From Planktomarina sp. (GTDB lineage Bacteria; Pseudomonadota; Alphaproteobacteria; Rhodobacterales; Rhodobacteraceae): a stretch of 64,000 nt of DNA. The notes under the pieces were generated by a model. That model was given only the letters and a program-made list of their open reading frames with translations. It had not been told where the DNA came from and did not search any database. Position numbers and translations under genes: made by a program. Shown here one piece after another: positions 1-64,000 of the stretch (position 1 is its first letter; the number at the start of each line of letters is the position of its first letter). Where the stretch lies: the NCBI GenBank assembly GCA_020630595.1, contig JAHDBC010000009.1, positions 1 through 64,000 on the forward strand. Reading direction: 5' to 3'.

Positions 1-20
1 AGGGTGGGTGAAACCCACCG
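1..20. repeat. Dispersed palindromic repeat, copy 1 (cut by window edge)
   Basis: The sequence AGGGTGGGTGAAACCCACCG recurs exactly at 2060-2079 and 44133-44152. It contains the inverted repeat GGTGGGT-GAA-ACCCACC (7-bp arms, 3-nt loop). This copy ends 5 nt beyond the stop codon of the bicarbonate transporter gene, so it could form a hairpin at the end of that transcript. No T-tract follows, so a simple Rho-independent terminator is not supported. Confidence 0.75.
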
Positions 21-25
21 CACGC

Positions 26-1075
26 CTACCCCACAAACCGGTCGGCCAGCGCCATGAACAGCGGGATCGACAGGATCGCAACTGGCGTGCCCAGCCCGGT
101 CGATGCCCCCACATAGGCCGACGGATTTGCCTTTGGCAGGGCGGCCCGCAATGTCGGTGGGCCAGAAATGTCAGAACTGGATGCGGCCATCACCGCCAGC
201 AACACAACACCGCCTTGGGAAAAGCCGACCCAATGGTGGGCGATAATGCCGATGCCCAACCCCACCAGACCATGCAGGATCGGGGCTGTCAGACCGTAGA
301 TGATATAGACATGCGCGACCTTGCGCAGTTCGGCCAGCCGCGACCATGCTTCCATCCCCATGATCAGCATCAACAGCGACAACAGGCCCCGGAACAAAGG
401 TTCATAAAAGCTTTGGTAAACGGATTCCGGCCGGGCCAGCAGACCGATGAACACTCCGATCACCAGCGCGGAAATGGCGGGGCTGCGAAAGGTATCGACC
501 AGAATATCCCGGAACATGCCCCGTTCAAACCCGCCTATGGTCGCCGTGCCACTGCCCATGGTGGCTGTGCCATCACTGGAAACAGGGGCGGTTTTAACAA
601 CGCTAAGCTTGGCCAGAATGATGGCCGTGACCAAGGCGGCGATGTCCATAAACGGATATAGCGCACCGATGAACCCTTCGTAGGCAATGCCTTCGCTGTC
701 CAGGACCGCCATCCCCGCCGCCAGCGTTGAGGCGGACACCGCCCCAAACAACCCTGCGGTCGCATAGCCATCCATCTTTGACACGCCCCCTGCCCGTGTC
801 AGCGCCCAGCCCCCGGCGACCACCACAACAATCCCAATCACCGCCGCCCCCAGCGCCGGCACGATAAGGGAGGCAAAATCAGCTTCGCGCACAGACACCC
901 CCGCGCCCAAGCCGATCTTCAACAACAACACGACCACAATGAATTTGTAGACCGGTTGCGGGATTTCAAACTTGCTGCCCAGTGCAGCCAGAACCACCCC
1001 GGCGATCAAAAACGCCAGAGTTGGTTTTTGCAGCTGATCCAACATCGTGCTGCCAATCGAAAAAAGTATTTCCAT
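26..1075 (-). CDS. SbtA-family sodium-dependent bicarbonate transporter
   Basis: Predicted inner-membrane permease of 349 residues, the usual length for the SbtA (DUF897) family, which couples Na+ to bicarbonate uptake. The protein is nearly all hydrophobic helices rich in Gly and Ala, with the charged cytoplasmic loop between two helix bundles expected for the family (here around residues 165-190, rich in Gly, Thr and Ser). The frame is open further upstream, but the start at 1075 is chosen because the extra N-terminus is hydrophilic and runs into the divergent LysR promoter, and because a GGGAACGGG-like Shine-Dalgarno precedes it. It is divergently paired with a LysR regulator, a common arrangement for these transporters. 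Bicarbonate as substrate is by family only. Confidence 0.85.
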   Translation of the reverse strand: MEILFSIGSTMLDQLQKPTLAFLIAGVVLAALGSKFEIPQPVYKFIVVVLLLKIGLGAGVSVREADFASLIVPALGAAVIGIVVVVAGGWALTRAGGVSKMDGYATAGLFGAVSASTLAAGMAVLDSEGIAYEGFIGALYPFMDIAALVTAIILAKLSVVKTAPVSSDGTATMGSGTATIGGFERGMFRDILVDTFRSPAISALVIGVFIGLLARPESVYQSFYEPLFRGLLSLLMLIMGMEAWSRLAELRKVAHVYIIYGLTAPILHGLVGLGIGIIAHHWVGFSQGGVVLLAVMAASSSDISGPPTLRAALPKANPSAYVGASTGLGTPVAILSIPLFMALADRFVG

Positions 1076-1176
1076 GACCCGTTCCCTTTTTTGCGGCGGA
1101 CTAAGCGGGCAATTAGGTGGCAAATCGAAAGAAGAAAAATATATATAAATCGACTTACCGTTCGGAAAAACAGAAT
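1076..1176. promoter_or_regulatory. Divergent promoter region, transporter / LysR
   Basis: A 101-bp gap between two divergent starts. It contains an AT-rich stretch (about 1136-1153, including ATATATATAAAT) unlike the surrounding GC-rich DNA. LysR regulators usually bind such divergent gaps through T-N11-A motifs, so this is the likely operator and promoter region for both genes. No single operator can be fixed by eye. Confidence 0.5.
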
Positions 1177-2046
1177 ATGTCTGATTTGAACTATCATCAC
1201 CTGCGGTATTTCCGCGAAATCGCCCACGATGGGCAACTGACCCGGACCGCAGACCGGTTAAATGTGGCACAGTCTTCGCTGTCTGCGCAGATCAAAACGC
1301 TGGAAGCCCGGCTGGGCCATGATCTGTTTCACCGCAAAGGTCGCACCCTGCATCTGACCGAAGCCGGTCGGATCGCGTTGGAACATGCCGACCGCATCTT
1401 TGGCGCAGGCGATGAACTTTTGGCCACATTGGCCCAGACCGGGGCGGGTGTGCCACCGCTGAAAGTCGGGGCGCTGTCGACCCTGTCGCGCAATTTTCAG
1501 ATGCAGTTTCTGGAAAGCGTTTTGGCCGACCAATCCGTTCCGCTGACCCTGAAATCCGGGCAGATGGAGGATCTGCTGACCGATCTGGAAACCATGGCGT
1601 TGGATGTCGTGTTGACAACCGATCTGCCGCCCACGGGCACTGATTTTGCAGCCCAGCGCATTGCGCAGCAGGCGGTTGGCCTGCATGGGCAATCACAGTT
1701 CATGCGCCACGAAAGTTTGGAACATATGCTGGCCGCAGAACCACTGATCGTGCCATCGGGGGGCGTGATCCAGCATCATATGCAAGACCTGTTCACCCGC
1801 TTGGGCGTGACGCCCACGATTGCAGCGGTGGTCGATGATATGGCAATGGTGCGATTGTTGGCGCGATCCGGCATCGGGATCGCGGTGGCCCCTGCGGTGG
1901 TGCTGGCCGATGAAATCGCGTCGGGTTTGATCCAATCGGCACCCTTTGTACTGGACATTTTCGAACCATTCTATGCCGTGACCGTTGCACGCCAGTTTCC
2001 GCATCCTGCCCTGAAAACGATAAAGGCGCCCGAACCGGACGCCTGA
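1177..2046 (+). CDS. LysR family regulator, NhaR-like
   Basis: Transcriptional regulator of 289 residues. The N-terminal winged helix-turn-helix spans about residues 5-64 (motifs HHLRYF, ADRLNVAQSSLSAQIKTLE, LFHRKGR, LTEAG), followed by the periplasmic-binding-like effector domain. The HLRYF start and the RKGR element resemble the NhaR subgroup. The ATG at 1177 is preferred over an upstream in-frame ATG at 1117 because LysR proteins begin a few residues before the HTH. It lies divergent to the SbtA-type transporter and probably controls it, perhaps in response to Na+, pH or inorganic carbon (inference). Its 3' end faces nusG, with a palindromic repeat between. Confidence 0.9.
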   Translation: MSDLNYHHLRYFREIAHDGQLTRTADRLNVAQSSLSAQIKTLEARLGHDLFHRKGRTLHLTEAGRIALEHADRIFGAGDELLATLAQTGAGVPPLKVGALSTLSRNFQMQFLESVLADQSVPLTLKSGQMEDLLTDLETMALDVVLTTDLPPTGTDFAAQRIAQQAVGLHGQSQFMRHESLEHMLAAEPLIVPSGGVIQHHMQDLFTRLGVTPTIAAVVDDMAMVRLLARSGIGIAVAPAVVLADEIASGLIQSAPFVLDIFEPFYAVTVARQFPHPALKTIKAPEPDA

Positions 2047-2057
2047 ACCAAAGAACC

Positions 2058-2079
2058 GTAGGGTGGGTGAAACCCACCG
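2058..2079. repeat. Dispersed palindromic repeat, copy 2
   Basis: The 20-mer AGGGTGGGTGAAACCCACCG with two further bases (GT) in front, identical to copy 3 over 22 bp. It sits between the convergent stops of the LysR gene (2046) and nusG (2084). The 7-bp-arm hairpin is the same on both strands, so it could stop or insulate convergent transcripts. It may also mark a rearrangement point. Confidence 0.8.
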
Positions 2080-2083
2080 TCCG

Positions 2084-2617
2084 TCAGCCCTGTTTTGTGA
2101 CCTGTGTGTATTCCAGTTCGACCGGCGTGGCGCGGCCAAAGATGGACACGGTGACTTTCAGGCGCTGGTTGTCGACATCGACTTCTTCCACCGTGCCATC
2201 GAAATCTTCGAATGGGCCATCGTTGACCTTGACCTGTTCGCCCACTTCAAAGCTGATTTCCAGACGCGGCGCTTCTTGACCTTCTTCAACGCGGTTCAGA
2301 ATGCCATTCACTTCGGCGTCGCGCATTGGCATGGGGCGCCCTTGCGGGCCCAAGAACCCGGTGACGCGGTTGGTGGAATTGATCAGGTGATAGCCTTCGT
2401 CAGACATTTCCATGCGCACCAGAACGTAGCCCGGCATAAAGCGGCGTTCGACAGTGACTTTCTTGCCCCGGCGCACTTCGATGACTTCTTCGGTTGGGAC
2501 CAACACTTCTTCGATCTGATCTTCCATGCCATCTTCGATCACCTTGGTGCGGATGGCTTCTGCGACCTTTTTCTCAAAGTTCGACAGGACACTGACGGAA
2601 TACCAACGCTTTGCCAT
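2084..2617 (-). CDS. nusG: Transcription termination/antitermination protein NusG
   Basis: 177-residue NusG, a cytoplasmic factor that binds RNA polymerase and links it to Rho and the ribosome. The NGN domain (from RWYSVSVLSNFEKKVAEAI, with RFMPGYVLVRMEM and FLG) is followed by the C-terminal KOW domain (FEVGEQVKVNDGPFEDFDGTV). The start at 2617 fits the family; a longer open frame to 2653 adds an unrelated hydrophobic leader. secE lies 126 bp upstream on the same strand, the standard secE-nusG pair. The ribosomal genes rplK-rplA, which often follow nusG, are absent and a convergent LysR gene lies there instead. Confidence 0.97.
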   Translation of the reverse strand: MAKRWYSVSVLSNFEKKVAEAIRTKVIEDGMEDQIEEVLVPTEEVIEVRRGKKVTVERRFMPGYVLVRMEMSDEGYHLINSTNRVTGFLGPQGRPMPMRDAEVNGILNRVEEGQEAPRLEISFEVGEQVKVNDGPFEDFDGTVEEVDVDNQRLKVTVSIFGRATPVELEYTQVTKQG

Positions 2618-2743
2618 TTTTTGCACCTTTCGCAACCAAAGCAGGAAAACCACCTGCCGGATATAAAACGGGCGTGGGGCTGATTCGCCTCACGCCTGTG
2701 TGTTTGACCGTTAGCTACAAATCCCGGACGGGAATTTCAAGGC

Positions 2744-2941
2744 TTAGCCAAAGGCATCCAGAATGTTGCGCAAGCCAAACCGGATGGTCCAATCCACGCC
2801 CATGAAGAAAAATGCGAAAACAATCGCCAAAAGCAGAACCATCGCGGTTGTGATCAACACTTCACGGCGTGTCGGCCAAACCACCTTGGCGATTTCCGCG
2901 CGGGTTTGGTTGATGAACTGAATCGGGTTGGTTCTGGCCAT
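2744..2941 (-). CDS. secE: Preprotein translocase subunit SecE
   Basis: 65-residue short-form SecE, the small clamp subunit of the SecYEG translocon in the inner membrane. It shows the conserved amphipathic part (FINQTRAEIAKVVWPTRREV) followed by one membrane segment at about residues 29-47. An AAGGTGAG ribosome site precedes the ATG. A good sigma-70-type promoter lies just upstream. The gene is probably cotranscribed with nusG. Confidence 0.96.
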   Translation of the reverse strand: MARTNPIQFINQTRAEIAKVVWPTRREVLITTAMVLLLAIVFAFFFMGVDWTIRFGLRNILDAFG

Positions 2942-2968
2942 GGGTCGATCTCACCTTGTGGTGCAAGG

Positions 2969-2997
2969 CAGATACGCTGGCCCCGCGGGACTTTCAA
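2969..2997 (-). promoter_or_regulatory. Predicted secE-nusG promoter
   Basis: On the minus strand TTGAAA (2992-2997) and TATCTG (2969-2974) are separated by 17 bp, a sigma-70-like arrangement 27 bp ahead of the secE start. No other obvious promoter is seen in this 61-bp gap. Confidence 0.5.
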
Positions 2998-3002
2998 CCC
3001 TT

Positions 3003-3923
3003 TCAGCGCGTTGGTTTCAGAACAGTGATCCCCGGGATCGTTTCAAGCCGCGCCATATCATCCGCATAGCCTTGCGCCACGGTATCCTGCACGGTGTCTG
3101 ACCATGGTGAAAACCGCGGGGTGCTGTCGGAAATCGGAAAATCTTCGCGGGCCACGGTGCCCAACCGGCCGCGATGACCGTCGGCATACCACCGCGCGCA
3201 GGCATCGACGGCGGCCCCTGACAGCCCTTCGTGGGATTTGCGGTTCAGGTTCACGGGCCCAATGGGATGATCGGGCCCCAACAGATGTGCGACCACATCA
3301 TGAAACACGGCATGATAATCTTCGTACCGCCAGACCACGATGCTGGCAAAATGCCCCGATTGCGCAAGCCGTTCCAATATGCCGGACCATTCCATCGCCA
3401 CGGGATCGACATCGCCAATGAAATCTTCCCACGAACGGTAATTTCCCGCCATCAACGCCTGTGCGTAAGCTGATACCAGCAGATCGGCCGGGTTGCGCAG
3501 CCCGACGGCCAAATGCAACCGATGCGGCTTCAACCCTTTGGCAAGGGTGGTCAAACGATGCGGCGCGGTCGGATACAACCGTTTGTGCGCCAACTGACCG
3601 TCGGGTGCGATAATCATACCCAGTGCATTTTCTTCCGATACCAACAGCCCGCGCGCATCGCCCAACCGTTGGGACAGCACCGCATCGCGGTCTTGGCCCG
3701 GTGCAGCGCCCAGCGCCGCTTTCAGCGATTGACCCGCCCGGCGCAAATGGCGCGGCCCCACGAAGGAAGTGCCGCGGCTTTGGATTTTGTCTGCATATTG
3801 ATAAAACAGCTGCTGCAAATGGGTTGTGGCGGTCTTGTGTGCCCCCGCGTGCAAGACGATATCAATCGGCTCCAGCAAAGACTGTTCCCCCAACAACGCC
3901 ATTTCTGTTCTGCATGCCTGCAT
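3003..3923 (-). CDS. Sulfotransferase-like protein
   Basis: 306-residue protein. Residues 25-37 (HAGAHKTATTHLQ) match the 5'-phosphosulfate-binding loop of PAPS-dependent sulfotransferases (consensus H-x-G-x-x-K-T-G/A-T-T-x-L-Q). The GLRNPADLLVSAYAQAL segment matches the second PAPS site, where an Arg and a downstream Ser contact the 3'-phosphate. This suggests transfer of a sulfuryl group to a glycan or small molecule; the acceptor is unknown. No signal peptide or membrane segment is seen. The start has GGAG at a good distance. It stands alone between the secE promoter and a divergent gap. A P-loop kinase-like role cannot be excluded. Confidence 0.65.
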   Translation of the reverse strand: MQACRTEMALLGEQSLLEPIDIVLHAGAHKTATTHLQQLFYQYADKIQSRGTSFVGPRHLRRAGQSLKAALGAAPGQDRDAVLSQRLGDARGLLVSEENALGMIIAPDGQLAHKRLYPTAPHRLTTLAKGLKPHRLHLAVGLRNPADLLVSAYAQALMAGNYRSWEDFIGDVDPVAMEWSGILERLAQSGHFASIVVWRYEDYHAVFHDVVAHLLGPDHPIGPVNLNRKSHEGLSGAAVDACARWYADGHRGRLGTVAREDFPISDSTPRFSPWSDTVQDTVAQGYADDMARLETIPGITVLKPTR

Positions 3924-4216
3924 GGTGTCTCCAAGCTTTAAGCGATTGGTGCATCCGAAGATACCCGACCAAGGGATGATATTTGCGTTTTGCAGTCACG
4001 GTGACGAAGCGCCTGCTGGTCCCCGTGCCTGCGGCCAGTTTGCAACGTTCAATCTTAACATCGGCTTCACATCCGCACGGGGTGCCGCACGCCATGTAAG
4101 GCCCCGCCGATATTGCAATCACCCTAAGGACGAACATCGACCATTCATTTTCTGGTTGAAAACACCGCCCGCTCTGTCATTGCCAGTGGTGGAAGACACA
4201 AACGCCAAAGCATGGG
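3924..4216. other. Intergenic gap with no convincing gene
   Basis: A 293-bp gap between the divergent sulfotransferase-like and SGNH hydrolase genes. Short open frames occur on both strands but lack a ribosome site or recognisable protein features. It presumably holds the two divergent promoters. I see no strong hairpin or repeat. Confidence 0.4.
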
Positions 4217-5254
4217 ATGGTGGTTCAGGCCATGACGCATGACATGAAGCAGGACGCACAACCCCTTTTGGATGCGTTGAACGATTGCGGTGACGCGCAA
4301 ACCGCTGATGCTTTGGAACAGTCATTGGATTGTGGCGATTTGACTGCGGCGCGCGATCTGTTGGATCACCGCATCCGGCTGACGTATCACAACCCCGACG
4401 GGATCGCGCCACAGGTTGAAATTCAGCCACAAGACGCAGAAACACCGACGCGCGGCGGATTTCAAAACCTTGCGTTTCGACTGTTCGCATCCTTGGAAAA
4501 CGCTTTGCGGCGGCGGCAGTTTGCAACGATGCTGGACACCCACCCCGGCCGCCCGGCCGTGTTGGCCGAAGGCGACAGCTGGTTTTGTTTTCCCATTATC
4601 GCGCCCCTTGATGTTGCGCAGGCCATGGCCAACCATTTGCCGGTGTATCCCGTCGCCGCGCCCGGTCAGTCCTTTCCCGATTACCTGTCTGACAGCCAGC
4701 TGGCCGAAACCATTGCGGCGCTGAACAGCTATCCGATTTCCGATATTGCGCTGTCGGGGGGTGGGAACGAAATGATGGGGGATTATTTCAAAGACCATCT
4801 TTTGCCCTTTGACGGGCAGTCCAGCGCCCGTGATTTTCTGAATTGGGACACTGTGCATCCGACCATAGATGGGCTGGCCCGGCAGGTGGCGCGCTACGGC
4901 GAAACGCTGCAAAACAGCACGGACCGCCCGTTGCGCTTCTACAGCCACAGCTACGCGGTGCCATTTTTGTTCGGAACAGGCAGTTGGCTGTCCAAGGATC
5001 TGGAGGCCGCGCAAATCCCGACGCGGTATTGGACCGAAATCTGCGCGTTGATTGTGGCGACATATTCCGCACGATTGACCGCGCTGGAACTGGAATTGGA
5101 CAATTATCGGTTCATTGATCTGCGCCCCTTTGGCCGGCCCGATGCCCATGCGTGGCACGACGAAGTGCATTTGTCAGACGCAGCGGCAAAGGCGGCGGGT
5201 GCCCATTTTGCCCGCCGGATCATGGCCGCCCAACCAAACCTGCAGGTGTCGTGA
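4217..5254 (+). CDS. SGNH/GDSL-type hydrolase-like protein
   Basis: 345 residues. The C-terminal two thirds carries the SGNH blocks: AEGDSWF with the catalytic Ser at 121 (block I), GGGNE at 181-185 (block III-like, Asn/Glu in place of GxND) and DEVHLS with Asp315 and His318 (block V). Such enzymes are esterases, lipases or acyl hydrolases. The first ~85 residues form a hydrophilic alpha-helical region unlike known SGNH N-termini, with no signal peptide, so a cytoplasmic location is likely. The exact start is uncertain (ATGs at 4217, 4232 and 4244; none has a strong ribosome site). The stop overlaps the start of the next gene (TGATG), implying translational coupling and a shared role. Confidence 0.75.
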   Translation: MVVQAMTHDMKQDAQPLLDALNDCGDAQTADALEQSLDCGDLTAARDLLDHRIRLTYHNPDGIAPQVEIQPQDAETPTRGGFQNLAFRLFASLENALRRRQFATMLDTHPGRPAVLAEGDSWFCFPIIAPLDVAQAMANHLPVYPVAAPGQSFPDYLSDSQLAETIAALNSYPISDIALSGGGNEMMGDYFKDHLLPFDGQSSARDFLNWDTVHPTIDGLARQVARYGETLQNSTDRPLRFYSHSYAVPFLFGTGSWLSKDLEAAQIPTRYWTEICALIVATYSARLTALELELDNYRFIDLRPFGRPDAHAWHDEVHLSDAAAKAAGAHFARRIMAAQPNLQVS

Positions 5255-6822
5255 TGGCGCCCCCGTTGCCCTTGTCTGCCCCGACATTCGAACAGGTGGC
5301 GTTTCGATTGTATCAGGCGGTGATTGACCCTGCCCATCTGGCAGACCTGATACTTGTGCTGGGCAGTTGGCTGTCCGAAAACGATGAACCCTTTGCCCGG
5401 CTTGAAATCGAAAAATATTCCGAAGTGGCCCTGCGCAGCCTTGAAGATCAGGCACCGCTGATCCGACCACAAGAGGGGCAGCCAGCCGATTTCAAGTTTG
5501 ACGCCGACCTGTCCATCGCCGACCAGATTGGGCTGATCGAACAGAACCGGGCGATTGATCTGCATCCTGATGATCGGTCCCGGATCATCGCATCCTATCA
5601 CGCAACCCCCGGGCCGATGATTTTTCGGTATTTTGTGTCGGACCGTGAATCGGCCAATCTGGGAACCGCCCGCCCCAGCGACACCCAGCCAGACCAGACG
5701 GAATGGTTTTTGGAAACAAACATTCTAACGGGTGCGATGCGCCATTTGTTGGAACGCGACTTTGGGATCACGCCTGCCGAAATGCGGGTTTTGGCCCACG
5801 CACTGGATGGATTTCGCGCAACTGAAATTGCAGCGGCACTGGGCAAATCACCCGAAACCATTCGCAGCCAATTAAAGGCGCTGGCTGCGAAAGTGTCCGC
5901 TGATGGGCAACCCAAACTGATCGCAAATATTCACGGTCTGGCGACCCATATTCCGCAAGACGAACCACACAAGATGCGCACCAGACAGCCCGAACAGGAC
6001 ACCCCCCTGCACGATGGATCGGTTGCCCTTTTTGTGCATTGCGCCTTGCACGGCCCGCATCTGCCGGCCCGGTTTCTGACCACCGCGCGCAAGGCACAGA
6101 TTTCCATTCTGGCCCCATCACGGCCCGGTTATGGAACGACCCCGCTTGATCCGGCGATCAAGGCGCAGGGGTTTGACGGTCTGGCACATTTTTATGCGGC
6201 CTACCTGAAATCAAAGAACGTCTCCCAGGTGTCTGTACTGACCCACGGCACGGGGCTTGCGTCTGCGTATCGTCTTGCGGTGCTGTACCCCGAAATCGTG
6301 GTGCGGCTGGTGGGGCTGGATTGCGTGCCACCTGCAACCGGGTTTCAGACAATCTTTGGCTTCAAGGGGCATTTTCGGTCCGTGGGGCTGGCCATGCACA
6401 GCGCCCCAAAGACATTCGATCTGTTGGGCAAATTGACCCTGAAACGCCTGCAGGGGTTCAAAACAGGGACAAAACCGTACCGCCGCCACATTCTGTATCC
6501 CGATGTGCCCTTGGCCACGTTGGAATCACCCGATGGGCTGAAGGCCATGCAAGCCAATGCCGAAGATTTGGTGGCACAGGATCTGGCTGGATGCCTGCAC
6601 GAATCAAAACTGTACGGCACGCCGTGGGATCAGCTGGAGGCTGGCACAAACGTCACGCCGAACTGCCATCTGTTGTCGACAGAAGAAAACCCGTTGATCA
6701 GCGACAAACTGTCAGCCCAACTGGCCGGTCAGATCAACGCACGCCACGAACATTTCGGGGCGACCTTTCCGTTCCTGTTGGCCCAGACTGACAGGATTTT
6801 GAACCTTTTGCGCGTCAGTTAG
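5254..6822 (+). CDS. LuxR-type HTH protein fused to a degenerate alpha/beta hydrolase
   Basis: 522 residues. An unassigned N-terminal region (about 1-165) is followed by a LuxR/GerE-type helix-turn-helix at about 172-214 (ITPAEMRVLAHALDGF, then ATEIAAALGKSPETIRSQLKAL). An alpha/beta-hydrolase fold covers about 255-520, with a strand before SRPGYG and an elbow at T330-H-G-T-G334. In active enzymes this elbow is G-x-S-x-G; here the nucleophile position is Gly332, so catalysis by Ser is not possible, although a late HEHF segment could hold the usual His. The start overlaps the SGNH gene stop (TGATG). The likely role is DNA-binding regulation by a ligand held in the dead hydrolase pocket (inference). 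The longer frame from 5152 lies over the SGNH gene and is rejected. Confidence 0.75.
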   Translation: MAPPLPLSAPTFEQVAFRLYQAVIDPAHLADLILVLGSWLSENDEPFARLEIEKYSEVALRSLEDQAPLIRPQEGQPADFKFDADLSIADQIGLIEQNRAIDLHPDDRSRIIASYHATPGPMIFRYFVSDRESANLGTARPSDTQPDQTEWFLETNILTGAMRHLLERDFGITPAEMRVLAHALDGFRATEIAAALGKSPETIRSQLKALAAKVSADGQPKLIANIHGLATHIPQDEPHKMRTRQPEQDTPLHDGSVALFVHCALHGPHLPARFLTTARKAQISILAPSRPGYGTTPLDPAIKAQGFDGLAHFYAAYLKSKNVSQVSVLTHGTGLASAYRLAVLYPEIVVRLVGLDCVPPATGFQTIFGFKGHFRSVGLAMHSAPKTFDLLGKLTLKRLQGFKTGTKPYRRHILYPDVPLATLESPDGLKAMQANAEDLVAQDLAGCLHESKLYGTPWDQLEAGTNVTPNCHLLSTEENPLISDKLSAQLAGQINARHEHFGATFPFLLAQTDRILNLLRVS

Positions 6823-7003
6823 CGCGGCGGCAATGCGGCAACCGCCCCCGTACCGGGCGCGTGTACAGCCCGATCAAATGCCCCGCCGGGGGCCAAGCAT
6901 CGCCGGAAATTCACCGACCATGGTCCTTTTCCCCCATTTGGGTGAAAGCGAATGATCCCGAACAGGTTAACCCTTGGTCAACCATTCAACCCGGGGGTGA
7001 TTC

Positions 7004-7465
7004 ATGACGACACAAATGTTCGACAACGCACTGAAAACAGCCGCAGACATAGATGAAAAAGGGTTCGATGGGGACGCATGGCTGTTTGCGCAGCTGGGTG
7101 CATCGCTGAATGCCGAATCTGATGGTCAAAGCGACCGCATGCTGGGCCGGGCACATCTGGCATCTGTTGAACATAAACTGCGCCGTACGCTGTGTTCTTT
7201 GGACCCGACCTGCACTGCGATCCGCGCGGAACTGCGAACGGCTGAAAAATCATTTGCGGGATCAATTTGCGTCTTGATGCAGGCCCATTTCGGTGTGGAT
7301 GAAAACGCCGCATCCCTTGTCGCGGCCATTTTGGTGCGCAAACTGGGCGATCCGGATACGGATCATGTGTGCAATATCTGGGCGCACAGATTGGAAACGA
7401 CCGAAGCGTTGAACTGCCCCCAGCCTATCTTGTCAGAACAGGCTGCCGCAGTGCATCTGGCCTGA
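7004..7465 (+). CDS. Hypothetical protein, 153 residues
   Basis: I do not recognise this protein. It is a soluble, mostly helical-looking sequence with five cysteines (in LCSLDPTC, GSICVLM, DHVCNIW and LNCPQP) and no signal peptide or membrane segment. A GGGGGTGA ribosome site lies just before the ATG, which supports a real gene. It stands alone between the HTH/hydrolase gene (181 bp upstream) and the metalloprotease gene, and is followed by a perfect 7-bp hairpin at 7504-7523. Confidence 0.6.
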   Translation: MTTQMFDNALKTAADIDEKGFDGDAWLFAQLGASLNAESDGQSDRMLGRAHLASVEHKLRRTLCSLDPTCTAIRAELRTAEKSFAGSICVLMQAHFGVDENAASLVAAILVRKLGDPDTDHVCNIWAHRLETTEALNCPQPILSEQAAAVHLA

Positions 7466-7503
7466 GTGTTCAAGCGGCGCATCTTGCGAAAAAAATGGCA
7501 TCA

Positions 7504-7523
7504 CCCCGCACTTTTTTGCGGGG
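7504..7523. terminator. Hairpin, possible terminator
   Basis: CCCCGCA and TGCGGGG form a perfect 7-bp stem with a CTTTTT loop, 39 bp after the stop of the 153-residue gene. No T-tract follows on the plus strand. On the minus strand a T-run (7491-7497 region) starts several bases after the stem. It may end transcription or protect the upstream mRNA. Confidence 0.4.
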
Positions 7524-7595
7524 CTGTCCGACGACCCTGTAAAATTTGAACCAAAGTTAAGACAAAGTTAGGCTTTGGCGGGTTTTGTACGACCC

Positions 7596-8534
7596 ATGCT
7601 ATCGTTTTTCTTTTTCCTATCGCTCGCCAGCGGCATGTTTGTCATCGACACGATTGTCGAAGAATTCATAGAACCCTCTGATGATGCGGACACCCCGCCC
7701 GATCAGCCGGATGATGATCCGGCATCCGACGATTCATCCGCCGACCGTGATGAACCCACAGCCACAGCCCCTGAAACCACACCCGATTTTGAAGAAGACG
7801 AAGATATCTATGATCCGTTGACGGAAACCGTTCCGTTTTACCGCAGCGGCGGGGATGACGGGTTCAATCTGGATCTGACCTTCGAAGGCGACTGGACGCT
7901 GGACGAACAGAACGCCGTCATCAAATGCGCAGAATTCATCAGCCAGGTTATCGTAGAAGACATTCCTGATGACAGCTATCGCGGGCAGGAAATAGATGAT
8001 GTGGCCATCACATTGTCGAAAGCCGACATCGACAGCTATTCGGGCATTCTGGCCTATGCGCAGGTCTATGATACGCGCAGCGACAGCGATTTGCCGACGC
8101 GGGCCGACATCGTGATGGACAACGCTGATCTGGAAGCACTGAAGCGGGGTGACGATTTTGAAAGCACGGTCCTGCACGAAATGTTTCACGCCATCGGCTT
8201 TGGAATCAAATGGGAACAACAGGGGTTGATTGACCGGTCCAACCCGGACGCCGGTGTGCGGTTCACGGGGGCCAATGCCACGCAGGCCTATCTGGACAGC
8301 CCGCTATCGGAAGATGATCCCTTTGCCGCATCCGGTGTGCCCGTCGATCCACGTGGCGGCCACTGGGACGAAGGCGCATTGGGGTCCGAATTCATGACCG
8401 GCATCCTGAACGCGAACAGCTTTGTGTCAGACATCACGCTCGCCTCACTGGATGACATGGGCTATGACACGGTCCGCGATGATGTGACCAAACCCAACGA
8501 CGCGATCGGCCCCGCCCCCACCATGTTCGTCTGA
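7596..8534 (+). CDS. Leishmanolysin-like (M8-type) zinc metalloprotease
   Basis: 312 residues from the ATG (an in-frame TTG at 7575 would add 7). A hydrophobic N-terminal helix (MLSFFFFLSLASGMFVIDTI) is followed by a very acidic, Asp/Pro-rich linker (about residues 25-85). The catalytic domain has HEMFHAIGFG (zinc ligands His194 and His198, Glu195 as base), a likely third ligand His256 in GGHWDEG, and a Met-turn at EFMTG (Met267). This order (HExxH, distant His, Met-turn, then LASLDDMGY) is typical of metzincins of the leishmanolysin type. It is probably a secreted or surface protease; the N-terminal helix resembles the short leaders seen on some Roseobacter exported calcium-binding proteins rather than a classical signal peptide. 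Confidence 0.8.
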   Translation: MLSFFFFLSLASGMFVIDTIVEEFIEPSDDADTPPDQPDDDPASDDSSADRDEPTATAPETTPDFEEDEDIYDPLTETVPFYRSGGDDGFNLDLTFEGDWTLDEQNAVIKCAEFISQVIVEDIPDDSYRGQEIDDVAITLSKADIDSYSGILAYAQVYDTRSDSDLPTRADIVMDNADLEALKRGDDFESTVLHEMFHAIGFGIKWEQQGLIDRSNPDAGVRFTGANATQAYLDSPLSEDDPFAASGVPVDPRGGHWDEGALGSEFMTGILNANSFVSDITLASLDDMGYDTVRDDVTKPNDAIGPAPTMFV

Positions 8535-8700
8535 TGCACCGGGCCGCCTAACGGCACATAAGCAACCCACAACACAGGGGGTGACGCACCAGCGTTGCCC
8601 CTTTCCCCCAAATGTGCCCTGATCGGGCTTTCCCACGTTGGTCGATCTGATTTCACTATTTTTGCCCACAGGTGATGTTTTTGAACCAAAACGGCTTACC

Positions 8701-8729
8701 TTGACAGTTGCGAATGATTTGCATTTACA
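8701..8729 (+). promoter_or_regulatory. Predicted sitABCD promoter
   Basis: A consensus -35 TTGACA (8701-8706), a 17-bp spacer and TTTACA (8724-8729) as -10 give a good sigma-70-like promoter about 30 bp ahead of the sitA start. The Mur-like palindrome fills the spacer. Confidence 0.6.
8709..8723. promoter_or_regulatory. Putative Mur (Fur-family) box controlling sitABCD
   Basis: TGCGAATGATTTGCA matches its own reverse complement at 12 of 15 positions. It resembles the TGCAA-like palindromes bound by the Mn-responsive Fur-family regulator Mur ahead of Mn transporter genes in alphaproteobacteria. It fills the spacer of the predicted promoter, a position where bound repressor would exclude RNA polymerase. 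Confidence 0.6.
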
Positions 8730-8758
8730 GAAATCACCAACGTGGAAAGGATCGCCGA

Positions 8759-9646
8759 ATGAAATCCCTTTTGCCAGTTGTCACGATCTGCGCGTTGTCT
8801 GCGGGTCCGATTGCTGCGGACCCCCTGAAAGTCGCAACCAGCTTTACGGTTTTGGCCGATATCGCCAGCAACATTGCAGGCGACCGGGCTGATGTTGTGT
8901 CCATCACGAAACCGGGGGCGGAAATTCATGGCTATGATCCCACGCCGCGCGATATCGTGCGCGTGATTGATGCCGACCTGATCTTGTGGAACGGCATGAA
9001 TCTTGAACTGTGGTTTGAACAGTTCCTTGAAAATCTGGGCGATGTGCCATCGGTCACTGTCACCGATGGGATCACCCCACTTGCGATCAAATCGGGTTCA
9101 TACGCGGGCAAACCCAATCCCCATGCATGGATGGGTTTGGACAATGCGCTGATCTACATCGACAATATCACGGATGCCATGTCTGATCTGGATGCAGAAA
9201 ACGCGGCCTATTATGCCGCCAATGCAGACCGTTATAAGCAACAATTGCGGGACACCATCGAACCCCTGCGCAATGCTGTTGCGCAAATCCCCGAAAACGA
9301 ACGCTGGCTTGTCACCTGTGAAGGGGCGTTCAGCTATCTGGCACAGGATTTTGGCCTGCAAGAATTGTATTTGTGGCCCATGAACGCAGATGCCGTCGGC
9401 ACACCGCAACAGGTGCGCGCCGTGATCGACGGGGTGCGGGACAATGACATCCCCGTTGTCTTTTGCGAAAGCACCGTGAACACGGCCCCCGCCCGTCAGG
9501 TCGCGCGGGAAACCGGGGCGATGTACGGGGGGGATTTGTTTGTGGATTCCCTGTCGGATGCTGATGGCCCTGTGCCCACGTATCTGGATCTGCTGCGCGT
9601 GACGTCCGAAACGGTCGTGCGCGGCCTGACGCAAAGCGCGCCCTAG
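8759..9646 (+). CDS. sitA: Manganese ABC transporter, substrate-binding protein
   Basis: 295-residue periplasmic metal-binding protein of the cluster A-I (ZnuA/PsaA/SitA) family. The signal peptide spans about 1-20 (cleavage near PIAADP). The metal ligands expected for the family are visible: His57 (AEIHGYD), His122 (NPHAWMG), Glu188 (CEGAFSYL) and Asp263 (FVDSLSD). A His2-Glu-Asp set with no His-rich loop favours Mn2+ (or Fe2+) over Zn2+. The start at 8759 follows AAAGGA and gives a proper signal peptide, unlike the upstream ATG at 8708. First gene of a four-gene operon with an apparent Mur-controlled promoter. Confidence 0.92.
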   Translation: MKSLLPVVTICALSAGPIAADPLKVATSFTVLADIASNIAGDRADVVSITKPGAEIHGYDPTPRDIVRVIDADLILWNGMNLELWFEQFLENLGDVPSVTVTDGITPLAIKSGSYAGKPNPHAWMGLDNALIYIDNITDAMSDLDAENAAYYAANADRYKQQLRDTIEPLRNAVAQIPENERWLVTCEGAFSYLAQDFGLQELYLWPMNADAVGTPQQVRAVIDGVRDNDIPVVFCESTVNTAPARQVARETGAMYGGDLFVDSLSDADGPVPTYLDLLRVTSETVVRGLTQSAP

Positions 9647-9649
9647 CCC

Positions 9650-10522
9650 ATGCCGACCCAGCACCCCACTGCCCCCGGCCTGTCTGCGCGCGGCCTGACC
9701 GTCACGTATCGCAATGGCCACACAGCCCTGCGCGACGCCACATTTGACGTACCGCGCGGGACGGTCACGGCCCTTGTCGGGGTCAATGGGGCGGGAAAAT
9801 CCACCCTGTTCAAGGCTTTGATGGGGTTCGTTCCCGCAGCAAAGGGCGACATTCGCATATTGGGCCACACGGTCGCACAGGCGCTGAAACGCAATCTGGT
9901 GGCTTATGTTCCCCAATCAGAAGACGTGGATTGGGATTTTCCCGTTCTGGTCGAAGATGTGGTGATGATGGGCCGCTATGGGCACATGGGCCTGTTGCGC
10001 CGTCCGAAACCCGCTGACCGCGATGCCGTTGATCAAGCCTTGGACCGTGTCGGCATGGCAGAGTACCGAACCCGCCAGATCGGCGAATTGTCGGGCGGCC
10101 AACGCAAACGCGTGTTTCTGGCCCGTGCGCTGGCCCAAAACGGCCAGGTCATCTTGTTGGACGAACCCTTTACCGGGGTCGATGTCAAAACAGAAGATCA
10201 GATCATCGAACTGTTGCGCACCCTGCGCGACGAAGGGCGGGTGATGCTGGTATCGACCCACAATCTGGGGTCTGTGCCCGAATTTTGTGACCGCACCGTG
10301 TTGGTCAAAGGAACCATTCTGGACCATGGCCCCACCGCCGAAGTCTTTACGCAGGAAAACCTGCAACGGGCCTTTGGGGGTGTGTTGCGGCACTTCACCC
10401 TTGCCGGAACCGATTTGCACGATGATGAAGACGGGCGCGCCGTCACGATCCTGACAGACGACGAACGCCCCTTTGTTCAATATGGCGATCAAACCCGAAC
10501 CAGTGGGCGCGACGGATCATGA
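9650..10522 (+). CDS. sitB: Manganese ABC transporter, ATP-binding protein
   Basis: 290-residue cytoplasmic ATPase that drives Mn2+ import. Walker [10 protein letters not shown] (44-52), Q-loop [12 protein letters not shown] (the acidic-aromatic pattern typical of SitB/MntB), signature LSGGQ (about 146-150), Walker B VILLDEP and switch His in STHN are all present, so it should be active. It begins 3 nt after sitA. The last ~35 residues form an acidic tail (HDDEDGR) beyond the usual domain end, near where some homologues carry regulatory extensions. The stop overlaps sitC by 4 nt. Confidence 0.94.
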
Positions 10523-11376
10523 TTTTGCTGGAACCGTTCAGCTATGGCTACATGACCAACGCGATGTGGGTGTCGGCCCTTGTGGGCGGCGTTTGCGCGT
10601 TTCTGTCGGCCTATTTGATGCTGAAAGGCTGGTCGCTGATCGGCGATGCGTTGGCCCATTCGGTCGTGCCCGGTGTCGCCGGAGCTTATATCTTGGGCCT
10701 TCCTTTTGCTTTGGGGGCGTTCCTGTCTGGGGGGTTGGCCGCCCTTGCGATGCTGTTTCTCAGCAATCGGTCGGGGCTAAAGGTCGATGTGATCATCGGC
10801 ATCATCTTTACCAGCTTTTTCGGGCTTGGCCTGTTTGTGATGTCGCTGAACCCCATCGCCGTTTCCGTTGAAACGATCACCATGGGCAACATTCTGGCCA
10901 TCAGCCCGGGCGACACGCTGCAACTGGTGTTGATCGGGGGCATCACACTGGCTGTTCTGATCTGGAAGTGGAAAGATCTGATGGTTACGTTTTTCGATGA
11001 AACCCACGCCCGCACAATCGGGCTGAAACCGGATGTGTTGAAGGCGGTGTTCTTCGTGCTGTTGTCCGCGTCGGTCGTGGCTGCGATGCAAACCGTGGGG
11101 GCGTTTTTGGTGATCGCCATGGTCGTCACACCGGGCGCGACCGCATATCTGTTGTGCGACCGGTTTCCGCGCCTGATCCTGACATCCGTCGCCATCGGAA
11201 CAACAACCAGTTTTCTGGGGGCCTATGCCAGCTTTTTTCTGGATGGGGCCACGGGGGGCATCATCGTTTGCCTGCAAACACTGGTGTTTCTGACGGCATT
11301 CGTGCTGGCCCCCAAACACGGGGTCTGGGCCGCCCATAGGCGGGCCCGTCAAGCGGCAGAGGGTCCCCATGGCTGA
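10519..11376 (+). CDS. sitC: Manganese ABC transporter, permease
   Basis: 285-residue inner-membrane permease of the ABC-3 family with about eight hydrophobic helices. Conserved family segments are visible: [22 protein letters not shown] near the start and [19 protein letters not shown] near the middle. It overlaps sitB by 4 nt (ATGA) and sitD by 8 nt. It is paired with a second homologous permease, forming a heterodimeric channel as in SitCD. Confidence 0.93.
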
Positions 11377-12199
11377 TCTTTGGCTGCCGTTTCAATTTGG
11401 CTTCATGCAAAACGCGTTTTTGATCTGTGTGATCGTTGCCGTGCCCACGGCCCTGTTGTCTTGTTTTCTGGTGACCAAGGGCTGGGCCTTGATGGGCGAT
11501 GCGGTCAGCCACGCGGTTCTGCCGGGCATTGTGGCCGCTTATATCATCGGGGCTCCGCTGTTGATCGGGGCCTTTGTGGCGGGGATGTTTTGCGCCGTTG
11601 CAACAGGCGTGCTGACCGAACATTCAAGGGTGAAACAGGACACGGTCATGGGTGTTGTCTTCAGCGGCATGTTCGGGCTGGGACTGGTGATGTATGTGGC
11701 CACGGATGGCGGCATCCATCTGGACCACATCCTGTTTGGCAACATGCTGGGCGTGGGCACGGATGATCTGGTGCTGGCGGGGTGGATCAGCGCGCTGGTC
11801 ACGGCCGTGTTGGTCCTGCGTTGGAAAGACATCCTGTTGTTCATCTTTGATCCCGCACAGGCACGTGCGGCGGGGTTGAACGTTAATTGGTTGCACTATG
11901 GGCTGTTGGCGGCCCTGTCGCTGACCATTGTGGCGACCCTGTCGGCGGTGGGTTTGATCCTGTCGATTGGCCTGTTGATTGCGCCGGGGGCGATTGCGTT
12001 TCTGGTGACCAAACGATTTGGATCGATGTTGTGGATTGCCGTCGCAGTTTGCATGATCAGCATGATCACTGGCACCTATGCCAGTTTCTGGATCGACAGC
12101 GCCCCGGCCCCGACGATTGTTCTGATCCTGACGATCGTGTTCATCATTGCCTTTGTCACCCGTGTGACCGTGAACCGGCAGCGCACGAAACACATCTGA
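11369..12199 (+). CDS. sitD: Manganese ABC transporter, permease
   Basis: 276-residue ABC-3 family permease, paralogous to the preceding gene (LVTKGWALMGDAVSHAVLPGI and VGLILSIGLLIAPGAIAFL align with it). It forms the second membrane subunit of the Mn2+ importer. Its start lies inside the end of sitC (8-nt overlap), so the two are translationally coupled. Last gene of the operon; the next gene starts 95 bp downstream with its own ribosome site. Confidence 0.93.
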   Translation: MADLWLPFQFGFMQNAFLICVIVAVPTALLSCFLVTKGWALMGDAVSHAVLPGIVAAYIIGAPLLIGAFVAGMFCAVATGVLTEHSRVKQDTVMGVVFSGMFGLGLVMYVATDGGIHLDHILFGNMLGVGTDDLVLAGWISALVTAVLVLRWKDILLFIFDPAQARAAGLNVNWLHYGLLAALSLTIVATLSAVGLILSIGLLIAPGAIAFLVTKRFGSMLWIAVAVCMISMITGTYASFWIDSAPAPTIVLILTIVFIIAFVTRVTVNRQRTKHI

Positions 12200-12294
12200 T
12201 CCTTCACCAACGGTGATCAATCCGTTCACGGATTTTCGTTTCCCATCCCCACCCACACGTTTCTATGGTTGGCAAAACCAAAAGGAACAAACCC

Positions 12295-13164
12295 ATGGGA
12301 TATGATCTTTATATTGGCGACCGCACCTATAGCAGCTGGTCCATGCGGGGGTGGCTGATGTTGCGTGCGTTCGATATCCCCGCGACCGTGCATATGGCGG
12401 GGCTTTATGATGGCACGATGCACGAAGATCTGGCCCATCTGGCCCCGGCGCGGCTTGTGCCGGTGATGACCACACCCGCAGGCCACGTGGTGCAGGATAC
12501 CCTTGCCATGGCGGAAACCCTGCACGAAGAAAACCCGGATGCGGGGCTGTGGCCTGCGGATGCCGGGCAGCGCGCCTTGGCACGGGGCATGGTGGCAGAA
12601 ATGCATGCGGGTTTTGGCGCGCTGCGCACCGATTGCCCCATGAACCTTGAACACAGCTGGTCGGGGTTCGAACCCTCTGACGCTGTGCGGGCCGATCTGG
12701 CGCGGATTGACAGGCTGTGGTCCATGGCGATGGATCAATCAGCGTCTGACGCTTGGTTGTTCGGCGCCTATTCCTTGGCAGATGTGTTCTATGCCCCGGT
12801 GGCGGCGCGGATTGCGGGCTATGGCCTGCCCGTGTCTGACGCCGCGCAGGCCTATGTGGCCCGTCATCTGGCCCACCCGCTGTTTCGCCAGTGGCGGGCC
12901 ATGGGCCTGACAAAAGCGTATGATCCCAAACCCTATCGGTTGCCACTGGATCAGGCCGATTGGCCCGGCCCCGCCCCCCTTGCGGCAGCGCCGCTGGACG
13001 ACGGCACCCCGGAAAACAACACATGCCCCTATTCCGGTGATCCTGTCACGCATCTGTTTCAGGTCGAAGGGCGCACATTCGGGGCCTGCAACGCATTCTG
13101 CCGCGACAAAACCGTGGCCGACGCCGAAGCTTGGCCGCAGTTCATGGCTGTTTACAATTCTTAA
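12295..13164 (+). CDS. Glutathione S-transferase with C-terminal TRASH-like motif
   Basis: 289 residues. The N-terminal thioredoxin-like half begins YDLYIGDRTYSSWSMRGWLML, whose Ser is a candidate glutathione-activating residue, and a helical GST C-terminal domain runs to about residue 230. GSTs usually stop near 210-230 residues; this one has a ~55-residue tail with Cys244, Cys265 and Cys269, spaced C-x20-C-x3-C with SG-x-P and V-x-GRTFG between. That is the signature spacing of TRASH/YHS-type metal-binding treble-clef domains. The start is set by AAAGGA before ATG 12295. It follows sitABCD on the same strand after a 95-bp gap, so a metal link is plausible but unproven. Confidence 0.8.
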   Translation: MGYDLYIGDRTYSSWSMRGWLMLRAFDIPATVHMAGLYDGTMHEDLAHLAPARLVPVMTTPAGHVVQDTLAMAETLHEENPDAGLWPADAGQRALARGMVAEMHAGFGALRTDCPMNLEHSWSGFEPSDAVRADLARIDRLWSMAMDQSASDAWLFGAYSLADVFYAPVAARIAGYGLPVSDAAQAYVARHLAHPLFRQWRAMGLTKAYDPKPYRLPLDQADWPGPAPLAAAPLDDGTPENNTCPYSGDPVTHLFQVEGRTFGACNAFCRDKTVADAEAWPQFMAVYNS

Positions 13165-13212
13165 ACCCCTGCCCGGTTAGCGTGGCGTTAACCATGCCAG
13201 CCGGGGGCCGAA

Positions 13213-14796
13213 TTGACCGCAGTCACCTATACCGCCGCGTTCGAAGGGATCACAGCACATCTGGTCGAAGTGCAATGTGCCGTGGCCCCGGGAATGCCGG
13301 CGTTTCAGATCGTCGGATTGCCGGCAAAGGCCGTGTCCGAAGCCCGTGAACGGGTCCGCGCGGCCCTTGCCGCCTGTTCCGTTGCCCTGCCGTCCAAACG
13401 GATCACGGTGAACCTGTCCCCGGCTGATATGCCCAAAGACGGGTCGCATTTTGATTTGCCCATCGCTGTTGCGCTTTTGGCGGCCCTTGGCCTGATTGCC
13501 CCCGAAGACGCAGCCGCCAGCGTTGTGATGGGGGAACTGTCGCTGGATGGTTCCATCGTGCGGGTCAACGGGTGCCTGCCTGCGGCGATGGCCGCCCACG
13601 AAGGCGACAAGCGCCTGATCTGCCCTGCCCCGTGCGGGGCAGAAGCCGCATGGGTTTCCGACACACAGGTGATCGCGCCCCGGTCACTGGCCGCGTTGCT
13701 GCGCCATTATTCGGGTCAGGCCGTCTTGCCCCCATCCAAGCCGGGCGATGTGATCCGCGACGTGCAGCTGCGCGATATGGCAGACGTCAAGGGCCAGGAA
13801 CGCGCCAAACGTGCGCTTGAAATTGCGGCGGCCGGGCGGCACCATTTGTTGTTGATGGGGCCGCCGGGGTCGGGCAAGTCGATGCTGGCCGCCCGCATGC
13901 CCGGTATCCTGCCCCCGCTTACCCCGGCAGAAGCGTTGGAAACGTCTATGATCCAATCCTTGTCGGGCCTGTTGGACGATGGCGGCATATCCCGCGAACG
14001 CCCGTTCCGCGAACCCCACCACACATCGTCGATGGCTGCAATTGTGGGCGGGGGGCGCGGGGCCAAACCCGGAGAGGTGTCGCTGGCCCACAATGGCGTG
14101 TTGTTTCTGGACGAATTCCCTGAATTTCCCCGGCAGGTTCTGGAAACGCTGCGCCAACCGGTGGAAAGCGGCGAAGTTGTCGTGGCCCGCGCCAACGCCC
14201 ATGTGCGCTACCCTTGCCGGTTCATGCTGGTGGCCGCTGCCAACCCCTGCCGGTGCGGGCATCTTTCTGATCCGGCAAAGGCGTGCGCCCGTGCCCCTGA
14301 TTGCAGTGCGGATTATCTGGGCCGAATTTCCGGGCCGTTGATGGATCGGTTTGATCTGCGGGTCGATGTGCCGCCTGTGCGGTTCACGGATCTTGATCTG
14401 CCGGCCGACGGCGAAACCAGCGCGGTCATCGCAGACCGGGTGCAGGCCGCGCGCCGGATCCAGACCGAACGCTATGACAGCGTGGGCGACGTGCGATCAA
14501 ATGCTGATGCAGAAGGCGCGGTCTTGGAAATGGCCGCCCCCCTAGACAGTGACAGCCGCACATTCCTGATGCAGATCGCCGCACGATTTGCGATTTCGGC
14601 GCGGGGGTATCACCGCATTCTGCGCGTGGCCCGAACGATTGCCGATCTGGCCGGATCAGACGCCATCACCCGCACACACGTGGCCGAAGCTGTCAGTTTT
14701 CGAATGCCCGAAGTCGATCAACGCCGCGCCAGTTGGAAAACCGCAGATGCGCCCCAACCCGCGAAAATGGCAATGGCAAGCGAAAGCAGCCCGTAA
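13213..14796 (+). CDS. comM: YifB/ComM-family AAA+ ATPase (Mg chelatase-like)
   Basis: 527 residues, the usual length. The N-terminal ChlI-type domain (AFEGITAHLVEVQCAVAPGMPAFQIVGLPAKAVSEARERVR) is followed by an AAA+ core with Walker A GPPGSGKS (about 215-222), Walker B VLFLDEF and the zinc-ligand-like CRCGHLSDPAKACARAPDC segment. ComM is a hexameric branch-migration helicase that helps integrate DNA taken up by transformation. The start is a TTG at 13213 with GGGGG upstream, consistent with the conserved N-terminus; no better ATG exists. Its last 79 bp overlap the end of the convergent gene. Confidence 0.92.
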   Translation: MTAVTYTAAFEGITAHLVEVQCAVAPGMPAFQIVGLPAKAVSEARERVRAALAACSVALPSKRITVNLSPADMPKDGSHFDLPIAVALLAALGLIAPEDAAASVVMGELSLDGSIVRVNGCLPAAMAAHEGDKRLICPAPCGAEAAWVSDTQVIAPRSLAALLRHYSGQAVLPPSKPGDVIRDVQLRDMADVKGQERAKRALEIAAAGRHHLLLMGPPGSGKSMLAARMPGILPPLTPAEALETSMIQSLSGLLDDGGISRERPFREPHHTSSMAAIVGGGRGAKPGEVSLAHNGVLFLDEFPEFPRQVLETLRQPVESGEVVVARANAHVRYPCRFMLVAAANPCRCGHLSDPAKACARAPDCSADYLGRISGPLMDRFDLRVDVPPVRFTDLDLPADGETSAVIADRVQAARRIQTERYDSVGDVRSNADAEGAVLEMAAPLDSDSRTFLMQIAARFAISARGYHRILRVARTIADLAGSDAITRTHVAEAVSFRMPEVDQRRASWKTADAPQPAKMAMASESSP

Positions 14797-15479
14797 AGCA
14801 CGGGGTTTTCATGGGCCAGATCGAACAACCAGCGTTCGGCCCCCACCTTTTGCACCGGAATCTGGCTTTCATGCAGCGCCATCACCGACCCTTGCCGGGT
14901 GATGAACACCCGCAGATCGTAATCGCCTTCGGTCAGGTTGGCAGGCAATGGGATCGACGTTGAAAACAGCGTATTGGCCCGCAATTCGATGCTGTTTTCC
15001 AGCGTCTGGTACAGGCCATTGTTTTGACGGATGCGCTTGACCGCCACGGCAAAATCTTCGGCCCCTTCCACATCCATGGGCGCACCCACGGATCGGATCA
15101 TGCGGGGCACGGAAATCGAATGGCGCAAATCTTCTGTATCGGCCAGAACATCTGCCAATGGCGCAGATGTGGCCAGCGCGTAAACCGTTGGGGCCAGATC
15201 AACGTCAACCGCATCCACATTGACCCAAATCCCGAACCGGCGTTCCTTGCGCCGGACCGTGACCGGTTCGCGCGGGCTGGCGATGGTGATGATCACGTCA
15301 TAGGGATCTTCGAAACTGACCAGCGACGATGCCGATGGGCGGATTGCGCCGTAGATGAACAGATCAGATCCGTCGAAAAACGCATCAATGCCAATCTCTT
15401 GATCAGACAGGCCCACCACAACCTCTTGCGCTTTGGCAATCGGGGCGAACAGCAAAAACAGGGTCAAAAGGTAACGCAT
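14718..15479 (-). CDS. TIGR02186 family membrane-anchored protein
   Basis: 253 residues with a signal peptide (MRYLLTLFLLFAPIAKA), an extracytoplasmic beta-rich domain and one C-terminal membrane segment (about 228-248), matching the alphaproteobacterial family TIGR02186 of unknown function. In this family the gene is usually next to a TauE/SafE permease, as here: its start overlaps the permease stop (TGATG), so the two are translationally coupled and may form one transport system. The 3' end overlaps the convergent comM gene by 79 bp, and both reading frames look genuine there. Confidence 0.85.
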   Translation of the reverse strand: MRYLLTLFLLFAPIAKAQEVVVGLSDQEIGIDAFFDGSDLFIYGAIRPSASSLVSFEDPYDVIITIASPREPVTVRRKERRFGIWVNVDAVDVDLAPTVYALATSAPLADVLADTEDLRHSISVPRMIRSVGAPMDVEGAEDFAVAVKRIRQNNGLYQTLENSIELRANTLFSTSIPLPANLTEGDYDLRVFITRQGSVMALHESQIPVQKVGAERWLFDLAHENPVLYGLLSLAIAIFAGWGASAVFQLARR

Positions 15480-16396
15480 CAGTGGCCCCCGCTGTCACCA
15501 AGGGAAAACAGTTCCGTCGGTTGAATGATCAAATCCAGCGCAAGTTTCGCGCACACGGCGATAACGATCAGCGCCAGCAAGACACGCAGCTGTTCGGCGC
15601 GCAGCTTTGCCCCGATGATCGTGCCGAACTGTGCACCAATCACCCCGCCCACCAGCAACAAAACCGCCAAAACCATATCCACCGTATAGTTCGTGGTGGC
15701 GTGCAGCATTGTTGTGAACGCGGTGACGAAAATGATCTGGAACAGGGATGTGCCCACCACAACCTTCGTCGGCATGCCCAAAAGATAGATCATGGCTGGC
15801 ACCATGATGAACCCGCCACCGACCCCCATGATCGCAGCCAGAACGCCCACGGCAACCCCGACCAACGCTGGCGGGATGACCGAAATATACAGGCCCGACA
15901 CCCGGAATTTCATCTTGAACGGCAGGTTGTGAACCCACGTGTGTTTCTTGCGTTTCGGGGCGGCGGTGGGTGTGCCCGCCCGGCGCAAGGCAGACAGGCT
16001 TTCAACGAACATCAACGACCCGATGATGCCCAGAAACACGACATAGCACAGCTTGACCAGCAGATCGACCTGACCGAGTGATTTCAGGTAATTGAACACA
16101 AATACGCCCAGACCCGCACCGATCAGGCCGCCCACCAGCAGAACCGTTCCCATTCGGAAATCGACTGTCCGGCGACGCAGGTGTGCCAGCACACCCGAAA
16201 AAGAAGATGCGACGATCTGGTTTGCCTCTGTCGCGACGGCAACGGCTGGGGGGATGCCAATGAAAAACAACAGCGGCGTCATCAAAAACCCACCGCCCAC
16301 GCCAAACATGCCGGACAATACACCGACAAGACCGCCAAGGCCCAACAGCAAGAACGCGTTGACCGATACTTCAGCAATAGGGAGGTAGATAGACAT
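15479..16396 (-). CDS. TauE/SafE (TSUP) family sulfite/sulfonate exporter-like permease
   Basis: 305-residue inner-membrane protein with two homologous halves, each marked by the TSUP motif (GGLVGVLSGMFGVGGGFLMTPLL near the N-terminus; GVLAAIMGVGGGFIMVPAM near the middle). The family exports or imports small anionic sulfur or carbon compounds such as sulfite, sulfoacetate or thiosulfate; the substrate here is unknown. It is coupled to the TIGR02186 gene downstream. Its ribosome site AGGGGGG lies inside a strong hairpin, which suggests translational control. Confidence 0.88.
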   Translation of the reverse strand: MSIYLPIAEVSVNAFLLLGLGGLVGVLSGMFGVGGGFLMTPLLFFIGIPPAVAVATEANQIVASSFSGVLAHLRRRTVDFRMGTVLLVGGLIGAGLGVFVFNYLKSLGQVDLLVKLCYVVFLGIIGSLMFVESLSALRRAGTPTAAPKRKKHTWVHNLPFKMKFRVSGLYISVIPPALVGVAVGVLAAIMGVGGGFIMVPAMIYLLGMPTKVVVGTSLFQIIFVTAFTTMLHATTNYTVDMVLAVLLLVGGVIGAQFGTIIGAKLRAEQLRVLLALIVIAVCAKLALDLIIQPTELFSLGDSGGH

Positions 16397-16397
16397 G

Positions 16398-16438
16398 CGC
16401 CCCCCTAGGGCAGTTGCTGCATTGCGGCAAGGGGGGCG
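16398..16438 (-). promoter_or_regulatory. Hairpin covering the ribosome site of the TauE/SafE gene
   Basis: CGCCCCCCT (16398-16406) and AGGGGGGCG (16430-16438) form a perfect 9-bp inverted repeat separated by 23 nt. On the minus-strand mRNA the 3' arm contains the AGGGGGG Shine-Dalgarno immediately before the ATG at 16396, so the folded leader should hide the ribosome site. Confidence 0.5.
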
Positions 16439-16504
16439 GTGTCGGATTTAACGGCAATCCCGCTATGCACGGGGCGGTGGTCTGTCACCGTGGGCAAACT
16501 GGAC

Positions 16505-17482
16505 TTACCGTTCTTTCACATATGGTTGGCCCCCGGCGCGGGGTGGGATCGCCTTGCCCACGAACCCGGCCAGAATCACAACCGTCAGGATATAGGGCAG
16601 CGCATCCAGCAGTTGCACCTGCACCTTGATCCCAGACACGCTGGTGATCAGATCAGGCCGCAGGGCCAAGGCCTGCAAAAAGCCGAACAGCAAACAAGCA
16701 TACAGCGCATACCATGGCCGCCATTTCGCAAAGATCAGGGCGGCAAGCGCGATGAACCCGCGCCCGGCGGTCATTTCCTTGACGAAGCCGGCTTGCAGGG
16801 CTGTTGCCAGATAGGCCCCGGCGATGCCGCACAACACGCCACAAATCAGCACGGCGGCATAACGCAGACCAACAACTGAAATGCCCGCTGTATCCACGGC
16901 GGCAGGGTTTTCGCCCACAGCCCGCAACCGCAGACCAAAGCGGGTGCGGTACAGCACATACCACGTCAATGGTACGATCAGCAGCGCCAGATATACAAGG
17001 ATCGTATGCCCGGACAAAAGTTCTGAATACAGTTGCGCCAAGGGACCAGCGTCAGCCAATTCCCGGCCCGGCACGGCCCCCGGAAAATCAACCGGGTTGA
17101 ACCGACCGTCACCGGACAATTGCGGGGTGCGCCCGCCCTGCCCGAACCAGGTTTGGGCGACAACCACCGTCAGCCCGGCGGCAAGGAAGTTGATCGCCAC
17201 GCCGGAAATGATCTGATCACCACGGAAGGTGATCGACGCAACACCATGGATCAGGGACAGGGCAACCGACGCCCCAATCCCCGCCAAAAGCCCAATCCAG
17301 ACAGACCCCGTCATGGCGGCCACGGCAGCCGACAGGAACGCGGCGGCCAGCATCTTACCCTCTAGCCCGATGTCGAAAATGCCTGCGCGTTCGGAAAACA
17401 ACCCCGCCAAACAGGCCAGCAGCAGTGGCGTGGCAAAGCGCAGCGATGCATCCAGCACCTGAAGAATGGTCAGAAAATCCAT
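16505..17482 (-). CDS. ABC transporter permease, BMP/nucleoside type (second permease)
   Basis: 325-residue inner-membrane permease of the branched-chain amino acid/sugar-type superfamily, in the subgroup (COG1079) that partners BMP-family binding proteins for nucleoside uptake. Typical segments are FSERAGIFDIGLEGKMLAAAF near the start and LRAVGENPAAVDTAGISVVGLRYAAVLICGVLCGIAGAYL. It overlaps the upstream permease gene by 1 nt (TAATG). Last gene of the transporter operon. Confidence 0.9.
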   Translation of the reverse strand: MDFLTILQVLDASLRFATPLLLACLAGLFSERAGIFDIGLEGKMLAAAFLSAAVAAMTGSVWIGLLAGIGASVALSLIHGVASITFRGDQIISGVAINFLAAGLTVVVAQTWFGQGGRTPQLSGDGRFNPVDFPGAVPGRELADAGPLAQLYSELLSGHTILVYLALLIVPLTWYVLYRTRFGLRLRAVGENPAAVDTAGISVVGLRYAAVLICGVLCGIAGAYLATALQAGFVKEMTAGRGFIALAALIFAKWRPWYALYACLLFGFLQALALRPDLITSVSGIKVQVQLLDALPYILTVVILAGFVGKAIPPRAGGQPYVKER

Positions 17483-18582
17483 TATGCCATCCCCCGCGAT
17501 GGGGCAAAGCTGAACAGCCAGCCCACGAACATGCGCACCATGTTGTCCAATGCGCCCACAAACAGGATCACCAAGGCCTGAATGACGAGGATCAGTTCAC
17601 GCGGAATCGATGTCCAGAACCCCAATTCCGCCCCCCCCTGAAACAAGAACCCAAACAACAGCGCCGCCACGCAAACGCCAAACGGATGGCTGCGCCCCAT
17701 CAGGGCAACGGCAATGCCCAGAAAGCCTGCGCCTTCTGTGAAATTCAGGATCAGCCGTTCCGCTTCGCCTTGGGTGGTGTTCACGGCCATCATGCCCGCA
17801 AGTCCGCCGGAAATCAGCATGGCGATCATGATGATTTTGGTGGGGCTGATGCCTGCGTATTTGGCGGCTGTCGCCGATTTCCCAAACGACCGGATTTCAT
17901 AGCCCAGCCGCGTGCGCCAGATCAGCACCCAAACCGCAAAGGCCGCAATGATCGCCAAAAAAGTGGTGACATTCGCAGGCGACGCGCCAAACATCCGATC
18001 AAATCCCAGCCCTTCGGCCATGTCACGGAACGTGGGCAGATGCGTTGCCTCAGGAAAGCTGGGGGTTGCCGGATCCATGGACCCAACGGGTTTCAGGATG
18101 TTGACCAGAAGATAGTTCAAAAGGGCCGCGGCAATGAAGTTGAACATGATCGTGGTGATCACGATATGGCTGCCGCGTTTGGCCTGCAAATACGCCGGGA
18201 TCGCAGCCCACATCGCCCCAAAGGCCATCGCACCCAGTGACGCGCCAATGATGGCCAGCGTCCAGTGGGGCCACGGGATAAACAGCATCGCCAGTGCCAC
18301 GCCCAAGCCCCCCAATTGCGCCTGCCCTTCGCCGCCGATGTTGAACAGGGCCGCGTGGAACGCGACTGATACGGCAAGCCCGGTGAAGATGAAATTGGTG
18401 GTGTAATACAACATGAACCCGATGCCTTCTGACCGGAACAGGGTTCCTTGGATCATCAGGTTCATGGCCTCAATCGGGTCTTCGTTGATGGCGACCAACA
18501 GGATCGCGGCACAGATCGCGGCCAGCAACACGGAAATCAATGGGATCAGGATCACATCTGCCCAGCGTGGAATAGGGTGCAT
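17482..18582 (-). CDS. ABC transporter permease, BMP/nucleoside type (first permease)
   Basis: 366-residue permease of the COG4603 type that pairs with COG1079 permeases. About eight hydrophobic helices; conserved region FNIGGEGQAQLGGLGVALAM, and RSFGKSATAAKYAGISPTKIIMIAMLISGGLAGMMAVN. The start overlaps the ATPase stop (TGATG) and the stop overlaps the next permease. Together the two form the membrane channel of the importer. Confidence 0.9.
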   Translation of the reverse strand: MHPIPRWADVILIPLISVLLAAICAAILLVAINEDPIEAMNLMIQGTLFRSEGIGFMLYYTTNFIFTGLAVSVAFHAALFNIGGEGQAQLGGLGVALAMLFIPWPHWTLAIIGASLGAMAFGAMWAAIPAYLQAKRGSHIVITTIMFNFIAAALLNYLLVNILKPVGSMDPATPSFPEATHLPTFRDMAEGLGFDRMFGASPANVTTFLAIIAAFAVWVLIWRTRLGYEIRSFGKSATAAKYAGISPTKIIMIAMLISGGLAGMMAVNTTQGEAERLILNFTEGAGFLGIAVALMGRSHPFGVCVAALLFGFLFQGGAELGFWTSIPRELILVIQALVILFVGALDNMVRMFVGWLFSFAPSRGMA

Positions 18583-20114
18583 CAGGCGGCCTCCCCCGTC
18601 ATACCGGCCATCATCAGGCCCAGTTCTTTGGCATCTGTCTGATCCGCCATGCGTTCGCCCATGATGCGGCCATCAAACATGACCGCCACACGGTCCGACA
18701 GCGACAGGATTTCATCCAGTTCCACACTGACCAGCAAGATCGCCTTGCCCTGATCGCGCAGCGCCACGATCTGCTGATGGATGAATTCAATCGCGCCAAT
18801 GTCCACACCGCGTGTGGGTTGGCCGATCAAAAGCAGATCCGGGTTACGCTCGATCTCGCGGGCCAACACGATTTTCTGCTGATTGCCGCCGGAAAATGAT
18901 TTGGCTTGATTCCAACAATTCGCAGGACGGATATCGAAACGGCTGATCTTGCCTTCGGTATCACGCCGCATGGCGTCTGGATTCATCAGCCACATGTTGC
19001 GCTGATAGGCGTCGTCGTGATGATAGCCAAAACACGCATTTTCCCATGCGTGAAAGTCCATGATCAGACCTTCGCGTTGGCGGTCTTCGGGCACATGGGC
19101 CACACCGCGCGCACGGCGCGACCGTCCATCGGAGTATTTGCCCGTCAGATCCAGTTGCTGACCGTTCAGAAGAACTGTGCCGGTGGCATTCTGGGTACCA
19201 CCCAGCACTTCCAACAATTCAGACTGACCATTGCCGGCCACCCCCGCAATGCCAAGGATTTCGCCCGCGTGCACCTGCAGCGACACGTCTTTCAAACGGT
19301 GCACGCCCTGATCATCGGTAACGTTCAGGTTTTGCACGTCCAACACCGCAGCCCCCGGTTGGGCCGGGACCTTGTCGACCTGCAACAGCACCTTGCGGCC
19401 CACCATCAGTTCCGCCAATTCCGCAGGCGACGTTTCGGCGGTTTTCACGGTGGCCGTCATTTCCCCGCGTCGCATCACGCTGACGGTATCGGTGATATCC
19501 ATGATTTCACGCAATTTGTGCGTGATCAGAATGATGGTTTTGCCTTCTTCCTTCAGCCGCGCCAGAATGCGGAACAACTGGTCCGCCTCTGCCGGGGTTA
19601 GAACACCCGTGGGTTCATCCAAGATCAGAATATCCGCCTGTCTGTACAGGGCTTTCAGGATTTCGACGCGCTGCTGCATGCCCACACCGATGTCTTCGAT
19701 CACGGCATCGGGTTCGATGTTCAGGCCGTATTCTTCGGCCAACCCCGTCAGTTCCCGCCGGGCTTTGCGCAGCGATGGGGTCAGCAATGCCCCGTCTTCG
19801 GCGCCAAGCACCACATTTTCCAGAACGGTGAAATTTTCCACCAGCTTGAAGTGTTGAAACACCATACCGATCCCGGCCCGGATCGCGGCCTGACTGTCAG
19901 GGATTTCGGTTTTGGTACCACGAATGAACACCTCTCCCTTATCGGCTTTGTAAAAGCCGTACAGGATCGACATCAGGGTCGATTTGCCTGCGCCGTTTTC
20001 GCCGATAATCCCGTGGATCGTACCGGGTTGAACGGAAATAGAGATATCCTTGTTGGCCTGCACCGGGCCAAAGGCCTTGGAAATGCCTTTTAATTCAATG
20101 GCCGGGGCCGTCAT
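18582..20114 (-). CDS. ABC transporter ATPase with two nucleotide-binding domains
   Basis: 510-residue tandem ATPase, as usual for BMP-type nucleoside importers. The first domain has Walker A GENGAGKST (about 38-46) and Walker B ILILDEPTG; the second has GVAGNGQSELL in place of a full Walker A and the signature FSGGNQQK. The C-terminal site is thus degenerate, as in sugar-type tandem ATPases. It overlaps the NTF2-like gene by 4 nt and the first permease by 1 nt. Confidence 0.92.
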   Translation of the reverse strand: MTAPAIELKGISKAFGPVQANKDISISVQPGTIHGIIGENGAGKSTLMSILYGFYKADKGEVFIRGTKTEIPDSQAAIRAGIGMVFQHFKLVENFTVLENVVLGAEDGALLTPSLRKARRELTGLAEEYGLNIEPDAVIEDIGVGMQQRVEILKALYRQADILILDEPTGVLTPAEADQLFRILARLKEEGKTIILITHKLREIMDITDTVSVMRRGEMTATVKTAETSPAELAELMVGRKVLLQVDKVPAQPGAAVLDVQNLNVTDDQGVHRLKDVSLQVHAGEILGIAGVAGNGQSELLEVLGGTQNATGTVLLNGQQLDLTGKYSDGRSRRARGVAHVPEDRQREGLIMDFHAWENACFGYHHDDAYQRNMWLMNPDAMRRDTEGKISRFDIRPANCWNQAKSFSGGNQQKIVLAREIERNPDLLLIGQPTRGVDIGAIEFIHQQIVALRDQGKAILLVSVELDEILSLSDRVAVMFDGRIMGERMADQTDAKELGLMMAGMTGEAA

Positions 20115-20461
20115 TCAGGTGTTCCTAATCCGGGAAAGCCAATCAGCCGTGTCAGTTTGCCATCGGCGTCCATATCCGCAAAATAATGCCCATGCATCAT
20201 CGCGTTGCCATCTTTCTTGAAGGCGACCGTTGCCCGGGCGTGGCCGTTGTGGGCATCGACTTTCACGACTTCGGCGGAACCGCCGGGCATGTGTTGTCCG
20301 AACATGGAAACCATCTGGTCCAGGCCAGCCACGTCGGTGACGGGGGCCGGGCATTGCGGATCAGCGTAATAGACCGATGCGCCAAATGCATCAGCCACGG
20401 CCGCACTGCGGGTGGCATCATCTGCACCCCATGCGGAAAAGAATGTTTCAAGTGCGGACAT
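20111..20461 (-). CDS. NTF2-like (SnoaL-type) small protein
   Basis: 116 residues from the second in-frame ATG (the first, at 20470, lacks a spaced ribosome site). The pattern (ETFFSAWGADDATRSAAVADAFGASVYYADP ... VDAHNGHARATVAFKKDG ... GHYFADMDADGKLTRLIGF) matches the NTF2-like alpha+beta barrel, a fold used by small isomerases, hydrolases and binding proteins. Catalytic residues cannot be assigned. It lies inside the ABC operon between the binding protein and the ATPase and overlaps the ATPase start by 4 nt, an unusual component for such an operon. Confidence 0.7.
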   Translation of the reverse strand: MSALETFFSAWGADDATRSAAVADAFGASVYYADPQCPAPVTDVAGLDQMVSMFGQHMPGGSAEVVKVDAHNGHARATVAFKKDGNAMMHGHYFADMDADGKLTRLIGFPGLGTPE

Positions 20462-20480
20462 GAATATCATCTTTCTATAG

Positions 20481-20511
20481 CAAAAACCGCGCCCCAGTTC
20501 AGGGGCGCGGT
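20481..20511 (-). terminator. Rho-independent terminator inside the ABC operon
   Basis: On the minus strand ACCGCGCCCC-TGAACT-GGGGCGCGGT forms a perfect 10-bp GC-rich stem, followed directly by a short T-run. It lies just after the binding-protein stop (20529) and before the NTF2-like gene. Partial termination here would keep the binding protein more abundant than the ATPase and permeases. Confidence 0.85.
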
Positions 20512-20528
20512 CTGTTCAAGGACGCTGA

Positions 20529-21524
20529 TCAGAAGTTCAGCGCAGGGCAGCTTTCGTCGCTCATGTAGTCGTGAACGGCCACTTCGCCGGCCTGAATCTT
20601 CATGGACGCTTCATCAACAGCCGCTTTCATTTCAGCAGACACCAGCGCTTCGTTGTGTTCATCCAACGCATAGCCCACACCACCGTTGGCCAGGCCCATC
20701 ACGTTGAACCCTGTTTCCAAACCGGGGCCATCAGAGAATGCGTTGTAAACAGCATTGTCCACACGCTTCATCATGGATGTCAGAACCTTGCCGGAATGCA
20801 GGTAGTTCTGGTTGGAATCCACGCCAACAGACAGGATGCCTTCGTCGGCTGCGGTTTGCAGAACGCCAACACCTGTGCCGCCAGCGGCTGCGAATACAAC
20901 GTCAGCGCCTTGGGAAATTTGCGCTTTGGTCAGTTCGGACCCTTTCACAGGGTCGTTCCATGCTGCCGGTGTTGTGCCTGTCATGTTGGCAATCACGGTT
21001 GCGTCTGCGTTCACGGCTTTCACACCTTGTGCATACCCACAGGCAAAGCGGCGGATCAGCGGGATGTCCATACCACCGATGAACCCAACAGTGTCGGATT
21101 CAGATGCCATCGCGGCCATCATGCCAACCAGATACGATCCTTCGTGTTCGTTGAAAACAACGGACCGTACGTTTGGTGCATCCACGACCATGTCGATGAT
21201 GACAAAGGATGTGTCTGGATATTCACCGGCCACTTCACCCAGTGCAGATGCAAAGGCAAAACCAGCCATGACAATCGGGTTGGACCCGGCTTCTGCGAAA
21301 CGACGCAGGGCCTGTTCCCGTTGGGCTTCGTTTTGAAGTTCGATTTCGCGGAATGACCCGCCTGTTTCTTCGGCCCAACGCTGCGCGCCGCTAAAGGCCG
21401 CTTCGTTGAAGGATTTGTCGAATTTGCCGCCCAGGTCAAAGATGATGGCTGGATCGGCCAAAGCTGCGCCCGCAGTCAAAGCCAGCGCAGCAGCGCCGCC
21501 CATGATGGATTTCATAAAGCTCAT
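20529..21524 (-). CDS. BMP family ABC transporter substrate-binding protein
   Basis: 331 residues with a signal peptide (MSFMKSIMGGAAALALTAGAALA) and the BMP/Med family pattern: DLGGKFDKSFNEAAFSGAQRW, VGFIGGMDIPLIRRFACGYAQG, GADVVFAAAGGTGVGVLQTA and SVGVDSNQNYL. The family binds nucleosides or purines (BmpA/PnrA type). The protein has no lipobox Cys, so it is a soluble periplasmic protein. The start at 21524 has GGGAGACC upstream; an open frame further upstream lacks these signals. First gene of the operon, followed by a strong terminator. Confidence 0.9.
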   Translation of the reverse strand: MSFMKSIMGGAAALALTAGAALADPAIIFDLGGKFDKSFNEAAFSGAQRWAEETGGSFREIELQNEAQREQALRRFAEAGSNPIVMAGFAFASALGEVAGEYPDTSFVIIDMVVDAPNVRSVVFNEHEGSYLVGMMAAMASESDTVGFIGGMDIPLIRRFACGYAQGVKAVNADATVIANMTGTTPAAWNDPVKGSELTKAQISQGADVVFAAAGGTGVGVLQTAADEGILSVGVDSNQNYLHSGKVLTSMMKRVDNAVYNAFSDGPGLETGFNVMGLANGGVGYALDEHNEALVSAEMKAAVDEASMKIQAGEVAVHDYMSDESCPALNF

Positions 21525-21683
21525 TGAGGTCTCCCATGTGTCAGGTCCCGCCCGTTCTTCGATGGGCCGGGATTCGAGCAGATCAAGGTGATCCCCCAAA
21601 AGGTGGCCCCGCAGACGGTCAAGGGTCAATAGGGATTGCAGCAATTTCCCCAATGTCATCACAGGAATAGGCAATCAAGCGCA

Positions 21684-22094
21684 TCAAAGATGCAATTCCA
21701 TGATCAATGCATCGGATCGGGTCCCATCTAAGCCTGCATAATATCCGCGCCTGCGGCCGATCTTTTGAAATCCGAATCCTGAATACAGGGCAAAAGCGGG
21801 TTTGTTGTCCGCCGCCACTTCCAAAAAGATGCGGTTCAAACGACTGTCGCGGGCAAAGGTGATCGCCTGCCCCAAAACATGGCGGCCAAATCCATTGCGT
21901 TGCTGGGACGGATGCGTCGCGCAGGTCAGAATTTCGGCTTCGTCCAGCGCGATTTGCAAGATGGCAAAGGCCTGTTCGCTGCCAAAAAACCGGATGTTTT
22001 CGCGGCGCTGCATGTCTTGAAATTCAGCCACAGTCCACGGGCGGCTGTTGGGAAATGCCGCTTCGTACACCTGTGCCAGCTTTTCGGGGGTCAT
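21684..22094 (-). CDS. rimI: GNAT acetyltransferase, RimI-like
   Basis: 136 residues with the GNAT acetyl-CoA loop region (THPSQQRNGFGRHVLGQAITFARD, Q/R-x-x-G-x-G/A type) and LEVAADNKPAFALYSGFGFQKIGRRRGYY, typical of RimI-type N-alpha-acetyltransferases that modify ribosomal protein S18. The start is the ATG at 22094, which overlaps the tsaB stop by 4 nt (ATGA). The tsaB-rimI pairing is common across bacteria and supports the call. Confidence 0.85.
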   Translation of the reverse strand: MTPEKLAQVYEAAFPNSRPWTVAEFQDMQRRENIRFFGSEQAFAILQIALDEAEILTCATHPSQQRNGFGRHVLGQAITFARDSRLNRIFLEVAADNKPAFALYSGFGFQKIGRRRGYYAGLDGTRSDALIMELHL

Positions 22095-22756
22095 GGTCCG
22101 ACAATCGCAGGTGCGGCTGTGGATGGCGGTGCCGCATCGGCGGGTTTCAGATACATGGGCTTTGGCGCCGGCCAGTCGGTGCGCGCGGTAAAACGTGCCG
22201 CTGTGACATGGGCCAGCCCCGCACCGATCGACTGTTTCGGCGCCATGGGCTGCGCACCCAGCGCGGTGGCCCAACCATCATCGATTGCGCCGATCAGCAC
22301 CGGTTCCGCCTTCGGGGAATGGTAGGGTTCCACATCGGATGGCCCCCGCACCAAAAGGGGGGTCGTGCCATTGCCAGCATCCAGATAGGCCGCACCGCGC
22401 GGGGCGGATACCGCGGCATAGACCGCCCGGTGGTCAAAGCCATGTTTCAAGATATCAAACATGGACACGCCGATGGCCGGAACATTCAACGCCAACGCCA
22501 ACCCCTTGGCCGCGGCGACACTGATCCGGATGCCCGTGAAATTGCCCGGCCCCACGCCGACGCCAATCGCATCAAGATCGCCAAACCCCATGCCCTGACG
22601 CCCCAACATATCTTGCAAAATTGGCATCAACTGCTGGTCCTGACCACGGGCCAGAACCTGAAAATGATCTTCGACAATTTGCCCGTCAGATAGCAAAGCG
22701 GCCGCGACATGCGCGGCCGATGTATCAAACGCCAAAATGGTTGGGTTATGCCGCAA
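22091..22756 (-). CDS. tsaB: tRNA threonylcarbamoyladenosine biosynthesis protein TsaB
   Basis: 221 residues. It has the ASKHA-fold start ILAFDTSAAHVAAALL and the TsaB hallmark GVGPGNFTGIRISVAAAKGLA. TsaB partners TsaD and TsaE to make t6A37 in ANN-reading tRNAs. The start is a TTG (22754-22756) inside the end of the nfu gene (11-nt overlap); no in-frame ATG precedes the conserved first strand, so initiation probably depends on coupling to nfu. Confidence 0.9.
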   Translation of the reverse strand: MRHNPTILAFDTSAAHVAAALLSDGQIVEDHFQVLARGQDQQLMPILQDMLGRQGMGFGDLDAIGVGVGPGNFTGIRISVAAAKGLALALNVPAIGVSMFDILKHGFDHRAVYAAVSAPRGAAYLDAGNGTTPLLVRGPSDVEPYHSPKAEPVLIGAIDDGWATALGAQPMAPKQSIGAGLAHVTAARFTARTDWPAPKPMYLKPADAAPPSTAAPAIVGP

Positions 22757-23309
22757 CAGGGCGCACCTCTACCACTTCGGGGATGTAGTGGCGCAACAGG
22801 TTTTCAATGCCCATTTTCAGGGTCAGCGTGGATGACGGGCATCCCGCGCACGCGCCCTGCATGTGCAGATAAACGACACCGCGATCAAACCCGTGGAACG
22901 TGATGTCGCCACCATCCTGTGCCACCGCCGGACGCACGCGCGTATCCAGCAGTTCCTTGATCTGGCCCACGACGACCGCGTCTTCTTCGTTGCCATCCGC
23001 ATGACCCGACGCTTGGACGGTCCCATCCGCGATAACGGGCTGGCCCGATTGGAAATGATCCATGATCGCGCCCAGCAAAGCGGGTTTGATGTGATCCCAT
23101 TCTGCACCATCGGACTTGGTGACTGTTACAAAATCAGATCCGAAAAACGCACCCGTCACCCCGTCCACAGCAAACAGACGCTGCGCCAGTGGCGATGCGA
23201 CAGCCGCTTCGGCTGATGGGAAATCCGCAGTTCCCATGTCCATCACGGTCTGCCCGGGCAGAAATTTCAACGTGGCTGGGTTTGGGGTGGATTCGGTTTG
23301 AATGAACAT
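22746..23309 (-). CDS. NifU-like (Nfu-type) Fe-S scaffold protein
   Basis: 187 residues with an N-terminal Nfu domain (MFIQTESTPNPATLKFLPGQ) and a C-terminal NifU domain holding the cluster-binding CAGCPSS motif (C-x-x-C). It assembles or delivers [4Fe-4S] clusters to client proteins. The start at 23309 matches the conserved N-terminus; 19 extra upstream residues in the open frame are not conserved-looking. It is translationally linked to tsaB by an 11-nt overlap. Confidence 0.92.
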   Translation of the reverse strand: MFIQTESTPNPATLKFLPGQTVMDMGTADFPSAEAAVASPLAQRLFAVDGVTGAFFGSDFVTVTKSDGAEWDHIKPALLGAIMDHFQSGQPVIADGTVQASGHADGNEEDAVVVGQIKELLDTRVRPAVAQDGGDITFHGFDRGVVYLHMQGACAGCPSSTLTLKMGIENLLRHYIPEVVEVRPVAA

Positions 23310-23383
23310 GGGCGACGCTCCGATCGTTTCGCCAAACATGGCGATCCGACCGGAGGATGTCAACAAGTTGGAATGATTCTAAA

Positions 23384-23839
23384 TCAGGTGATCGCTTCCA
23401 AGCGTTCTTTTGACAGGTTGCCCGGCACGATTGTGATCGGCACGGATAAGGCGCTGGCGTTTTTGACCAAACCGGTGACCAGCGGACCGGGGCCCTTTTT
23501 GTCCACGGCGGCGCCCAGAACCAACACGCCGATGTCGCGATCTTCGTTCATCTGGGCAATGATTTCGCGTTCCGGTTCGCCTTCGCGGATGACCAATTCG
23601 GGGTCCACGTTCTGTTTGTCACGCATCCATTTTGCAAAGACTTCGAAATGCGCGTGGATCCGTTCACGCGCTTCTTCGCGCATGATTTCCCCAACGCCGA
23701 TCCAATGATTGAATTCTTCGGGCGGAATCACAGCAAGGATTTCGACGCCCCCACCAGTATGGGCGGCACGCATGGCGGCAAAGCGCATGGCGCTGATGCA
23801 TTCTTGGCTGTCATCCAGCACGACCAGAAACTTACGCAT
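23384..23839 (-). CDS. Universal stress protein (UspA family)
   Basis: 151 residues. The UspA fold is visible in KFLVVLDDSQECISAMRFAAMRAAHTGGGVEILAVIP at the start and DIGVLVLGAAVDKKGPGPLVTGLVKNASALSVPITIVPG near the end, which approximates the ATP-binding G-x2-G-x9-G pattern. A strong AAAAGGAG site fixes the start at 23839. The gene is separated from its upstream neighbour by a terminator and from nfu by 74 bp. Confidence 0.88.
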   Translation of the reverse strand: MRKFLVVLDDSQECISAMRFAAMRAAHTGGGVEILAVIPPEEFNHWIGVGEIMREEARERIHAHFEVFAKWMRDKQNVDPELVIREGEPEREIIAQMNEDRDIGVLVLGAAVDKKGPGPLVTGLVKNASALSVPITIVPGNLSKERLEAIT

Positions 23840-23911
23840 GGTGATCTCCTTTTGCTGGATCACACTGCCCCATCCACGGGGCGCGCTGCAACGGTTAAGT
23901 GCGTGTGATCA

Positions 23912-23950
23912 AAAACACATTGCCCACACGTTGGGCAACGCGTGGGCAAT
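23912..23950 (-). terminator. Rho-independent terminator after the VOC gene
   Basis: On the minus strand ATTGCCCAC and GTGGGCAAT form a perfect 9-bp stem with a 14-nt loop, followed by GTGTTTTT. It lies 59 bp past the VOC gene stop and before the universal stress gene, so it should separate the two transcripts. Confidence 0.75.
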
Positions 23951-24008
23951 AGATCAGCAGTTTGATCCATCAGGCGCCCGAGGGGACGAACGCGCCTGTA
24001 TCACAATC

Positions 24009-24518
24009 CTATGCCGGAATTGATTCAGTTTTGTGACGCCGTTCGGCCAACAAACCCTTCAGATCCAAGCGCCGTGTCGCCATGGACAACGTCCCGTCAG
24101 CCGACCGTTGCCATTCGGAACGGGGGCGGTCCCGGTACAGTTCAATGCCATTGCCATCAGGATCACTGAAATACACGGCTTCTGACACCCCGTGATCTGA
24201 CGCACCGTCCAGCGTCACACCAGCGTCCAGCACGTTTTGCACCGCATCGGCCAAATCCGCGCGCGAAGGATAGACAAACGCGGCGTGAAACAGGCCAGTG
24301 GTGCCAGCGGCAGGGCGCGATCCGTTCTTGCTGAACCACGTGTTCAGGGCGACATGGTGGTGATACCCACCCGCCGACAAAAACGCAGCATCCGATCCCA
24401 TCCGCTGTTCGACCGTCAGGCCCAGCACGTTTTCATAAAACGCAACAGACCGATCCAAATCGGAAACTTTCAGGTGAATATGGCCGACACGCAGGTCGGC
24501 AGGGGCATGATATGTCAT
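24009..24518 (-). CDS. VOC (glyoxalase/dioxygenase) family protein
   Basis: 169 residues with paired beta-alpha-beta-beta-beta modules of the vicinal oxygen chelate fold. Metal ligands are visible: His in GHIHLKVSDLDRSVAFYENVLGL, His in HHVALNTW, and Glu in YFSDPDGNGIELYRDRP. The layout resembles CatE-type extradiol dioxygenase/glyoxalase relatives. The reaction and substrate are not predictable from sequence alone. Single-gene unit, ended by a terminator. Confidence 0.82.
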   Translation of the reverse strand: MTYHAPADLRVGHIHLKVSDLDRSVAFYENVLGLTVEQRMGSDAAFLSAGGYHHHVALNTWFSKNGSRPAAGTTGLFHAAFVYPSRADLADAVQNVLDAGVTLDGASDHGVSEAVYFSDPDGNGIELYRDRPRSEWQRSADGTLSMATRRLDLKGLLAERRHKTESIPA

Positions 24519-24594
24519 GGGGATTTCCTTTCCCCCCGCAGGTATTCACGCCCCCGTTATGTTCAAGTTTGCAAATCGCACACGCACATGTGCG

Positions 24595-25608
24595 TTAACG
24601 CACCATCCCGACCAGATCGTATGTCTTTTCCAAAATCGGGGCGGCAATTTCGCGTGCCCGGTCCGCACCGCGTTTCAAGATGCGGTCGATTTCAGCCTGA
24701 TCCTGCATCAGGCGGGCCATTTCACCAGAAATGGGCGACATTTTCGCGACCGCCAAATCCGCCAGCGCGGGTTTGAAAGCCCCGAACTGCTGACCCGCAA
24801 ATTCGGCAACAACAGCGTCGGGCGACTGATCGTTCAAAGCCGCATAGATGTTGATCAGGTTTCGCGCCTCTGGCCGGTCGGCCAACCCATCGAGCGTATC
24901 TGGCAGGGGTTCCGGGTCCGTCTTTGCCTTGCGAATTTTCTTTGCGATGTCATCTGCAGTGTCGGTCAGATTGATCCGGCTCATGTCGGATGGGTCTGAT
25001 TTCGACATCTTCTTGGATCCATCGCGCAAGCTCATGACCCGGGTGGCGGCACCTTCGATCACCGGTTCGGTGATCGGGAAAAAGTCGGTGCCAAAGTCGT
25101 TGTTGAACTTCATCGCAATGTCGCGTGTCAGTTCCAGATGCTGTTTCTGGTCTTCGCCCACGGGCACGTGTGTGGCGTGATAAATCAGGATATCTGCGGC
25201 CATCAGCGCGGGATAGCCAAACAGGCCCAGCGATGCGTTTTCGCTGTTTTTGCCCGCTTTGTCTTTCCACTGGGTCATGCGTTTCATCCACCCCATCCGG
25301 GCCACACAGTTGAACACCCAGCCCAGCTGCGCATGTTCTGCGACCTGACTTTGGTTGAACAGAATGGATTTTTCGGGGTCGATGCCAGAGGCGATGAACC
25401 CTGCCGCCAATTCACGGGTGTTCTTGCGCAGGTCTTCGGGGTTCTGCCACACGGTGATCGCGTGCTGATCAACCATGCAATAGATTGTTTCGTGGGTGCC
25501 CGCGTTCTGCATATCCACAAAACGTTTCATCGCCCCCAGATAATTGCCAAGGGTCAAACCGCCGGACGGCTGAATGCCGGAAAAGACGCGCGGGGTAAAA
25601 TCGGACAT
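24595..25608 (-). CDS. trpS: Tryptophanyl-tRNA synthetase
   Basis: 337 residues, class I synthetase of usual length. The N-terminus has [23 protein letters not shown] (the GxxxxG/HIGH-equivalent region), the adenylation-site KMSKSDPS motif is complete, and the Trp pocket segments ([20 protein letters not shown]) are present. The start at 25608 matches the conserved N-terminus; a longer frame to 25674 is not conserved-looking. Divergent from the rhomboid-like gene. Confidence 0.96.
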
Positions 25609-25655
25609 GGAACGGACCTTTGGCTTTGGGCGATGCTGGCAATTTGTCAGATGAT

Positions 25656-25684
25656 CGCTTACCCAGCGGGGCAAGACGCGTCAA
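25656..25684 (-). promoter_or_regulatory. Predicted trpS promoter
   Basis: On the minus strand TTGACG (25679-25684) and TAAGCG (25656-25661) are spaced by 17 bp in the 88-bp divergent gap, about 48 bp ahead of the trpS start. The -10 is weak. Confidence 0.35.
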
Positions 25685-25696
25685 GGAAACTGCCCC

Positions 25697-26368
25697 ATGT
25701 CACCAAACACTCCTGCTGTGAACACGTTGCCCGTGTCCGTGATCCTGTTGTTTTTGCCCATGGTGGTGGTCGAAGGCTACTTTGCCGGTGCCGAAGCAGG
25801 GCTTTGGGGTGCCTTTGACACGCGGCTGACGGTGATCCGTGATTATGCTGTGATCCCCGAACTGGTCAGTGCGTTGATCAATGCCGGCTATTGGAATCTG
25901 GATCTGTTCTTGCCTTTCGTGACCCACCCGTTTGTGCACAGCAGTTTTCTGAACGCTGTCTTTGCGGGTGTTTTGTTGCTGGCGATGGGTAAATTCGTGG
26001 GCGAAGCGATGGGGGATCTGGCAATCGCGGTGATCTTCTTTGCCTCTGCGATCATGGGGGCTTTGGCCTATCTGATCCTGTTGCCAGACACATATCCCGT
26101 GTTTGGCGGGTTCCCAGCGGTTTATGGGCTGATCGGGGCGTTCACCTTTGTGCGGTTTTCAGATGCGAACGGGTTGAAACAGCAACAGATGATGGCGTTT
26201 CAGCTTTTGGCGTTTCTGATGGTGCTGAACCTTGTGTTCACATTTGTCTTTGGGGGGCCGAACACATGGATGGCCGATCTGGTTGGGGCGCTGACCGGAT
26301 TTTTCCTGGCTGCGGCCCTGAACCCCGGCGGGATTGATCAGGTGATCAAGACCCTGCGCCGCCGTTAG
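25697..26368 (+). CDS. Rhomboid-like membrane protein lacking catalytic residues
   Basis: 223 residues with about six to seven membrane segments arranged as in bacterial rhomboids. The TM2-like HPFVHSSFLNAVFAG segment matches the rhomboid H-x-x-x-H-x-x-x-x-N pattern. In the TM4 position the catalytic G-x-S-G is replaced by GGFPAVYG, and the TM6 His is replaced by Asp (MADLVGALTGFF). It is therefore probably an inactive rhomboid, perhaps a chaperone or membrane-protein binder. The 3' end overlaps murJ by 4 bp, convergently. Confidence 0.7.
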   Translation: MSPNTPAVNTLPVSVILLFLPMVVVEGYFAGAEAGLWGAFDTRLTVIRDYAVIPELVSALINAGYWNLDLFLPFVTHPFVHSSFLNAVFAGVLLLAMGKFVGEAMGDLAIAVIFFASAIMGALAYLILLPDTYPVFGGFPAVYGLIGAFTFVRFSDANGLKQQQMMAFQLLAFLMVLNLVFTFVFGGPNTWMADLVGALTGFFLAAALNPGGIDQVIKTLRRR

Positions 26369-27903
26369 CGCCGCAAGCCCGATTTCAACTCGCGCAAGCT
26401 GAACGCGCCCAGCGCCTGGCCTGCCACCGCATAGCTGGCCATGCCAAGCGCGACCAACGCCAGCAGGCCCAGATAGCGAAGCCGGGCGGCTGACAGCATA
26501 TCCCCCATCCCAAGGGCCGCCCCATACAGCACCACGCCCATCACGCCACTTGCCAACACAATCCGCCACCACCGTGATTTGAATTGTGCATCGACCCCTG
26601 CGGCCTGCCCCATGGACCGGCTGCCCCACCACAAACAAACCAGCATGGCCCAACCCGCAACGGTCGCGCCGATGGCCGCCGCAATGAACCCCACAAAGGG
26701 GGCAAGCCCCACGGCCAAGCCGAAATTCACGACCATGGCCACAAGCGCGTAGCGAAACGGGGATTTGGTATCTTCGCGGGCGAAAAACAGCGGCTGCAAA
26801 ACCTTTTGCAACACAAATGCCGGCAATCCCAAACCATAGACGGCACAAGCCAACGCGGTGGCAGCCGTGTCAGCGGCGGTGAAACTGCCGCGTTCGAACA
26901 AGACGGAAATCAACGGACCCGGGATCACGGCCAATGCCACAGCACAGGGCACGGTCAAGGCCAGCGCAATTTCCGCCGCGCGGTTCAGCGCGTCTTGCGA
27001 TCCATCCACATCTGCCGCCGCCAACTTGCGCGACAGGTCCGGCAAAAGCACGATCCCGATGGCAATGCCAACGACGCCCAGCGGTAACTGATACAGACGG
27101 TCCGCATAATACAGCCACGCATTCGCGCCTTCGAAATAACTGGCCACGTTGCGCCCGATCAACAGGTTGATCTGCACGACCCCCCCAGCGAGGGCAGCGG
27201 GGGCCGCAATGATCGCCAATCGTTTCAGTTCCGGCGTCAAAACGGGGCGACGTGGCACCAGCGATATACCGGCCCGCCTGGCCGCCCACCACACCAGCGC
27301 CAGCTGCGCCATACCGCCAAGGGGCACGGTCCACGCCAGTGTCAGGCCGATATCCCAACCGGCCGCGGCCCCAACAATCATCGCTGCGATGAACAAGACA
27401 TTCAGCAACACCGGGGCCGCCGCCGCCGCGCGGAAATACCCGGCGGCATTCAACACCCCAGATGCCAATGCAGCCAGCGAAATGAACAGGATATAGGGAA
27501 ATGCGATCCGGCCAAATTGCACCGTCAGATCAAACCGTTCATCCCCCACAAACCCGCTGGCCATCAGCCACACCAGCCACGGCATGGCGATCATGGCAAC
27601 AATGGAAAACACCGTCAGCACAAGGGCCATGCCGGAAAACGCATCGCGTGCGAAATCCTCTGCCCCCTGCCCGGATTGCAGCTTTTTGGAAAACATCGGC
27701 ACAAAGGCCATGTTGAACGCGCCTTCGGCGAAGAACCGGCGAAACAGATTCGGCAGGGAAAATGCCAGAAAGAATGCCTCTGCCACCGGGCCGGCCCCAA
27801 GGAATGCGGCGATCATGATATCGCGGGCGAACCCGAAAATACGCGACATCATGGTCCACGCGCCCACGGTCACAAAGCCGCGCATCAGTCGGATCGGGTT
27901 CAT
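26365..27903 (-). CDS. murJ: Lipid II flippase MurJ
   Basis: 512-residue MATE-like flippase of 14 membrane segments (MviN family) that moves lipid II across the inner membrane for peptidoglycan synthesis. Conserved segments include GFARDIMIAAFLGAGPVAEAFFLAFSLPNLFRRFFAEGAFN near the N-terminus and NAWLYYADRLYQLPLGVVGIAIGIVLLPDLSRKL. It overlaps glnD by 4 nt (ATGA), a pairing seen in other alphaproteobacteria. Confidence 0.96.
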   Translation of the reverse strand: MNPIRLMRGFVTVGAWTMMSRIFGFARDIMIAAFLGAGPVAEAFFLAFSLPNLFRRFFAEGAFNMAFVPMFSKKLQSGQGAEDFARDAFSGMALVLTVFSIVAMIAMPWLVWLMASGFVGDERFDLTVQFGRIAFPYILFISLAALASGVLNAAGYFRAAAAAPVLLNVLFIAAMIVGAAAGWDIGLTLAWTVPLGGMAQLALVWWAARRAGISLVPRRPVLTPELKRLAIIAAPAALAGGVVQINLLIGRNVASYFEGANAWLYYADRLYQLPLGVVGIAIGIVLLPDLSRKLAAADVDGSQDALNRAAEIALALTVPCAVALAVIPGPLISVLFERGSFTAADTAATALACAVYGLGLPAFVLQKVLQPLFFAREDTKSPFRYALVAMVVNFGLAVGLAPFVGFIAAAIGATVAGWAMLVCLWWGSRSMGQAAGVDAQFKSRWWRIVLASGVMGVVLYGAALGMGDMLSAARLRYLGLLALVALGMASYAVAGQALGAFSLRELKSGLRR

Positions 27904-30635
27904 GACAGTGCCTGTTCCGCGCCACGGGCAATGGCATCGCGCAGCTTGTTTTCCAGGGCCTGTTGTTTGGATTTGGAATAGTATTTCAGGCCAAACATGT
28001 CTTTGACATAGAACGTGTCGACGACCTGTTCGCCATAGGTTGCGATGACCGCATTGGCCACATTCACATTCATCGAATGCAACGTGCGCGTCAGATCATA
28101 CAAAAGCCCCGGGCGGTCGCGGGTGTCGACTTCGATGATCGTGTAAATTTCGGACCCATCGTTATCAAAGGTGATCGACGTGGGCACCGTAAATGGCTTT
28201 TCGCGTTTCTTCAGCTTGTCTTTCTTGACCATTGCGTCACGCGCCACAACCAACCCTTTCAGGGTCTTGTGGATCATCGTTTCCAATCCAACCTCGCGGT
28301 CCAGATCATAGGGCGCACCGTGCTGGTCCTGGATCCAGAAGGCAGCGGTCACATATCCATCTTTCGACGTAAACGTCCGGGCATCCACGACGTTGGCGCC
28401 GACCAGCGCAAGCGCACCGGTTATGCGGCTGAAAATGCCCGGATGATCTGCCATGGCGAATTGCGCCCGTGTTGCGTCGCGGTCTTCGTCTTGTACCAGA
28501 TGCACCCGAATTTCATCTTCGGGCAATTCGCGCAGCATTCGCGCAAATTCGACATGGGCCGTGACGTGCAGGCCCTGCCAGTAAGGCGGGTAATGGCGAT
28601 TGGTTTCACGGCGCAGGTCTTTTTCGGCCCAATCAGACAGCGCAGCCCGCAGGTTGCGTTTGGCTTCTGCGCCACGGTTTTGCCGCGTCAAATCTTCCAA
28701 ACCGTTTTCAAGCGCGCGGCGTGTTTGCCGGTACAGGGCCCGGATCAGCGATGCTTTCCAATTGTTCCACACGCCCGGACCGACGCCCGAAATATCACAC
28801 ACGGTCAGAACGGTCAGCAGATCAAGCCGTTTGACCGTTTCCACCGCTTTGGCGAAATCGCGCACTGTGCGGGGGTCTGCGATATCGCGTTTTTGGGCCA
28901 TGTCCGACATCAAAAGATGGTGGCGCACCAGCCATTCGACCGTTTCAGAATCAGCTTTGTTCAACCCCAATCGCGGTGCAACCGTGCGCACGATCCGCGC
29001 ACCCAAAATCGAATGATCTTCGTCGCGGCCTTTGCCGATGTCATGCAGCAACAGGGCGATATACAGAACCTTGCGGTTCAACCCGTTTTCCAGAATGCCG
29101 GACGCAACGGGCAATTCTTCGACCAGTTCCCCCCGTTCAATCCGCGCCAGATGGCTGATGGTTTGGATGGTGTGTTCGTCCACGGTATAGCTGTGATACA
29201 TATTGAACTGCATCATCGCGACGATGGGTTCGAATTCGGGGATAAAGGCCGCCAGAACGCCCAGTTCATTCATCCGCCGCAACGCCCGTTCGGGATTGCC
29301 ATGTTTCAAAAGCAAGTCCAGAAAGATGCGCACAGCTTCTTTTGACGTGCGCATGTCTGCATCGATCAAATGCAGGTTAGACGCCACAAGCCGCATCGCT
29401 TGCGGATGGATCAGATAGCCCGTGCGCATGCCTTCTTCGAAGATGCGCAACAGGTTCAGCTTGTCCGCCAAAAAGGACGCGTCGTCTTTGATCACCAGCC
29501 TGTTCTTGCGCACATCGTACAGATCACGCACTTTCTTGCGACGCCGGAACAGGTTCGACAGCAAGGGTTCGCTTTTCAGATGCGCGTCTTCCATTGCTGT
29601 CAAAAAGATACGCGTCAGTTCCCCCACAGTGGTGGCATGGCGGAAATAGGCCTGCATGAAATGTTCGACTGCCCGCCGGCCGGATCGGTCTTCGAACCCC
29701 ATCCGGTCCGCAACTTCGACCTGCAAATCAAACGTCAGCTGGTCCACGGCCCGCCCAGTGATCAGGTGCAGGTGGCATCGCACCGCCCACAGGAAATCTT
29801 CGGCCGCGACGAATGTATCGAATTCTGCACGGGTAAACACGTTCAGATCCACCAGATCGGCCGCATCCGAAACATTGTGAACGTATTTGCCAATCCAGAA
29901 CAGTGATTGCAAATCCCGCAGGCCGCCCTTGCCTTCTTTGACGTTGGGTTCGACCACGTAGCGTTGACCGCCCTGTTTGGTGTGACGGTTCGCACGTTCT
30001 GCCAGCTTGGCTTCGATGAAATCCGGCGCGGTTGATGCAAACAAATCATCCCGCAGGCGCTGCTGCAGTTCAGCGGAAACAGACTCGTCTCCCAACAGAT
30101 GGCGTTTTTCAACCAAAGACGTGCGGATCGTATAATCTTCGCGGCCCAGTTGGATACATTCTTTGATCGTGCGTGTGGCGTGCCCGACTTTCAGCTTCAG
30201 GTCCCACAAAAGATACAGCAGCGCTTCGATCACTTGCTTTGTTTCGTCTGACGACGTGCGCCGCGACAAAAACAACAGGTCCACATCAGACTGTGGGGCC
30301 ATTTCACGCCGCCCATAGCCGCCGACAGCCACGATCGAAAATCCGGCAAGATCTGTCTGCTGTTCGGATTTCAGCGCGAACGCGAAAGACGCAGAAACCA
30401 GACAATCGGTCAAAAACGCATAGGATCGCGTGGCAGGGCGGGATTGCGTGGGCGCCGTCGCAAAGGATGCAGCAATCTGGGCCATGCCAGATTTACGCGC
30501 CGTGGCCAGCAACGCCCGGGCGTCCGATCGTGTTTCGACCTGATTGAGTTCTGCGAGTAGGGATGCTTGGTCAAAAATGTCAGCCGCCGGACAAATCAAA
30601 TCATCCGGCGGCTGTACAAAAGGTGTGGGTGTCAC
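27900..30635 (-). CDS. glnD: Bifunctional PII uridylyltransferase/uridylyl-removing enzyme
   Basis: 911 residues. Nucleotidyltransferase motif GGYGRREMAPQSDVDLLFL (residues 105-123, with Asp117 and Asp119 as metal ligands), an HD hydrolase domain (HDIGKGRDEDHS near 527) and two C-terminal ACT domains (about 730-800 and 840-905) that sense glutamine. It adds and removes UMP on PII proteins to report nitrogen status. The start is a GTG at 30635, one base after the upstream stop, so translation is probably coupled. The stop overlaps murJ. Confidence 0.96.
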   Translation of the reverse strand: MTPTPFVQPPDDLICPAADIFDQASLLAELNQVETRSDARALLATARKSGMAQIAASFATAPTQSRPATRSYAFLTDCLVSASFAFALKSEQQTDLAGFSIVAVGGYGRREMAPQSDVDLLFLSRRTSSDETKQVIEALLYLLWDLKLKVGHATRTIKECIQLGREDYTIRTSLVEKRHLLGDESVSAELQQRLRDDLFASTAPDFIEAKLAERANRHTKQGGQRYVVEPNVKEGKGGLRDLQSLFWIGKYVHNVSDAADLVDLNVFTRAEFDTFVAAEDFLWAVRCHLHLITGRAVDQLTFDLQVEVADRMGFEDRSGRRAVEHFMQAYFRHATTVGELTRIFLTAMEDAHLKSEPLLSNLFRRRKKVRDLYDVRKNRLVIKDDASFLADKLNLLRIFEEGMRTGYLIHPQAMRLVASNLHLIDADMRTSKEAVRIFLDLLLKHGNPERALRRMNELGVLAAFIPEFEPIVAMMQFNMYHSYTVDEHTIQTISHLARIERGELVEELPVASGILENGLNRKVLYIALLLHDIGKGRDEDHSILGARIVRTVAPRLGLNKADSETVEWLVRHHLLMSDMAQKRDIADPRTVRDFAKAVETVKRLDLLTVLTVCDISGVGPGVWNNWKASLIRALYRQTRRALENGLEDLTRQNRGAEAKRNLRAALSDWAEKDLRRETNRHYPPYWQGLHVTAHVEFARMLRELPEDEIRVHLVQDEDRDATRAQFAMADHPGIFSRITGALALVGANVVDARTFTSKDGYVTAAFWIQDQHGAPYDLDREVGLETMIHKTLKGLVVARDAMVKKDKLKKREKPFTVPTSITFDNDGSEIYTIIEVDTRDRPGLLYDLTRTLHSMNVNVANAVIATYGEQVVDTFYVKDMFGLKYYSKSKQQALENKLRDAIARGAEQALS

Positions 30636-30636
30636 G

Positions 30637-31827
30637 TTAGGAACCGAAGCCTCCGAACCCGGCGGGGGCAGCGTCGATCACGACAACCTGATTTCCGCGG
30701 ATGGTCGCAATGGCAAGGCTGCGGGTGATGCGCCCGTTGGCGTCCCACCGGAACGGGCCAGTGGCCCCTTCAAACCCACGCGACCGGGTCAAACCCGCAC
30801 CCGACAAGGGTTGACGCCCGCCAGCAGCCAAAGATGCGGCCACCGCTGCGACACCATCGAACGCAAGCGATGCCAATTGGTGCGGCGCCTGGCCATAGGT
30901 GCTGGAATACCGGTTGCGGAATGCGGCATCACGTGCCTGATTTGGCAGCGCGAACCAGCCACCCTGAATGCCCGGCAAGGCAAAGCCCTGTGGTGCGGCA
31001 TCCCAGCGTGTTGTGCCTGCATATTGTACGGTTGACGGGTTCACGCCTGCCTCTGGCAGAAGCTGTGCCAAAAAGGGCAGACCGCCTGCGGGGCTGGATG
31101 TCAAAATCACAACGTCAATCCCGTTTGCCGATGACCGGCCTGCCGCACGGTTCACAGCCGCCTGCAAGGATTGCTGGTTCAAATCAAACCCTTCAGACGC
31201 AGCGCTGATTCCGGCGCGGGCCAGCGCGGCTTCGACAGCGGCTTTGGCCTGTTGTTCGGCCGTGTCATTGGCATGCACGACCAAGGCGCGTTTCTTGCCC
31301 TGCGATGCGGCAAAACTGACAAGCCGGTTTGCCGTGTTTTCGAATGTGTTGCCCAGAACATAGACGTTGCCACCCGCGACCCGTGTGTTGTTGGACAGGG
31401 TCAACACGTTGATCCCCGCAGGCGCAACAGCCCGGCCCACCGCAACGGCGTTGTCTGCAAACAACGGCCCGATGATGATATCAGCGCCTTCCGCCACGGC
31501 CTGCGTCGCCACAGCGACGGATTGGGCTTCTGTGCCTTGGGTGTCATAGACTTTCAGTTCGATAGAGACGTTTTCACCGGCATCCGCAATCGCCATGCGG
31601 GCCGCGTTTTCAGCATTTTGTGCAATCGTGCGCACCCCTGCCGTGGACGACCCTTTTGGCACCAACAGGGCCACCTGTGCGGTTTTGGACCCGCCGCCGA
31701 TCCCCAATGTTGCCAAAGGATTTTCGACCTGAGGCAGTTCATCACACGCAGCAGTGAACAACAGCACGGCGCTGGCCGCGATTGCTTTGCTCGTGCGTCC
31801 TGCAGACGACAAGATACGGAATACCAT
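30637..31827 (-). CDS. LpoA-like lipoprotein (penicillin-binding protein activator)
   Basis: 396 residues. A signal peptide ends in a lipobox (LLFTAAC, Cys28), so it is a lipoprotein. The rest has the periplasmic-binding-protein type 1 (Leu/Ile/Val-binding) fold: VALLVPKGSSTAGVRTIAQNAENAARMAIADAG ... IIIGPLFADNAVAVGR. This architecture matches the C-terminal half of LpoA, which activates PBP1a; the TPR-like N-terminal half is absent, as usual in alphaproteobacteria. The rsmI and yraN genes next door mirror the E. coli rsmI-lpoA-yraN cluster. It precedes glnD by one base. Confidence 0.8.
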   Translation of the reverse strand: MVFRILSSAGRTSKAIAASAVLLFTAACDELPQVENPLATLGIGGGSKTAQVALLVPKGSSTAGVRTIAQNAENAARMAIADAGENVSIELKVYDTQGTEAQSVAVATQAVAEGADIIIGPLFADNAVAVGRAVAPAGINVLTLSNNTRVAGGNVYVLGNTFENTANRLVSFAASQGKKRALVVHANDTAEQQAKAAVEAALARAGISAASEGFDLNQQSLQAAVNRAAGRSSANGIDVVILTSSPAGGLPFLAQLLPEAGVNPSTVQYAGTTRWDAAPQGFALPGIQGGWFALPNQARDAAFRNRYSSTYGQAPHQLASLAFDGVAAVAASLAAGGRQPLSGAGLTRSRGFEGATGPFRWDANGRITRSLAIATIRGNQVVVIDAAPAGFGGFGS

Positions 31828-31898
31828 GGTAAATGTGCCTCCCTCGGCATACTAGTTTTGCCAGACTTATAAACGATCATCCGAAAGGGGACCAGAGG

Positions 31899-32768
31899 GT
31901 GACCATCCAACAGACCAGTCTGGAACCGGGGCTTTACGTGGTTGCAACGCCCATAGGGTCATCGCGCGACATCACGCTTCGCGCATTGGATGTATTGGCC
32001 AGTGCTGATGTGCTGGTTGCCGAAGACACACGCACCCTGCGCAAACTGTTGGAATTGCATGGAATCCATTTGGGGCAGCGCAGGCTTTGGTCGTATCACG
32101 ACCACAGCGGCGGGGCGGACCGAACACGGATCGTCAAGGCCATCCAAGACGGGCAATCCGTTGCCTATACATCCGATGCGGGCACGCCAATGATTGCAGA
32201 CCCGGGCTATCAGCTGGTGCAGGATGTGCTGGCCCATGATCTGGCGGTGACATCGGCCCCCGGCCCCAGCGCCGCAATCAACGCCTTGGTTCTGGGGGGG
32301 ATGCCCACGGACCAATTCCATTTTGCCGGCTTTTTGCCCCCGCAAGATGCAGCCCGGCGCACCGCGCTGACAGGATTAAAGGGCATCGCTGCCACCGCCG
32401 TTGTCTATGAAACCCCCAAACGGTTGTCCGCCATGCTGACGGCGATTGCAGCCGTATACGGCGCGGACCATCCCATTGCCGTGTGCCGCGAAATGACCAA
32501 ACGGTTTGAAACCGTGACCCGTGGCACCGCGCAGGCCGTTCTGGATCAGATCCCGGAGATGACGTTGAAAGGCGAAATTGTTTTGCTGATCGGCCCAATG
32601 ACCCAGAACGATTCGTCGGAAGATGCGATTGATGACGCGCTGCGCAACGCATTGTTAACCCTGCGCGTGAAAGATGCCGCCAACGCCGTGGCCGGTGCCA
32701 TGGGACTGCCAAAGCGGGATGTGTATCAACGGGCCCTTGCCCTGGCGCAAAAGGATGACAGCACGTGA
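31899..32768 (+). CDS. rsmI: 16S rRNA 2'-O-ribose C1402 methyltransferase
   Basis: 289 residues of the tetrapyrrole-methylase fold: LYVVATPIGSSRDITLRALDVLASADVLVAEDTR, DAGTPMIADPGYQLV and TSAPGPSAAINALVLGG are RsmI hallmarks. It methylates the 2'-OH of C1402 in 16S rRNA. The start is a GTG at 31899 preceded by AAAGGGGACCAGAGG; the longer frame from 31833 crosses the divergent promoter. The stop overlaps yraN by 4 nt (GTGA). Confidence 0.94.
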   Translation: MTIQQTSLEPGLYVVATPIGSSRDITLRALDVLASADVLVAEDTRTLRKLLELHGIHLGQRRLWSYHDHSGGADRTRIVKAIQDGQSVAYTSDAGTPMIADPGYQLVQDVLAHDLAVTSAPGPSAAINALVLGGMPTDQFHFAGFLPPQDAARRTALTGLKGIAATAVVYETPKRLSAMLTAIAAVYGADHPIAVCREMTKRFETVTRGTAQAVLDQIPEMTLKGEIVLLIGPMTQNDSSEDAIDDALRNALLTLRVKDAANAVAGAMGLPKRDVYQRALALAQKDDST

Positions 32769-33118
32769 CCCAGCCGGCCACCAATTATCTTTCAGGGTTG
32801 GTGGCCGAAGACCGCGTGGCACAGGTGTATCTGGGCAAAGGGTACACCCTGCGACATACGCGGTGGCGTGCGGTTGGCGGGGAACTGGATCTTGTCTTGT
32901 TTCACCGGGGCACACTCATCTTTTGCGAGGTCAAGCAGGCCCGAACCTTTGACGCTGCATCAGAACGGGTGACGGGCCTGAAACAACACCGTTTGATGCG
33001 CACGGCGCAGGCCTATCTGGCGAAACATGAACTGGATCAATCCACGGACATGCGATTTGACGTGGCGCTGGTCGATCAGACAGGTGCCATCGACATCTTC
33101 GAAAACGCATTCATTTGA
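32765..33118 (+). CDS. YraN family (UPF0102) nuclease-like protein
   Basis: 117 residues. The endonuclease-like fold shows Glu-Leu-Asp in GGELDLVLFHRGTLIFCEVKQA (E-x-D ... E-V-K, the PD-(D/E)XK-type triad). The cellular role is unknown, but the gene usually sits with rsmI. Starts with GTG overlapping the rsmI stop. Followed 71 bp later by gshB. Confidence 0.88.
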   Translation: MTQPATNYLSGLVAEDRVAQVYLGKGYTLRHTRWRAVGGELDLVLFHRGTLIFCEVKQARTFDAASERVTGLKQHRLMRTAQAYLAKHELDQSTDMRFDVALVDQTGAIDIFENAFI

Positions 33119-33189
33119 TCTAACCTTCTGCATCTTGCAGCCGCCCCGCCCCAGTGCCATTTACCAAGAACCAGTCGAAAGGACAGATC

Positions 33190-34134
33190 ATGGCCCTGCG
33201 CGTTGCATTCCAGATGGACCCCATCGAAACCGTCGACATCGATGCCGACAGCAGTTTCCGCCTTGCGCTGGAAGCGCAGTCCTTGGGCCATGACATCTAT
33301 TATTATACGCCCGATATGTTGGCCGTCGAAGAAGGGCGCGTCACCGCGAAGGGCCGCAAGATGACGCTGCGCCGCGAACGGGGCAACCACGTTGATCTGG
33401 GTTCTATGGAACATTTGGATCTGCATGGGTTCGATGTGATCTGGCTGCGTCAGGACCCACCATTTGACATGGGATATGTGACGACAACGCATCTGTTGGA
33501 TTTGCTTGCCGGGGATGCGCTGGTCGTCAACGATCCATTCTGGGTGCGCAACTATCCCGAAAAACTGCTGATGTTGCAGTTCCCTGATCTGATCCCGCCA
33601 ACCACCATCGCGCGTGATCTGGACACGTTGAAAGCGTTTCGTGCCAAACATGGGGACGTTATCGTCAAACCCCTGTATGGCAACGGCGGGGCTGGCGTGT
33701 TTCGTCTGACGCCCGATGATCGCAACATCGCATCGCTGCATGAAATGTTCACGGGCATCAATCGGGAACCGCTGATCATTCAGAAATTCCTGCCCGATGT
33801 CAGCAATGGCGACAAACGGGTGATCCTTGTGGACGGCGACCCGATTGGCGCGATCAACCGTGTGCCTGCCGAAGGGGAAACCCGGTCCAACATGCACGTT
33901 GGGGGGCGGCCGGAACCGGTTGCGCTGACAGACCGTGATATCGAAATCTGCAAGGCCATTGGCCCCTTGCTGCGCGAAAAAGGTCAGGTGTTCGTGGGGA
34001 TCGACGTGATTGGCGACTATCTGACGGAAATCAATGTGACCTCTCCAACAGGTATTCAAGAATTAGAACGGTTTGATGGGGTTAATGTGGCTGGCGCGAT
34101 TTGGGATGCGATCCAGCGTCGACTGGACGCCTAA
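33190..34134 (+). CDS. gshB: Glutathione synthetase
   Basis: 314 residues of the ATP-grasp family: FDVIWLRQDPPFDMGYVTTTHLLD, VVNDPFWVRNYPEKLLMLQFPDLIPPT, IVKPLYGNGGAGVFRL and TEINVTSPTGIQEL. It joins gamma-glutamylcysteine and glycine to make glutathione. AAAGGA precedes the ATG at 33190; the longer frame is rejected. Its product is the substrate for the GST in this window. Confidence 0.96.
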   Translation: MALRVAFQMDPIETVDIDADSSFRLALEAQSLGHDIYYYTPDMLAVEEGRVTAKGRKMTLRRERGNHVDLGSMEHLDLHGFDVIWLRQDPPFDMGYVTTTHLLDLLAGDALVVNDPFWVRNYPEKLLMLQFPDLIPPTTIARDLDTLKAFRAKHGDVIVKPLYGNGGAGVFRLTPDDRNIASLHEMFTGINREPLIIQKFLPDVSNGDKRVILVDGDPIGAINRVPAEGETRSNMHVGGRPEPVALTDRDIEICKAIGPLLREKGQVFVGIDVIGDYLTEINVTSPTGIQELERFDGVNVAGAIWDAIQRRLDA

Positions 34135-34139
34135 CCCCG

Positions 34140-34865
34140 TCACCCGCGCCCGACAAAGGGCATGCCATTGGCCATAATTGTCATCTGCAACACGTTCGCT
34201 TCTAACGGCAATTCGGCCATATGGACCACGGCATTTGCTGCCGCTTGCACATCCATTGTGGGCAATGGGTCTTCCCCACGATCCGCCCGGCGCTGTTGCA
34301 GATCGACGACCATATCGGTCCTGGCATGGCCAATATCAATTTGACCACACGCAATATCAAACGGCCGCCCATCCAACGAAAGTGCCTTCGTCATGCCAGA
34401 AATCGCATGCTTCGACGTTGTGTAGCACACAGACCCATGGATCGGGGTCTGTGCGGAAAGGGACCCGTTGTTGATGATCCTGCCGCCTTGCGGGGTTTGT
34501 CCGCGCATGACACGAAAGGCGGCTTGAGCCACCAAAAACATGCCTTTCACATTGACGTCCATAACCTGAACGAAATCGTCAAAATCGAGAGTGTCAATCG
34601 TTCCAGAAGGCCCGAACATCCCCGCGTTGTTGAACACGCAATTCAGATGCCCGACGTCTGCGATGAAATCCGTAAACACTCGGGCCACGTCATCGGGTTG
34701 GGTCACATCGCCCGGCAACACAGTTGCCGCACGCCCCTGCGCGAACGCGTGCAGGGCGGCGGCATCACGGGCCATCAGGCCCACATGCCATCCATGATCC
34801 CAAAATACTTTGGCCGTTGCGGCACCGATACCTTTGGACGCGCCTGTGATTAGAACGGTTTTCAT
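34140..34865 (-). CDS. Short-chain dehydrogenase/reductase
   Basis: 241 residues. Classical SDR pattern: cofactor loop TGASKGIG (7-14), NNAG near 78-81, catalytic Ser in NGSLSAQ and the YTTSK Tyr-x-x-x-Lys pair. A likely NAD(P)-dependent oxidoreductase; the substrate is unknown. The start overlaps the helicase stop by 4 nt (ATGA), an odd partner for a metabolic enzyme. The gshB gene ends 5 bp away on the other strand. Confidence 0.87.
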   Translation of the reverse strand: MKTVLITGASKGIGAATAKVFWDHGWHVGLMARDAAALHAFAQGRAATVLPGDVTQPDDVARVFTDFIADVGHLNCVFNNAGMFGPSGTIDTLDFDDFVQVMDVNVKGMFLVAQAAFRVMRGQTPQGGRIINNGSLSAQTPIHGSVCYTTSKHAISGMTKALSLDGRPFDIACGQIDIGHARTDMVVDLQQRRADRGEDPLPTMDVQAAANAVVHMAELPLEANVLQMTIMANGMPFVGRG

Positions 34866-36406
34866 AAAAAGCCCTCTCCTTCATCGAATGTATCGCGGGT
34901 TAATTCCAGCGGCGCTGGGGCCGACCGCAGGTCTGTTGTGGACAGCGGGTCCGTCGGACGCGCCAAACGGTTGCGCGTGACCCAAAGCAGACGGTTTTCA
35001 GCCCGTGTGATCGCAACATAAGCCAACCGTTTCCACAGCTGTATTCCCGCCTCTGACCGGTTGGTCTGTGCGGCGGCAAAGATATCAGGGGCGAAAACCT
35101 GCACAGTGTCCCACTGCGACCCTTGCGCTTTGTGAATGGTCACAGCGGCCCCATGCAGAAACGTCGCCCCCATCCGGGCAGCAAAGGGGATAAACGGTTC
35201 TTCTTCGCCGGGTTTTTCGATTTTCACGATCGACGCTGCAGACACCTGCGGGTCTTCTGCCCCGATGACATGAAGGCGCGAAAAACCCGGCTTGCGCCCC
35301 GGGCCCAGATACACCACCTGCGCCCCTTTGATCAGGCCGCGCGCCTCCAGATCCAGGCGTTTCTTGCGGTGTTTCATGGGCAGTTCAATGCCATCGCAAA
35401 TCAGCGGTTCGCCTTCTAGCAATTCTTCCATTGGTGCGTCATATGCGGCCCGAAATGCGTTGATCAGCCGGATGCGCGTGGCGTTGCGCCAGACCAGCAC
35501 CGGCGACCGCGCCATCAGCGCAGCTTCGACCCGTTCTGTGCGTTGAACGCGATCATCGCGCGCTGCGGCTTCGGCAATCATCTGTTCAAAGCTGTAAAAA
35601 TCCAGCTGCGGGTCGGCCAAGGCATGGGCCAAATCCAAAATCGGATTGTCCGCATCCTGACGGTGCACCCGGCTAAGTGTCAGCCGCCGCCCTTCGGGCA
35701 GCGCATCAAACACCATCGACCCCGATTGATTGACAGGGGCCAGCTGTGCCGGATCGCCAAACAAGACCAACGTGGGAAAGATTTCGCGCAGGTCTTCATA
35801 TTGGCGGTCGTCCAGCATCGAACTTTCGTCGATAAATCCAACATCCAGCGGGTCTTCGCGCCGTTTCCAACCGGTGATAAAATCTGACCCGCGCAAGCCC
35901 GCCGCCGCCAACGCGCCGGGGACAGACGCGATGTTCTGGTAAAACGCAAAAGCGCGGTCCAACGCTTCGTCTGTCAGCCCGGCAATGTCTGGACGATCCC
36001 CATTGCCCACCAACCATTCCGCAATCTTTTCATATTCCGGATCATAAACAGGCGTATACAGAATGCGGTGGATCGTTGTTGCCGGAACACCGCGATTGCG
36101 CAAAACGCTGGCCGCTTTGTTTGTGGGGGCCAAGATCGCAACGGTGCGGCGATCTTTGCGCCGGCGTCCTTCATAATCGCCTGAAATGATATCCGCGCCG
36201 GCGTCTTTCAGATGTTCATACAGGTTGGCCAAAAGCATCGTTTTGCCCGAACCCGCCTTTCCCAAGACCGCAAGAACCTGCGTGCGGTCGTCTGATGGCG
36301 GCAACAAAAGGCTTTCATCCAGATCAATCCCGGCGGATTTCAGGCTGTCGGAAATCGTATCAAACGCCTGCGCCTGATCGTCGGAAAGTGTCATCTGGGT
36401 GCCCAT
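34862..36406 (-). CDS. ATP-dependent RecD-like/UvrD-type DNA helicase
   Basis: 514 residues. Walker A GKAGSGKT (about 49-56), Walker B-like FIDESSML, motif III GDPAQLAPV, and motifs IV-VI toward the C-terminus (VTIHKAQGSQWDTV and YVAITRAENRLLWV) mark a superfamily-1B RecD-like helicase. It is shorter than RecD2 and lacks an obvious N-terminal HhH domain. Role in DNA repair is likely but undefined. AGGG lies 8 nt ahead of the ATG. The gene lies 53 bp after luxI on the same strand. Confidence 0.88.
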   Translation of the reverse strand: MGTQMTLSDDQAQAFDTISDSLKSAGIDLDESLLLPPSDDRTQVLAVLGKAGSGKTMLLANLYEHLKDAGADIISGDYEGRRRKDRRTVAILAPTNKAASVLRNRGVPATTIHRILYTPVYDPEYEKIAEWLVGNGDRPDIAGLTDEALDRAFAFYQNIASVPGALAAAGLRGSDFITGWKRREDPLDVGFIDESSMLDDRQYEDLREIFPTLVLFGDPAQLAPVNQSGSMVFDALPEGRRLTLSRVHRQDADNPILDLAHALADPQLDFYSFEQMIAEAAARDDRVQRTERVEAALMARSPVLVWRNATRIRLINAFRAAYDAPMEELLEGEPLICDGIELPMKHRKKRLDLEARGLIKGAQVVYLGPGRKPGFSRLHVIGAEDPQVSAASIVKIEKPGEEEPFIPFAARMGATFLHGAAVTIHKAQGSQWDTVQVFAPDIFAAAQTNRSEAGIQLWKRLAYVAITRAENRLLWVTRNRLARPTDPLSTTDLRSAPAPLELTRDTFDEGEGFL

Positions 36407-36459
36407 GGGGCGACCCTATCTGCCCCGTTGGGCCGGGGCCAGTGGGATTGTGGGGCCAA

Positions 36460-37053
36460 TCACAAATCGCGTTCGAAACAAGCGTCCAGCTGGGCCACAT
36501 CAACCCGCGCACGACGGGCCAGCCGCGCCTGGGCATCATCTGTGAAATGCCACAGCCCCACCCCGATTTCATTGGATTTGCCCAATACTTCGGGCGATGC
36601 GCCCAATGCGCGGTACACCCGCAGCATAGACAGATCAAACACGCCCACCAGACTTTCCAGATCAAACGCCCGCAGAAACTTGCCACCCGCCAGCATCAAT
36701 AGTGCGGCGACCGTGCTGTCGGCCTGTGGCGACAGGCAAAACCGCGTGCATTCCCAGATAAAGGGGCTTTCGACGGACCCGCCCCCCAACAAATCCGAGA
36801 AATGATCATTGACCATTGTTGGACCTGTGGTTGGCAAAAGACGCATGGACCCCAAGTGGCAGCGTTCTGTTTCATCTGTGGCGATGACATACAATGGGTT
36901 GCAGGCGTCGTATTGATCGCGTTCGCGGCCTTCGCGGTCCACGGCCACATCCCAGCCCAGCCGATGGCGGAACTGAACCGCCCGGTCGCGCAGCATCGAA
37001 TCGCGCAAGATCGGATTGTCGTCTAAATCGTCTGCATAAATGAAGCGGATCAT
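36460..37053 (-). CDS. Acyl-homoserine lactone synthase (LuxI family)
   Basis: 197 residues. Conserved LuxI features: DSMLRDRAVQFRHRLGWDV, DQYDACNPLYVIA, the LGSMRLLPT strand, and ECTRFCL with the catalytic-core Glu and Arg. The enzyme makes an N-acyl-homoserine lactone signal from S-adenosylmethionine and acyl-ACP. Chain length cannot be read reliably. The start at 37053 fits the family N-terminus (MIRFIYADDL). It lies downstream of luxR on the same strand, with a 103-bp gap. Confidence 0.92.
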   Translation of the reverse strand: MIRFIYADDLDDNPILRDSMLRDRAVQFRHRLGWDVAVDREGRERDQYDACNPLYVIATDETERCHLGSMRLLPTTGPTMVNDHFSDLLGGGSVESPFIWECTRFCLSPQADSTVAALLMLAGGKFLRAFDLESLVGVFDLSMLRVYRALGASPEVLGKSNEIGVGLWHFTDDAQARLARRARVDVAQLDACFERDL

Positions 37054-37156
37054 GGTGCCCCTCGCATCAGGTGTGGGGGGCAATATGTGCGGCGGGGCTT
37101 AAGGGGCGCTGATCAAACCGTTCGGCGCCGTTAATGCAGACTTAAGGCAGCGTTCG

Positions 37157-37870
37157 TTAAACGACGATGAACCCTTGGCTCATCGCGCGTGCAACGGCGT
37201 GGGTGGTGTTCATCGCACCCAATTTGAAACGTGCACTTTCGATGTACACACGCAACGTGTGTTCCGAAATGGACAGGGCCGTTGCCGCCTGTGCGCGGCT
37301 GTATCCAACAGCCAGCAAGGTCATCGCATCGATTTCCCGCGGGCTTAGGCCCTTTTGCGGGCCGCGATCAGCGCTGCCTTCGAATTCAAGCGCCTTTTGG
37401 TTGAAAGCATAGGCCACAAGGATCAACGACCGCCGATGGTTTTCCGTGAATGTGGTCCAAAATGCATCGTCAGACGAATGGTTGACTGTGAACAACGCAA
37501 ACTGCCCCTTGGGCCCGCGAATGGGGATGGAATATCCCTGATTGCCCAGCCCATGCTTGATCGCATCTTTCATAAAGGCCCGGGCGGCCTTGGACGACCA
37601 ATCCAACCGTTTCCAATCCGCCGGGTGAAACCGCTGATAACATCCCAAAATCACCGGATCGACCCGCAGATAGTCTTGTTCCAGATAGTGTCGAACCCAA
37701 TTGGGATCATAGGTTCCACAGCCGTATTGTTCCCCAGACGCTGACACCCAATGATAAACAACGTGATCAATGTTCAACAGATCGCGCAGCTGTTCGCTGG
37801 CGGTCTGAAGGTCAGCAAGATCCTGCGCGTCCTCCAAGGTTTGTAAAAAGGGGTCGTACCAATTTGCCAT
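37157..37870 (-). CDS. LuxR family autoinducer-binding regulator
   Basis: 237 residues. The N-terminal autoinducer-binding domain has the DP pair (YLRVDPVI) and the GNQGYSIPIRGPKGQFALF segment with its conserved Gly. The C-terminal LuxR HTH is LSPREIDAMTLLAVGYSRAQAATALSISEHTLRVYIESARFKLGA. Cytoplasmic DNA-binding receptor for the signal made by the adjacent synthase. Its start lies 59 nt inside a small upstream gene in another frame, suggesting coupled translation. Confidence 0.92.
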   Translation of the reverse strand: MANWYDPFLQTLEDAQDLADLQTASEQLRDLLNIDHVVYHWVSASGEQYGCGTYDPNWVRHYLEQDYLRVDPVILGCYQRFHPADWKRLDWSSKAARAFMKDAIKHGLGNQGYSIPIRGPKGQFALFTVNHSSDDAFWTTFTENHRRSLILVAYAFNQKALEFEGSADRGPQKGLSPREIDAMTLLAVGYSRAQAATALSISEHTLRVYIESARFKLGAMNTTHAVARAMSQGFIVV

Positions 37871-38036
37871 TCACGTATTCCCGCTGTGGTCGCAACGACG
37901 GCTGGGATGTTGATGTCATTTCGGCCAAGGCAATCACGGTCGTATCTTCAAGCTGGCCTGCCAGAACGGGCAAATCGTTGTCTTGTGCAAACTCTTTCAG
38001 GTCCGTCAAAACATCCAAAATCCACTTATGCGTCAT
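37812..38036 (-). CDS. Small conserved-looking protein upstream of luxR
   Basis: 74 residues: MTHKWILDVLTDLKEFAQDNDLP then AGQLEDTTVIALAEM. A CGAGGTGA ribosome site fits the ATG at 38036. The N-terminal amphipathic helix and the DLKEFA/LPVLAGQLEDT pattern look conserved (I recall similar short proteins beside luxR in other Rhodobacterales; this needs a database check). Its last 59 bp overlap the luxR start in a different frame. The function is unknown; it could modulate LuxR levels or activity. Confidence 0.6.
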   Translation of the reverse strand: MTHKWILDVLTDLKEFAQDNDLPVLAGQLEDTTVIALAEMTSTSQPSLRPQREYVNGKLVRPLFTNLGGRAGSC

Positions 38037-38172
38037 GGGTCACCTCGCGTCAGGATGGTTAATTTTGTCTTAACGAATAGGATAATGCCCGCAGAAAGTG
38101 TGCGAAACTCACTGTTTTCCCTTCGCCATAAATGGGGAGGGCCCATTTCAGCAGGTCCCTGAAATGATTGAC

Positions 38173-38197
38173 GGCGCCCCTGAATTTCAGGAACGCC
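38173..38197 (-). terminator. Hairpin downstream of ccr
   Basis: On the minus strand GGCGTTCCTG-AAATT-CAGGGGCGCC pairs over 10 bp including two G-U pairs. It begins 29 bp after the ccr stop codon. No T-tract follows, so it may be a Rho-assisted terminator or a 3'-end stabiliser. The rest of the 38037-38225 gap holds the promoter region of the small gene/luxR unit. Confidence 0.5.
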
Positions 38198-38225
38198 GCG
38201 TGTTTTGGTTTTGCTGCGATGGCCC

Positions 38226-39512
38226 TTAGCGCATCGCGTCCAGTGATTCTTCCACTGTTTTCAGGCCCGTTTTTGGTGCCTGAACAAGGATCGCCATGTT
38301 GCCGGGCAAATGTTCGTTGCGCAGCATTTTGGTGTGGGCTTTCGCCATGTCTTTCCATTCGAAACATTCAGACATGCAAGGGTCCAGAACCCCTTCGCAC
38401 ATCAGATCGTTCGCGGCTGACGCTTGCTTTAGGTGTGCAAAGTGGGACCCCTGCAAACGTTTCTGGTGCATCCAGACATAACGCACATCAAACGTCAGGT
38501 TGTAGCCGGTGGTCCCGGCACAGATCACAACCATGCCGCCCTGTTTGCACACGAAAGACGATACCGGGAATGTGCTTTCGCCGGGATGTTCAAACACCAT
38601 ATCGACGTTGTTGCCCTTGCCGGTGATTTCCCAGATGGCCGCGCCAAATTTGCGGGCTTCTTTGAACCATGTCGCATATTCAGGCGTGTTGACCGTGGGC
38701 AATTGGCCCCAGCAGTTGAAATCGCGGCGATTCAGAACGCCTTTGGCCCCAAGACTCATCACAAAATCGCGCTTGGATTCATCGGAAATCACACCGATCG
38801 CATGGGCACCGGCCGCTTTGGCCAGCTGGATCGCGTATGATCCCAAACCGCCGGACGCACCCCAGACCAACACCGTCTGCCCCGGTTTCAGATCGTGGGG
38901 CATGTGGCCGAACAACATGCGATATGCAGTGGCCAGTGTCAGCGTGTAACACGCGCTTTCTTCCCATGTCAGGTGCTGCGGGCGTTTCATGATTTGCTGC
39001 TGCTGCACTGCAGTGAACTGTGCAAACGAACCATCCGGCGTTTCATAGCCCCAGATTTTCTGGCTTGGCGAATACATGGGATCGCCGCCATTGCAGTGTT
39101 CGTCATCACCCGCATCTTGGTTGCAGTGAATGACGACTTCGTCGCCCACTTTCCAGCGTTTGACACGTTCGCCAACAGCCCACACGATGCCCGATGCATC
39201 AGACCCGGCGATGTGATAGGGCTGTCCATGGCCGTCAAATGGCGAAATCGGAACACCCAAACCCGCCCAGACGCCATTGTAGTTGATGCCAGCGGCCATC
39301 ACCAGAACCAGCACCTGATCCGGACCAACGGCTGGAACATCCAGCACTTCTTCCAGCATCGCTTGTTCGGGTTCGCCATGGCGTTCACGGCGGATTGCCC
39401 AAGCATACATCTGTTTTGGCACGTGACCCAACGGGGGCATTTCGCCCAGCTCGTACAGGTCTTTCTTTTCGCCCACGTGCGCGGCTAGCGGTGTTTGTGC
39501 GTCCAATGGCAT
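38226..39512 (-). CDS. ccrA: Crotonyl-CoA carboxylase/reductase
   Basis: 428 residues of the medium-chain dehydrogenase/reductase superfamily. It has the Ccr-specific start (LYELGEMPPLGHVPKQMYAWAIRRERHGEPEQAM), the NADPH-binding WGASGGLGSYAIQLAKAAGA and FEHPGESTFPVS near the CO2 site. It reductively carboxylates crotonyl-CoA to (2S)-ethylmalonyl-CoA, the key step of the ethylmalonyl-CoA pathway for growth on C2 compounds. The start at 39512 follows AAAGGGG. ecm lies about 1.6 kb away, divergently. Confidence 0.97.
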   Translation of the reverse strand: MPLDAQTPLAAHVGEKKDLYELGEMPPLGHVPKQMYAWAIRRERHGEPEQAMLEEVLDVPAVGPDQVLVLVMAAGINYNGVWAGLGVPISPFDGHGQPYHIAGSDASGIVWAVGERVKRWKVGDEVVIHCNQDAGDDEHCNGGDPMYSPSQKIWGYETPDGSFAQFTAVQQQQIMKRPQHLTWEESACYTLTLATAYRMLFGHMPHDLKPGQTVLVWGASGGLGSYAIQLAKAAGAHAIGVISDESKRDFVMSLGAKGVLNRRDFNCWGQLPTVNTPEYATWFKEARKFGAAIWEITGKGNNVDMVFEHPGESTFPVSSFVCKQGGMVVICAGTTGYNLTFDVRYVWMHQKRLQGSHFAHLKQASAANDLMCEGVLDPCMSECFEWKDMAKAHTKMLRNEHLPGNMAILVQAPKTGLKTVEESLDAMR

Positions 39513-39534
39513 GGTGCAAGCCCCTTTGGTAAAT

Positions 39535-39549
39535 TTCTGCAATGCAGAA
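39535..39549. promoter_or_regulatory. Palindrome upstream of ccr, possible operator
   Basis: TTCTGCAATGCAGAA has perfect 7-bp arms around one base and lies 23-37 bp ahead of the ccr start. A similar 7-1-7 palindrome precedes ecm, so both may be bound by regulators of short-chain acyl-CoA metabolism. The motif identity is not known. Confidence 0.4.
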
Positions 39550-39631
39550 TCATTCTGCTGCTGCGAGAACTAGAGCTTGCCACGCAACAAAGCAACACCC
39601 TTGGGCAATTTTTTGTAATTTTATGTCGCGG

Positions 39632-40987
39632 CTAATTTTGCGACAAATGGCTTAAACTTGCGGCGTAATAGGCAGCGATACGATCATTGTCTTCCGAAAG
39701 GCGGATCGTCGAACCATCGACGCTGATGATTTTCCGCTTTTGCAAATTTCGAAGGCCGTATTCGATGGCATAGTCAAAATCGTCGCGTGGAATGTGAACA
39801 TAGCCACCGTTTAACCCGTCAACCTTGGCCTGCGCGGCCGCCAACAGATCACGTTTTGACCATTCGCGCTGTTCCACCAACAAACTGGCCACCAAAGGAA
39901 CCGGCAGAACGGGCATCACATTGCCGATCCGTGTCATCAATTCGTTTGCGATGACTTCCACATCCATCGTCTGACCCGCGTTGTGCCGATCCGCCAACGA
40001 CAACGGCGTCCCAAAGGATGCCGCAGCATAGCCGAATTTGTGATACTGGCCCGTCATGCGCAGCCACAGGTGTTTGAACATCTGTTTGACCACAACGCTG
40101 ATCTTGGCCCCGAACCTGCGATCCCCCCGTTCGCCCGCCGCGATCAAAACATGATCTTCCAGCACGCGGTCGTAATTCACCGCCACCGGCACGAACACCA
40201 CATCCCGCCCGCCCGGCTTGTAGGCCCCGATAACATAGGCCAACAATCCAACCTTTGGCGGGGCCAAATCCCCCGTCAGGCTTAGCCCGCCTTCGGGGAA
40301 AATGGCCTGTGTCACACCGCCTTCGGTCGCCATTTGCACATAGCGCGCCAACACTCTGCGGTACAAAATCCCCCGCGATCTGCGCCGGATGAAATAGGCC
40401 CCCATGGCCCGGATGAAGCGCGACAAAGGCCATACCCGCGCCCATTCCCCCACCGCGTAAGACAGCGCAGACCGCTGCGATGCCAGATAGGTGACCAGAA
40501 CATAATCCATGTTCGACCGATGGTTCATCACAAAGACGACCGTTCGATCGCTGCCGATGTTGGTCAGCGTTGTATCATCGGACCCCATGCGCACCCGGTA
40601 AAACGCCTGCGAAATCAATTTCGCCACTTTGCTGGCCATCAGGAAATATCCCGTCGCACTGAACGACGGCACGATTTCCTTGGCGTAATGGCGGGCCTTT
40701 TCAAAGGCGACGTTTTCCGGAACGCCATCTTTGGCGGCGTATTCGGCGACGGCCTCCATCACATCGGGGTGATAGATCACGCGCTGGATCATGTCGTGAC
40801 GCTGCGCCAGTTTGAACGGTTCGATGGGCCGTTCCAGCCGCTGATTGATTTTCGCCACCACCCGTTCAGCACGGCGCCGGAAAAACCAGCGCACCGATGG
40901 AAACAAGAAATGGCTGGCAAAGGTGACCGCTGCAAACAGCAAGATCACCAACAGGGTCCAAAGGGGCAGCGTAATGGGTGTTGTCAT
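39632..40987 (-). CDS. 1-acylglycerol-3-phosphate/glycerol-3-phosphate acyltransferase-like
   Basis: 451 residues from the ATG at 40987 (an earlier ATG at 41083 is possible). An N-terminal membrane segment is followed by the acyltransferase block I NHRSNMDYVLV (N-H-x4-D, the H-x4-D catalytic pair), IFPEGGLS (block III) and VFVPVAVNYDRVLED (block IV). The architecture resembles PlsB-like glycerolipid acyltransferases, which are larger in enterobacteria. It sits between ccr and ecm; a role linked to that pathway is not evident. Confidence 0.8.
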   Translation of the reverse strand: MTTPITLPLWTLLVILLFAAVTFASHFLFPSVRWFFRRRAERVVAKINQRLERPIEPFKLAQRHDMIQRVIYHPDVMEAVAEYAAKDGVPENVAFEKARHYAKEIVPSFSATGYFLMASKVAKLISQAFYRVRMGSDDTTLTNIGSDRTVVFVMNHRSNMDYVLVTYLASQRSALSYAVGEWARVWPLSRFIRAMGAYFIRRRSRGILYRRVLARYVQMATEGGVTQAIFPEGGLSLTGDLAPPKVGLLAYVIGAYKPGGRDVVFVPVAVNYDRVLEDHVLIAAGERGDRRFGAKISVVVKQMFKHLWLRMTGQYHKFGYAAASFGTPLSLADRHNAGQTMDVEVIANELMTRIGNVMPVLPVPLVASLLVEQREWSKRDLLAAAQAKVDGLNGGYVHIPRDDFDYAIEYGLRNLQKRKIISVDGSTIRLSEDNDRIAAYYAASLSHLSQN

Positions 40988-41051
40988 GGGCAAACACTGA
41001 CGGATGTTCACATTCTGCACCAGCCCCAGACTTCGCCGCACCGCAGCGAAT

Positions 41052-41080
41052 TGACAGGGTGATATTATTCCTACATTAAG
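41052..41080 (+). promoter_or_regulatory. Predicted ecm promoter
   Basis: TTGACA (41052-41057), a 17-bp spacer and CATTAA (41075-41080). The -35 is consensus, the -10 is weak. The transcript would start near 41087, immediately ahead of the palindrome at 41090. Confidence 0.45.
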
Positions 41081-41089
41081 CATTCAAAC

Positions 41090-41104
41090 GCAACAATGTT
41101 GCGC
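41090..41104. promoter_or_regulatory. Palindrome upstream of ecm, possible operator
   Basis: CGCAACAATGTTGCG has perfect 7-bp arms around one base. It lies at the expected transcription start, 24-38 bp ahead of the ecm ATG, a typical repressor position. The half-site CGCAACA also occurs at 39583-39589 in the ccr leader. Confidence 0.45.
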
Positions 41105-41127
41105 AAACTGATTCAGCGGAGGCCCCG

Positions 41128-43095
41128 ATGACCGAAGTTCAAAAAGACCGCCCTTGGTTGTTCCGGACCTATGCCGGGCATTCAACAGCAGCGGCATCGA
41201 ACGCGCTGTACCGCAGCAATCTGGCCAAAGGGCAAACGGGCCTGTCGGTGGCTTTCGATCTGCCGACGCAAACCGGATATGATTCTGATCACGAACTGTC
41301 GAAGGGCGAGGTCGGCAAGGTTGGCGTGCCCGTGTGCCATTTGGGTGACATGCGGACGCTGTTCGATGATATCCCGCTGGAACAGATGAACACATCCATG
41401 ACGATCAACGCGACCGCGCCGTGGCTGTTGTCGCTGTATATCGCCGTGGCCGAAGAACAGGGTGCGGATGTGTCTGCCCTGCAGGGCACCGTGCAAAACG
41501 ACCTGATCAAGGAATACCTATCCCGCGGCACATACATCTGTCCGCCCAAACCATCGATGCGGATGATCACCGATGTGGCGGCCTATACCCGCGAACACCT
41601 GCCCAAATGGAACCCGATGAACATCTGTTCCTACCATTTGCAAGAGGCGGGCGCGACGCCGGAACAGGAACTGTCGTTTGCCCTTGCCACCGCTTGCGCG
41701 GTTCTGGATGATTTGAAGGGCAAAGTCCCCGAAGAACATTTCCCACAAATGGTGGGCCGGATTTCGTTTTTCGTGAACGCAGGCATCCGCTTCGTGACTG
41801 AAATGTGCAAAATGCGCGCCTTTGTCGATCTGTGGGACGAAATTTGCGAAACGCGTTATGGTGTGGACAACCCGAAATTCCGCCGCTTTCGCTACGGGGT
41901 TCAGGTGAACTCCCTTGGCTTGACGGAACAGCAACCCGAAAACAACGTCTACCGTATTCTGATCGAAATGCTGGCCGTGACGCTGTCGAAAAAGGCCCGT
42001 GCCCGCGCGGTTCAGTTGCCCGCATGGAACGAAGCCCTTGGCCTGCCGCGGCCATGGGATCAGCAATGGTCGTTGCGCATGCAGCAGATCATGGCCATGG
42101 AAACCGACCTGCTGGAATACGGCGATCTGTTCGATGGCAACCCCGCCGTAGATGCCAAAGTCGAAGAGCTGAAGGCAGGCGCACGCGCCGAACTGGCGGC
42201 CATTGACGGAATGGGCGGCGCGGTGGACGCGATTGAATACATGAAATCCCGCCTGGTCGAAGCCAACGCAGACCGCATCGGCAACATTGAACAAGGCAAC
42301 ACGACCGTCGTGGGTGTGAACAAGTTCCAACAGGGGGAACCATCCCCCCTGACCGCTGGCGATGACGCGATCATGGTGGTGGACCCAGCCGTGGAAGCGG
42401 AACAAATCACCCGCCTGAACCAATGGAAAGCGGACCGGGATGAAGCCGCCGTTCAGCAAGCCCTGTCCGAAGTGCGGGCGGCTGCAAAAGACGGCACCAA
42501 CATCATGCCATCGTCCATCAAAGCGGCGAAAGCCGGGGCCACCACGGGCGAATGGGGCGCCGTTGTCCGCGCGGCCTTTGGGCAGTATCGCGGACCCACG
42601 GGCGTGTCTGCCAACCCATCCAACCGAACCGAAGGGCTGGATGAAATCCGCGATGCCGTTGCCAACACCAGCCAGAAACTGGGCCGCAAGCTGAAGTTCC
42701 TGATGGGCAAACCGGGGCTTGATGGTCATTCCAACGGCGCAGAACAAATCGCGGCCCGTGCGCGGGATTGCGGGATGGACATTACCTATGCAGGCATCCG
42801 CCTGACCCCCGATGAAATCGTAGAGGCGGCGCAAAATGATGCGGCCCATGTGGTTGGTCTGTCGATCCTGTCAGGATCGCACATTCCGCTGGTCGAAGAT
42901 TTGATGGGCAAGATGAAGGCCGCTGGCCTATCCCATATCCCTGTTATCGTCGGCGGCATCATCCCAGATGACGACGCAGAACGGTTGCGCGGGATGGGCG
43001 TCGCGAAAGTCTACACCCCAAAGGATTTCGAATTGAACCGCATCATGTTCGATATTGTCGAATTGGCGGATCCCAACGATATCGCCGCGCAATAG
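41128..43095 (+). CDS. ecm: (2R)-ethylmalonyl-CoA mutase
   Basis: 655 residues, a fused single-chain B12 mutase. The N-terminal acyl-CoA mutase barrel (RTYAGHSTAAASNALYRSNLAKGQTGLSVAFDLPTQTGYDSD) is followed by the B12-binding domain with its base-off motif KPGLDGHSNG (about 528-537, His as cobalt ligand). It converts ethylmalonyl-CoA to methylsuccinyl-CoA. The length and the YAGHSTAAASNALYRSNLAKGQTGLS start separate Ecm (MeaA-like) from methylmalonyl-CoA mutase. GCGGAGG is the ribosome site. Confidence 0.95.
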   Translation: MTEVQKDRPWLFRTYAGHSTAAASNALYRSNLAKGQTGLSVAFDLPTQTGYDSDHELSKGEVGKVGVPVCHLGDMRTLFDDIPLEQMNTSMTINATAPWLLSLYIAVAEEQGADVSALQGTVQNDLIKEYLSRGTYICPPKPSMRMITDVAAYTREHLPKWNPMNICSYHLQEAGATPEQELSFALATACAVLDDLKGKVPEEHFPQMVGRISFFVNAGIRFVTEMCKMRAFVDLWDEICETRYGVDNPKFRRFRYGVQVNSLGLTEQQPENNVYRILIEMLAVTLSKKARARAVQLPAWNEALGLPRPWDQQWSLRMQQIMAMETDLLEYGDLFDGNPAVDAKVEELKAGARAELAAIDGMGGAVDAIEYMKSRLVEANADRIGNIEQGNTTVVGVNKFQQGEPSPLTAGDDAIMVVDPAVEAEQITRLNQWKADRDEAAVQQALSEVRAAAKDGTNIMPSSIKAAKAGATTGEWGAVVRAAFGQYRGPTGVSANPSNRTEGLDEIRDAVANTSQKLGRKLKFLMGKPGLDGHSNGAEQIAARARDCGMDITYAGIRLTPDEIVEAAQNDAAHVVGLSILSGSHIPLVEDLMGKMKAAGLSHIPVIVGGIIPDDDAERLRGMGVAKVYTPKDFELNRIMFDIVELADPNDIAAQ

Positions 43096-43162
43096 CGCGG
43101 CATCTGCCCCCCTTTTCTCGGCAACAAGCGACAGCACATCAACACTGCCGCTGGACTGCCAT

Positions 43163-45373
43163 TCAGTAAAAGCTTTGTGGATCGATATCGATCGACAGAC
43201 GCAGGGTGGATGGCAATTTGAACTGGCGGACCCATTCGGCCAGCGCGGCCTGGATTGGTGCGGTCTTGTTCGCCTTGACCAGCAACCTTACGCGGTGACG
43301 GCCCCGGATGCGGGCAATCGGGGCGGGGGCCGGACCGAAAACCTGTGCGCCGATGCGCGTCAGCGGCACCACGTTTTGTGCCATCGCCTGGCCCACGTCA
43401 AACACCTCTTGAACATCTGGCGATGACAGAACGATCCCCGCCATTCTGCCATAAGGGGGCACACCTGCAGCCTTGCGTTCGGCGGCTTCGGCGGTCCAGA
43501 ATCCATCCTCATCCCCTGCAAGGATCGCCTTGATCACCGGATGATCCGGCTGATGGGTTTGCAGATACGCAACGCCCGGTTTTTCTGCGCGCCCTGCCCG
43601 TCCGGCCACTTGGCGCATCAATTGAAACGTCCGTTCCGCCGCACGCAAATCCCCGCCCTGCAACCCCAGATCCGCATCAATGACGCCAACAAGGGTCAGC
43701 AACGGAAAATTGTGCCCTTTGGCGACCAATTGGGTTCCGATGATGATATCCGCCTCTCCGGCGGCAAGCGCTTCGATCTGGGCCTTCAACGCACGGGCCG
43801 ACCCGTACATGTCAGACGACAACACAGCGACACGGGCATCCGGGAACAGGGCTGTCACTTCTTCGCCCAACCGTTCCACGCCGGGGCCGACGGCAGCCAA
43901 CCGATCTTCTGCTTCACAGGAGGGGCAAACGGTTGGGACGGGTTTCGTTTCCCCGCACTGGTGGCACATCAGCCGCTTTAGAAACCGGTGTTCCACCATC
44001 CGCGCGTCGCAGTGATCACACCCCACTTGCTGACCACAGGCCCGGCACAGCGTCACCGGGGCAAAGCCGCGCCGATTGATGAACAAAAGCGATTGTTCCC
44101 CAGCCGCCAGCCGCTGTTGCACCAGTGCCTGTAGGGTGGGTGAAACCCACCGGTCGCCGGGCAGGGTTTCCGCCCGCATGTCAATCGCGCGCATATCCGG
44201 CATTTGCGACGCACCAAACCGGGATGTCAGTTCCAGCCGTTGATACTTGCCCGCTTCGACATTTGACCAGCTTTCCAAGCTGGGCGTGGCAGAGGCCAGA
44301 ATGACCTGTGCCCCCACAAGCGACGCCCGCAGCACGGCCATATCGCGGGCATTGTACAGCACACCATCTTCCTGCTTGTAGGACGTATCATGTTCTTCGT
44401 CGACGACGATCAGGCCCAAATCCTGATAGGGCAGAAACAGCGCTGACCGTGCGCCCACCACCAGCTGCGCGTTGCCCTGCCCCACCATTTTCCACGTTCG
44501 GCGGCGTTCGGTCATGGTCACGCCACTGTGCCATTCGGCAGGGCGCGCGCCAAAACGCGCCTCTACCCGGGTCAGAAATTCTGCCGTCAGCGCAATTTCC
44601 GGCAACAACACTAGCGCCTGTCGCCCCGCACCAAGACAGGCGGCAACGGCTTCCAGATATACCTCTGTCTTGCCCGATCCGGTCACACCTTTCAAAAGCG
44701 TGGTCTGATACCGCCGCCGGGCCGCCGCCTGGGTCAAGGCCCCAACGGCAGTCGCTTGATCAGCTGACAGCGTTTTGCCGGGCAACGCCGGATCAAGATG
44801 GGGGAACGGAAGATCCCGTGGACTGGCCTGTTCCAAAACAGCCCCCGCCTTGACCAAACCCTTGACCACGGACGGGGTGACATCTGCGGCCTCTGCCAGT
44901 TCTTTTAGCGTGAAGGCCAGACCGCCGTATTCTTCAAGCGCGGCAATCACCCTTGCGCGCGCATCGGTCATGCGGGCGGGCCGCGCATCGCCCAAACGGT
45001 AAACATATCGCATAGACGGTGGATCGCCCAACCCGGGGGCCCGCGTGGCCAGCCGCAGCATCGCAGGCAAGGGCGTTAGGGTGTAGTCCGCTGCCCGTGC
45101 AATGAATTCGCGCATCGAAACATCCATGGGCGCCACATCCAAAACCCGGATCACAGACCGAATCTTGTTGTAGTCGAAATCCCCGGCCCCCTTGCCCCAG
45201 ACCACGCCCAGCACTTTGCGCGGGCCCAGCGGCACTTCGACGAAAGCCCCCATAAAACAACCGCCCTCAGGCGCTTTGTAATCCAGCGTTCGATCCAAGG
45301 GCTGTGTGGTCAGAACAGCGACCAAGTCACCTTCGTCGAAAAAAAGGGGGGGGCTTTCAGCAGCGGCAGGCAT
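43163..45373 (-). CDS. priA: Primosomal replication protein PriA
   Basis: 736 residues. Helicase motifs [13 protein letters not shown] (Walker A) and DEEHDTSYK, the zinc-binding region with paired Cys ([31 protein letters not shown]) and [12 protein letters not shown] are present. It restarts stalled replication forks by loading DnaB. Residues 408-414 (RWVSPTL), a segment with a family-like R-W-[LV]-S-P motif, are encoded by a copy of the dispersed palindromic repeat. Divergent from the aldolase gene. Confidence 0.95.
44131..44152. repeat. Dispersed palindromic repeat, copy 3, within priA
   Basis: The same 20-mer AGGGTGGGTGAAACCCACCG preceded by GT, identical over 22 bp to copy 2. It lies in the priA coding sequence. 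On the minus strand the codons begin exactly at 44152 and read R-W-V-S-P-T-L with a rare-looking CTA Leu codon, so the repeat is in frame and does not interrupt the gene. Confidence 0.8.
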
Positions 45374-45421
45374 GGTCTAGAAGTGCCCCAATCCAAACCA
45401 TTGGTGCAAGGACAAAGCCAC

Positions 45422-46075
45422 ATGAAATTCTTCGTAGACTCCGCTGATGTGGACGCAATCGCCGAACTTAACGATCTGGGCATGGTGGACGGTGTAACCA
45501 CCAACCCATCCATCATCCTGAAATCAGGCCGCGACATTATGGAGGTCACAAAAGAAATCTGCGATCTGGTCGATGGTCCCGTATCCGCAGAGGTCGTCGC
45601 CACCAAAGCCGACGACATGATTGCCGAAGGCCGCAAGCTGGCTGAAATCGCGGAAAACATCACCGTGAAACTGCCCCTGACATGGGACGGGTTGAAAGCC
45701 TGCAAGGTGTTGTCGGGTGAAGGCAAAATGGTCAACGTCACATTGTGTTTTTCTGCCAATCAGGCCCTTTTGGCGGCCAAGGCGGGTGCCACGTTCATCA
45801 GCCCCTTCATCGGCCGGTTGGACGACATCAATCTGGATGGGATGGAATTGATCGAAGACATCCGCACCATCTATGACAATTACATGTTTGAAACCGAAAT
45901 CCTTGCGGCGTCCATTCGCAGCGTCAATCACGTTCTGGACAGCGCCCGGATCGGCGCAGATGTCATCACAGCCCCGCCAAATGTGATCAAGGCATTGGCC
46001 ATGCATCCGCTGACGGACAAGGGTCTGGAACAATTTTTGAAGGATTGGGAAAAAACAGGGCAGAAAATCCTGTAA
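45422..46075 (+). CDS. fsa: Transaldolase/fructose-6-phosphate aldolase family protein
   Basis: 217 residues, the short transaldolase type. [40 protein letters not shown] with the Schiff-base Lys in VKLP, and [12 protein letters not shown] are present. The family catalyses aldol transfer or cleavage of sugar phosphates in the pentose phosphate pathway; whether this is a true transaldolase or an F6P aldolase cannot be settled. AAGGAC precedes the ATG at 45422. Divergent from priA. Confidence 0.88.
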
Positions 46076-46092
46076 ACCTGTGCTACACACGC

Positions 46093-46124
46093 GCCAACTG
46101 AGGCGGGACAACCCGCCCGTTGGC
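46093..46124 (+). promoter_or_regulatory. Strong two-part hairpin before DUF484 gene
   Basis: GCCAAC-TGA-GGCGGG-ACAA-CCCGCC-C-GTTGGC folds into a nearly complete 12-bp stem with a small bulge. It lies between the aldolase stop and the DUF484 start, ending 16 bp before the ATG and just ahead of its GAGG site. No T-tract follows. It may protect the aldolase mRNA 3' end or affect translation of the next gene. Confidence 0.45.
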
Positions 46125-46140
46125 AGTGAGTGAGGCAGTT

Positions 46141-46854
46141 ATGACAACAGCGGCGAACCCCCGCGTTGACCCCGGAATGCGTGCAAAATTGTTGGCCGAT
46201 CCGGAATTGATACTTGATGATCCTGATCTGATGCGCGCCCTTGTCGCCGCACAAGAAGGCGGTATGGGGGCCAATGTCGTTGATATGCGTGGCCTTGCCA
46301 TGCAGCGGCTGGAAACACGGCTGGATCGGCTGGAAGACACCCACCGGAACGTGATTGCCGCAGCCTATGACAACTTGGCGGGTACAAACCAGATTCACCG
46401 GGCTGTGCTTCAATTGCTGGCCCCGGCCGATTTCGCGGCATTCTTACATGCGCTGAAGACGGATGTGGCTGAAACCCTGCGCGTGGATTTCATGCGGCTG
46501 GTGCTGGAAACCCACGACGCTGACCCCGGCGCCGCCGTTCAAGGCTACGAAGACATCGTGGCGGCCGCACCGTCAGGGTTTGTGATGACATATCTGGCCC
46601 ATGCCCGTCCAAGGGCCACCAGCAAGGTGATTTTGCGTCAGGTTCAGCCCGACAACGATTTGATCTACGGGGAATACGCGGGCGTCATCCAATCTGAAGC
46701 CTGCCTGAAACTGGATTTTGGGCCGGGCATGTTGCCGGGGCTGTTGGTGTTGGGGTCAGATGATCCGCATCAGTTCAACCCGTCACAAGGCACTGATCTA
46801 TTGTCGTTTCTGGCATCGGTCTTTGAACGCGCCATGCGGCGTTGGTTGGCATGA
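46141..46854 (+). CDS. DUF484 family protein (GAF-like)
   Basis: 237 residues. The family pattern (DPELILDDPDLMRALVAAQEGGMGANVVDMRGLAMQRLETRLDRLEDTHRNVIAAAYDNLAGTNQIHRAVL) is followed by a GAF-like domain ending in FLASVFERAMRRWL. Function unknown. The gene sits directly before xerC (4-nt ATGA overlap), the arrangement seen in many proteobacteria and the best clue that it assists XerC-related steps. GAGG at -10 selects the ATG at 46141. Confidence 0.85.
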   Translation: MTTAANPRVDPGMRAKLLADPELILDDPDLMRALVAAQEGGMGANVVDMRGLAMQRLETRLDRLEDTHRNVIAAAYDNLAGTNQIHRAVLQLLAPADFAAFLHALKTDVAETLRVDFMRLVLETHDADPGAAVQGYEDIVAAAPSGFVMTYLAHARPRATSKVILRQVQPDNDLIYGEYAGVIQSEACLKLDFGPGMLPGLLVLGSDDPHQFNPSQGTDLLSFLASVFERAMRRWLA

Positions 46855-47771
46855 TCACGATTTCCCCCGCAGCACGGGATGCGTTGCAGCGGTGGTTGTC
46901 CCATGAAACATCACTGAAAGGCGTCAGCCCGAAAACCGTCGAAGCCTATGCCGCTGATGTCGGGGGGTTTTTGGGGTTCATCACCCTGCACAAGGGCGAA
47001 CCACAGGGATTGGGCGCGTTGTCTGATCTTTCGATCCGCGACATGCGGTCGTGGATGGCGCAGGAACGGGGCAAGGGCGTCGGCCCGCGCAGCTTGGCGC
47101 GCAGGTTAAGCGCGGTCAAAGGGTTCTTTCGCTGGTTGTCTGCCCACGAAGGCATTGACCCCACAGCGGTTCTAAGCACCAGATCGCCAAAATTTGACAA
47201 GAAACTTCCACGACCGTTGGCGCAGGATGCCGCCTTTGCGATGCTGGATCATGTTGATGTTCAGGCAAAAGAAGACTGGATCGGGGCGCGGGATACGGCA
47301 GTTGTCACGCTGTTGTACGGATGCGGACTGCGAATATCCGAAGCGCTTGCACTGAAAGGCGCAGATACGCCCCTGCCGGATGTTTTGCGGATCAAGGGTA
47401 AAGGCAACAAGATGCGCATTGTTCCCGTTCTTGATCAGGCGCGCGCAGCGGTCGATCACTATTTGCGGCTGTGTCCTTATCCCCTGGAACCCGATGGACC
47501 GTTGTTTCGTGCCGTGCGCGGGGGCGCCCTGTCGCCGCGCACGATACAGAAATCCATGGAACAGGCCCGCCTGCAGCTGGGCCTGCCGGCCACGGCAACG
47601 CCCCACGCAATGCGCCATTCCTTTGCCACCCATCTTTTGGAAGCGGGCGGCGATCTTAGAACCATTCAGGAACTGCTGGGCCATGCATCTTTGTCAACGA
47701 CACAGGTCTATACCGGTGTCGATGCCGCGCGTCTGATGGATGTCTATGAAAAGGCGCATCCAAAGGGATGA
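46851..47771 (+). CDS. xerC: Tyrosine recombinase XerC
   Basis: 306 residues. An N-terminal SAM-like core-binding domain (LSHETSLKGVSPKTVEAYAADV) is followed by a catalytic domain with the Arg (CGLRISEAL), Lys (KGKGNKMR), His-x-x-Arg (HAMRHSFATH), His (LGHASL) and nucleophilic Tyr (TTQVYTG) of tyrosine recombinases. It resolves chromosome dimers at dif together with XerD. No dif-like site is visible nearby. Coupled to DUF484; ends before a terminator. Confidence 0.94.
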   Translation: MITISPAARDALQRWLSHETSLKGVSPKTVEAYAADVGGFLGFITLHKGEPQGLGALSDLSIRDMRSWMAQERGKGVGPRSLARRLSAVKGFFRWLSAHEGIDPTAVLSTRSPKFDKKLPRPLAQDAAFAMLDHVDVQAKEDWIGARDTAVVTLLYGCGLRISEALALKGADTPLPDVLRIKGKGNKMRIVPVLDQARAAVDHYLRLCPYPLEPDGPLFRAVRGGALSPRTIQKSMEQARLQLGLPATATPHAMRHSFATHLLEAGGDLRTIQELLGHASLSTTQVYTGVDAARLMDVYEKAHPKG

Positions 47772-47810
47772 CCGGTCCCGTGACGTGAAATGCTGCATGT
47801 GTTCCGTTTC

Positions 47811-47835
47811 CGGCGCATTGCCCTGCGCCGATTTT
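47811..47835 (+). terminator. Probable terminator after xerC
   Basis: CGGCGCA and TGCGCCG form a 7-bp stem with a TTGCCC loop, followed by ATTTT. It lies 40 bp after the xerC stop and 16 bp before pcs. Confidence 0.6.
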
Positions 47836-47851
47836 AGGGTATGAACGCACC

Positions 47852-48538
47852 ATGACCCAACGCATCAAAGCCCTGTCCGTTCATTTGTTCACCGCCACCG
47901 GCGCGGTCTTTGCCATGCTGGCCATGTTGGCAGCCGTGCAGGGAAAATGGGACATCATGTTCCTGTGGCTGGTTGTGGCGTTCATTGTCGACGGGATCGA
48001 CGGGCCATTGGCACGGAAATATGATGTCAAAACCAATGCCAAGGAATTCGATGGGGTCTTGCTGGACCTGATCATCGACTATCTGACCTATGTGTTCATC
48101 CCGGCCTATGCGCTGTTTGCTTCGGGCCTGATGTCCGGCTGGACCGGATGGTTGGCGATTATTGTCATCACCTTTGCATCGGCCATGTATTTTGCCGATA
48201 CCCGGATGAAAACGAAAGACAATTCGTTTCAGGGGTTCCCGGGCTGTTGGAACATGTTCGTGTTGGTGATTTTTGCGACAGAACCCAATCACTGGGTCAT
48301 CTTGGGGTTTGTCATCGCGTTGAATATCGCGATGTTTCTGCCGATCAAATTCGTGCATCCCGTTCGCACAGAACGGTTTCGCAAAGTGACCCTGCCCGTT
48401 GCGCTTGCGTGGGTTGGATTTGCAGCATGGGCGGCATGGGGCAATTTCAATGTGACGCCGTTGGCAAATCTGGGGCTGATTGGGACGTCGGTTTATCTTT
48501 TGGTGATCGGCGCCATTCATCAGGCCACAGACCGTTAA
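47852..48538 (+). CDS. pcs: Phosphatidylcholine synthase
   Basis: 228 residues with about seven membrane helices. The CDP-alcohol phosphatidyltransferase motif is present as DGIDGPLARKYD ... FDGVLLDLIIDY (D-G-x2-A-R, then G-x3-D-x3-D, with a spacing longer than the usual x8, as in Pcs). It joins CDP-diacylglycerol and choline to phosphatidylcholine in the inner membrane. The 3' end overlaps the convergent EamA gene by 4 bp. Confidence 0.9.
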   Translation: MTQRIKALSVHLFTATGAVFAMLAMLAAVQGKWDIMFLWLVVAFIVDGIDGPLARKYDVKTNAKEFDGVLLDLIIDYLTYVFIPAYALFASGLMSGWTGWLAIIVITFASAMYFADTRMKTKDNSFQGFPGCWNMFVLVIFATEPNHWVILGFVIALNIAMFLPIKFVHPVRTERFRKVTLPVALAWVGFAAWAAWGNFNVTPLANLGLIGTSVYLLVIGAIHQATDR

Positions 48539-49371
48539 ATCCGGCTTAGGATAACGCCGAAGACGATGATAACGGCGGCTGTGACTTTGCCGGTTGTCAT
48601 GCGATCCCCGAACCAGATCCAACCCAGAAAAACGGCAAACAGGATCGATGTTTCGCGCAAAGCGGTGACCTGCGCAATTGGGGCCTGTGTCATGGCCCAG
48701 ACCACAATCGCATAGGCCGCGAATGATGCGGTTCCAGCCAGCAGCCCCTGACCATATTGGCGCACCGGCACCTGCGCCACAGACCATCCCTTCAGCGCGA
48801 TGATGGTCGGCACGTAAAACACAGCGGCAAACATCAATAGCCACGCGGTATAGGCGAACGGATCGCCCAGCGCACGCGCACCCAATCCATCCACAATCGA
48901 ATACCCTGCCGTTGCAGTCGCTGACCCAAGGGCAAGCGGGATCAAACGGCGGTCTTCCCCACTGGAAAACACCCCCTGGGCCATCAAAATGATGCCTGCC
49001 ACCAAAATCAGGATGCCGATCTTGTCCAGACCCGTCAGCGGATCAAGCGCGAACACGAGGGTCACACCCAGAACAAGAAGCGGTGCAGCGCCGCGTGCGA
49101 TCGGATAAACCCGGCTTAAATCGCCCCGTTCATAGGCGTACCCCAAAAACAGCTGATAGAACGTATGGATGACACCCGACGCCAAAAGCCAGAACCATGT
49201 CGACCCGGACGGAACGGTCACAAAGGGGATCAGGCACAGCCCGATCAAACTTTGACCACAGGTCATCGTCAGCATAGCGGACTGTTTGTTCGCACCGGTT
49301 TTGACAATCGCGTTCCACGTCGCATGCAACAGCGCAGCCGCCAGCACCGCCCAAAACACGACCCACGTCAT
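48535..49371 (-). CDS. EamA/DMT family transporter
   Basis: 278 residues with ten predicted helices in two EamA repeats (HATWNAIVKTGANKQ near the N-terminus; ALRETSILFAVFLGWIWFGDRMTTGKVTAAVIIVFGVI near the C-terminus). Drug/metabolite exporter superfamily; substrate unknown. The start overlaps the ogt stop by 4 nt. Confidence 0.88.
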   Translation of the reverse strand: MTWVVFWAVLAAALLHATWNAIVKTGANKQSAMLTMTCGQSLIGLCLIPFVTVPSGSTWFWLLASGVIHTFYQLFLGYAYERGDLSRVYPIARGAAPLLVLGVTLVFALDPLTGLDKIGILILVAGIILMAQGVFSSGEDRRLIPLALGSATATAGYSIVDGLGARALGDPFAYTAWLLMFAAVFYVPTIIALKGWSVAQVPVRQYGQGLLAGTASFAAYAIVVWAMTQAPIAQVTALRETSILFAVFLGWIWFGDRMTTGKVTAAVIIVFGVILSRI

Positions 49372-49835
49372 AGCAGGAACCCCCCCGCCCCTTCGTGGCG
49401 CAACAGCCAGACTTTCGTTTCAACACCGCCCTGTCCGGAATAGCCGGTCAGCCCGTTTGCGCCCATCACGCGGTGGCACGGCACGATGATAGGGATGCGG
49501 TTCGCACCACAGGCCTGCCCGGCCGCCTGTGCGCTGATGCCCGTGGCTGCGGCGATTTCGCCATAGGTGCGGGTCTGTCCAAAGGGGATCGCACACATTT
49601 CTGTGGCAAACCGTTTGGCAAACGGCGTCGCAAACCCGGCCAAGGGCAGATCAAATTGGGTCAACGCACCGTGAAAATATCCAGACAATTGATCTGAAAC
49701 TGATCTGGCCAGCCCCCCAGCAGGTCGCGCCCCGCCATCCCCCCAGTTCAGGGCGACAAGCGCATCTTGATCCAGCTGATAGGTCAGCGGGCCCAGGGGG
49801 GACTGGACCGTAAAGCGGTGCGGCGCGTCAGTCAT
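49368..49835 (-). CDS. ogt: Methylated-DNA--protein-cysteine methyltransferase
   Basis: 155 residues with the alkyl-acceptor motif VPCHRVMGANGLTGYSGQGGVETKVWLLRHEG and the DNA-binding PFGQTRTYGEIAAATG. It removes alkyl groups from O6-guanine in a single-turnover reaction using the Cys of PCHR. Coupled to the EamA exporter by ATGA overlap. Confidence 0.93.
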   Translation of the reverse strand: MTDAPHRFTVQSPLGPLTYQLDQDALVALNWGDGGARPAGGLARSVSDQLSGYFHGALTQFDLPLAGFATPFAKRFATEMCAIPFGQTRTYGEIAAATGISAQAAGQACGANRIPIIVPCHRVMGANGLTGYSGQGGVETKVWLLRHEGAGGFLL

Positions 49836-49917
49836 GTTCGAACAGCATTGGCATCTTCACACAGATGCACCCCAATCCCACGCACCTGTCAATTGATTAC
49901 AGGGGGTCGCGGCAATA

Positions 49918-49939
49918 ACCCCGCGCAGGTGCGCGGGGT
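49918..49939 (-). terminator. Hairpin terminator after ileS
   Basis: ACCCCGCGC and GCGCGGGGT form a perfect 9-bp stem with a 4-nt loop. It lies 19 bp after the ileS stop on the minus strand. The following T-run is poor (TATTGCC). Confidence 0.55.
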
Positions 49940-49957
49940 CCAAATCATTGACCATGA

Positions 49958-52852
49958 TCACGTCAAAGCATTATCGCAACGCCCACAAACCCCGGGATGG
50001 GCATGGGTTCCGACGTCAGGCAGGATCTTCCAGCACCGCGTGCATTTTTCACCATCCGCCTTCACGAAACGGGCGGCGATGCCATCCACATCTTCCAGAC
50101 GGAACGCATCTGCGGGGGCTGTATCGGTTGAAACATGAACATCTGATGTGATGAACAAATCGGCAAGGGTCAGGCCATTCAGAACATTTGCCGTATCCGC
50201 ATCCACATAAACAACCGGTGCGGCCTCAAGCGATGATCCGATGACCTTGTCGCGGCGCTGCACCTCTAGCGCGCCGGTCACGACCCGGCGCACCCTGCGC
50301 AGTACGGACCATTTGGCGGCCAGATCGGGGTTCAGCCAATCAGCCGGCGTTTCAGGCATGTCTTGCAGGTGAACCGATGCATCATCTTCTGGATGACGTT
50401 CCAACCAAACCTCTTCCATCGTAAAGACAAGGATCGGGGCCAACCACGTGGTCAAACGGTGATACAGAATATCCAGAACCGTGCGCGCCGACCGCCGTTC
50501 CAGCGTATCGCCATCGCAATACAGCGCATCCTTTCGGATATCGAAATAAAAGGCAGACAAATCCACCGTCGCAAACTGGAACAGGGCCTGAAACACGCCC
50601 TGAAAATCAAAGCTGCGATATCCGTCACGCACCTGAACATCCAGTTCAGCAAGGCGATGCAGCACCCAGCGTTCCAGTTCGGGCATATCGGGTGCGGCCA
50701 CCCGGTCGGCTTCGGTGAAATCAGAAAGCGATCCCAACATATACCGCATTGTGTTGCGCAGTCGGCGGTAACTGTCTGCCACGCCTTTCAGGATTTCCGG
50801 GCCGATCCGTTGATCCGTTGTGTAGTCGGTTTGGGCCACCCAAAGGCGCAGGATATCCGCCCCGTATTGTTTGACCACTTCGTCAGGCACGATCGTGTTG
50901 CCGATGGATTTGGACATTTTCATGCCCTTTTCATCGAGCGTGAACCCATGGGTTACCACGTTGCGATAGGGCGCGCGGCCCGTGGTGCCCACCGATTGCA
51001 ACAGCGATGAATGGAACCATCCACGGTGCTGGTCGGTGCCTTCCATGTACACATCTGCAATGCCGTCTTCTGTTCCGTCTTCACGGTCGCGCAGAACAAA
51101 GGCGTGTGTTGATCCGGAATCGAACCACACATCCAGAATATCGAACACCTGGTCATAGGCATCCGGATCAACGATCCCATCCAGAAAGCGTGCCTTGGCC
51201 CCATCTTCGTACCAGGCATCTGCGCCTTCGGTTTCAAAGGCATCAACGATGCGCTGGTTCACATCCGTGTTGCGCAACAGGAAATCTGGATCCGTGGGCA
51301 ACGCGCCCTTTTTGGTGAAACAGGTCAAGGGAACGCCCCATGCCCGCTGGCGTGACAACACCCAATCTGGCCGCGCTTGCATCATGGAATGCAACCGGTT
51401 GCGCCCGGATTGGGGCGTCCATTTCACATTGTCGATTTCGGTCAATGCCCGTTCGCGGATCGTTGTGCCGTGCATGTCTTGACCGTCGCCCACCGGTTTG
51501 TCGATCGCGGCAAACCACTGCGGGGTGTTGCGGTAGATCACCGGGGCCTTGGACCGCCATGAATGGGGGTAGCTGTGTTTGATCTTGCCGCGGGCCAAAA
51601 GCCCGCCCACTTCGACCAGTTTGTTGATCACGGCAGTGTTGGCATCCCCTTCGCCGCCCTTGCGCGACAGGATGTATTTGCCCCCAAAAAACGGCAGATC
51701 ATCGCGAAAACCACCATCATCTTTGACGTTATAGGTGATCACCTGATCCAGCATGTTCAGATCGCGATAAAGTTCGTATTCTTCCATCCCGTGGGATGGG
51801 GCGCAGTGCACAAACCCTGTGCCTTCGGTATCGGTCACGAAATCGGCGGCGCGGAAATCACGCATATCATCCCATTCGCCGTTGGACCCATCTGCCCCAA
51901 ACAGCGGGTGGGTCAGCCTGACACCCGACAATTCGTCAGCCGTCACATCACGGACCCGGGTATAGTGGGTTTCATCCAACCGGGCGCGCGCCATCACATC
52001 GCCAGCCAGCTTGTCTGCCAAAATGAACCGGTCGCCGACCGCGGCCCAACATTCGTCGGGTGTGCCCGTGACTTCGTAAAGACCATAGGCAATGTCTGCC
52101 CCGTACACGACCGCCTTGTTTGACGGCATGGTCCACGGGGTGGTGGTCCAGATCACGACATAGGCATCTTGCAGATCACCGTCTGTGTGCGCTTTGAATT
52201 TCACCCAGATCGTAAAGCTGTCTTTGTCGTGGTATTCGACCTCTGCCTCTGCCAGTGCGGTTTGTTCCACGGGCGACCACATCACGGGTTTCGATCCTTG
52301 GTATAGCGTGCCGTTCATCAGGAATTTCATGAATTCTTCGGCAATCACCCGTTCGGCGTGAAAGTTCATCGTCAAATAGGGTTCATCCCAGTTGCCAGTC
52401 ACACCCAGACGCTGAAATTCGGATGTTTGAACACCCACCCATTCTTCTGCGAATTTTCGGCACTCGCCCCGGAATTCATTGATCGGCACCGCATCCTTGT
52501 TCTTGCCCTTTTTGCGGTACTGTTCTTCGATTTTCCATTCGATGGGCAAACCGTGGCAATCCCAGCCCGGGATATAGCGGCTGTCGTGGCCCATCATCTG
52601 ATGGGATCGAACGATGATGTCTTTGATGGTTTTGTTCAGCGCATGGCCGATGTGCAAATGCCCATTCGCATAGGGCGGACCATCATGCAGCGTGAAAGGG
52701 GCGCGGCCCTTCTTTTCGCGCAGGCGGTCATAAACACCGATCTTGTTCCAGCGTTCCAGCCATGCGGGTTCGCGTTTGGGAAGACCTGCGCGCATGGGAA
52801 AATCAGTTTTGGGCAGGTTCAATGTGTCTTTGTATTCAGGCGTTTCAGCCAT
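49958..52852 (-). CDS. ileS: Isoleucyl-tRNA synthetase
   Basis: 964 residues. HIGH motif PPYANGHLHIGHALNK, editing domain, KMSKS motif in GMKMSKSIGNTIVP, and a C-terminal zinc finger (CTRCWKILPDVGTHAHPGVCGRCD). Charges tRNA-Ile. The start is the ATG at 52852 (MAETPEYKDTLNLPKTDFPMRAGLPKREP is the conserved N-terminus). Followed by a terminator. Confidence 0.97.
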   Translation of the reverse strand: MAETPEYKDTLNLPKTDFPMRAGLPKREPAWLERWNKIGVYDRLREKKGRAPFTLHDGPPYANGHLHIGHALNKTIKDIIVRSHQMMGHDSRYIPGWDCHGLPIEWKIEEQYRKKGKNKDAVPINEFRGECRKFAEEWVGVQTSEFQRLGVTGNWDEPYLTMNFHAERVIAEEFMKFLMNGTLYQGSKPVMWSPVEQTALAEAEVEYHDKDSFTIWVKFKAHTDGDLQDAYVVIWTTTPWTMPSNKAVVYGADIAYGLYEVTGTPDECWAAVGDRFILADKLAGDVMARARLDETHYTRVRDVTADELSGVRLTHPLFGADGSNGEWDDMRDFRAADFVTDTEGTGFVHCAPSHGMEEYELYRDLNMLDQVITYNVKDDGGFRDDLPFFGGKYILSRKGGEGDANTAVINKLVEVGGLLARGKIKHSYPHSWRSKAPVIYRNTPQWFAAIDKPVGDGQDMHGTTIRERALTEIDNVKWTPQSGRNRLHSMMQARPDWVLSRQRAWGVPLTCFTKKGALPTDPDFLLRNTDVNQRIVDAFETEGADAWYEDGAKARFLDGIVDPDAYDQVFDILDVWFDSGSTHAFVLRDREDGTEDGIADVYMEGTDQHRGWFHSSLLQSVGTTGRAPYRNVVTHGFTLDEKGMKMSKSIGNTIVPDEVVKQYGADILRLWVAQTDYTTDQRIGPEILKGVADSYRRLRNTMRYMLGSLSDFTEADRVAAPDMPELERWVLHRLAELDVQVRDGYRSFDFQGVFQALFQFATVDLSAFYFDIRKDALYCDGDTLERRSARTVLDILYHRLTTWLAPILVFTMEEVWLERHPEDDASVHLQDMPETPADWLNPDLAAKWSVLRRVRRVVTGALEVQRRDKVIGSSLEAAPVVYVDADTANVLNGLTLADLFITSDVHVSTDTAPADAFRLEDVDGIAARFVKADGEKCTRCWKILPDVGTHAHPGVCGRCDNALT

Positions 52853-52945
52853 GGGACATCTCAATCTATCTGGGTGTGTTTCGGATCAGGTCGGGGCGCA
52901 TACGCAGCACCTTGGCCCGGCAACAGCAGTTCACTGCGCCGGGGA

Positions 52946-52951
52946 TATAAT
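52946..52951 (+). promoter_or_regulatory. TATAAT -10 element, possible leaderless promoter
   Basis: A consensus TATAAT lies 7 bp before the ATG of the small gene at 52959, so a transcript would start at or next to the ATG. The -35 region is not recognisable. A GCAG-TTCA-CTGC inverted repeat (about 52926-52937) lies just upstream. Confidence 0.4.
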
Positions 52952-52958
52952 TCGAATA

Positions 52959-53096
52959 ATGATCCGTATGTGTGTCATCTTGGCGATGCTTATAGGCAGC
53001 CCCCCCAAGGCTGGCAAGACCACCCCAAAGGGGGCGTGGACCTTGGCCCCCGAAGGCGGCATTGTGCGGTTCAAAGCGCAGGGAACACAAAGATGA
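52959..53096 (+). CDS. Possible small exported protein, 45 residues
   Basis: MIRMCVILAMLIGSPPKAGK is followed by TTPKGAWTLAPEGGIVRFKAQGTQR. A short hydrophobic leader is followed by a small polar tail. Its stop overlaps the ATG of the next gene by 4 nt (ATGA), and a consensus -10 element lies just ahead of its ATG. It could be a real coupled leader gene or a coding accident. There is no Shine-Dalgarno site, so a leaderless transcript would be required. Confidence 0.4.
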   Translation: MIRMCVILAMLIGSPPKAGKTTPKGAWTLAPEGGIVRFKAQGTQR

Positions 53097-54241
53097 AAGT
53101 CGCAATTGCAGGGGCCGGAATTGGGGGGCTGGCGGCCGCCTGCCTGATGCATGACACCGGTCACGACGTCACCGTGTTTGACAAATTCGATACGCCCCGT
53201 CCGGTTGGATCGGGGTTGGTGATCCAACCCGTGGGTCAGGCGGTTCTGCACCGGATCGGCGCGCGCACGGCCGCCGTGAACCAAGGCGCCCCAATCCATC
53301 GCATGTCTGGGCAAAACGAACGGGGCCGGCACGTTTTGGATGTATCCTATGGGATCAAGAACGATGGCGTTTTCGGTCTGGGGATTCACCGGTCCAGCCT
53401 GTTTGATGTGCTGTTTGACGCCGTGAAATCCCGCGACATCCCTGTGATTGCGTCGTTCGAAGTGGCGCAGCGGGATGATCAGCAGCTGATTGCGCAGGGC
53501 GGCCAGCGCAGCGAACGGTTTGATCTTATCATCGATGCATTGGGGGCCGGTTCAACGCTTAGCCCGCTGAAGGCCAAGCCCCTGCCATTCGGTGCGGTGT
53601 GGGGCACGGTCGATTGGCCTGATACCGAATTGCCGCACGATCAGCTGTCACAACATTACACCGCTGCGCGTCACATGATTGGCGTCATGCCCTGCGGGAT
53701 GGGACGGGCGGCGGTATTTTGGTCCCTTCCCCGGGATGCACATCAGGCATTTCGAACGATGGGACTGGACGCATGGAAAAAGCAGGCGGTCGACATGTGG
53801 CCCGCCTTTGCACCCTTTGCCGCACAGATCACCAATCTGGATCAGCTGACATTCGCAGCCTACAGCCACGGGTCGTTGTCGCGCATGTGGTCGACAGGCA
53901 TGGCCCACATCGGCGATGCTGCGCACCGGGCAAGCCCGCAGCTGGGACAGGGTGCAAACATGGCGCTTTTGGACGCTGCCGCCCTAAGCCATGCCTGCAC
54001 ACTGGCACAAGGGAACGATGCGCTGAAACTGTATCGCACGATGCGGTGGCGTCATATCGCGGTGTACCAAATCATGTCGCGGGTGTTCACACCCATGTAT
54101 CAGTCGCAAAGCCCCCTGCCGCCCATGATCCGCGACACCGTCTTATTTCCATTATCCCGCGCACCTTTGGTGCCGCGCATCCTGACGCATCTGGTGCGGG
54201 GTGATCTGATCCGCCCGCTGGGACGGATCCGGCGGCGCTGA
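53093..54241 (+). CDS. FAD-dependent monooxygenase/oxidoreductase
   Basis: 382 residues. Rossmann FAD-binding GxGxxG (VAIAGAGIGGLAAACLMHDTGHDVTVFDKFD), the class A flavin hydroxylase motif GDAAHRASPQLGQGANMALLDAAALSHA, and a mid-protein substrate domain. This points to a flavin monooxygenase of the PHBH/UbiH superfamily (possibly salicylate-hydroxylase-like). The substrate is unknown. Start at 53093, overlapping the preceding small frame; its 3' end lies 3 bp from the convergent ycjF gene. Confidence 0.85.
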   Translation: MKVAIAGAGIGGLAAACLMHDTGHDVTVFDKFDTPRPVGSGLVIQPVGQAVLHRIGARTAAVNQGAPIHRMSGQNERGRHVLDVSYGIKNDGVFGLGIHRSSLFDVLFDAVKSRDIPVIASFEVAQRDDQQLIAQGGQRSERFDLIIDALGAGSTLSPLKAKPLPFGAVWGTVDWPDTELPHDQLSQHYTAARHMIGVMPCGMGRAAVFWSLPRDAHQAFRTMGLDAWKKQAVDMWPAFAPFAAQITNLDQLTFAAYSHGSLSRMWSTGMAHIGDAAHRASPQLGQGANMALLDAAALSHACTLAQGNDALKLYRTMRWRHIAVYQIMSRVFTPMYQSQSPLPPMIRDTVLFPLSRAPLVPRILTHLVRGDLIRPLGRIRRR

Positions 54242-54244
54242 CGG

Positions 54245-55246
54245 TCAGCCTTTGTCGGACGACCACAAACCCGTCAACGCCCGGCTTAAAACACCGGTCA
54301 CAGATGGCGGTTTGCCCTGCTGAAACGGGATCGGGCGGCACACTTCCATCGTTGCGACACCCACGCGGGCGGTCAGCGCCCCGTTGATCACACCTTCGCC
54401 GAAGCGCCGCGAAAACTTTGACAGGATCCCCCCACCGGCAACGCTTCCGATCAAATCATCGCCCACTGCAACAGCACCCGTCGCGACCAGATGCGTCAAC
54501 ACCGACCGGGTCAGGCGCAGACTTCCAAGGGTTCCCCCCCGGCCGCCATAAACTTCGGCGATCCCACGGATCATGCGCAAGTTGGCAGTCGCGGCCGTGA
54601 ACACATCGGCCAAGGCAATGGGGATCAACGCGGTCACTGTGGCCACTTGCCGGGTGGCGGTCTGAACTTTCTGCAGGGCCGCCGCATCAAGGGGGGACAA
54701 AAGCTGCGTTTCAGCCATGGCCAGCAGACCGTCGGCGTCAAACACATCACCTTTTTGGTCTTCGAATGATTTGCGACCCCATTCCGTGTCTGGGCGGTTG
54801 CGGTACATGCGCACCAGCTGATCTGTGACCACCCGCGCTTTGGCAAGATCCTGTTCGGTCAATGCAAGGGCCGCATCATGCTGCATCCGGTCAACACGGG
54901 CCAGCCGCATCAACGCCCGCAATTCTTTCAAAACGATCAGCAGACACACCAGAACAAAGGCCGCCAGCAAGCCCGTGACCACATATCCCAAAATGGGGTT
55001 CTGCGTGATCAAACCCGTAACATAGTTCCACGCTGCAACCGACACGATAAAGCCAATCAGCATGACCAAAAGACGCCAGAACCACCGCGCCAGAACGCTG
55101 GGTGGGCGCGCGGTTGCCAGCGCGACAGCCTGAAGCGGGGTTTCCGGCAGCGTTTGATCTGGCACCGGCGCGGCATCGACCGGGGATGGCGGAACATCAT
55201 CTTCCAGATCGACCACCACGGGCCCCTGCTGTTTTCGCTGTGTCAT
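54245..55246 (-). CDS. ycjF: YcjF/TIGR01620 family membrane protein
   Basis: 333 residues. An acidic, proline-rich N-terminus (about 1-50) precedes two membrane helices (about 58-78 and 83-103) and a long soluble helical region, matching the DUF697/TIGR01620 family. It is encoded directly after the YcjX-like ATPase with a 4-nt overlap, the conserved pairing in proteobacteria. Role uncertain, thought to be in envelope stress responses. Confidence 0.87.
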   Translation of the reverse strand: MTQRKQQGPVVVDLEDDVPPSPVDAAPVPDQTLPETPLQAVALATARPPSVLARWFWRLLVMLIGFIVSVAAWNYVTGLITQNPILGYVVTGLLAAFVLVCLLIVLKELRALMRLARVDRMQHDAALALTEQDLAKARVVTDQLVRMYRNRPDTEWGRKSFEDQKGDVFDADGLLAMAETQLLSPLDAAALQKVQTATRQVATVTALIPIALADVFTAATANLRMIRGIAEVYGGRGGTLGSLRLTRSVLTHLVATGAVAVGDDLIGSVAGGGILSKFSRRFGEGVINGALTARVGVATMEVCRPIPFQQGKPPSVTGVLSRALTGLWSSDKG

Positions 55247-56646
55247 AGTTTGTCACCAATCAGAAACTGAAGCGCCTTGTCCATGCGGATGTGTGGGGGA
55301 CCTTCGCCCGGGGGGATCGCCATGGCGGGCGGTCCAAATCGCATCGTCGCAAAACCCGGCCCGGACCATGTGTCGCCACCCTTGCGCGCCTCAGCCAACA
55401 AAGCGGATGGCGCATCGGGCAAATCCCCGGGGTAATAGGCGCGCGCCTTGCCGGTCGTCAGATCAATGCCCTGCACTGCGGGCAATCCATCGGCCACGGT
55501 GGTTTCGGTGGTCGTGCGCAGCGCCGCAATCGACATCGCCTGTGTCTTGGCCCCACTGAAATTCGCACGATCCCGGGCCACGGCAGTCATTTCCGACATC
55601 AACGCGCTAAGCGCTGGGTGTTGGCTGTGATGCAGATGATCCGCTTTCGTCGCTGCAAACAGGATACGATCCACGCGTTTGCCCAGAAGGATTTCGTTCA
55701 AAAACCCATTCCGCCCTGGGCGAAACGACGTCAGGATATCGGCCATGGCCGTTTCCAGATCCGCCACCGCCTCTGGCCCATTGGACAGCGCCTTTAAAAC
55801 GTCCACCAGGACGATCTGACGGTCAATCTTTGAAAAATGGTCCCGAAAGAAGGGGCGCACCACACGCGCCTTGTACGCTTCAAAACGTCTTGCCATTTCG
55901 GCACGCAGTGATTTGCGCGGGGACGGACCGTCCGGCAAAGGGGCAAAGGTCAGAACGGGCGATCCGGCCAGATCACCGGGCAACAAGAAACGGCCCGGTG
56001 TGCAGTTCGCAAACCCGTTTTGCCGCGCAGTCTGCAAATATTGGGCATATGTGCTGGCCAGTTTGCCCGCTGTCACATCATCGAATGCCTGACTGCCATC
56101 GACATCGGACAGGGTGGCCCAGAATGCCTGTGCTTCGGACCGCTTTTTGGCCTGATCCAGCGCTTGCGCCGCCCAATCATCATAGGATTTGTCCAGCAAC
56201 CCCAAATCCAAAAGCCATTCACCGGGGTAGTCGATGATATCGATGTGCAGCGTTTGCGGCCCCTGCAAACCGCCCAACAGACCAGATGGCCTGACCCGAA
56301 GCGACAGGCGAAGTTCGCTAACGGTGCGTGTGCTGTCAGGCCAAGATGGCGACGGGCCGATCATCGCATCCAGATGTGTTTCATAATCAAATCGGGCGAC
56401 CGTGTCATCGGGCTGGGGCTGCAGGTATGCTGCCTGAATGGCCCCGTTGGCTGCCGCCAGCAGCTGGGGCATGCGCCCGCGGTTCAACATGTTGGCGACC
56501 AATGATGTGATGAAGACGGTTTTTCCGGCACGTGACAGCCCCGTCACCCCCAACCGGATCACCGGGTCTGTAAACAGCCCACCAATCGCTGACGCTGTGC
56601 CACCGACACTGCGGGTAACGATATCAGTTGTTGTACGCAAAACCAT
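55243..56646 (-). CDS. ycjX: YcjX-family P-loop NTPase (DUF463)
   Basis: 467 residues from the ATG at 56646, chosen for its AGAAGGG ribosome site (an upstream ATG at 56676 has none). Walker A VTGLSRAGKTVFITSL (about 33-48) and a Walker B-like VDVLKAL/IVLVDV region are seen, typical of the DUF463 GTPase-like family. Pairs with YcjF. Confidence 0.88.
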   Translation of the reverse strand: MVLRTTTDIVTRSVGGTASAIGGLFTDPVIRLGVTGLSRAGKTVFITSLVANMLNRGRMPQLLAAANGAIQAAYLQPQPDDTVARFDYETHLDAMIGPSPSWPDSTRTVSELRLSLRVRPSGLLGGLQGPQTLHIDIIDYPGEWLLDLGLLDKSYDDWAAQALDQAKKRSEAQAFWATLSDVDGSQAFDDVTAGKLASTYAQYLQTARQNGFANCTPGRFLLPGDLAGSPVLTFAPLPDGPSPRKSLRAEMARRFEAYKARVVRPFFRDHFSKIDRQIVLVDVLKALSNGPEAVADLETAMADILTSFRPGRNGFLNEILLGKRVDRILFAATKADHLHHSQHPALSALMSEMTAVARDRANFSGAKTQAMSIAALRTTTETTVADGLPAVQGIDLTTGKARAYYPGDLPDAPSALLAEARKGGDTWSGPGFATMRFGPPAMAIPPGEGPPHIRMDKALQFLIGDKL

Positions 56647-56759
56647 GGGCGGCCCTTCTGTGTGCCGCCCAGACATATGAACACATGGCCCGCCTGACTA
56701 GTCCGGCTGGGACAACGCAACCGCTTTTCCCCGCTGGATGCATCGTATAGGCAGCACCC

Positions 56760-57530
56760 ATGCCACGCTTTGCCTTGAAAATTGAATACAACGGAACTGG
56801 TTTTTCCGGATGGCAACGCCAATCCGATCAGACGACTGTGCAGGGCGAAATCGAAAACGCTTTGCAGCGGTTGGAACCCGATGTCCCATCCATCGCGGCC
56901 GCCGGGCGGACAGATGCCGGGGTGCACGCGTTGGGGCAGGTTGCGCATTGCGACATGGTGAAAGACTGGGACCCAAATCGGTTGATGGGGGCCCTGAATT
57001 ACCACTTGAAGGCGCATGCCATTTCCATTGTGGCCTGTGCCCGCGTCGCACCCGATTGGCATGCCCGTTTCGATGCAACCGAACGCCAATACCGGTTTCG
57101 CCTCGTGTGCCGCCGCGCCCCGGTGACCCATGACGCGCGGCTGGTGTGGCAGGTGGGGCATGGCCTTGATCTGAAAGCGATGCAGGACGGTGCAGCACAT
57201 CTGATCGGCTTGCATGACTTTACAACATTCCGATCCGTGATGTGCCAATCCAAAAGCCCTGTCAAAACGCTGGACGAAATATCAATCGTTCAAGCGGACT
57301 ACCCGGGTGGGCAGGAATTCACCTTTTTCTTGCGGGCGCGCAGTTTTTTGCACAATCAGGTGCGCAGCATCGTGGGCAGCCTGGAACGTGTGGGGGCAGG
57401 ATCGTGGGACCCCGATCGGATGCGCACCGCACTTGAAGCCGCCGACCGCAGCGCCTGCGGGCCAGTTTGCCCGCCACAGGGATTGTACCTGTCGCACGTC
57501 GTCTATCAGGATGATCCATTCATCGGCTGA
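56760..57530 (+). CDS. truA: tRNA pseudouridine(38-40) synthase
   Basis: 256 residues. [17 protein letters not shown] and [18 protein letters not shown] with the catalytic Asp in RTDAGVH, plus [11 protein letters not shown]. It makes pseudouridine at positions 38-40 in many tRNAs. The stop directly abuts the stop of the convergent DUF3726-like gene (no gap). Confidence 0.96.
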
Positions 57531-58055
57531 TCAATCATTGTCGTTCAAACCAGCCCCAGCACCACTGACGCGGGCATGATCCGATTCCGGGACGTATGTC
57601 TGTTTCGCAAAATGGTTCAGCCGCCGCCATGTATCGGCATCGACCGAAACCCGTTGCATGCGGGGCAGGCCATGATCTGGCCCCTGCGCGATGCACACAC
57701 CCCTGTCCGATGATTCAATCGCCCATCCCCAAACCGCCGACAACGCGGCTGAAGCAGACCCATCTGGGACAGGGGACAGGCTGACAGGTGCGCCCCCGGC
57801 TGAAACGGCATCGTGTATCACCGGTGCATCGCGCCAGATGTTCACATTGGCAAACACAGGCGCATCGTCATCGAATGTCGCTGTCAACGGCGGCGTTTCA
57901 GCCTCCATCGCGGTGGCAAGATTTTCAAGCGCCGGCAATGATCCGGCACGCGCCACGGTTTCCGCGCCAAACTGTCCCGCGCTCAGCGGGAATCCCGCGC
58001 CGCGCATGGCTTTTAACACCATGGCAAAGATTTCGCTGCCGGACCGATCGATCAT
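57531..58055 (-). CDS. DUF3726-like hypothetical protein
   Basis: 174 residues from the ATG at 58055, which overlaps the upstream stop as ATGA (an ATG at 58061 is also possible). The start (MIDRSGSEIFAMVLKAMRGAGFPLSAGQ) has the N-E-I ... KAARGAG-like pattern of DUF3726 proteins, a family of unknown function. No signal peptide or membrane segment. Last gene of a block with the 548-residue protein and the M19-like protein. Confidence 0.7.
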   Translation of the reverse strand: MIDRSGSEIFAMVLKAMRGAGFPLSAGQFGAETVARAGSLPALENLATAMEAETPPLTATFDDDAPVFANVNIWRDAPVIHDAVSAGGAPVSLSPVPDGSASAALSAVWGWAIESSDRGVCIAQGPDHGLPRMQRVSVDADTWRRLNHFAKQTYVPESDHARVSGAGAGLNDND

Positions 58056-59698
58056 TGACATGGCGCAAACGTGGACAGCCAGATTTGATCATCCATCGCC
58101 CCGCTGGCAATATCATCTGCCAACGGTGCGCCCTGCCCCAGCGCGATGCGGGTCCACAGCTTGGATTTCGGATCAAATTTGGTCGCCCCAAAAAACGACA
58201 GCTTGCAGCGCAACATATCGATTGGCTGCGTGGTTTCGCAGATCAGGTTGTTGCGAATATCGGCATAGGGCCGGGTCTGCAGACGCTGAACCCGTTCTGC
58301 GGCATCGCGGTGGCGCGGGTGTTGCGCCAGAAACCGCCACAACGGGCCATCCGCATCGGCCAAATCACGGGAAAGTTCTGCGATCCGTCGTGCCACATCC
58401 AGTGGCGATTCACGGTCAGCCCCCGGTTCCGCATAGCGTTGACCAATCCGCGGTTCGAGCTTTGATTGAGATACATACCAAAACTGCGCGCTGTCATTTG
58501 GCGCATCGTAATCAGGGGCAGTGGCGAAATCACAGGCGGCTTCGATCAGCGCACGCATCGCAGCGCAACTGACCCCCGCATCAAGACGCTGGCTGCCATC
58601 ACCGCATAAATCAGTGGCAACAGTTGCACTGGGATCAACCAGCGCTTCGATGATCCACGCGATGGCAAGTTCTTCGAAATCTGATGTGGGCGCAGACCGG
58701 ATGATATCTTCCAAATCCAGCGCACCCGCGGTGCGCGCGCCATTCAACATGCGCACCATCGCCGCCCAATCGCCGCGCAACGCAACAATCCTGTCTTGGT
58801 GTTCAGGATCAGGCACATTCCATTCCAGCAAATGCTGCATCGCGCGCCGGGCCAGATGCGTCAGTCGCACAAGATCAGCATCGTCCAATTCCGTTTGAAG
58901 GGCACGGGCCAGATGCGTTTCGCGGGTATGGATCCATGCGTGGATCAGATCAGGGTGCGATACCAGAAATGGTGCCATCCCCAGACCAGTGGAATTGCCG
59001 ACGCCCAGCGCCCGTTTCAATCCCACAGGCAGCGTGCCCCGCCCCACATGTTCCACCAGATCAAACGTGAAATGGCGGATCAGCCAGACGGTCAACATTT
59101 CAGCCATGAACGGTGCGGCCAAATCGGGACGGTCCGCGTAACTGTCACGGTCGGCCAACCCGAATTTGCCATTGCCATATACCGCTGTCGTGCGCATCAG
59201 ATATCCGGTTTGCACATAATCGGACGGATCAATCGGGCGGCCCGTCTGCAGCGCATCAACAGTTGCCGCAAAAAGGCGCACGGATTTGTTCGCGCGGGAC
59301 AGGCAAAGGTCTGTGGCCGCGAAACGCCCGGCTTCTTGTTTCGGGGCGTTTTCGGCAAGGCGGTCGCATTCCTGGTCGTCTGGAACGCCATCATACAAAA
59401 CGAAGGCTGCATCCCATGCCTCTGCAATGACGCGGTCGGTGCGTTGCGAAGGGTCCAGCGGCTGTGACGTCGCAAACAGGCTGTAGTCCCGCCCCCCCAA
59501 AGACACGCTATAGACGGCTGTGCCATAGCCGTCGGCATCAAGGTTAAATCGGTGTCGGATCACCGGGGATTTGTCGCGCGCCAATTGGCGCATCATCAGC
59601 CGCATGAAGCTGATCTTTGTTGGAAACATCGCCCCCATCTGGGACAGACGCATCACATGGGATGCCGGGCGCAAATCGATGGACAACAAATCTTTCAT
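58052..59698 (-). CDS. Unrecognised 548-residue cytoplasmic protein
   Basis: I do not recognise the family. The protein is soluble, rich in helical segments, with no signal peptide or membrane helix. Notable features: a basic N-terminus (SFMRLMMRQLARDKSPVIRHRFNLDADGYG), FTFDLVEHVGRGTLPVGLKRALGVGNSTGLGMAPFLVSHPDLIHAWI and several His/Arg/Trp clusters. It overlaps the M19-like gene upstream and the DUF3726-like gene downstream by 4 nt each, so all three are probably made together and may act in one pathway. Confidence 0.7.
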   Translation of the reverse strand: MKDLLSIDLRPASHVMRLSQMGAMFPTKISFMRLMMRQLARDKSPVIRHRFNLDADGYGTAVYSVSLGGRDYSLFATSQPLDPSQRTDRVIAEAWDAAFVLYDGVPDDQECDRLAENAPKQEAGRFAATDLCLSRANKSVRLFAATVDALQTGRPIDPSDYVQTGYLMRTTAVYGNGKFGLADRDSYADRPDLAAPFMAEMLTVWLIRHFTFDLVEHVGRGTLPVGLKRALGVGNSTGLGMAPFLVSHPDLIHAWIHTRETHLARALQTELDDADLVRLTHLARRAMQHLLEWNVPDPEHQDRIVALRGDWAAMVRMLNGARTAGALDLEDIIRSAPTSDFEELAIAWIIEALVDPSATVATDLCGDGSQRLDAGVSCAAMRALIEAACDFATAPDYDAPNDSAQFWYVSQSKLEPRIGQRYAEPGADRESPLDVARRIAELSRDLADADGPLWRFLAQHPRHRDAAERVQRLQTRPYADIRNNLICETTQPIDMLRCKLSFFGATKFDPKSKLWTRIALGQGAPLADDIASGAMDDQIWLSTFAPCQ

Positions 59699-60645
59699 GC
59701 GGGTTCCAGTGCAGATTCCAAAAACCGTTCCCAGTTGTTACCCATGATGCCGTCAACCTGTTGTCCTGTCAGGCCCGCATGCGACAACCCTGACGCCAAA
59801 CCCGGAAAATCGCGGTTGTCCGTGAACCAGTCGGGTTGTTGGGGAAACACCGCCGCAGGCACCGGCGTTTTGCGCCAATGCCCATTGCGCATCCAATTCA
59901 CGACGCTGTCGGGCTGGTCTTGGCACAGATCCGATCCGATTCCGAAATGATTGCCAAAACGGGTCACACAGTCCGCCGCCATCGTTGCAAATGTCGCCAA
60001 GCTGCAGGCAGACCCATCTTTCAGATGGTGCGGATACAGGCTGAACCCGACCATCCCACCTTTTGACGTGACGGTCTGAATCAGATCATCGGAGATATTG
60101 CGGGGCACGGGATGCCATGCATGGGGATTGGCGTGTGTCACGGCGACGGGGCGGTTCGACACCTGTGCGACATCCATCGCGGTTTGCGACCCCGCGTGGG
60201 ACAAATCAATCACCATGCCGACCCGGTTCATTTCCGCAACACATTCGCGGCCAAAGTCGGTCAACCCGCTGTCTTGGGTTTCAAAACATCCTGCGCCCAA
60301 AAGGGACTGCTGATTGTAGGTGATCTGGCAAAATCGGATGCCGGCTTGAACCAGCAATTCGACGCGCCCCAGATCCGCCGAAAACGCCAGTGGGTTTTGC
60401 AATCCGAACATGATGGCGGTGCGACCAGCCTTGTTTGCCGCACGCACATCCTGCACAGACGTGGCCCGTGCAATCAGGTCGCTGTTGGCTTCCAGATGCT
60501 TGTTCCAATCGGACAGATTTTGAAGCACCCCATGAAAATCTTCATGGTAGCCCACGGTGATATGAACAAGGTCCAACTGCCCTGCGCGCATCTGTTCGAA
60601 AACCTTGCGCGACGGGGCGACATATTGAAGTGCGTCGATAAACAT
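59695..60645 (-). CDS. Divergent M19 (membrane dipeptidase) family protein
   Basis: 316 residues from the ATG at 60645 (MFIDALQYVAPSR; a longer frame starts at 60675 without a ribosome site). The TIM-barrel M19 landmarks GIRFCQITYNQ, VIDLSHAG, VAVTHANPHAWHPVPRNISDD and GIGSDL are recognisable. Of the usual zinc ligands, the N-terminal H-x-D is absent and the bridging Glu is Gln (MFGLQN), while the two later His are kept. It may use a different metal site or have a new substrate, rather than being a standard dipeptidase. Confidence 0.78.
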   Translation of the reverse strand: MFIDALQYVAPSRKVFEQMRAGQLDLVHITVGYHEDFHGVLQNLSDWNKHLEANSDLIARATSVQDVRAANKAGRTAIMFGLQNPLAFSADLGRVELLVQAGIRFCQITYNQQSLLGAGCFETQDSGLTDFGRECVAEMNRVGMVIDLSHAGSQTAMDVAQVSNRPVAVTHANPHAWHPVPRNISDDLIQTVTSKGGMVGFSLYPHHLKDGSACSLATFATMAADCVTRFGNHFGIGSDLCQDQPDSVVNWMRNGHWRKTPVPAAVFPQQPDWFTDNRDFPGLASGLSHAGLTGQQVDGIMGNNWERFLESALEPA

Positions 60646-60699
60646 GGCGCCACCCTGCCCGGGAATTTCGGCCATGACAACGGCGGATACCGCGCTTTG

Positions 60700-61659
60700 T
60701 CAGATGTTCCCAATTTCCAGAAATGCCTGCTGCAAGATATTTCCGAAATCTTCGGCATAGCGTTTGTTGGGCGATCCATCTGCAATCGCAAGAAACACAC
60801 TTCGATTGCGCCAAACACGGCGCTGGGATGCGACCTGAAGAACGCCTGCCTTGACGTCTGCGGCAAATAGCGGTGCCAATCCCACCCCCACGCCGCGCCC
60901 GGCCCGCAAGGCTTTCAAATACGTGCTGAAGCTTCGATATGGCGCTTTGTCGATGCCAGGCAAAACGGTGTCTGGATCAATGCCCAAAAAGCCTTGCCAA
61001 TCCTGTGTGTGATCCGGGTGGGCCAGTGACAACAACGGTTCTGCCATCAGCGATTTTGTGTCGAACCCGTCTTTTGGGACCGGATACCTGTTTCCGCAGA
61101 CGGCGATAACCTCTTCGCCAAACAGGGCATCACATTCATACCCCGGAAGGGCGGATTTCCCCAGATAGCACAACACATCCGGCGGGGTATTCTGTGCCTC
61201 TTGGCTGGTGACAAAGTTCAGTTCAGCGCCAAGTCCCCGCAATTCATTCAAGTATGGTTGCAACAAACCCGCCAAACCCCAAATCTGAAGCGAAATGTTG
61301 ATCCGCGGCACATCGCTGGCAATCGGCGCGTCCATCGCAGGGCCCATAAGCGCGGCTGCGCCCAGTTGTATGTCGCGCAAGGGATCTTTGACGCCATCAT
61401 AAAGCCGCTGACCCAATTCCGTCAGCGTCAGCTTGCCGGGGGCACCTTGAAACAGGGGGGCGCCCAGCAACCCTTCCAACCGGGCCATTTGCTGGGTCAT
61501 CTGGCTTTGCGGCAGACACTGGACAGTGGCCGCGTGGGACATCGATTTGTGCTGCGCCACCCCCAGAAAAGAAACCAGCAAATGAGGCGGAATGGATCTG
61601 GGCGCATCAACACGGTGGTTGGACCCCAAAGGTGCCGGTTGCGACAGGTGGTTTGACAT
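60700..61659 (-). CDS. LysR family transcriptional regulator
   Basis: 319 residues. The HTH (LLVSFLGVAQHKSMSHAATVQCLPQSQMTQQMARLEGLLGAPLFQ) follows a ~25-residue N-terminal extension unusual for LysR proteins. The effector domain is typical (VGLAPLFAADVKAGVLQ). AAAGGGGA fixes the ATG at 61659. It lies inside the block on the same strand rather than divergently, and probably regulates it. Confidence 0.87.
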   Translation of the reverse strand: MSNHLSQPAPLGSNHRVDAPRSIPPHLLVSFLGVAQHKSMSHAATVQCLPQSQMTQQMARLEGLLGAPLFQGAPGKLTLTELGQRLYDGVKDPLRDIQLGAAALMGPAMDAPIASDVPRINISLQIWGLAGLLQPYLNELRGLGAELNFVTSQEAQNTPPDVLCYLGKSALPGYECDALFGEEVIAVCGNRYPVPKDGFDTKSLMAEPLLSLAHPDHTQDWQGFLGIDPDTVLPGIDKAPYRSFSTYLKALRAGRGVGVGLAPLFAADVKAGVLQVASQRRVWRNRSVFLAIADGSPNKRYAEDFGNILQQAFLEIGNI

Positions 61660-61685
61660 CAGTGTCCCCTTTTTCAAAAGCGTCT

Positions 61686-62258
61686 TTATGGCAGCCTGAA
61701 ACCAGTATTTTCGCCCGCGTCCTGAAGGCGATTGCCATAAATCAGCAAAAATTCATCAATGCGATCAGCTGTTTGCGATACAGCCTGCCCCGGCCCATCG
61801 GATCCTGTCTGATCTTCCATCGCGTGCAAATATGCAGACAAATTGGTTAAAGGCAGGAAAACATCTTCGATGGTGGAACCAGTTTTTTCCACCACCGGCT
61901 TTTGCAGAAAATCGGCCGTTTCATTGAACCCAACGCGAAGTTCCAGTTCAATCGTGCCATCGCTGTGATGCTGACCCCGCAGGTTTTCAAACTGAAGATG
62001 CGGAAGACGTGCGAAGAAATTTGGTGCAGACATGTCCCCCGTCTGCCCCGGTTCACCCACACATCGTTTTGCCAGGTTCGTGACAAGAACAAGAAGATCA
62101 TCACGAACCACGGACGGTGCCGCCCATGACCATGAAAACGTAAATTTGCAGGTGTGCGTGTCTGCCAAAATTTCAAGTTGATCTAAAGTTGGATCCTTTT
62201 GATCAAAGACAGTGAATTGGCAGGTCAAGCGCGCCCAGTGCTTTGCCCCGTACATCAT
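61686..62258 (-). CDS. Hypothetical protein, 190 residues
   Basis: Not recognised. It is predicted cytoplasmic and beta-rich in the middle (CKFTFSWSWAAPSVVRDDLLVLVTNLAKRC; HLQFENLRGQHHSDGTIELELRVGF), with an AGAGGGG ribosome site 9 nt before the ATG. It lies between the sulfatase and the LysR regulator on the same strand, 26 bp before the latter. Confidence 0.6.
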   Translation of the reverse strand: MMYGAKHWARLTCQFTVFDQKDPTLDQLEILADTHTCKFTFSWSWAAPSVVRDDLLVLVTNLAKRCVGEPGQTGDMSAPNFFARLPHLQFENLRGQHHSDGTIELELRVGFNETADFLQKPVVEKTGSTIEDVFLPLTNLSAYLHAMEDQTGSDGPGQAVSQTADRIDEFLLIYGNRLQDAGENTGFRLP

Positions 62259-62354
62259 TGCATTGGTCCCCTCTATGCTGATGGGGAACGCATAGACCAG
62301 AAAGTCCTAATGCAGGTTTAACAAGACACCGAAAGATACAATTGGCACCAATGC

Positions 62355-63854
62355 CTAAACCTTTGGGAAGCGAAATCGTTCCGCAGTAATTGTCCAATCC
62401 ATGTGATTTCTTACATATTGTTGGCTTGCGTCCGATGGCGGGTCGTAATCCCAGTCTTCGCTTGCCCCCGCCTGCATCGCTGCATTCAGCGCAAAACGGC
62501 TGCGTTGGGATGCCATGATCGTTTCGCGCAACGCAGCCCCATCCCATCTGGCGGCCACTTCCTGTGCAAAGCTGCTTGCGATGTCCGCGTATTCCGGCAC
62601 ATCAGCAAGATTGGTGTTTTCGTGTGGGTCGGCGACCACATTGTACAATTGCGCGGGGTCGCTGTCGCAATGGATGTATTTGAAATCGCCGCGCCGGATC
62701 ATGAACACGGGATGACCTGTCATTTCGGCACAGTATTCACCCACCGCTTCACCATCATCGGTTGCGCCGGAAAACAGCGGAACAAGGCTTCGCCCGGAAA
62801 CCGGGGTGCCAAACATCGCATCGGTCCCGCCGCCCAGATCGACAACGGTGGGCAGAATATCCACCAACGAACAGGGTGACCCGTTCGTGCCGGTGGCAAC
62901 ACCCGGCCCAGCCACGACAAGCGGCACCCGCGCGGATTGTTCAAAGAAGTTCATCTTATACCACAGCCCCTTTTCCCCCAGCATATCGCCGTGGTCTGCG
63001 GTGACGATGATGATCGTGTTGTCCAACTGGCCCATTTCCGTGACCGTTTGGACAAGAGCACCGATCTTGCTGTCAAAATAGCTGACGTTGGCATAATACG
63101 CCCGGCGGGCCTGCCGAATTTCGTGATCGGTCAGGGGTTTTGAATAGGCCTCGATCCCTTCCAGAACGCGCTGACCAAAGGGATCTTGGGCGTATTCGGG
63201 ATGCACCGGCATATCAATGTCGTCATCATCATACAGGTTCCACCATTCCGGCCGAGCCACATAAGGGTCGTGCGGATGAATGAAACTTGCAACCATGCAC
63301 CATGGTTTGGTGTCATCGCGCGCGTAATCAAACAGTTTGCGGCGGGCTGCGAATTCGACTTCGTCATCGTAATCGATCTGGAAACTGGCCATGCATTCAC
63401 CGCTTTCTTTGACGGTCTGCATGTTGTGGTACCATTTATCGATCCGTTCATCCGCCTTTTCCCAATTTGGGGTCCAGGCGAAATCGGATGGATAGATGTC
63501 TGTCGTGACGCGATATTCGAAACCATGCATTTGATCGGGACCGACGAAATGCATCTTGCCGGACAAGGCCGTGCTGTAGCCCAGCGATTTCAGGTAATGG
63601 GCAAATGTGGGGATCGACGCCTGAAATTCTGCGGCATTGTCCCACGCGCTGATCTTTGTGATGTGCTGCCCAGACATGAACGCAAACCGGGATGGTGCGC
63701 ACAACGGGCTGTTGCAATAGGCCGCATCAAATCGCATTCCCCGTTCTGCCAGCGCATCCAAATGCGGTGTCTTTACGACCGAATGACCATAGGCCCCTGT
63801 GAAATGGGGGGCCAGTTGATCTGCCATGATGATCAGAATGTTGGGTTGTGTCAT
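62355..63854 (-). CDS. betC: Choline-sulfatase-like sulfatase (BetC type)
   Basis: 499 residues, type I sulfatase. The formylglycine motif CNSPLCAPSRFAFMSG (C-x-P-S-R) is intact, and the metal ligands lie in ILIIMADQLAPHFTGAYGH (Asp) and ADHGDMLGEKGLW. The C-terminal segment with WDYDPPSDASQQYVRNHMDW is characteristic of choline sulfatase BetC. It would release choline and sulfate from choline-O-sulfate. No betA, betB or betI lies in the window. AAGGGA precedes the ATG. Confidence 0.85.
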   Translation of the reverse strand: MTQPNILIIMADQLAPHFTGAYGHSVVKTPHLDALAERGMRFDAAYCNSPLCAPSRFAFMSGQHITKISAWDNAAEFQASIPTFAHYLKSLGYSTALSGKMHFVGPDQMHGFEYRVTTDIYPSDFAWTPNWEKADERIDKWYHNMQTVKESGECMASFQIDYDDEVEFAARRKLFDYARDDTKPWCMVASFIHPHDPYVARPEWWNLYDDDDIDMPVHPEYAQDPFGQRVLEGIEAYSKPLTDHEIRQARRAYYANVSYFDSKIGALVQTVTEMGQLDNTIIIVTADHGDMLGEKGLWYKMNFFEQSARVPLVVAGPGVATGTNGSPCSLVDILPTVVDLGGGTDAMFGTPVSGRSLVPLFSGATDDGEAVGEYCAEMTGHPVFMIRRGDFKYIHCDSDPAQLYNVVADPHENTNLADVPEYADIASSFAQEVAARWDGAALRETIMASQRSRFALNAAMQAGASEDWDYDPPSDASQQYVRNHMDWTITAERFRFPKV

Positions 63855-63944
63855 GGTGCGTCCCTTTGCGTTGGGCGCAGGCTGACAGTTTGGGCAAATC
63901 GGTCAAGCCCGGAAACGACATTGACCCACCGCTTACGGCAGCGT

Positions 63945-64000
63945 CTAACCTTCGCGGGCGTTTGCAACCAGTTCCTGCATTTCATCAAGGCTTATCAGGC
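63945..64000 (-). CDS. 3' end of an unidentified gene (partial)
   Basis: The last 17 codons read LISLDEMQELVANAREG followed by TAG (63945-63947). The helical, amphipathic ending looks like a real C-terminus, but the gene runs out of the window and cannot be identified. It is on the same strand as the sulfatase with a 90-bp gap between. Confidence 0.45.
   Translation of the reverse strand, partial: LISLDEMQELVANAREG

Follow-up and report, generated by a model that had tools for sequence, protein, structure and literature searches.

A PAS-like/LuxR-HTH/α/β-hydrolase fusion protein in Planktomarina that appears to have lost its catalytic triad: a probable one-component regulator

The window, a 64,000-nucleotide stretch of a Planktomarina sp. 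contig, encodes a fusion protein of 522 aa (P0001; 5254..6822, + strand). Using Pfam, alignments and a family HMM, we divided it into a degenerate PAS-like segment, a LuxR-type helix–turn–helix (HTH) and a pseudo-α/β-hydrolase (ABH) domain. We consider it rather probable that P0001 is a one-component transcription regulator, in which the pocket of a dead ABH domain binds a ligand or partner and relays this event to the HTH. Alignments place P0001, as a divergent member, in a family of PAS-like/LuxR-HTH/ABH fusions. The open-access literature that we searched yielded no description of a LuxR-HTH/ABH fusion and, as far as that literature goes, the family is apparently undescribed.

Domains and catalytic positions of the fusion protein

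The reading frame of P0001 runs through 522 codons without an internal stop, and its GC content by codon position (0.64/0.44/0.64) is of the coding type and similar to that of the neighbouring genes. The HTH occupies residues ≈ 172–229 (5767..5940, +). Pfam GerE matched residues 173–223 with an E value of 0.0013 and 18.7 bits, below the Pfam cut-off of 23.5 bits; the relatives L052 and L066 scored above it. The family-invariant HTH residues are kept in P0001 (E176, G186, I192, T202, Q206 and K213), and on the conserved E, G, I and T positions we assign the segment to the LuxR/GerE type. The ABH domain follows at residues ≈ 255–522 (6016..6819, +); its first strands are shorter than in the rest of the family. 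Here, Abhydrolase_6 matched residues 259–490 (E value 7.7e-5), slightly under its cut-off, and the same region of the relatives matched Abhydrolase_1 or Abhydrolase_6 at 1e-13 to 1e-16. The divergence of P0001 keeps both of its matches under the curated cut-offs. With a family HMM from which P0001 had been left out, the full-length protein scored an E value of 7e-51 and the ABH half by itself 7e-29 (at Z = 100,000). Since this profile still scored P0001 strongly, its membership of the family is independent of its own presence in the profile.

The N-terminal segment (residues ≈ 10–159; 5281..5730, +) aligns as the counterpart of the PAS-like input region of the relatives, in a degenerate and shortened form. 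The Pfam scan of P0001 returned no PAS match, and the N-terminal part alone reached just 15.9 bits with the P0001-free HMM. PAS_4 was above cut-off in the relative L049. The earlier note had described an HTH followed by a hydrolase fold; both domains are there, but the note had missed the PAS-like segment, barely detectable in P0001 and clear in the relatives alone. No autoinducer-binding domain was found in P0001 by the Pfam scan at E ≤ 1.

P0001 has the α/β-hydrolase core fold, although its own structure model is of low confidence (mean pLDDT 48.6), too weak to judge the pocket or a Ser near His498 or His500. The HTH was modelled as four helices with pLDDT mostly 65–82; Foldseek matches of this model were left out as evidence of relationship. 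The model of L198, a member of the sister clade described below, has a mean pLDDT of 53.5, with ≈ 70–85 for several elements of the ABH core; it shows PAS-like elements in a PAS-like order, an HTH of four helices and a core of ABH type. When this sister-clade model (mf8ad429b5774) was compared with ABH structures, the best match had a Z-score of 18.6 over 202 residues, with an rmsd of 3.6.

The former nucleophile elbow of the ABH domain reads L-T-H-G-T-G (residues 329–334; 6238..6255, +), with Gly332 in place of Ser. The absence of Ser had already been noted from the sequence of P0001, and it was borne out by alignment with dead and intact relatives alike: LTHGTGL aligns to LGHMAGS in the former and to GISGG or GHSAGG in the latter. 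The catalytic acid, Asp in 105 of 123 members, is replaced in P0001 by Asn479 (codon 6688..6690, +). The column of the catalytic His holds Phe in P0001, an assignment weakened by poor alignment of the C-terminus and by the nearness of His498 and His500. Judged by these alignments, nucleophile and acid are lost, loss of the His is likely and the triad as a whole appears to be gone. In the sister clade, the three positions are taken by Ala, by Ser or Asn, and by residues other than His. The earlier note had reckoned with homologues carrying a normal GxSxG and with a sequencing error in this copy. Such homologues exist, but a sequencing error does not account for the loss, since the sister clade, fetched from five other genomes, lacks the triad too; as its members share 55–68% mutual identity, the losses are old.

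Spread of the family and residues at its former active site

Searching with P0001 as a single query, we found no close relatives among the genome contigs, and remote relatives in 7 other genomes of the 198 from the window's taxonomic family. Within the genus, P0001 was present in 1 of 20 genomes, and the 19 others had no relative of it. Because the remote relatives in the seven genomes share the whole architecture, we built a profile; one alignment (A1) was too diverged for a pattern scan. The profile located the fusion in 97 of the 394 genomes sampled from the taxonomic family (E ≤ 1e-40); it also finds it in further families of the class and in one family of the phylum outside the class. Plasmid records contained a single member, on a Tistrella plasmid, and phage records none. 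When 123 members were placed in an unrooted tree, a small sister clade joined P0001 with SH-aLRT 100, though the branch of P0001 itself is long (2.1). This clade consists of Rhodobacteraceae assemblies, including uncultured Roseicyclus and Halocynthiibacter, and its members are the nearest relatives of P0001, at 23–25% identity.

Loss of catalytic residues is a feature of the family at large. Over the 123 rows, the nucleophile column contains G 51, M 16, L 12, S 12, A 8, D 8 and R 7 times, besides other residues, and 102 of the 123 members lack a Ser, Asp or Cys there. The His column is Gln in 79/123 rows and His in 13/123; all 13 His rows have a Ser (6) or Asp (7) nucleophile. A test of independent pairs for joint loss of nucleophile and His was not significant (7 pairs); as, in addition, the rows are related, the association describes a pattern and not a count of independent events. 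Gln replaces His in 46/55 rows of one dead group and in 26/31 of another, ranking 13 of 265 ABH columns in the 31-row group. The acid Asp is retained in 53/55 and 28/31 rows, respectively. An Asp two residues after the nucleophile position (a GxD elbow) is found in 55/55 rows of the first of these groups, a circular figure because the group was chosen by this same Asp; the figures for Gln and the acid Asp are not circular. Conservation of Gln and of the acid Asp at substituted sites suggests selection for a non-hydrolytic role. P0001 itself has neither of these two residues.

Members from one family outside the class keep S-D-H (L229, with GHSAGG...GHY, L230, L237 and L239). Since some relatives thus have an apparently intact triad, a history leading from enzyme-regulator to pseudoenzyme-regulator is likely; on the unrooted tree, its simplest form would be an enzymatic ancestor with later losses. 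The loci L228–L240 and L244, from the same family, run from intact S-D-H through partial losses and look like a natural enzyme-to-receptor series. A clade of 7 rows with Asp as nucleophile and His (D+H) is dehalogenase- or epoxide-hydrolase-like in appearance. Four D+H members of the family (L059:9345-10871, L062:5051-6490, L063:8701-10137 and L064:4788-6230) adjoin a gene for a secreted-looking VWA-domain protein.

Some gene neighbourhoods recur in the family. At about 15 loci (L114, L115, L118, L125, L126, L127, L132, L134–L137, L141 and L144–L146), the gene immediately before the fusion, in the same orientation, codes for an FAD-linked oxidase (FAD_binding_4 plus FAD-oxidase_C); in most cases ≈ 50–170 bases separate the two. 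The oxidase may hint at what the fusion proteins of that subclade bind or regulate. Part of the family (e.g. L118, L124, L125, L137 and L161) lies near recN-, bamD-, lpxC-, ftsZ- and lipB-like genes, names that were read by eye; this neighbourhood suggests vertical inheritance in that subclade.

The adjacent SGNH hydrolase gene

Upstream of the fusion gene lies a gene for a stand-alone SGNH-type hydrolase of 345 aa (P0002; 4217..5254, +). The protein itself gave no Pfam match, and its relatives match Lipase_GDSL_2. Aligned with nine relatives, it keeps Ser121 (in GDS), Asn184 (in GGGNE) and Asp315/His318 (in DEVH), and from the GDS Ser, the Asn block and the DxxH motif we class it as an SGNH/GDSL hydrolase. 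The stop codon of this gene (TGA, 5252-5254) overlaps the start codon of the fusion gene (ATG, 5254-5256) by one base, giving TGATG (5252..5256, +) and confirming an overlap pointed out in the earlier note. Translational coupling of the two genes is plausible and the SGNH hydrolase is probably co-expressed with P0001.

The earlier note had gone on to suggest that the SGNH enzyme makes or removes the ligand of the fusion protein. A survey of neighbourhoods did not support such a role as a conserved one: with an SGNH profile, none of 141 other distinct fusion-family loci, sister clade included, had a P0002-type SGNH gene nearby. These loci came from fetched sets of 120, 5 and 18, two of the five duplicating members of the 120; most were fetched with several kb on either side and some end at contig ends. 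The pair is known from this window only. Relatives of P0002 were found in 9 other genomes of the taxonomic family and in 18 plasmid records, and none in phages. In the nine genomes and most of the 18 plasmid records, they are modules of proteins that also contain Amidase_3 plus M15, caspase (C14) or trypsin-like domains; plasmid relatives occur with S8 peptidase and amidase annotations as well. Four sampled genomes contain both an SGNH relative and a fusion, on separate contigs or ≈ 200 kb apart. The pair of the window sits beyond nusG and a sulfotransferase gene, which are neighbours in some relatives of the genus too, and neither gene of the pair was present in the stretches fetched around nusG from these relatives.

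The company of the SGNH module in the caspase, amidase/M15, trypsin-like and S8 peptidase proteins (L010–L018; H2–H19) recalls effector or defence proteins, and L017 has, as read by eye, a DRGH nuclease-like motif after the protease. PADLOC gave no grounds for a defence system: P0001 matched CARF/CasR models only weakly, through its HTH, and the SGNH protein, for which PADLOC has no model, matched none. A parallel between the SGNH-protease fusions and MBL nuclease-protease defence pairs was considered and dropped; the paper on the latter mentions neither SGNH nor GDSL (PMC12799240). The ORF at 7575-8534, downstream of the fusion gene, has an acidic stretch in its N-terminal part and contains HEMFHAIGFG, a motif like that of zinc proteases.

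Interpretation and comparison with known systems

In the reading that we favour, the LuxR-type HTH of P0001 would bind DNA at target sites, as its fold suggests, and would be flanked by two inputs, the degenerate PAS-like N-terminus and the C-terminal ABH fold. Because the triad positions are lost, the ABH fold would no longer hydrolyse. The most likely occupant of its former active-site pocket is a small molecule or partner protein, whose binding would be passed on to the HTH. The architecture probably arose as an enzyme-regulator that became a pseudoenzyme sensor in a lineage spread through the window's taxonomic family. The view of P0001 as a receptor-like regulator, advanced at the outset from P0001 alone, is strengthened by this family-wide loss of triad residues. 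With the SGNH/fusion pair known only here, the SGNH enzyme can be credited with no more than a possible part in the making or removal of the signal. Against the favoured reading, the long branch, shortened ABH start and faint PAS region of P0001 may mean that the gene is decaying or that the pocket is gone, and in a protein modelled at so low a pLDDT another Ser near His498/His500 may be usable. The lack, in P0001, of the Gln and Asp conserved in the large dead clades also counts against it.

We regard it as improbable that the SGNH hydrolase and P0001 are a dedicated signalling pair, the one making or removing an acyl or ester ligand and the dead ABH domain of the other reading it. The shared strand, the one-base overlap and the intact SGNH residues fit such a pair, and with P0001 missing from the 19 other genomes of the genus and both genes from around nusG in the relatives, a joint arrival is possible. 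Yet this is a single example, unmatched at any of the 141 other family loci; the SGNH relatives belong to protease and amidase fusions at unrelated loci, and genomes that have both proteins keep them apart. Slightly better placed, but still unlikely, is that the ABH fold serves as a structural, dimerisation or protein-interaction module without a small-molecule ligand, the input coming from the PAS-like region or another partner. RsbQ, itself an ABH protein, directly contacts the PAS domain of RsbP (PMC3183031) and the shortened start of the ABH domain in P0001 points the same way, but in the dead clades the columns with Gln for His and with the acid Asp rank among the better conserved of the ABH domain, an indication that the pocket is in use across the family as a whole.

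That P0001 is a decaying gene of little function seems to us quite unlikely. It is an orphan in its genus, on a long branch, with its triad gone and strands shortened, and it lies in a segment that the relatives do not share beyond nusG and the sulfotransferase gene. The long uninterrupted frame with its coding GC profile, the conserved HTH residues and the one-base overlap with an apparently intact gene speak against decay, as does the sister clade, whose equally triad-less members indicate old losses. There is, finally, a very slight chance that the ABH domain of P0001 is still an enzyme with an unusual nucleophile or mechanism. The D+H clade indicates that some parts of the family may have kept or regained catalysis, but P0001 has Gly as nucleophile, Asn as acid and no aligned His.

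If the favoured reading is true, about a quarter of the sampled genomes in a bacterial family carry an uncharacterised transcription factor with a converted-enzyme sensor, and its ligand may be of a metabolite class so far unlinked to signalling. Within one architecture, the triad ranges from intact through partly lost to fully lost, which makes the change from enzyme to receptor traceable and testable.

P0001 has the LuxR-type HTH in common with LuxR solos and AHL receptors, but these have an N-terminal autoinducer-binding domain, whereas the sensor candidate of P0001 is C-terminal to the HTH. PAS-LuxR regulators generally end at the HTH; in P0001, by contrast, a full ABH domain comes after it and the PAS region is barely recognisable. 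CfaR of Streptomyces scabies is an example with PAS followed by a LuxR-type HTH (PMC4380410). In Bacillus subtilis and others, the ABH protein RsbQ and the PAS domain of RsbP form a bipartite sensor that drives varied outputs (PPM phosphatase, histidine kinase or diguanylate cyclase); RsbQ is a separate protein and needs its triad (PMC3183031). The likeness is that ABH and PAS jointly feed an output domain. The P0001 family, however, has PAS-like region, HTH and ABH in one chain, a LuxR HTH as output and a triad that is mostly lost. With its ABH domain fused and triad-less, P0001 thus lies, by its sequence, outside the RsbQP module and resembles it in working at most. The gibberellin receptor GID1, invoked as a precedent in the earlier note, is indeed a dead ABH receptor, but there the catalytic His became Val and Ser was not the residue lost (PMC10191409). 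The likeness is one of mechanism only, an ABH fold made a pure receptor through loss of a triad residue, and GID1 has no DNA-binding domain. Tentatively, but as a serious possibility, we propose that the family is a bacterial counterpart of GID1 wired to DNA: a large family of one-chain transcription factors that turned from enzyme-regulators into pure receptors by losing the ABH triad, acquired new conserved active-site residues (the GxD elbow and Gln for His) and would read metabolites in many Alphaproteobacteria.

Follow-up and report, generated by a model that had tools for sequence, protein, structure and literature searches.

A GTAG REP palindrome lies in frame at a recurrent site of priA in Rhodobacteraceae and may have arrived there by overwriting partly similar DNA

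In the window, a 64,000-nucleotide stretch of Planktomarina sp. DNA, one copy of a GTAG REP palindrome lies in frame within priA, and the same REP form occupies the same priA codons on separate branches of the Rhodobacterales, with borders that match the ends of the REP. The segment belongs to a family that is dispersed in the source genome (G000) and accompanied there by a RAYT gene with flanking copies, and the priA site of this genome shows no change in length relative to the rest of the genus. The explanation that we consider probable is that resident REPs repeatedly overwrite a partly similar target in priA, in the manner of gene conversion, and that the copies deposited there subsequently decay.

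The 22-mer in priA, GTAGGGTGGGTGAAACCCACCG, is composed of GTAG followed by GGTGGGT-GAA-ACCCACC, with the tag 5' of the palindrome as in GTAG REPs, and as a single strand it is predicted to form the hairpin ....(((((((...))))))). at -7.2 kcal/mol (z -4.0). On the minus strand it reads CGG TGG GTT TCA CCC ACC CTA C within an ORF that is assigned to PriA by NCBIfam profile search (NF004070, 1093 bits with a cut-off of 921; TIGR00595, 605 bits). Two statements of the original prediction are confirmed, in that the repeat is read in frame within this ORF as R-W-V-S-P-T-L and is identical across 22 nt to the copy (Table 1) between a LysR-like ORF (1117-2046, +) and nusG (2084-2653, -; both gene names assigned by eye). 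The accompanying suggestion that R-W-[LV]-S-P is normal for PriA holds in part: R-W is found in these relatives, but 4nl4, the one solved PriA shown aligned, matches in the S-P.L part only, with R-W falling at a two-residue gap and no gap downstream of S-P. At the left end of the window, positions 1-60 have a REP and adjoining sequence in common with G000:C14:1-57, and from this shared sequence the window contig and C14 probably abut or overlap at the REP.

Table 1. Features of the window that bear on the REP copy in priA.
Feature	Position	Strand	Basis
GTAG REP (GTAG tag, 7-bp stem, GAA loop), in frame in priA	44131..44152	+	sequence match, fold
priA, replication restart helicase PriA (primosomal protein N'), 736 aa	43163..45373	-	NCBIfam NF004070, TIGR00595
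Intergenic REP copy between LysR-like gene and nusG, possible donor type	2058..2079	+	sequence match
REP copy cut by contig end	1..20	+	same stretch complete at C14 (37-57), tag GCAG

The source genome has a GTAG REP family to which the priA segment truly belongs. Across its 2.74 Mb (63 contigs) there are 40 copies at no more than two mismatches, 23 of them exact, and the same genome search with the reversed pattern as a control returned none; with this whole-genome count, the early concern that the repeat might exist in only three copies falls away. The copies are dispersed and mostly extragenic. To map them relative to genes, 42 copies were roughly screened on ORF and codon score and 13 ORFs were inspected by eye; the only ones recognised as intragenic were those in priA and dnaE2. 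Some copies form inverted pairs resembling BIMEs or REPINs, for example C44:22622-/22652+, C4:37715-/37752+ and C34:625+/655-. A RAYT gene on contig C26 (NF047646, REP_Tyr_transpos, 181.8 bits with a cut-off of 80) is itself flanked by inverted REPs at 7441- and 8022+. The Y1_Tnp profile (PF01797) missed this gene, which both a sister-species homologue and NF047646 detected; its TAG stop codon (L072:1969-1971) comes from the GTAG of a flanking REP. Within a genus sample of 20 genomes, the REP is present in four and a RAYT homologue in exactly those four; NF047646 confirmed a RAYT in G000, G007 and G067.

These features, namely the common GTAG tag, the short palindrome, dispersed copies, inverted pairs and a RAYT flanked by copies, are shared with the GTAG REPs and the RAYT-associated REPs and BIMEs described elsewhere (PMC2817692, PMC3733652, both in excerpt). 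Our subject, by contrast, is not extragenic but one copy, with a GAA loop, within priA. For Haemophilus parasuis, a REP that shares the tag and stem but differs in its loop is listed together with its RAYT (PMC2817692, in excerpt). Two contig ends in genus members fall near the site: a priA contig ends at the REP site at G007:C75:4867, though that site is not an exact REP, and another starts about ten codons after it at G005:C61:2, so that the site is out of view.

The REP form of priA extends well beyond this genus. A scan of GTDB contigs for 17 specified site bases, together with the downstream G-E-Q codons at a fixed distance, recovered 21 loci with the REP at the same priA codons. They are rhodobacteral where named (Loktanella, Sulfitobacter, Roseovarius, Jannaschia, Roseicyclus and Rhodobacteraceae/Paracoccaceae, with one named Alphaproteobacteria only); the loci were picked by site bases and spacing, and conservation within them is not used here as evidence. 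Further REP copies, counted with a free loop and at most one mismatch, are present in 19 of the 20 searchable scan genomes, and a RAYT scores above cut-off in 18 of the 20, G216 having only a broken one and G222 none. A sample of 198 genomes of the family, searched with the GAA loop and at most one mismatch, has a REP copy in eight genomes and a copy outside priA in seven (G067 excluded); the proportions 19/20 and 7/198 are not strictly comparable, the first coming from the pattern with a free loop and the second from the stricter GAA-loop pattern. Four of four REP-free genomes that were retested with the looser pattern stayed at zero.

An association between the priA form and the rest of the REP family is also seen in genomes sampled regardless of the site. 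The site pattern matched in 96 of the 198 family genomes, three of which have the REP form (G000 and G067 exactly, G030 at 19/21); 80 of the other 95 site matches, plus G019, were fetched for the alignment rows. Counted blind to the site, the REP form is found in two of six REP-bearing genomes (present in G000 and G030, absent from G007, G008, G009 and G166) versus one of 107 others (G067), with a Fisher p of 0.007; REP-bearing G053, G068, G073 and G136 lie outside the count of six, their priA site not being seen where the pattern did not match. Because four of the six REP-bearing genomes are without the form, its gain in priA is not inevitable. The RAYT is a less specific companion, with a match in six of 13 chosen genomes that are without this REP (five above cut-off), and G053 has the REP with no RAYT match. 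In G067 and G227 the priA copy is the only one at no more than one mismatch, and the best-scoring RAYTs of both genomes are flanked by another REP type; loss of the donors is a possible explanation. These two genomes present the situation that was expected to count against a mobile palindrome, the same priA sequence in the absence of intergenic copies (at one mismatch or fewer).

The last base of the REP in priA follows the genome's own variant in G000, G222, G228 and G234 and, as judged by the RAYT flanks, in G232 and G233; it does not in G231, G030 and G221. At the Roseovarius loci L175, L178 and L181 (G232, G231 and G233, respectively), the RAYT-flanking REPs have a loop one base longer (GAAAA or GATAA) than that of the priA copy, which could not gain this longer loop without a frameshift. 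In four other genomes, the RAYT genes L194, L197, L199 and L200 each carry an internal palindrome of the type GTAGGGCGGG...CCCGCC, near 1733-1760, at about the same coding place.

To assess recurrence, a quick tree was made from 118 PriA proteins with the site columns left out and with SH-aLRT support; the set is without L049 (cut at the site) and L081 (a duplicate of L128). The REP label, given to the 23 rows that match at 19 or more of 21 nt, requires 10 changes on this tree, at least six of them forced by starred branches, as compared with a mean of 21.3 for shuffled labels. REP rows score 19-21 of 21, the 95 REP-free rows score 9-18 with a mean of 14.1, and a REP-free sister row may lie well below its neighbor (21 for L087 versus 15 for L151). 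Across 11 lineage representatives, identity is full, except at one third base, from base 3 of codon -1 to base 1 of codon 6, which is the 20-nt REP core, and is at background on both flanks. For eight of these representatives the source was the GTDB scan, in which 17 of the 20 core bases had been specified beforehand, and the weight of this comparison rests on the bases left open: base 3 of codon -1 is G in 22 of 23 REP rows versus 17 of 95 others, and base 1 of codon 6 is C in 23 of 23 versus 51 of 95. The alignment of priA across Rhodobacterales that had been called for thus places the REP form in several separate lineages, with identity confined to the REP core. It also revises the idea that the DNA replaced was synonymous. 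Replacement need not be so, as the REP encodes V and T at positions where REP-free rows mostly have I (77/95) and often S (31/95).

In the source genome, the length of PriA at the site is unaltered relative to the genus. Both flanking distances, I-D-M-R to W on one side and W to Q-S/A-L-L-F on the other, are equal in 18 of 18 rows of the genus that a protein search recovered with both sides in view, the REP row included. No gap falls between codons -9 and +24 in any of the 118 rows, a result that is informative only upstream and for the genus rows, since most rows were collected with a fixed W-to-G-E-Q distance and a priA lengthened downstream would be missed. There is no other REP-like stretch, at four or fewer mismatches, in the 118 priA rows or in a 60-row set, and the register is therefore specific. 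An in-frame insertion would be recognised by extra codons relative to element-free homologues, and the priA site has none in the genus rows; gene conversion would be recognised by identity confined to the repeat with length preserved, and this is the pattern found, within the selection limits of the rows.

Because the REP occupies one priA register, with borders at the REP ends, no change in length and, as a rule, resident donors, we favor homology-directed overwriting, which could proceed as follows. First, partly similar priA sequence would pair with REP DNA in single-stranded form or with a repair tract for which a dispersed REP had served as template; the RAYT could be the supplier of the single strand. 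Second, the paired REP would overwrite about its own length of priA, much as gene conversion or oligonucleotide recombination does. Such a change in coding would be tolerated, as the GAA-loop REP happens to spell R-W-V-S-P-T-L and would satisfy the conserved S-P.L motif of PriA. Such overwriting would have taken place separately in several rhodobacteral lineages that have this REP type, and perhaps also in dnaE2 of the source genome. Finally, the priA copy would decay through ordinary synonymous drift. No pair of strains with before and after states was found among the genomes compared, and we infer the homology-directed replacement step, like the role of the RAYT, from the comparisons given above. 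By our own estimate, a genome has other targets that resemble the REP as closely as priA does, and similarity alone therefore does not explain why priA is hit repeatedly; the site may recur because the GAA-loop REP encodes a peptide that PriA accepts.

Among the alternatives, the one that survives best, although we regard it as unlikely, is selection at the nucleotide level, in which a REP-type hairpin would be useful in priA, for mRNA control or as a RAYT binding site, and point mutations would converge on it in RAYT-bearing genomes. Recurrence on separate branches and the association with REP-bearing genomes are compatible with such convergence, as are a second copy in a replication/repair gene, dnaE2, and the bias of intragenic REPs to genes of this kind (PMC3733652, in excerpt). 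The genus of G220, sampled irrespective of the REP form and with the site matched in 55 of 56 genomes, offers a closer view of turnover. The exact form is found in only 13 of the 55, TTA stands in place of CTA in 6, and the rest grade down through intermediate forms, which selection for a hairpin could also produce. For counts of codon changes we used 56 rows, consisting of the 55 sampled genomes and L086 from the GTDB scan. In one 28-row clade the site changes somewhat less than matched codons do (31 versus 43.6 changes; fraction at or below the observed value, 0.04), in keeping with selection, but in the whole 56-row set its changes are as frequent as those of matched conserved codons (70 versus 69.5, for the four columns that meet the filter). 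Across this genus, the nucleotide sequence of the site is thus not strongly maintained. The full set of five REP codons is found in 14 of the 56 rows, against 1.7 expected under independence, although part of this excess is shared descent. Several other observations speak against convergence by point mutation: CTA, which is rare among the Leu codons of window ORFs (2.2%), belongs to the copy, as do bases that lie beyond the stem; REP rows of the 118-row set score 19-21 and all others at most 18; and RAYTs occur without this priA form in 6 of 13 chosen genomes. We also considered that the TTA variant might track a GTAAGG tag, as GTAAGG-tagged palindromes are present in G281 (400 kb sampled), but a single C-to-T transition suffices and this idea was rejected.

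Less probable still is one old acquisition in an ancestor, with the REP kept in some lineages and lost elsewhere. The clustering of the REP label, with 10 changes against 21.3 when shuffled, and the many decay-like intermediates within the genus of G220 would be natural outcomes of such a history. Twenty identical nucleotides would hardly survive neutrally, however, between Jannaschia, Sulfitobacter, Roseovarius and the source genus, and the starred branches force at least six changes. Moreover, because conserved degenerate codons change a mean of 17.5 times on the tree of the G220 genus alone, identity between distant lineages should be recent, and the gains hence separate. It is implausible that the identity dates from a distant ancestor, and gains of recent date are favoured; old acquisition is disfavoured at the scale of the family and is probably partly true within single genera.

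Transfer of priA segments between species, carrying the REP along, would yield a patchy distribution like the one seen, but it is very unlikely given that identity stops at the REP borders and the flanks of the 11 representatives are at background. Slightly less credible again is an origin of the REP family in priA, in which a coding palindrome was picked up by a RAYT and then spread. The lone priA copies in G067 and G227 would agree with it, but the 95 REP-free rows score only 9-18 of 21, the Haemophilus parasuis REP combines the same tag and stem with a different loop (PMC2817692, in excerpt), and the borders at the site are those of the REP, including the GTAG tag, which is not a feature of priA. 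Of the two options originally put forward, replacement of DNA by a mobile palindrome at a site that fits its sequence is therefore supported, and derivation of the repeats from priA is not. Chance is highly improbable, as predicted, for although conserved R-W-[IV]-S-P gives a match of ~14/21 nt by default before any codon drift, exact 20-mers are expected at ~7e-6 per genome from base composition alone, window codon usage gives these codons a probability of 2.4e-5 with the peptide fixed, and the open positions match in several lineages too, a recurrence that itself argues against coincidence. Quasi-palindrome correction within priA was rejected, as the GTAG tag, which lies outside the stem, was copied too.

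Overwriting by resident REPs has a precedent in the literature as an idea: Higgins, McLaren and Newbury reportedly raised the hypothesis in 1988 that REPs spread by gene conversion. That proposal likewise has a REP copied between sites without transposition, and the priA site adds evidence for replacement from coding sequence. A site that recurs in an essential gene at constant length offers a natural before-and-after record that can separate replacement from insertion, and with it the old gene-conversion idea becomes testable by ordinary genome comparisons. If our reading is true, it suggests that palindromes can spread through replacement of existing DNA as well as through insertion. More broadly, and as a tentative proposition that we hold at roughly even strength, REP/RAYT elements may spread by writing over partly similar DNA, through homology-directed replacement by single-stranded REP, and not by insertion only; the S-P.L codons of priA would then be a recurrent landing site in Rhodobacteraceae, and essential genes could acquire intragenic REPs with their reading frame intact. 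On the enzymatic side, one RAYT, TnpA-REP of E. coli, is able in vitro to cut single-stranded REP and to recombine it, and the mechanisms by which REPs disseminate are called poorly understood (PMC8266576, in excerpt).

REPs within genes are already known; a recurrent, apparently length-neutral replacement in one essential gene is something that we did not find described. No report of REPs in priA appears in the titles and abstract beginnings among the literature matches listed (REP/REPIN/RAYT and intragenic palindromes), and priA is not named in the main text of PMC3733652. That work describes REPs in frame within DNA-repair genes, with dnaE2 among the targets and GTAG supplying TAG stops, and presents intragenic REPs as ORFs interrupted by inserts that encode extra residues (PMC3733652, in excerpt). 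The intragenic GTAG/CGTC REPs of replication and repair genes reported there are read in frame as here, dnaE2 included, and a TAG stop from the tag occurs here in the RAYT. Unlike those inserts, the copy in priA leaves the number of residues unchanged, and it is found repeatedly in a single register. Rickettsia palindromic elements are also palindromes in frame within genes, but they are insertions (PMC3733652, in excerpt), whereas none is seen at the priA site.

The second exact in-frame REP of the source genome, in dnaE2, is read as R-W-V-S-P-T-L-Q at G000:C36:45454-45474 (L011:1501-1521). The gene was identified from the N-terminal 470-aa part, which scores 499 bits against NF004225, error-prone DNA polymerase, for which the cut-off of 939 applies to the whole protein. 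Alignment with four plasmid-borne homologues (49-68% identical) shows no gap at the copy, the homologue L297 has a four-residue gap six residues upstream of it, and a Roseobacter homologue has ACCCACCCTA at the place of the REP. Insertion of REPs may also occur: in G030, a REP pair (L282:1538-1589) lies in frame in a 590-aa ORF, acyl-CoA carboxylase-like by eye, and is possibly a true in-frame insertion.
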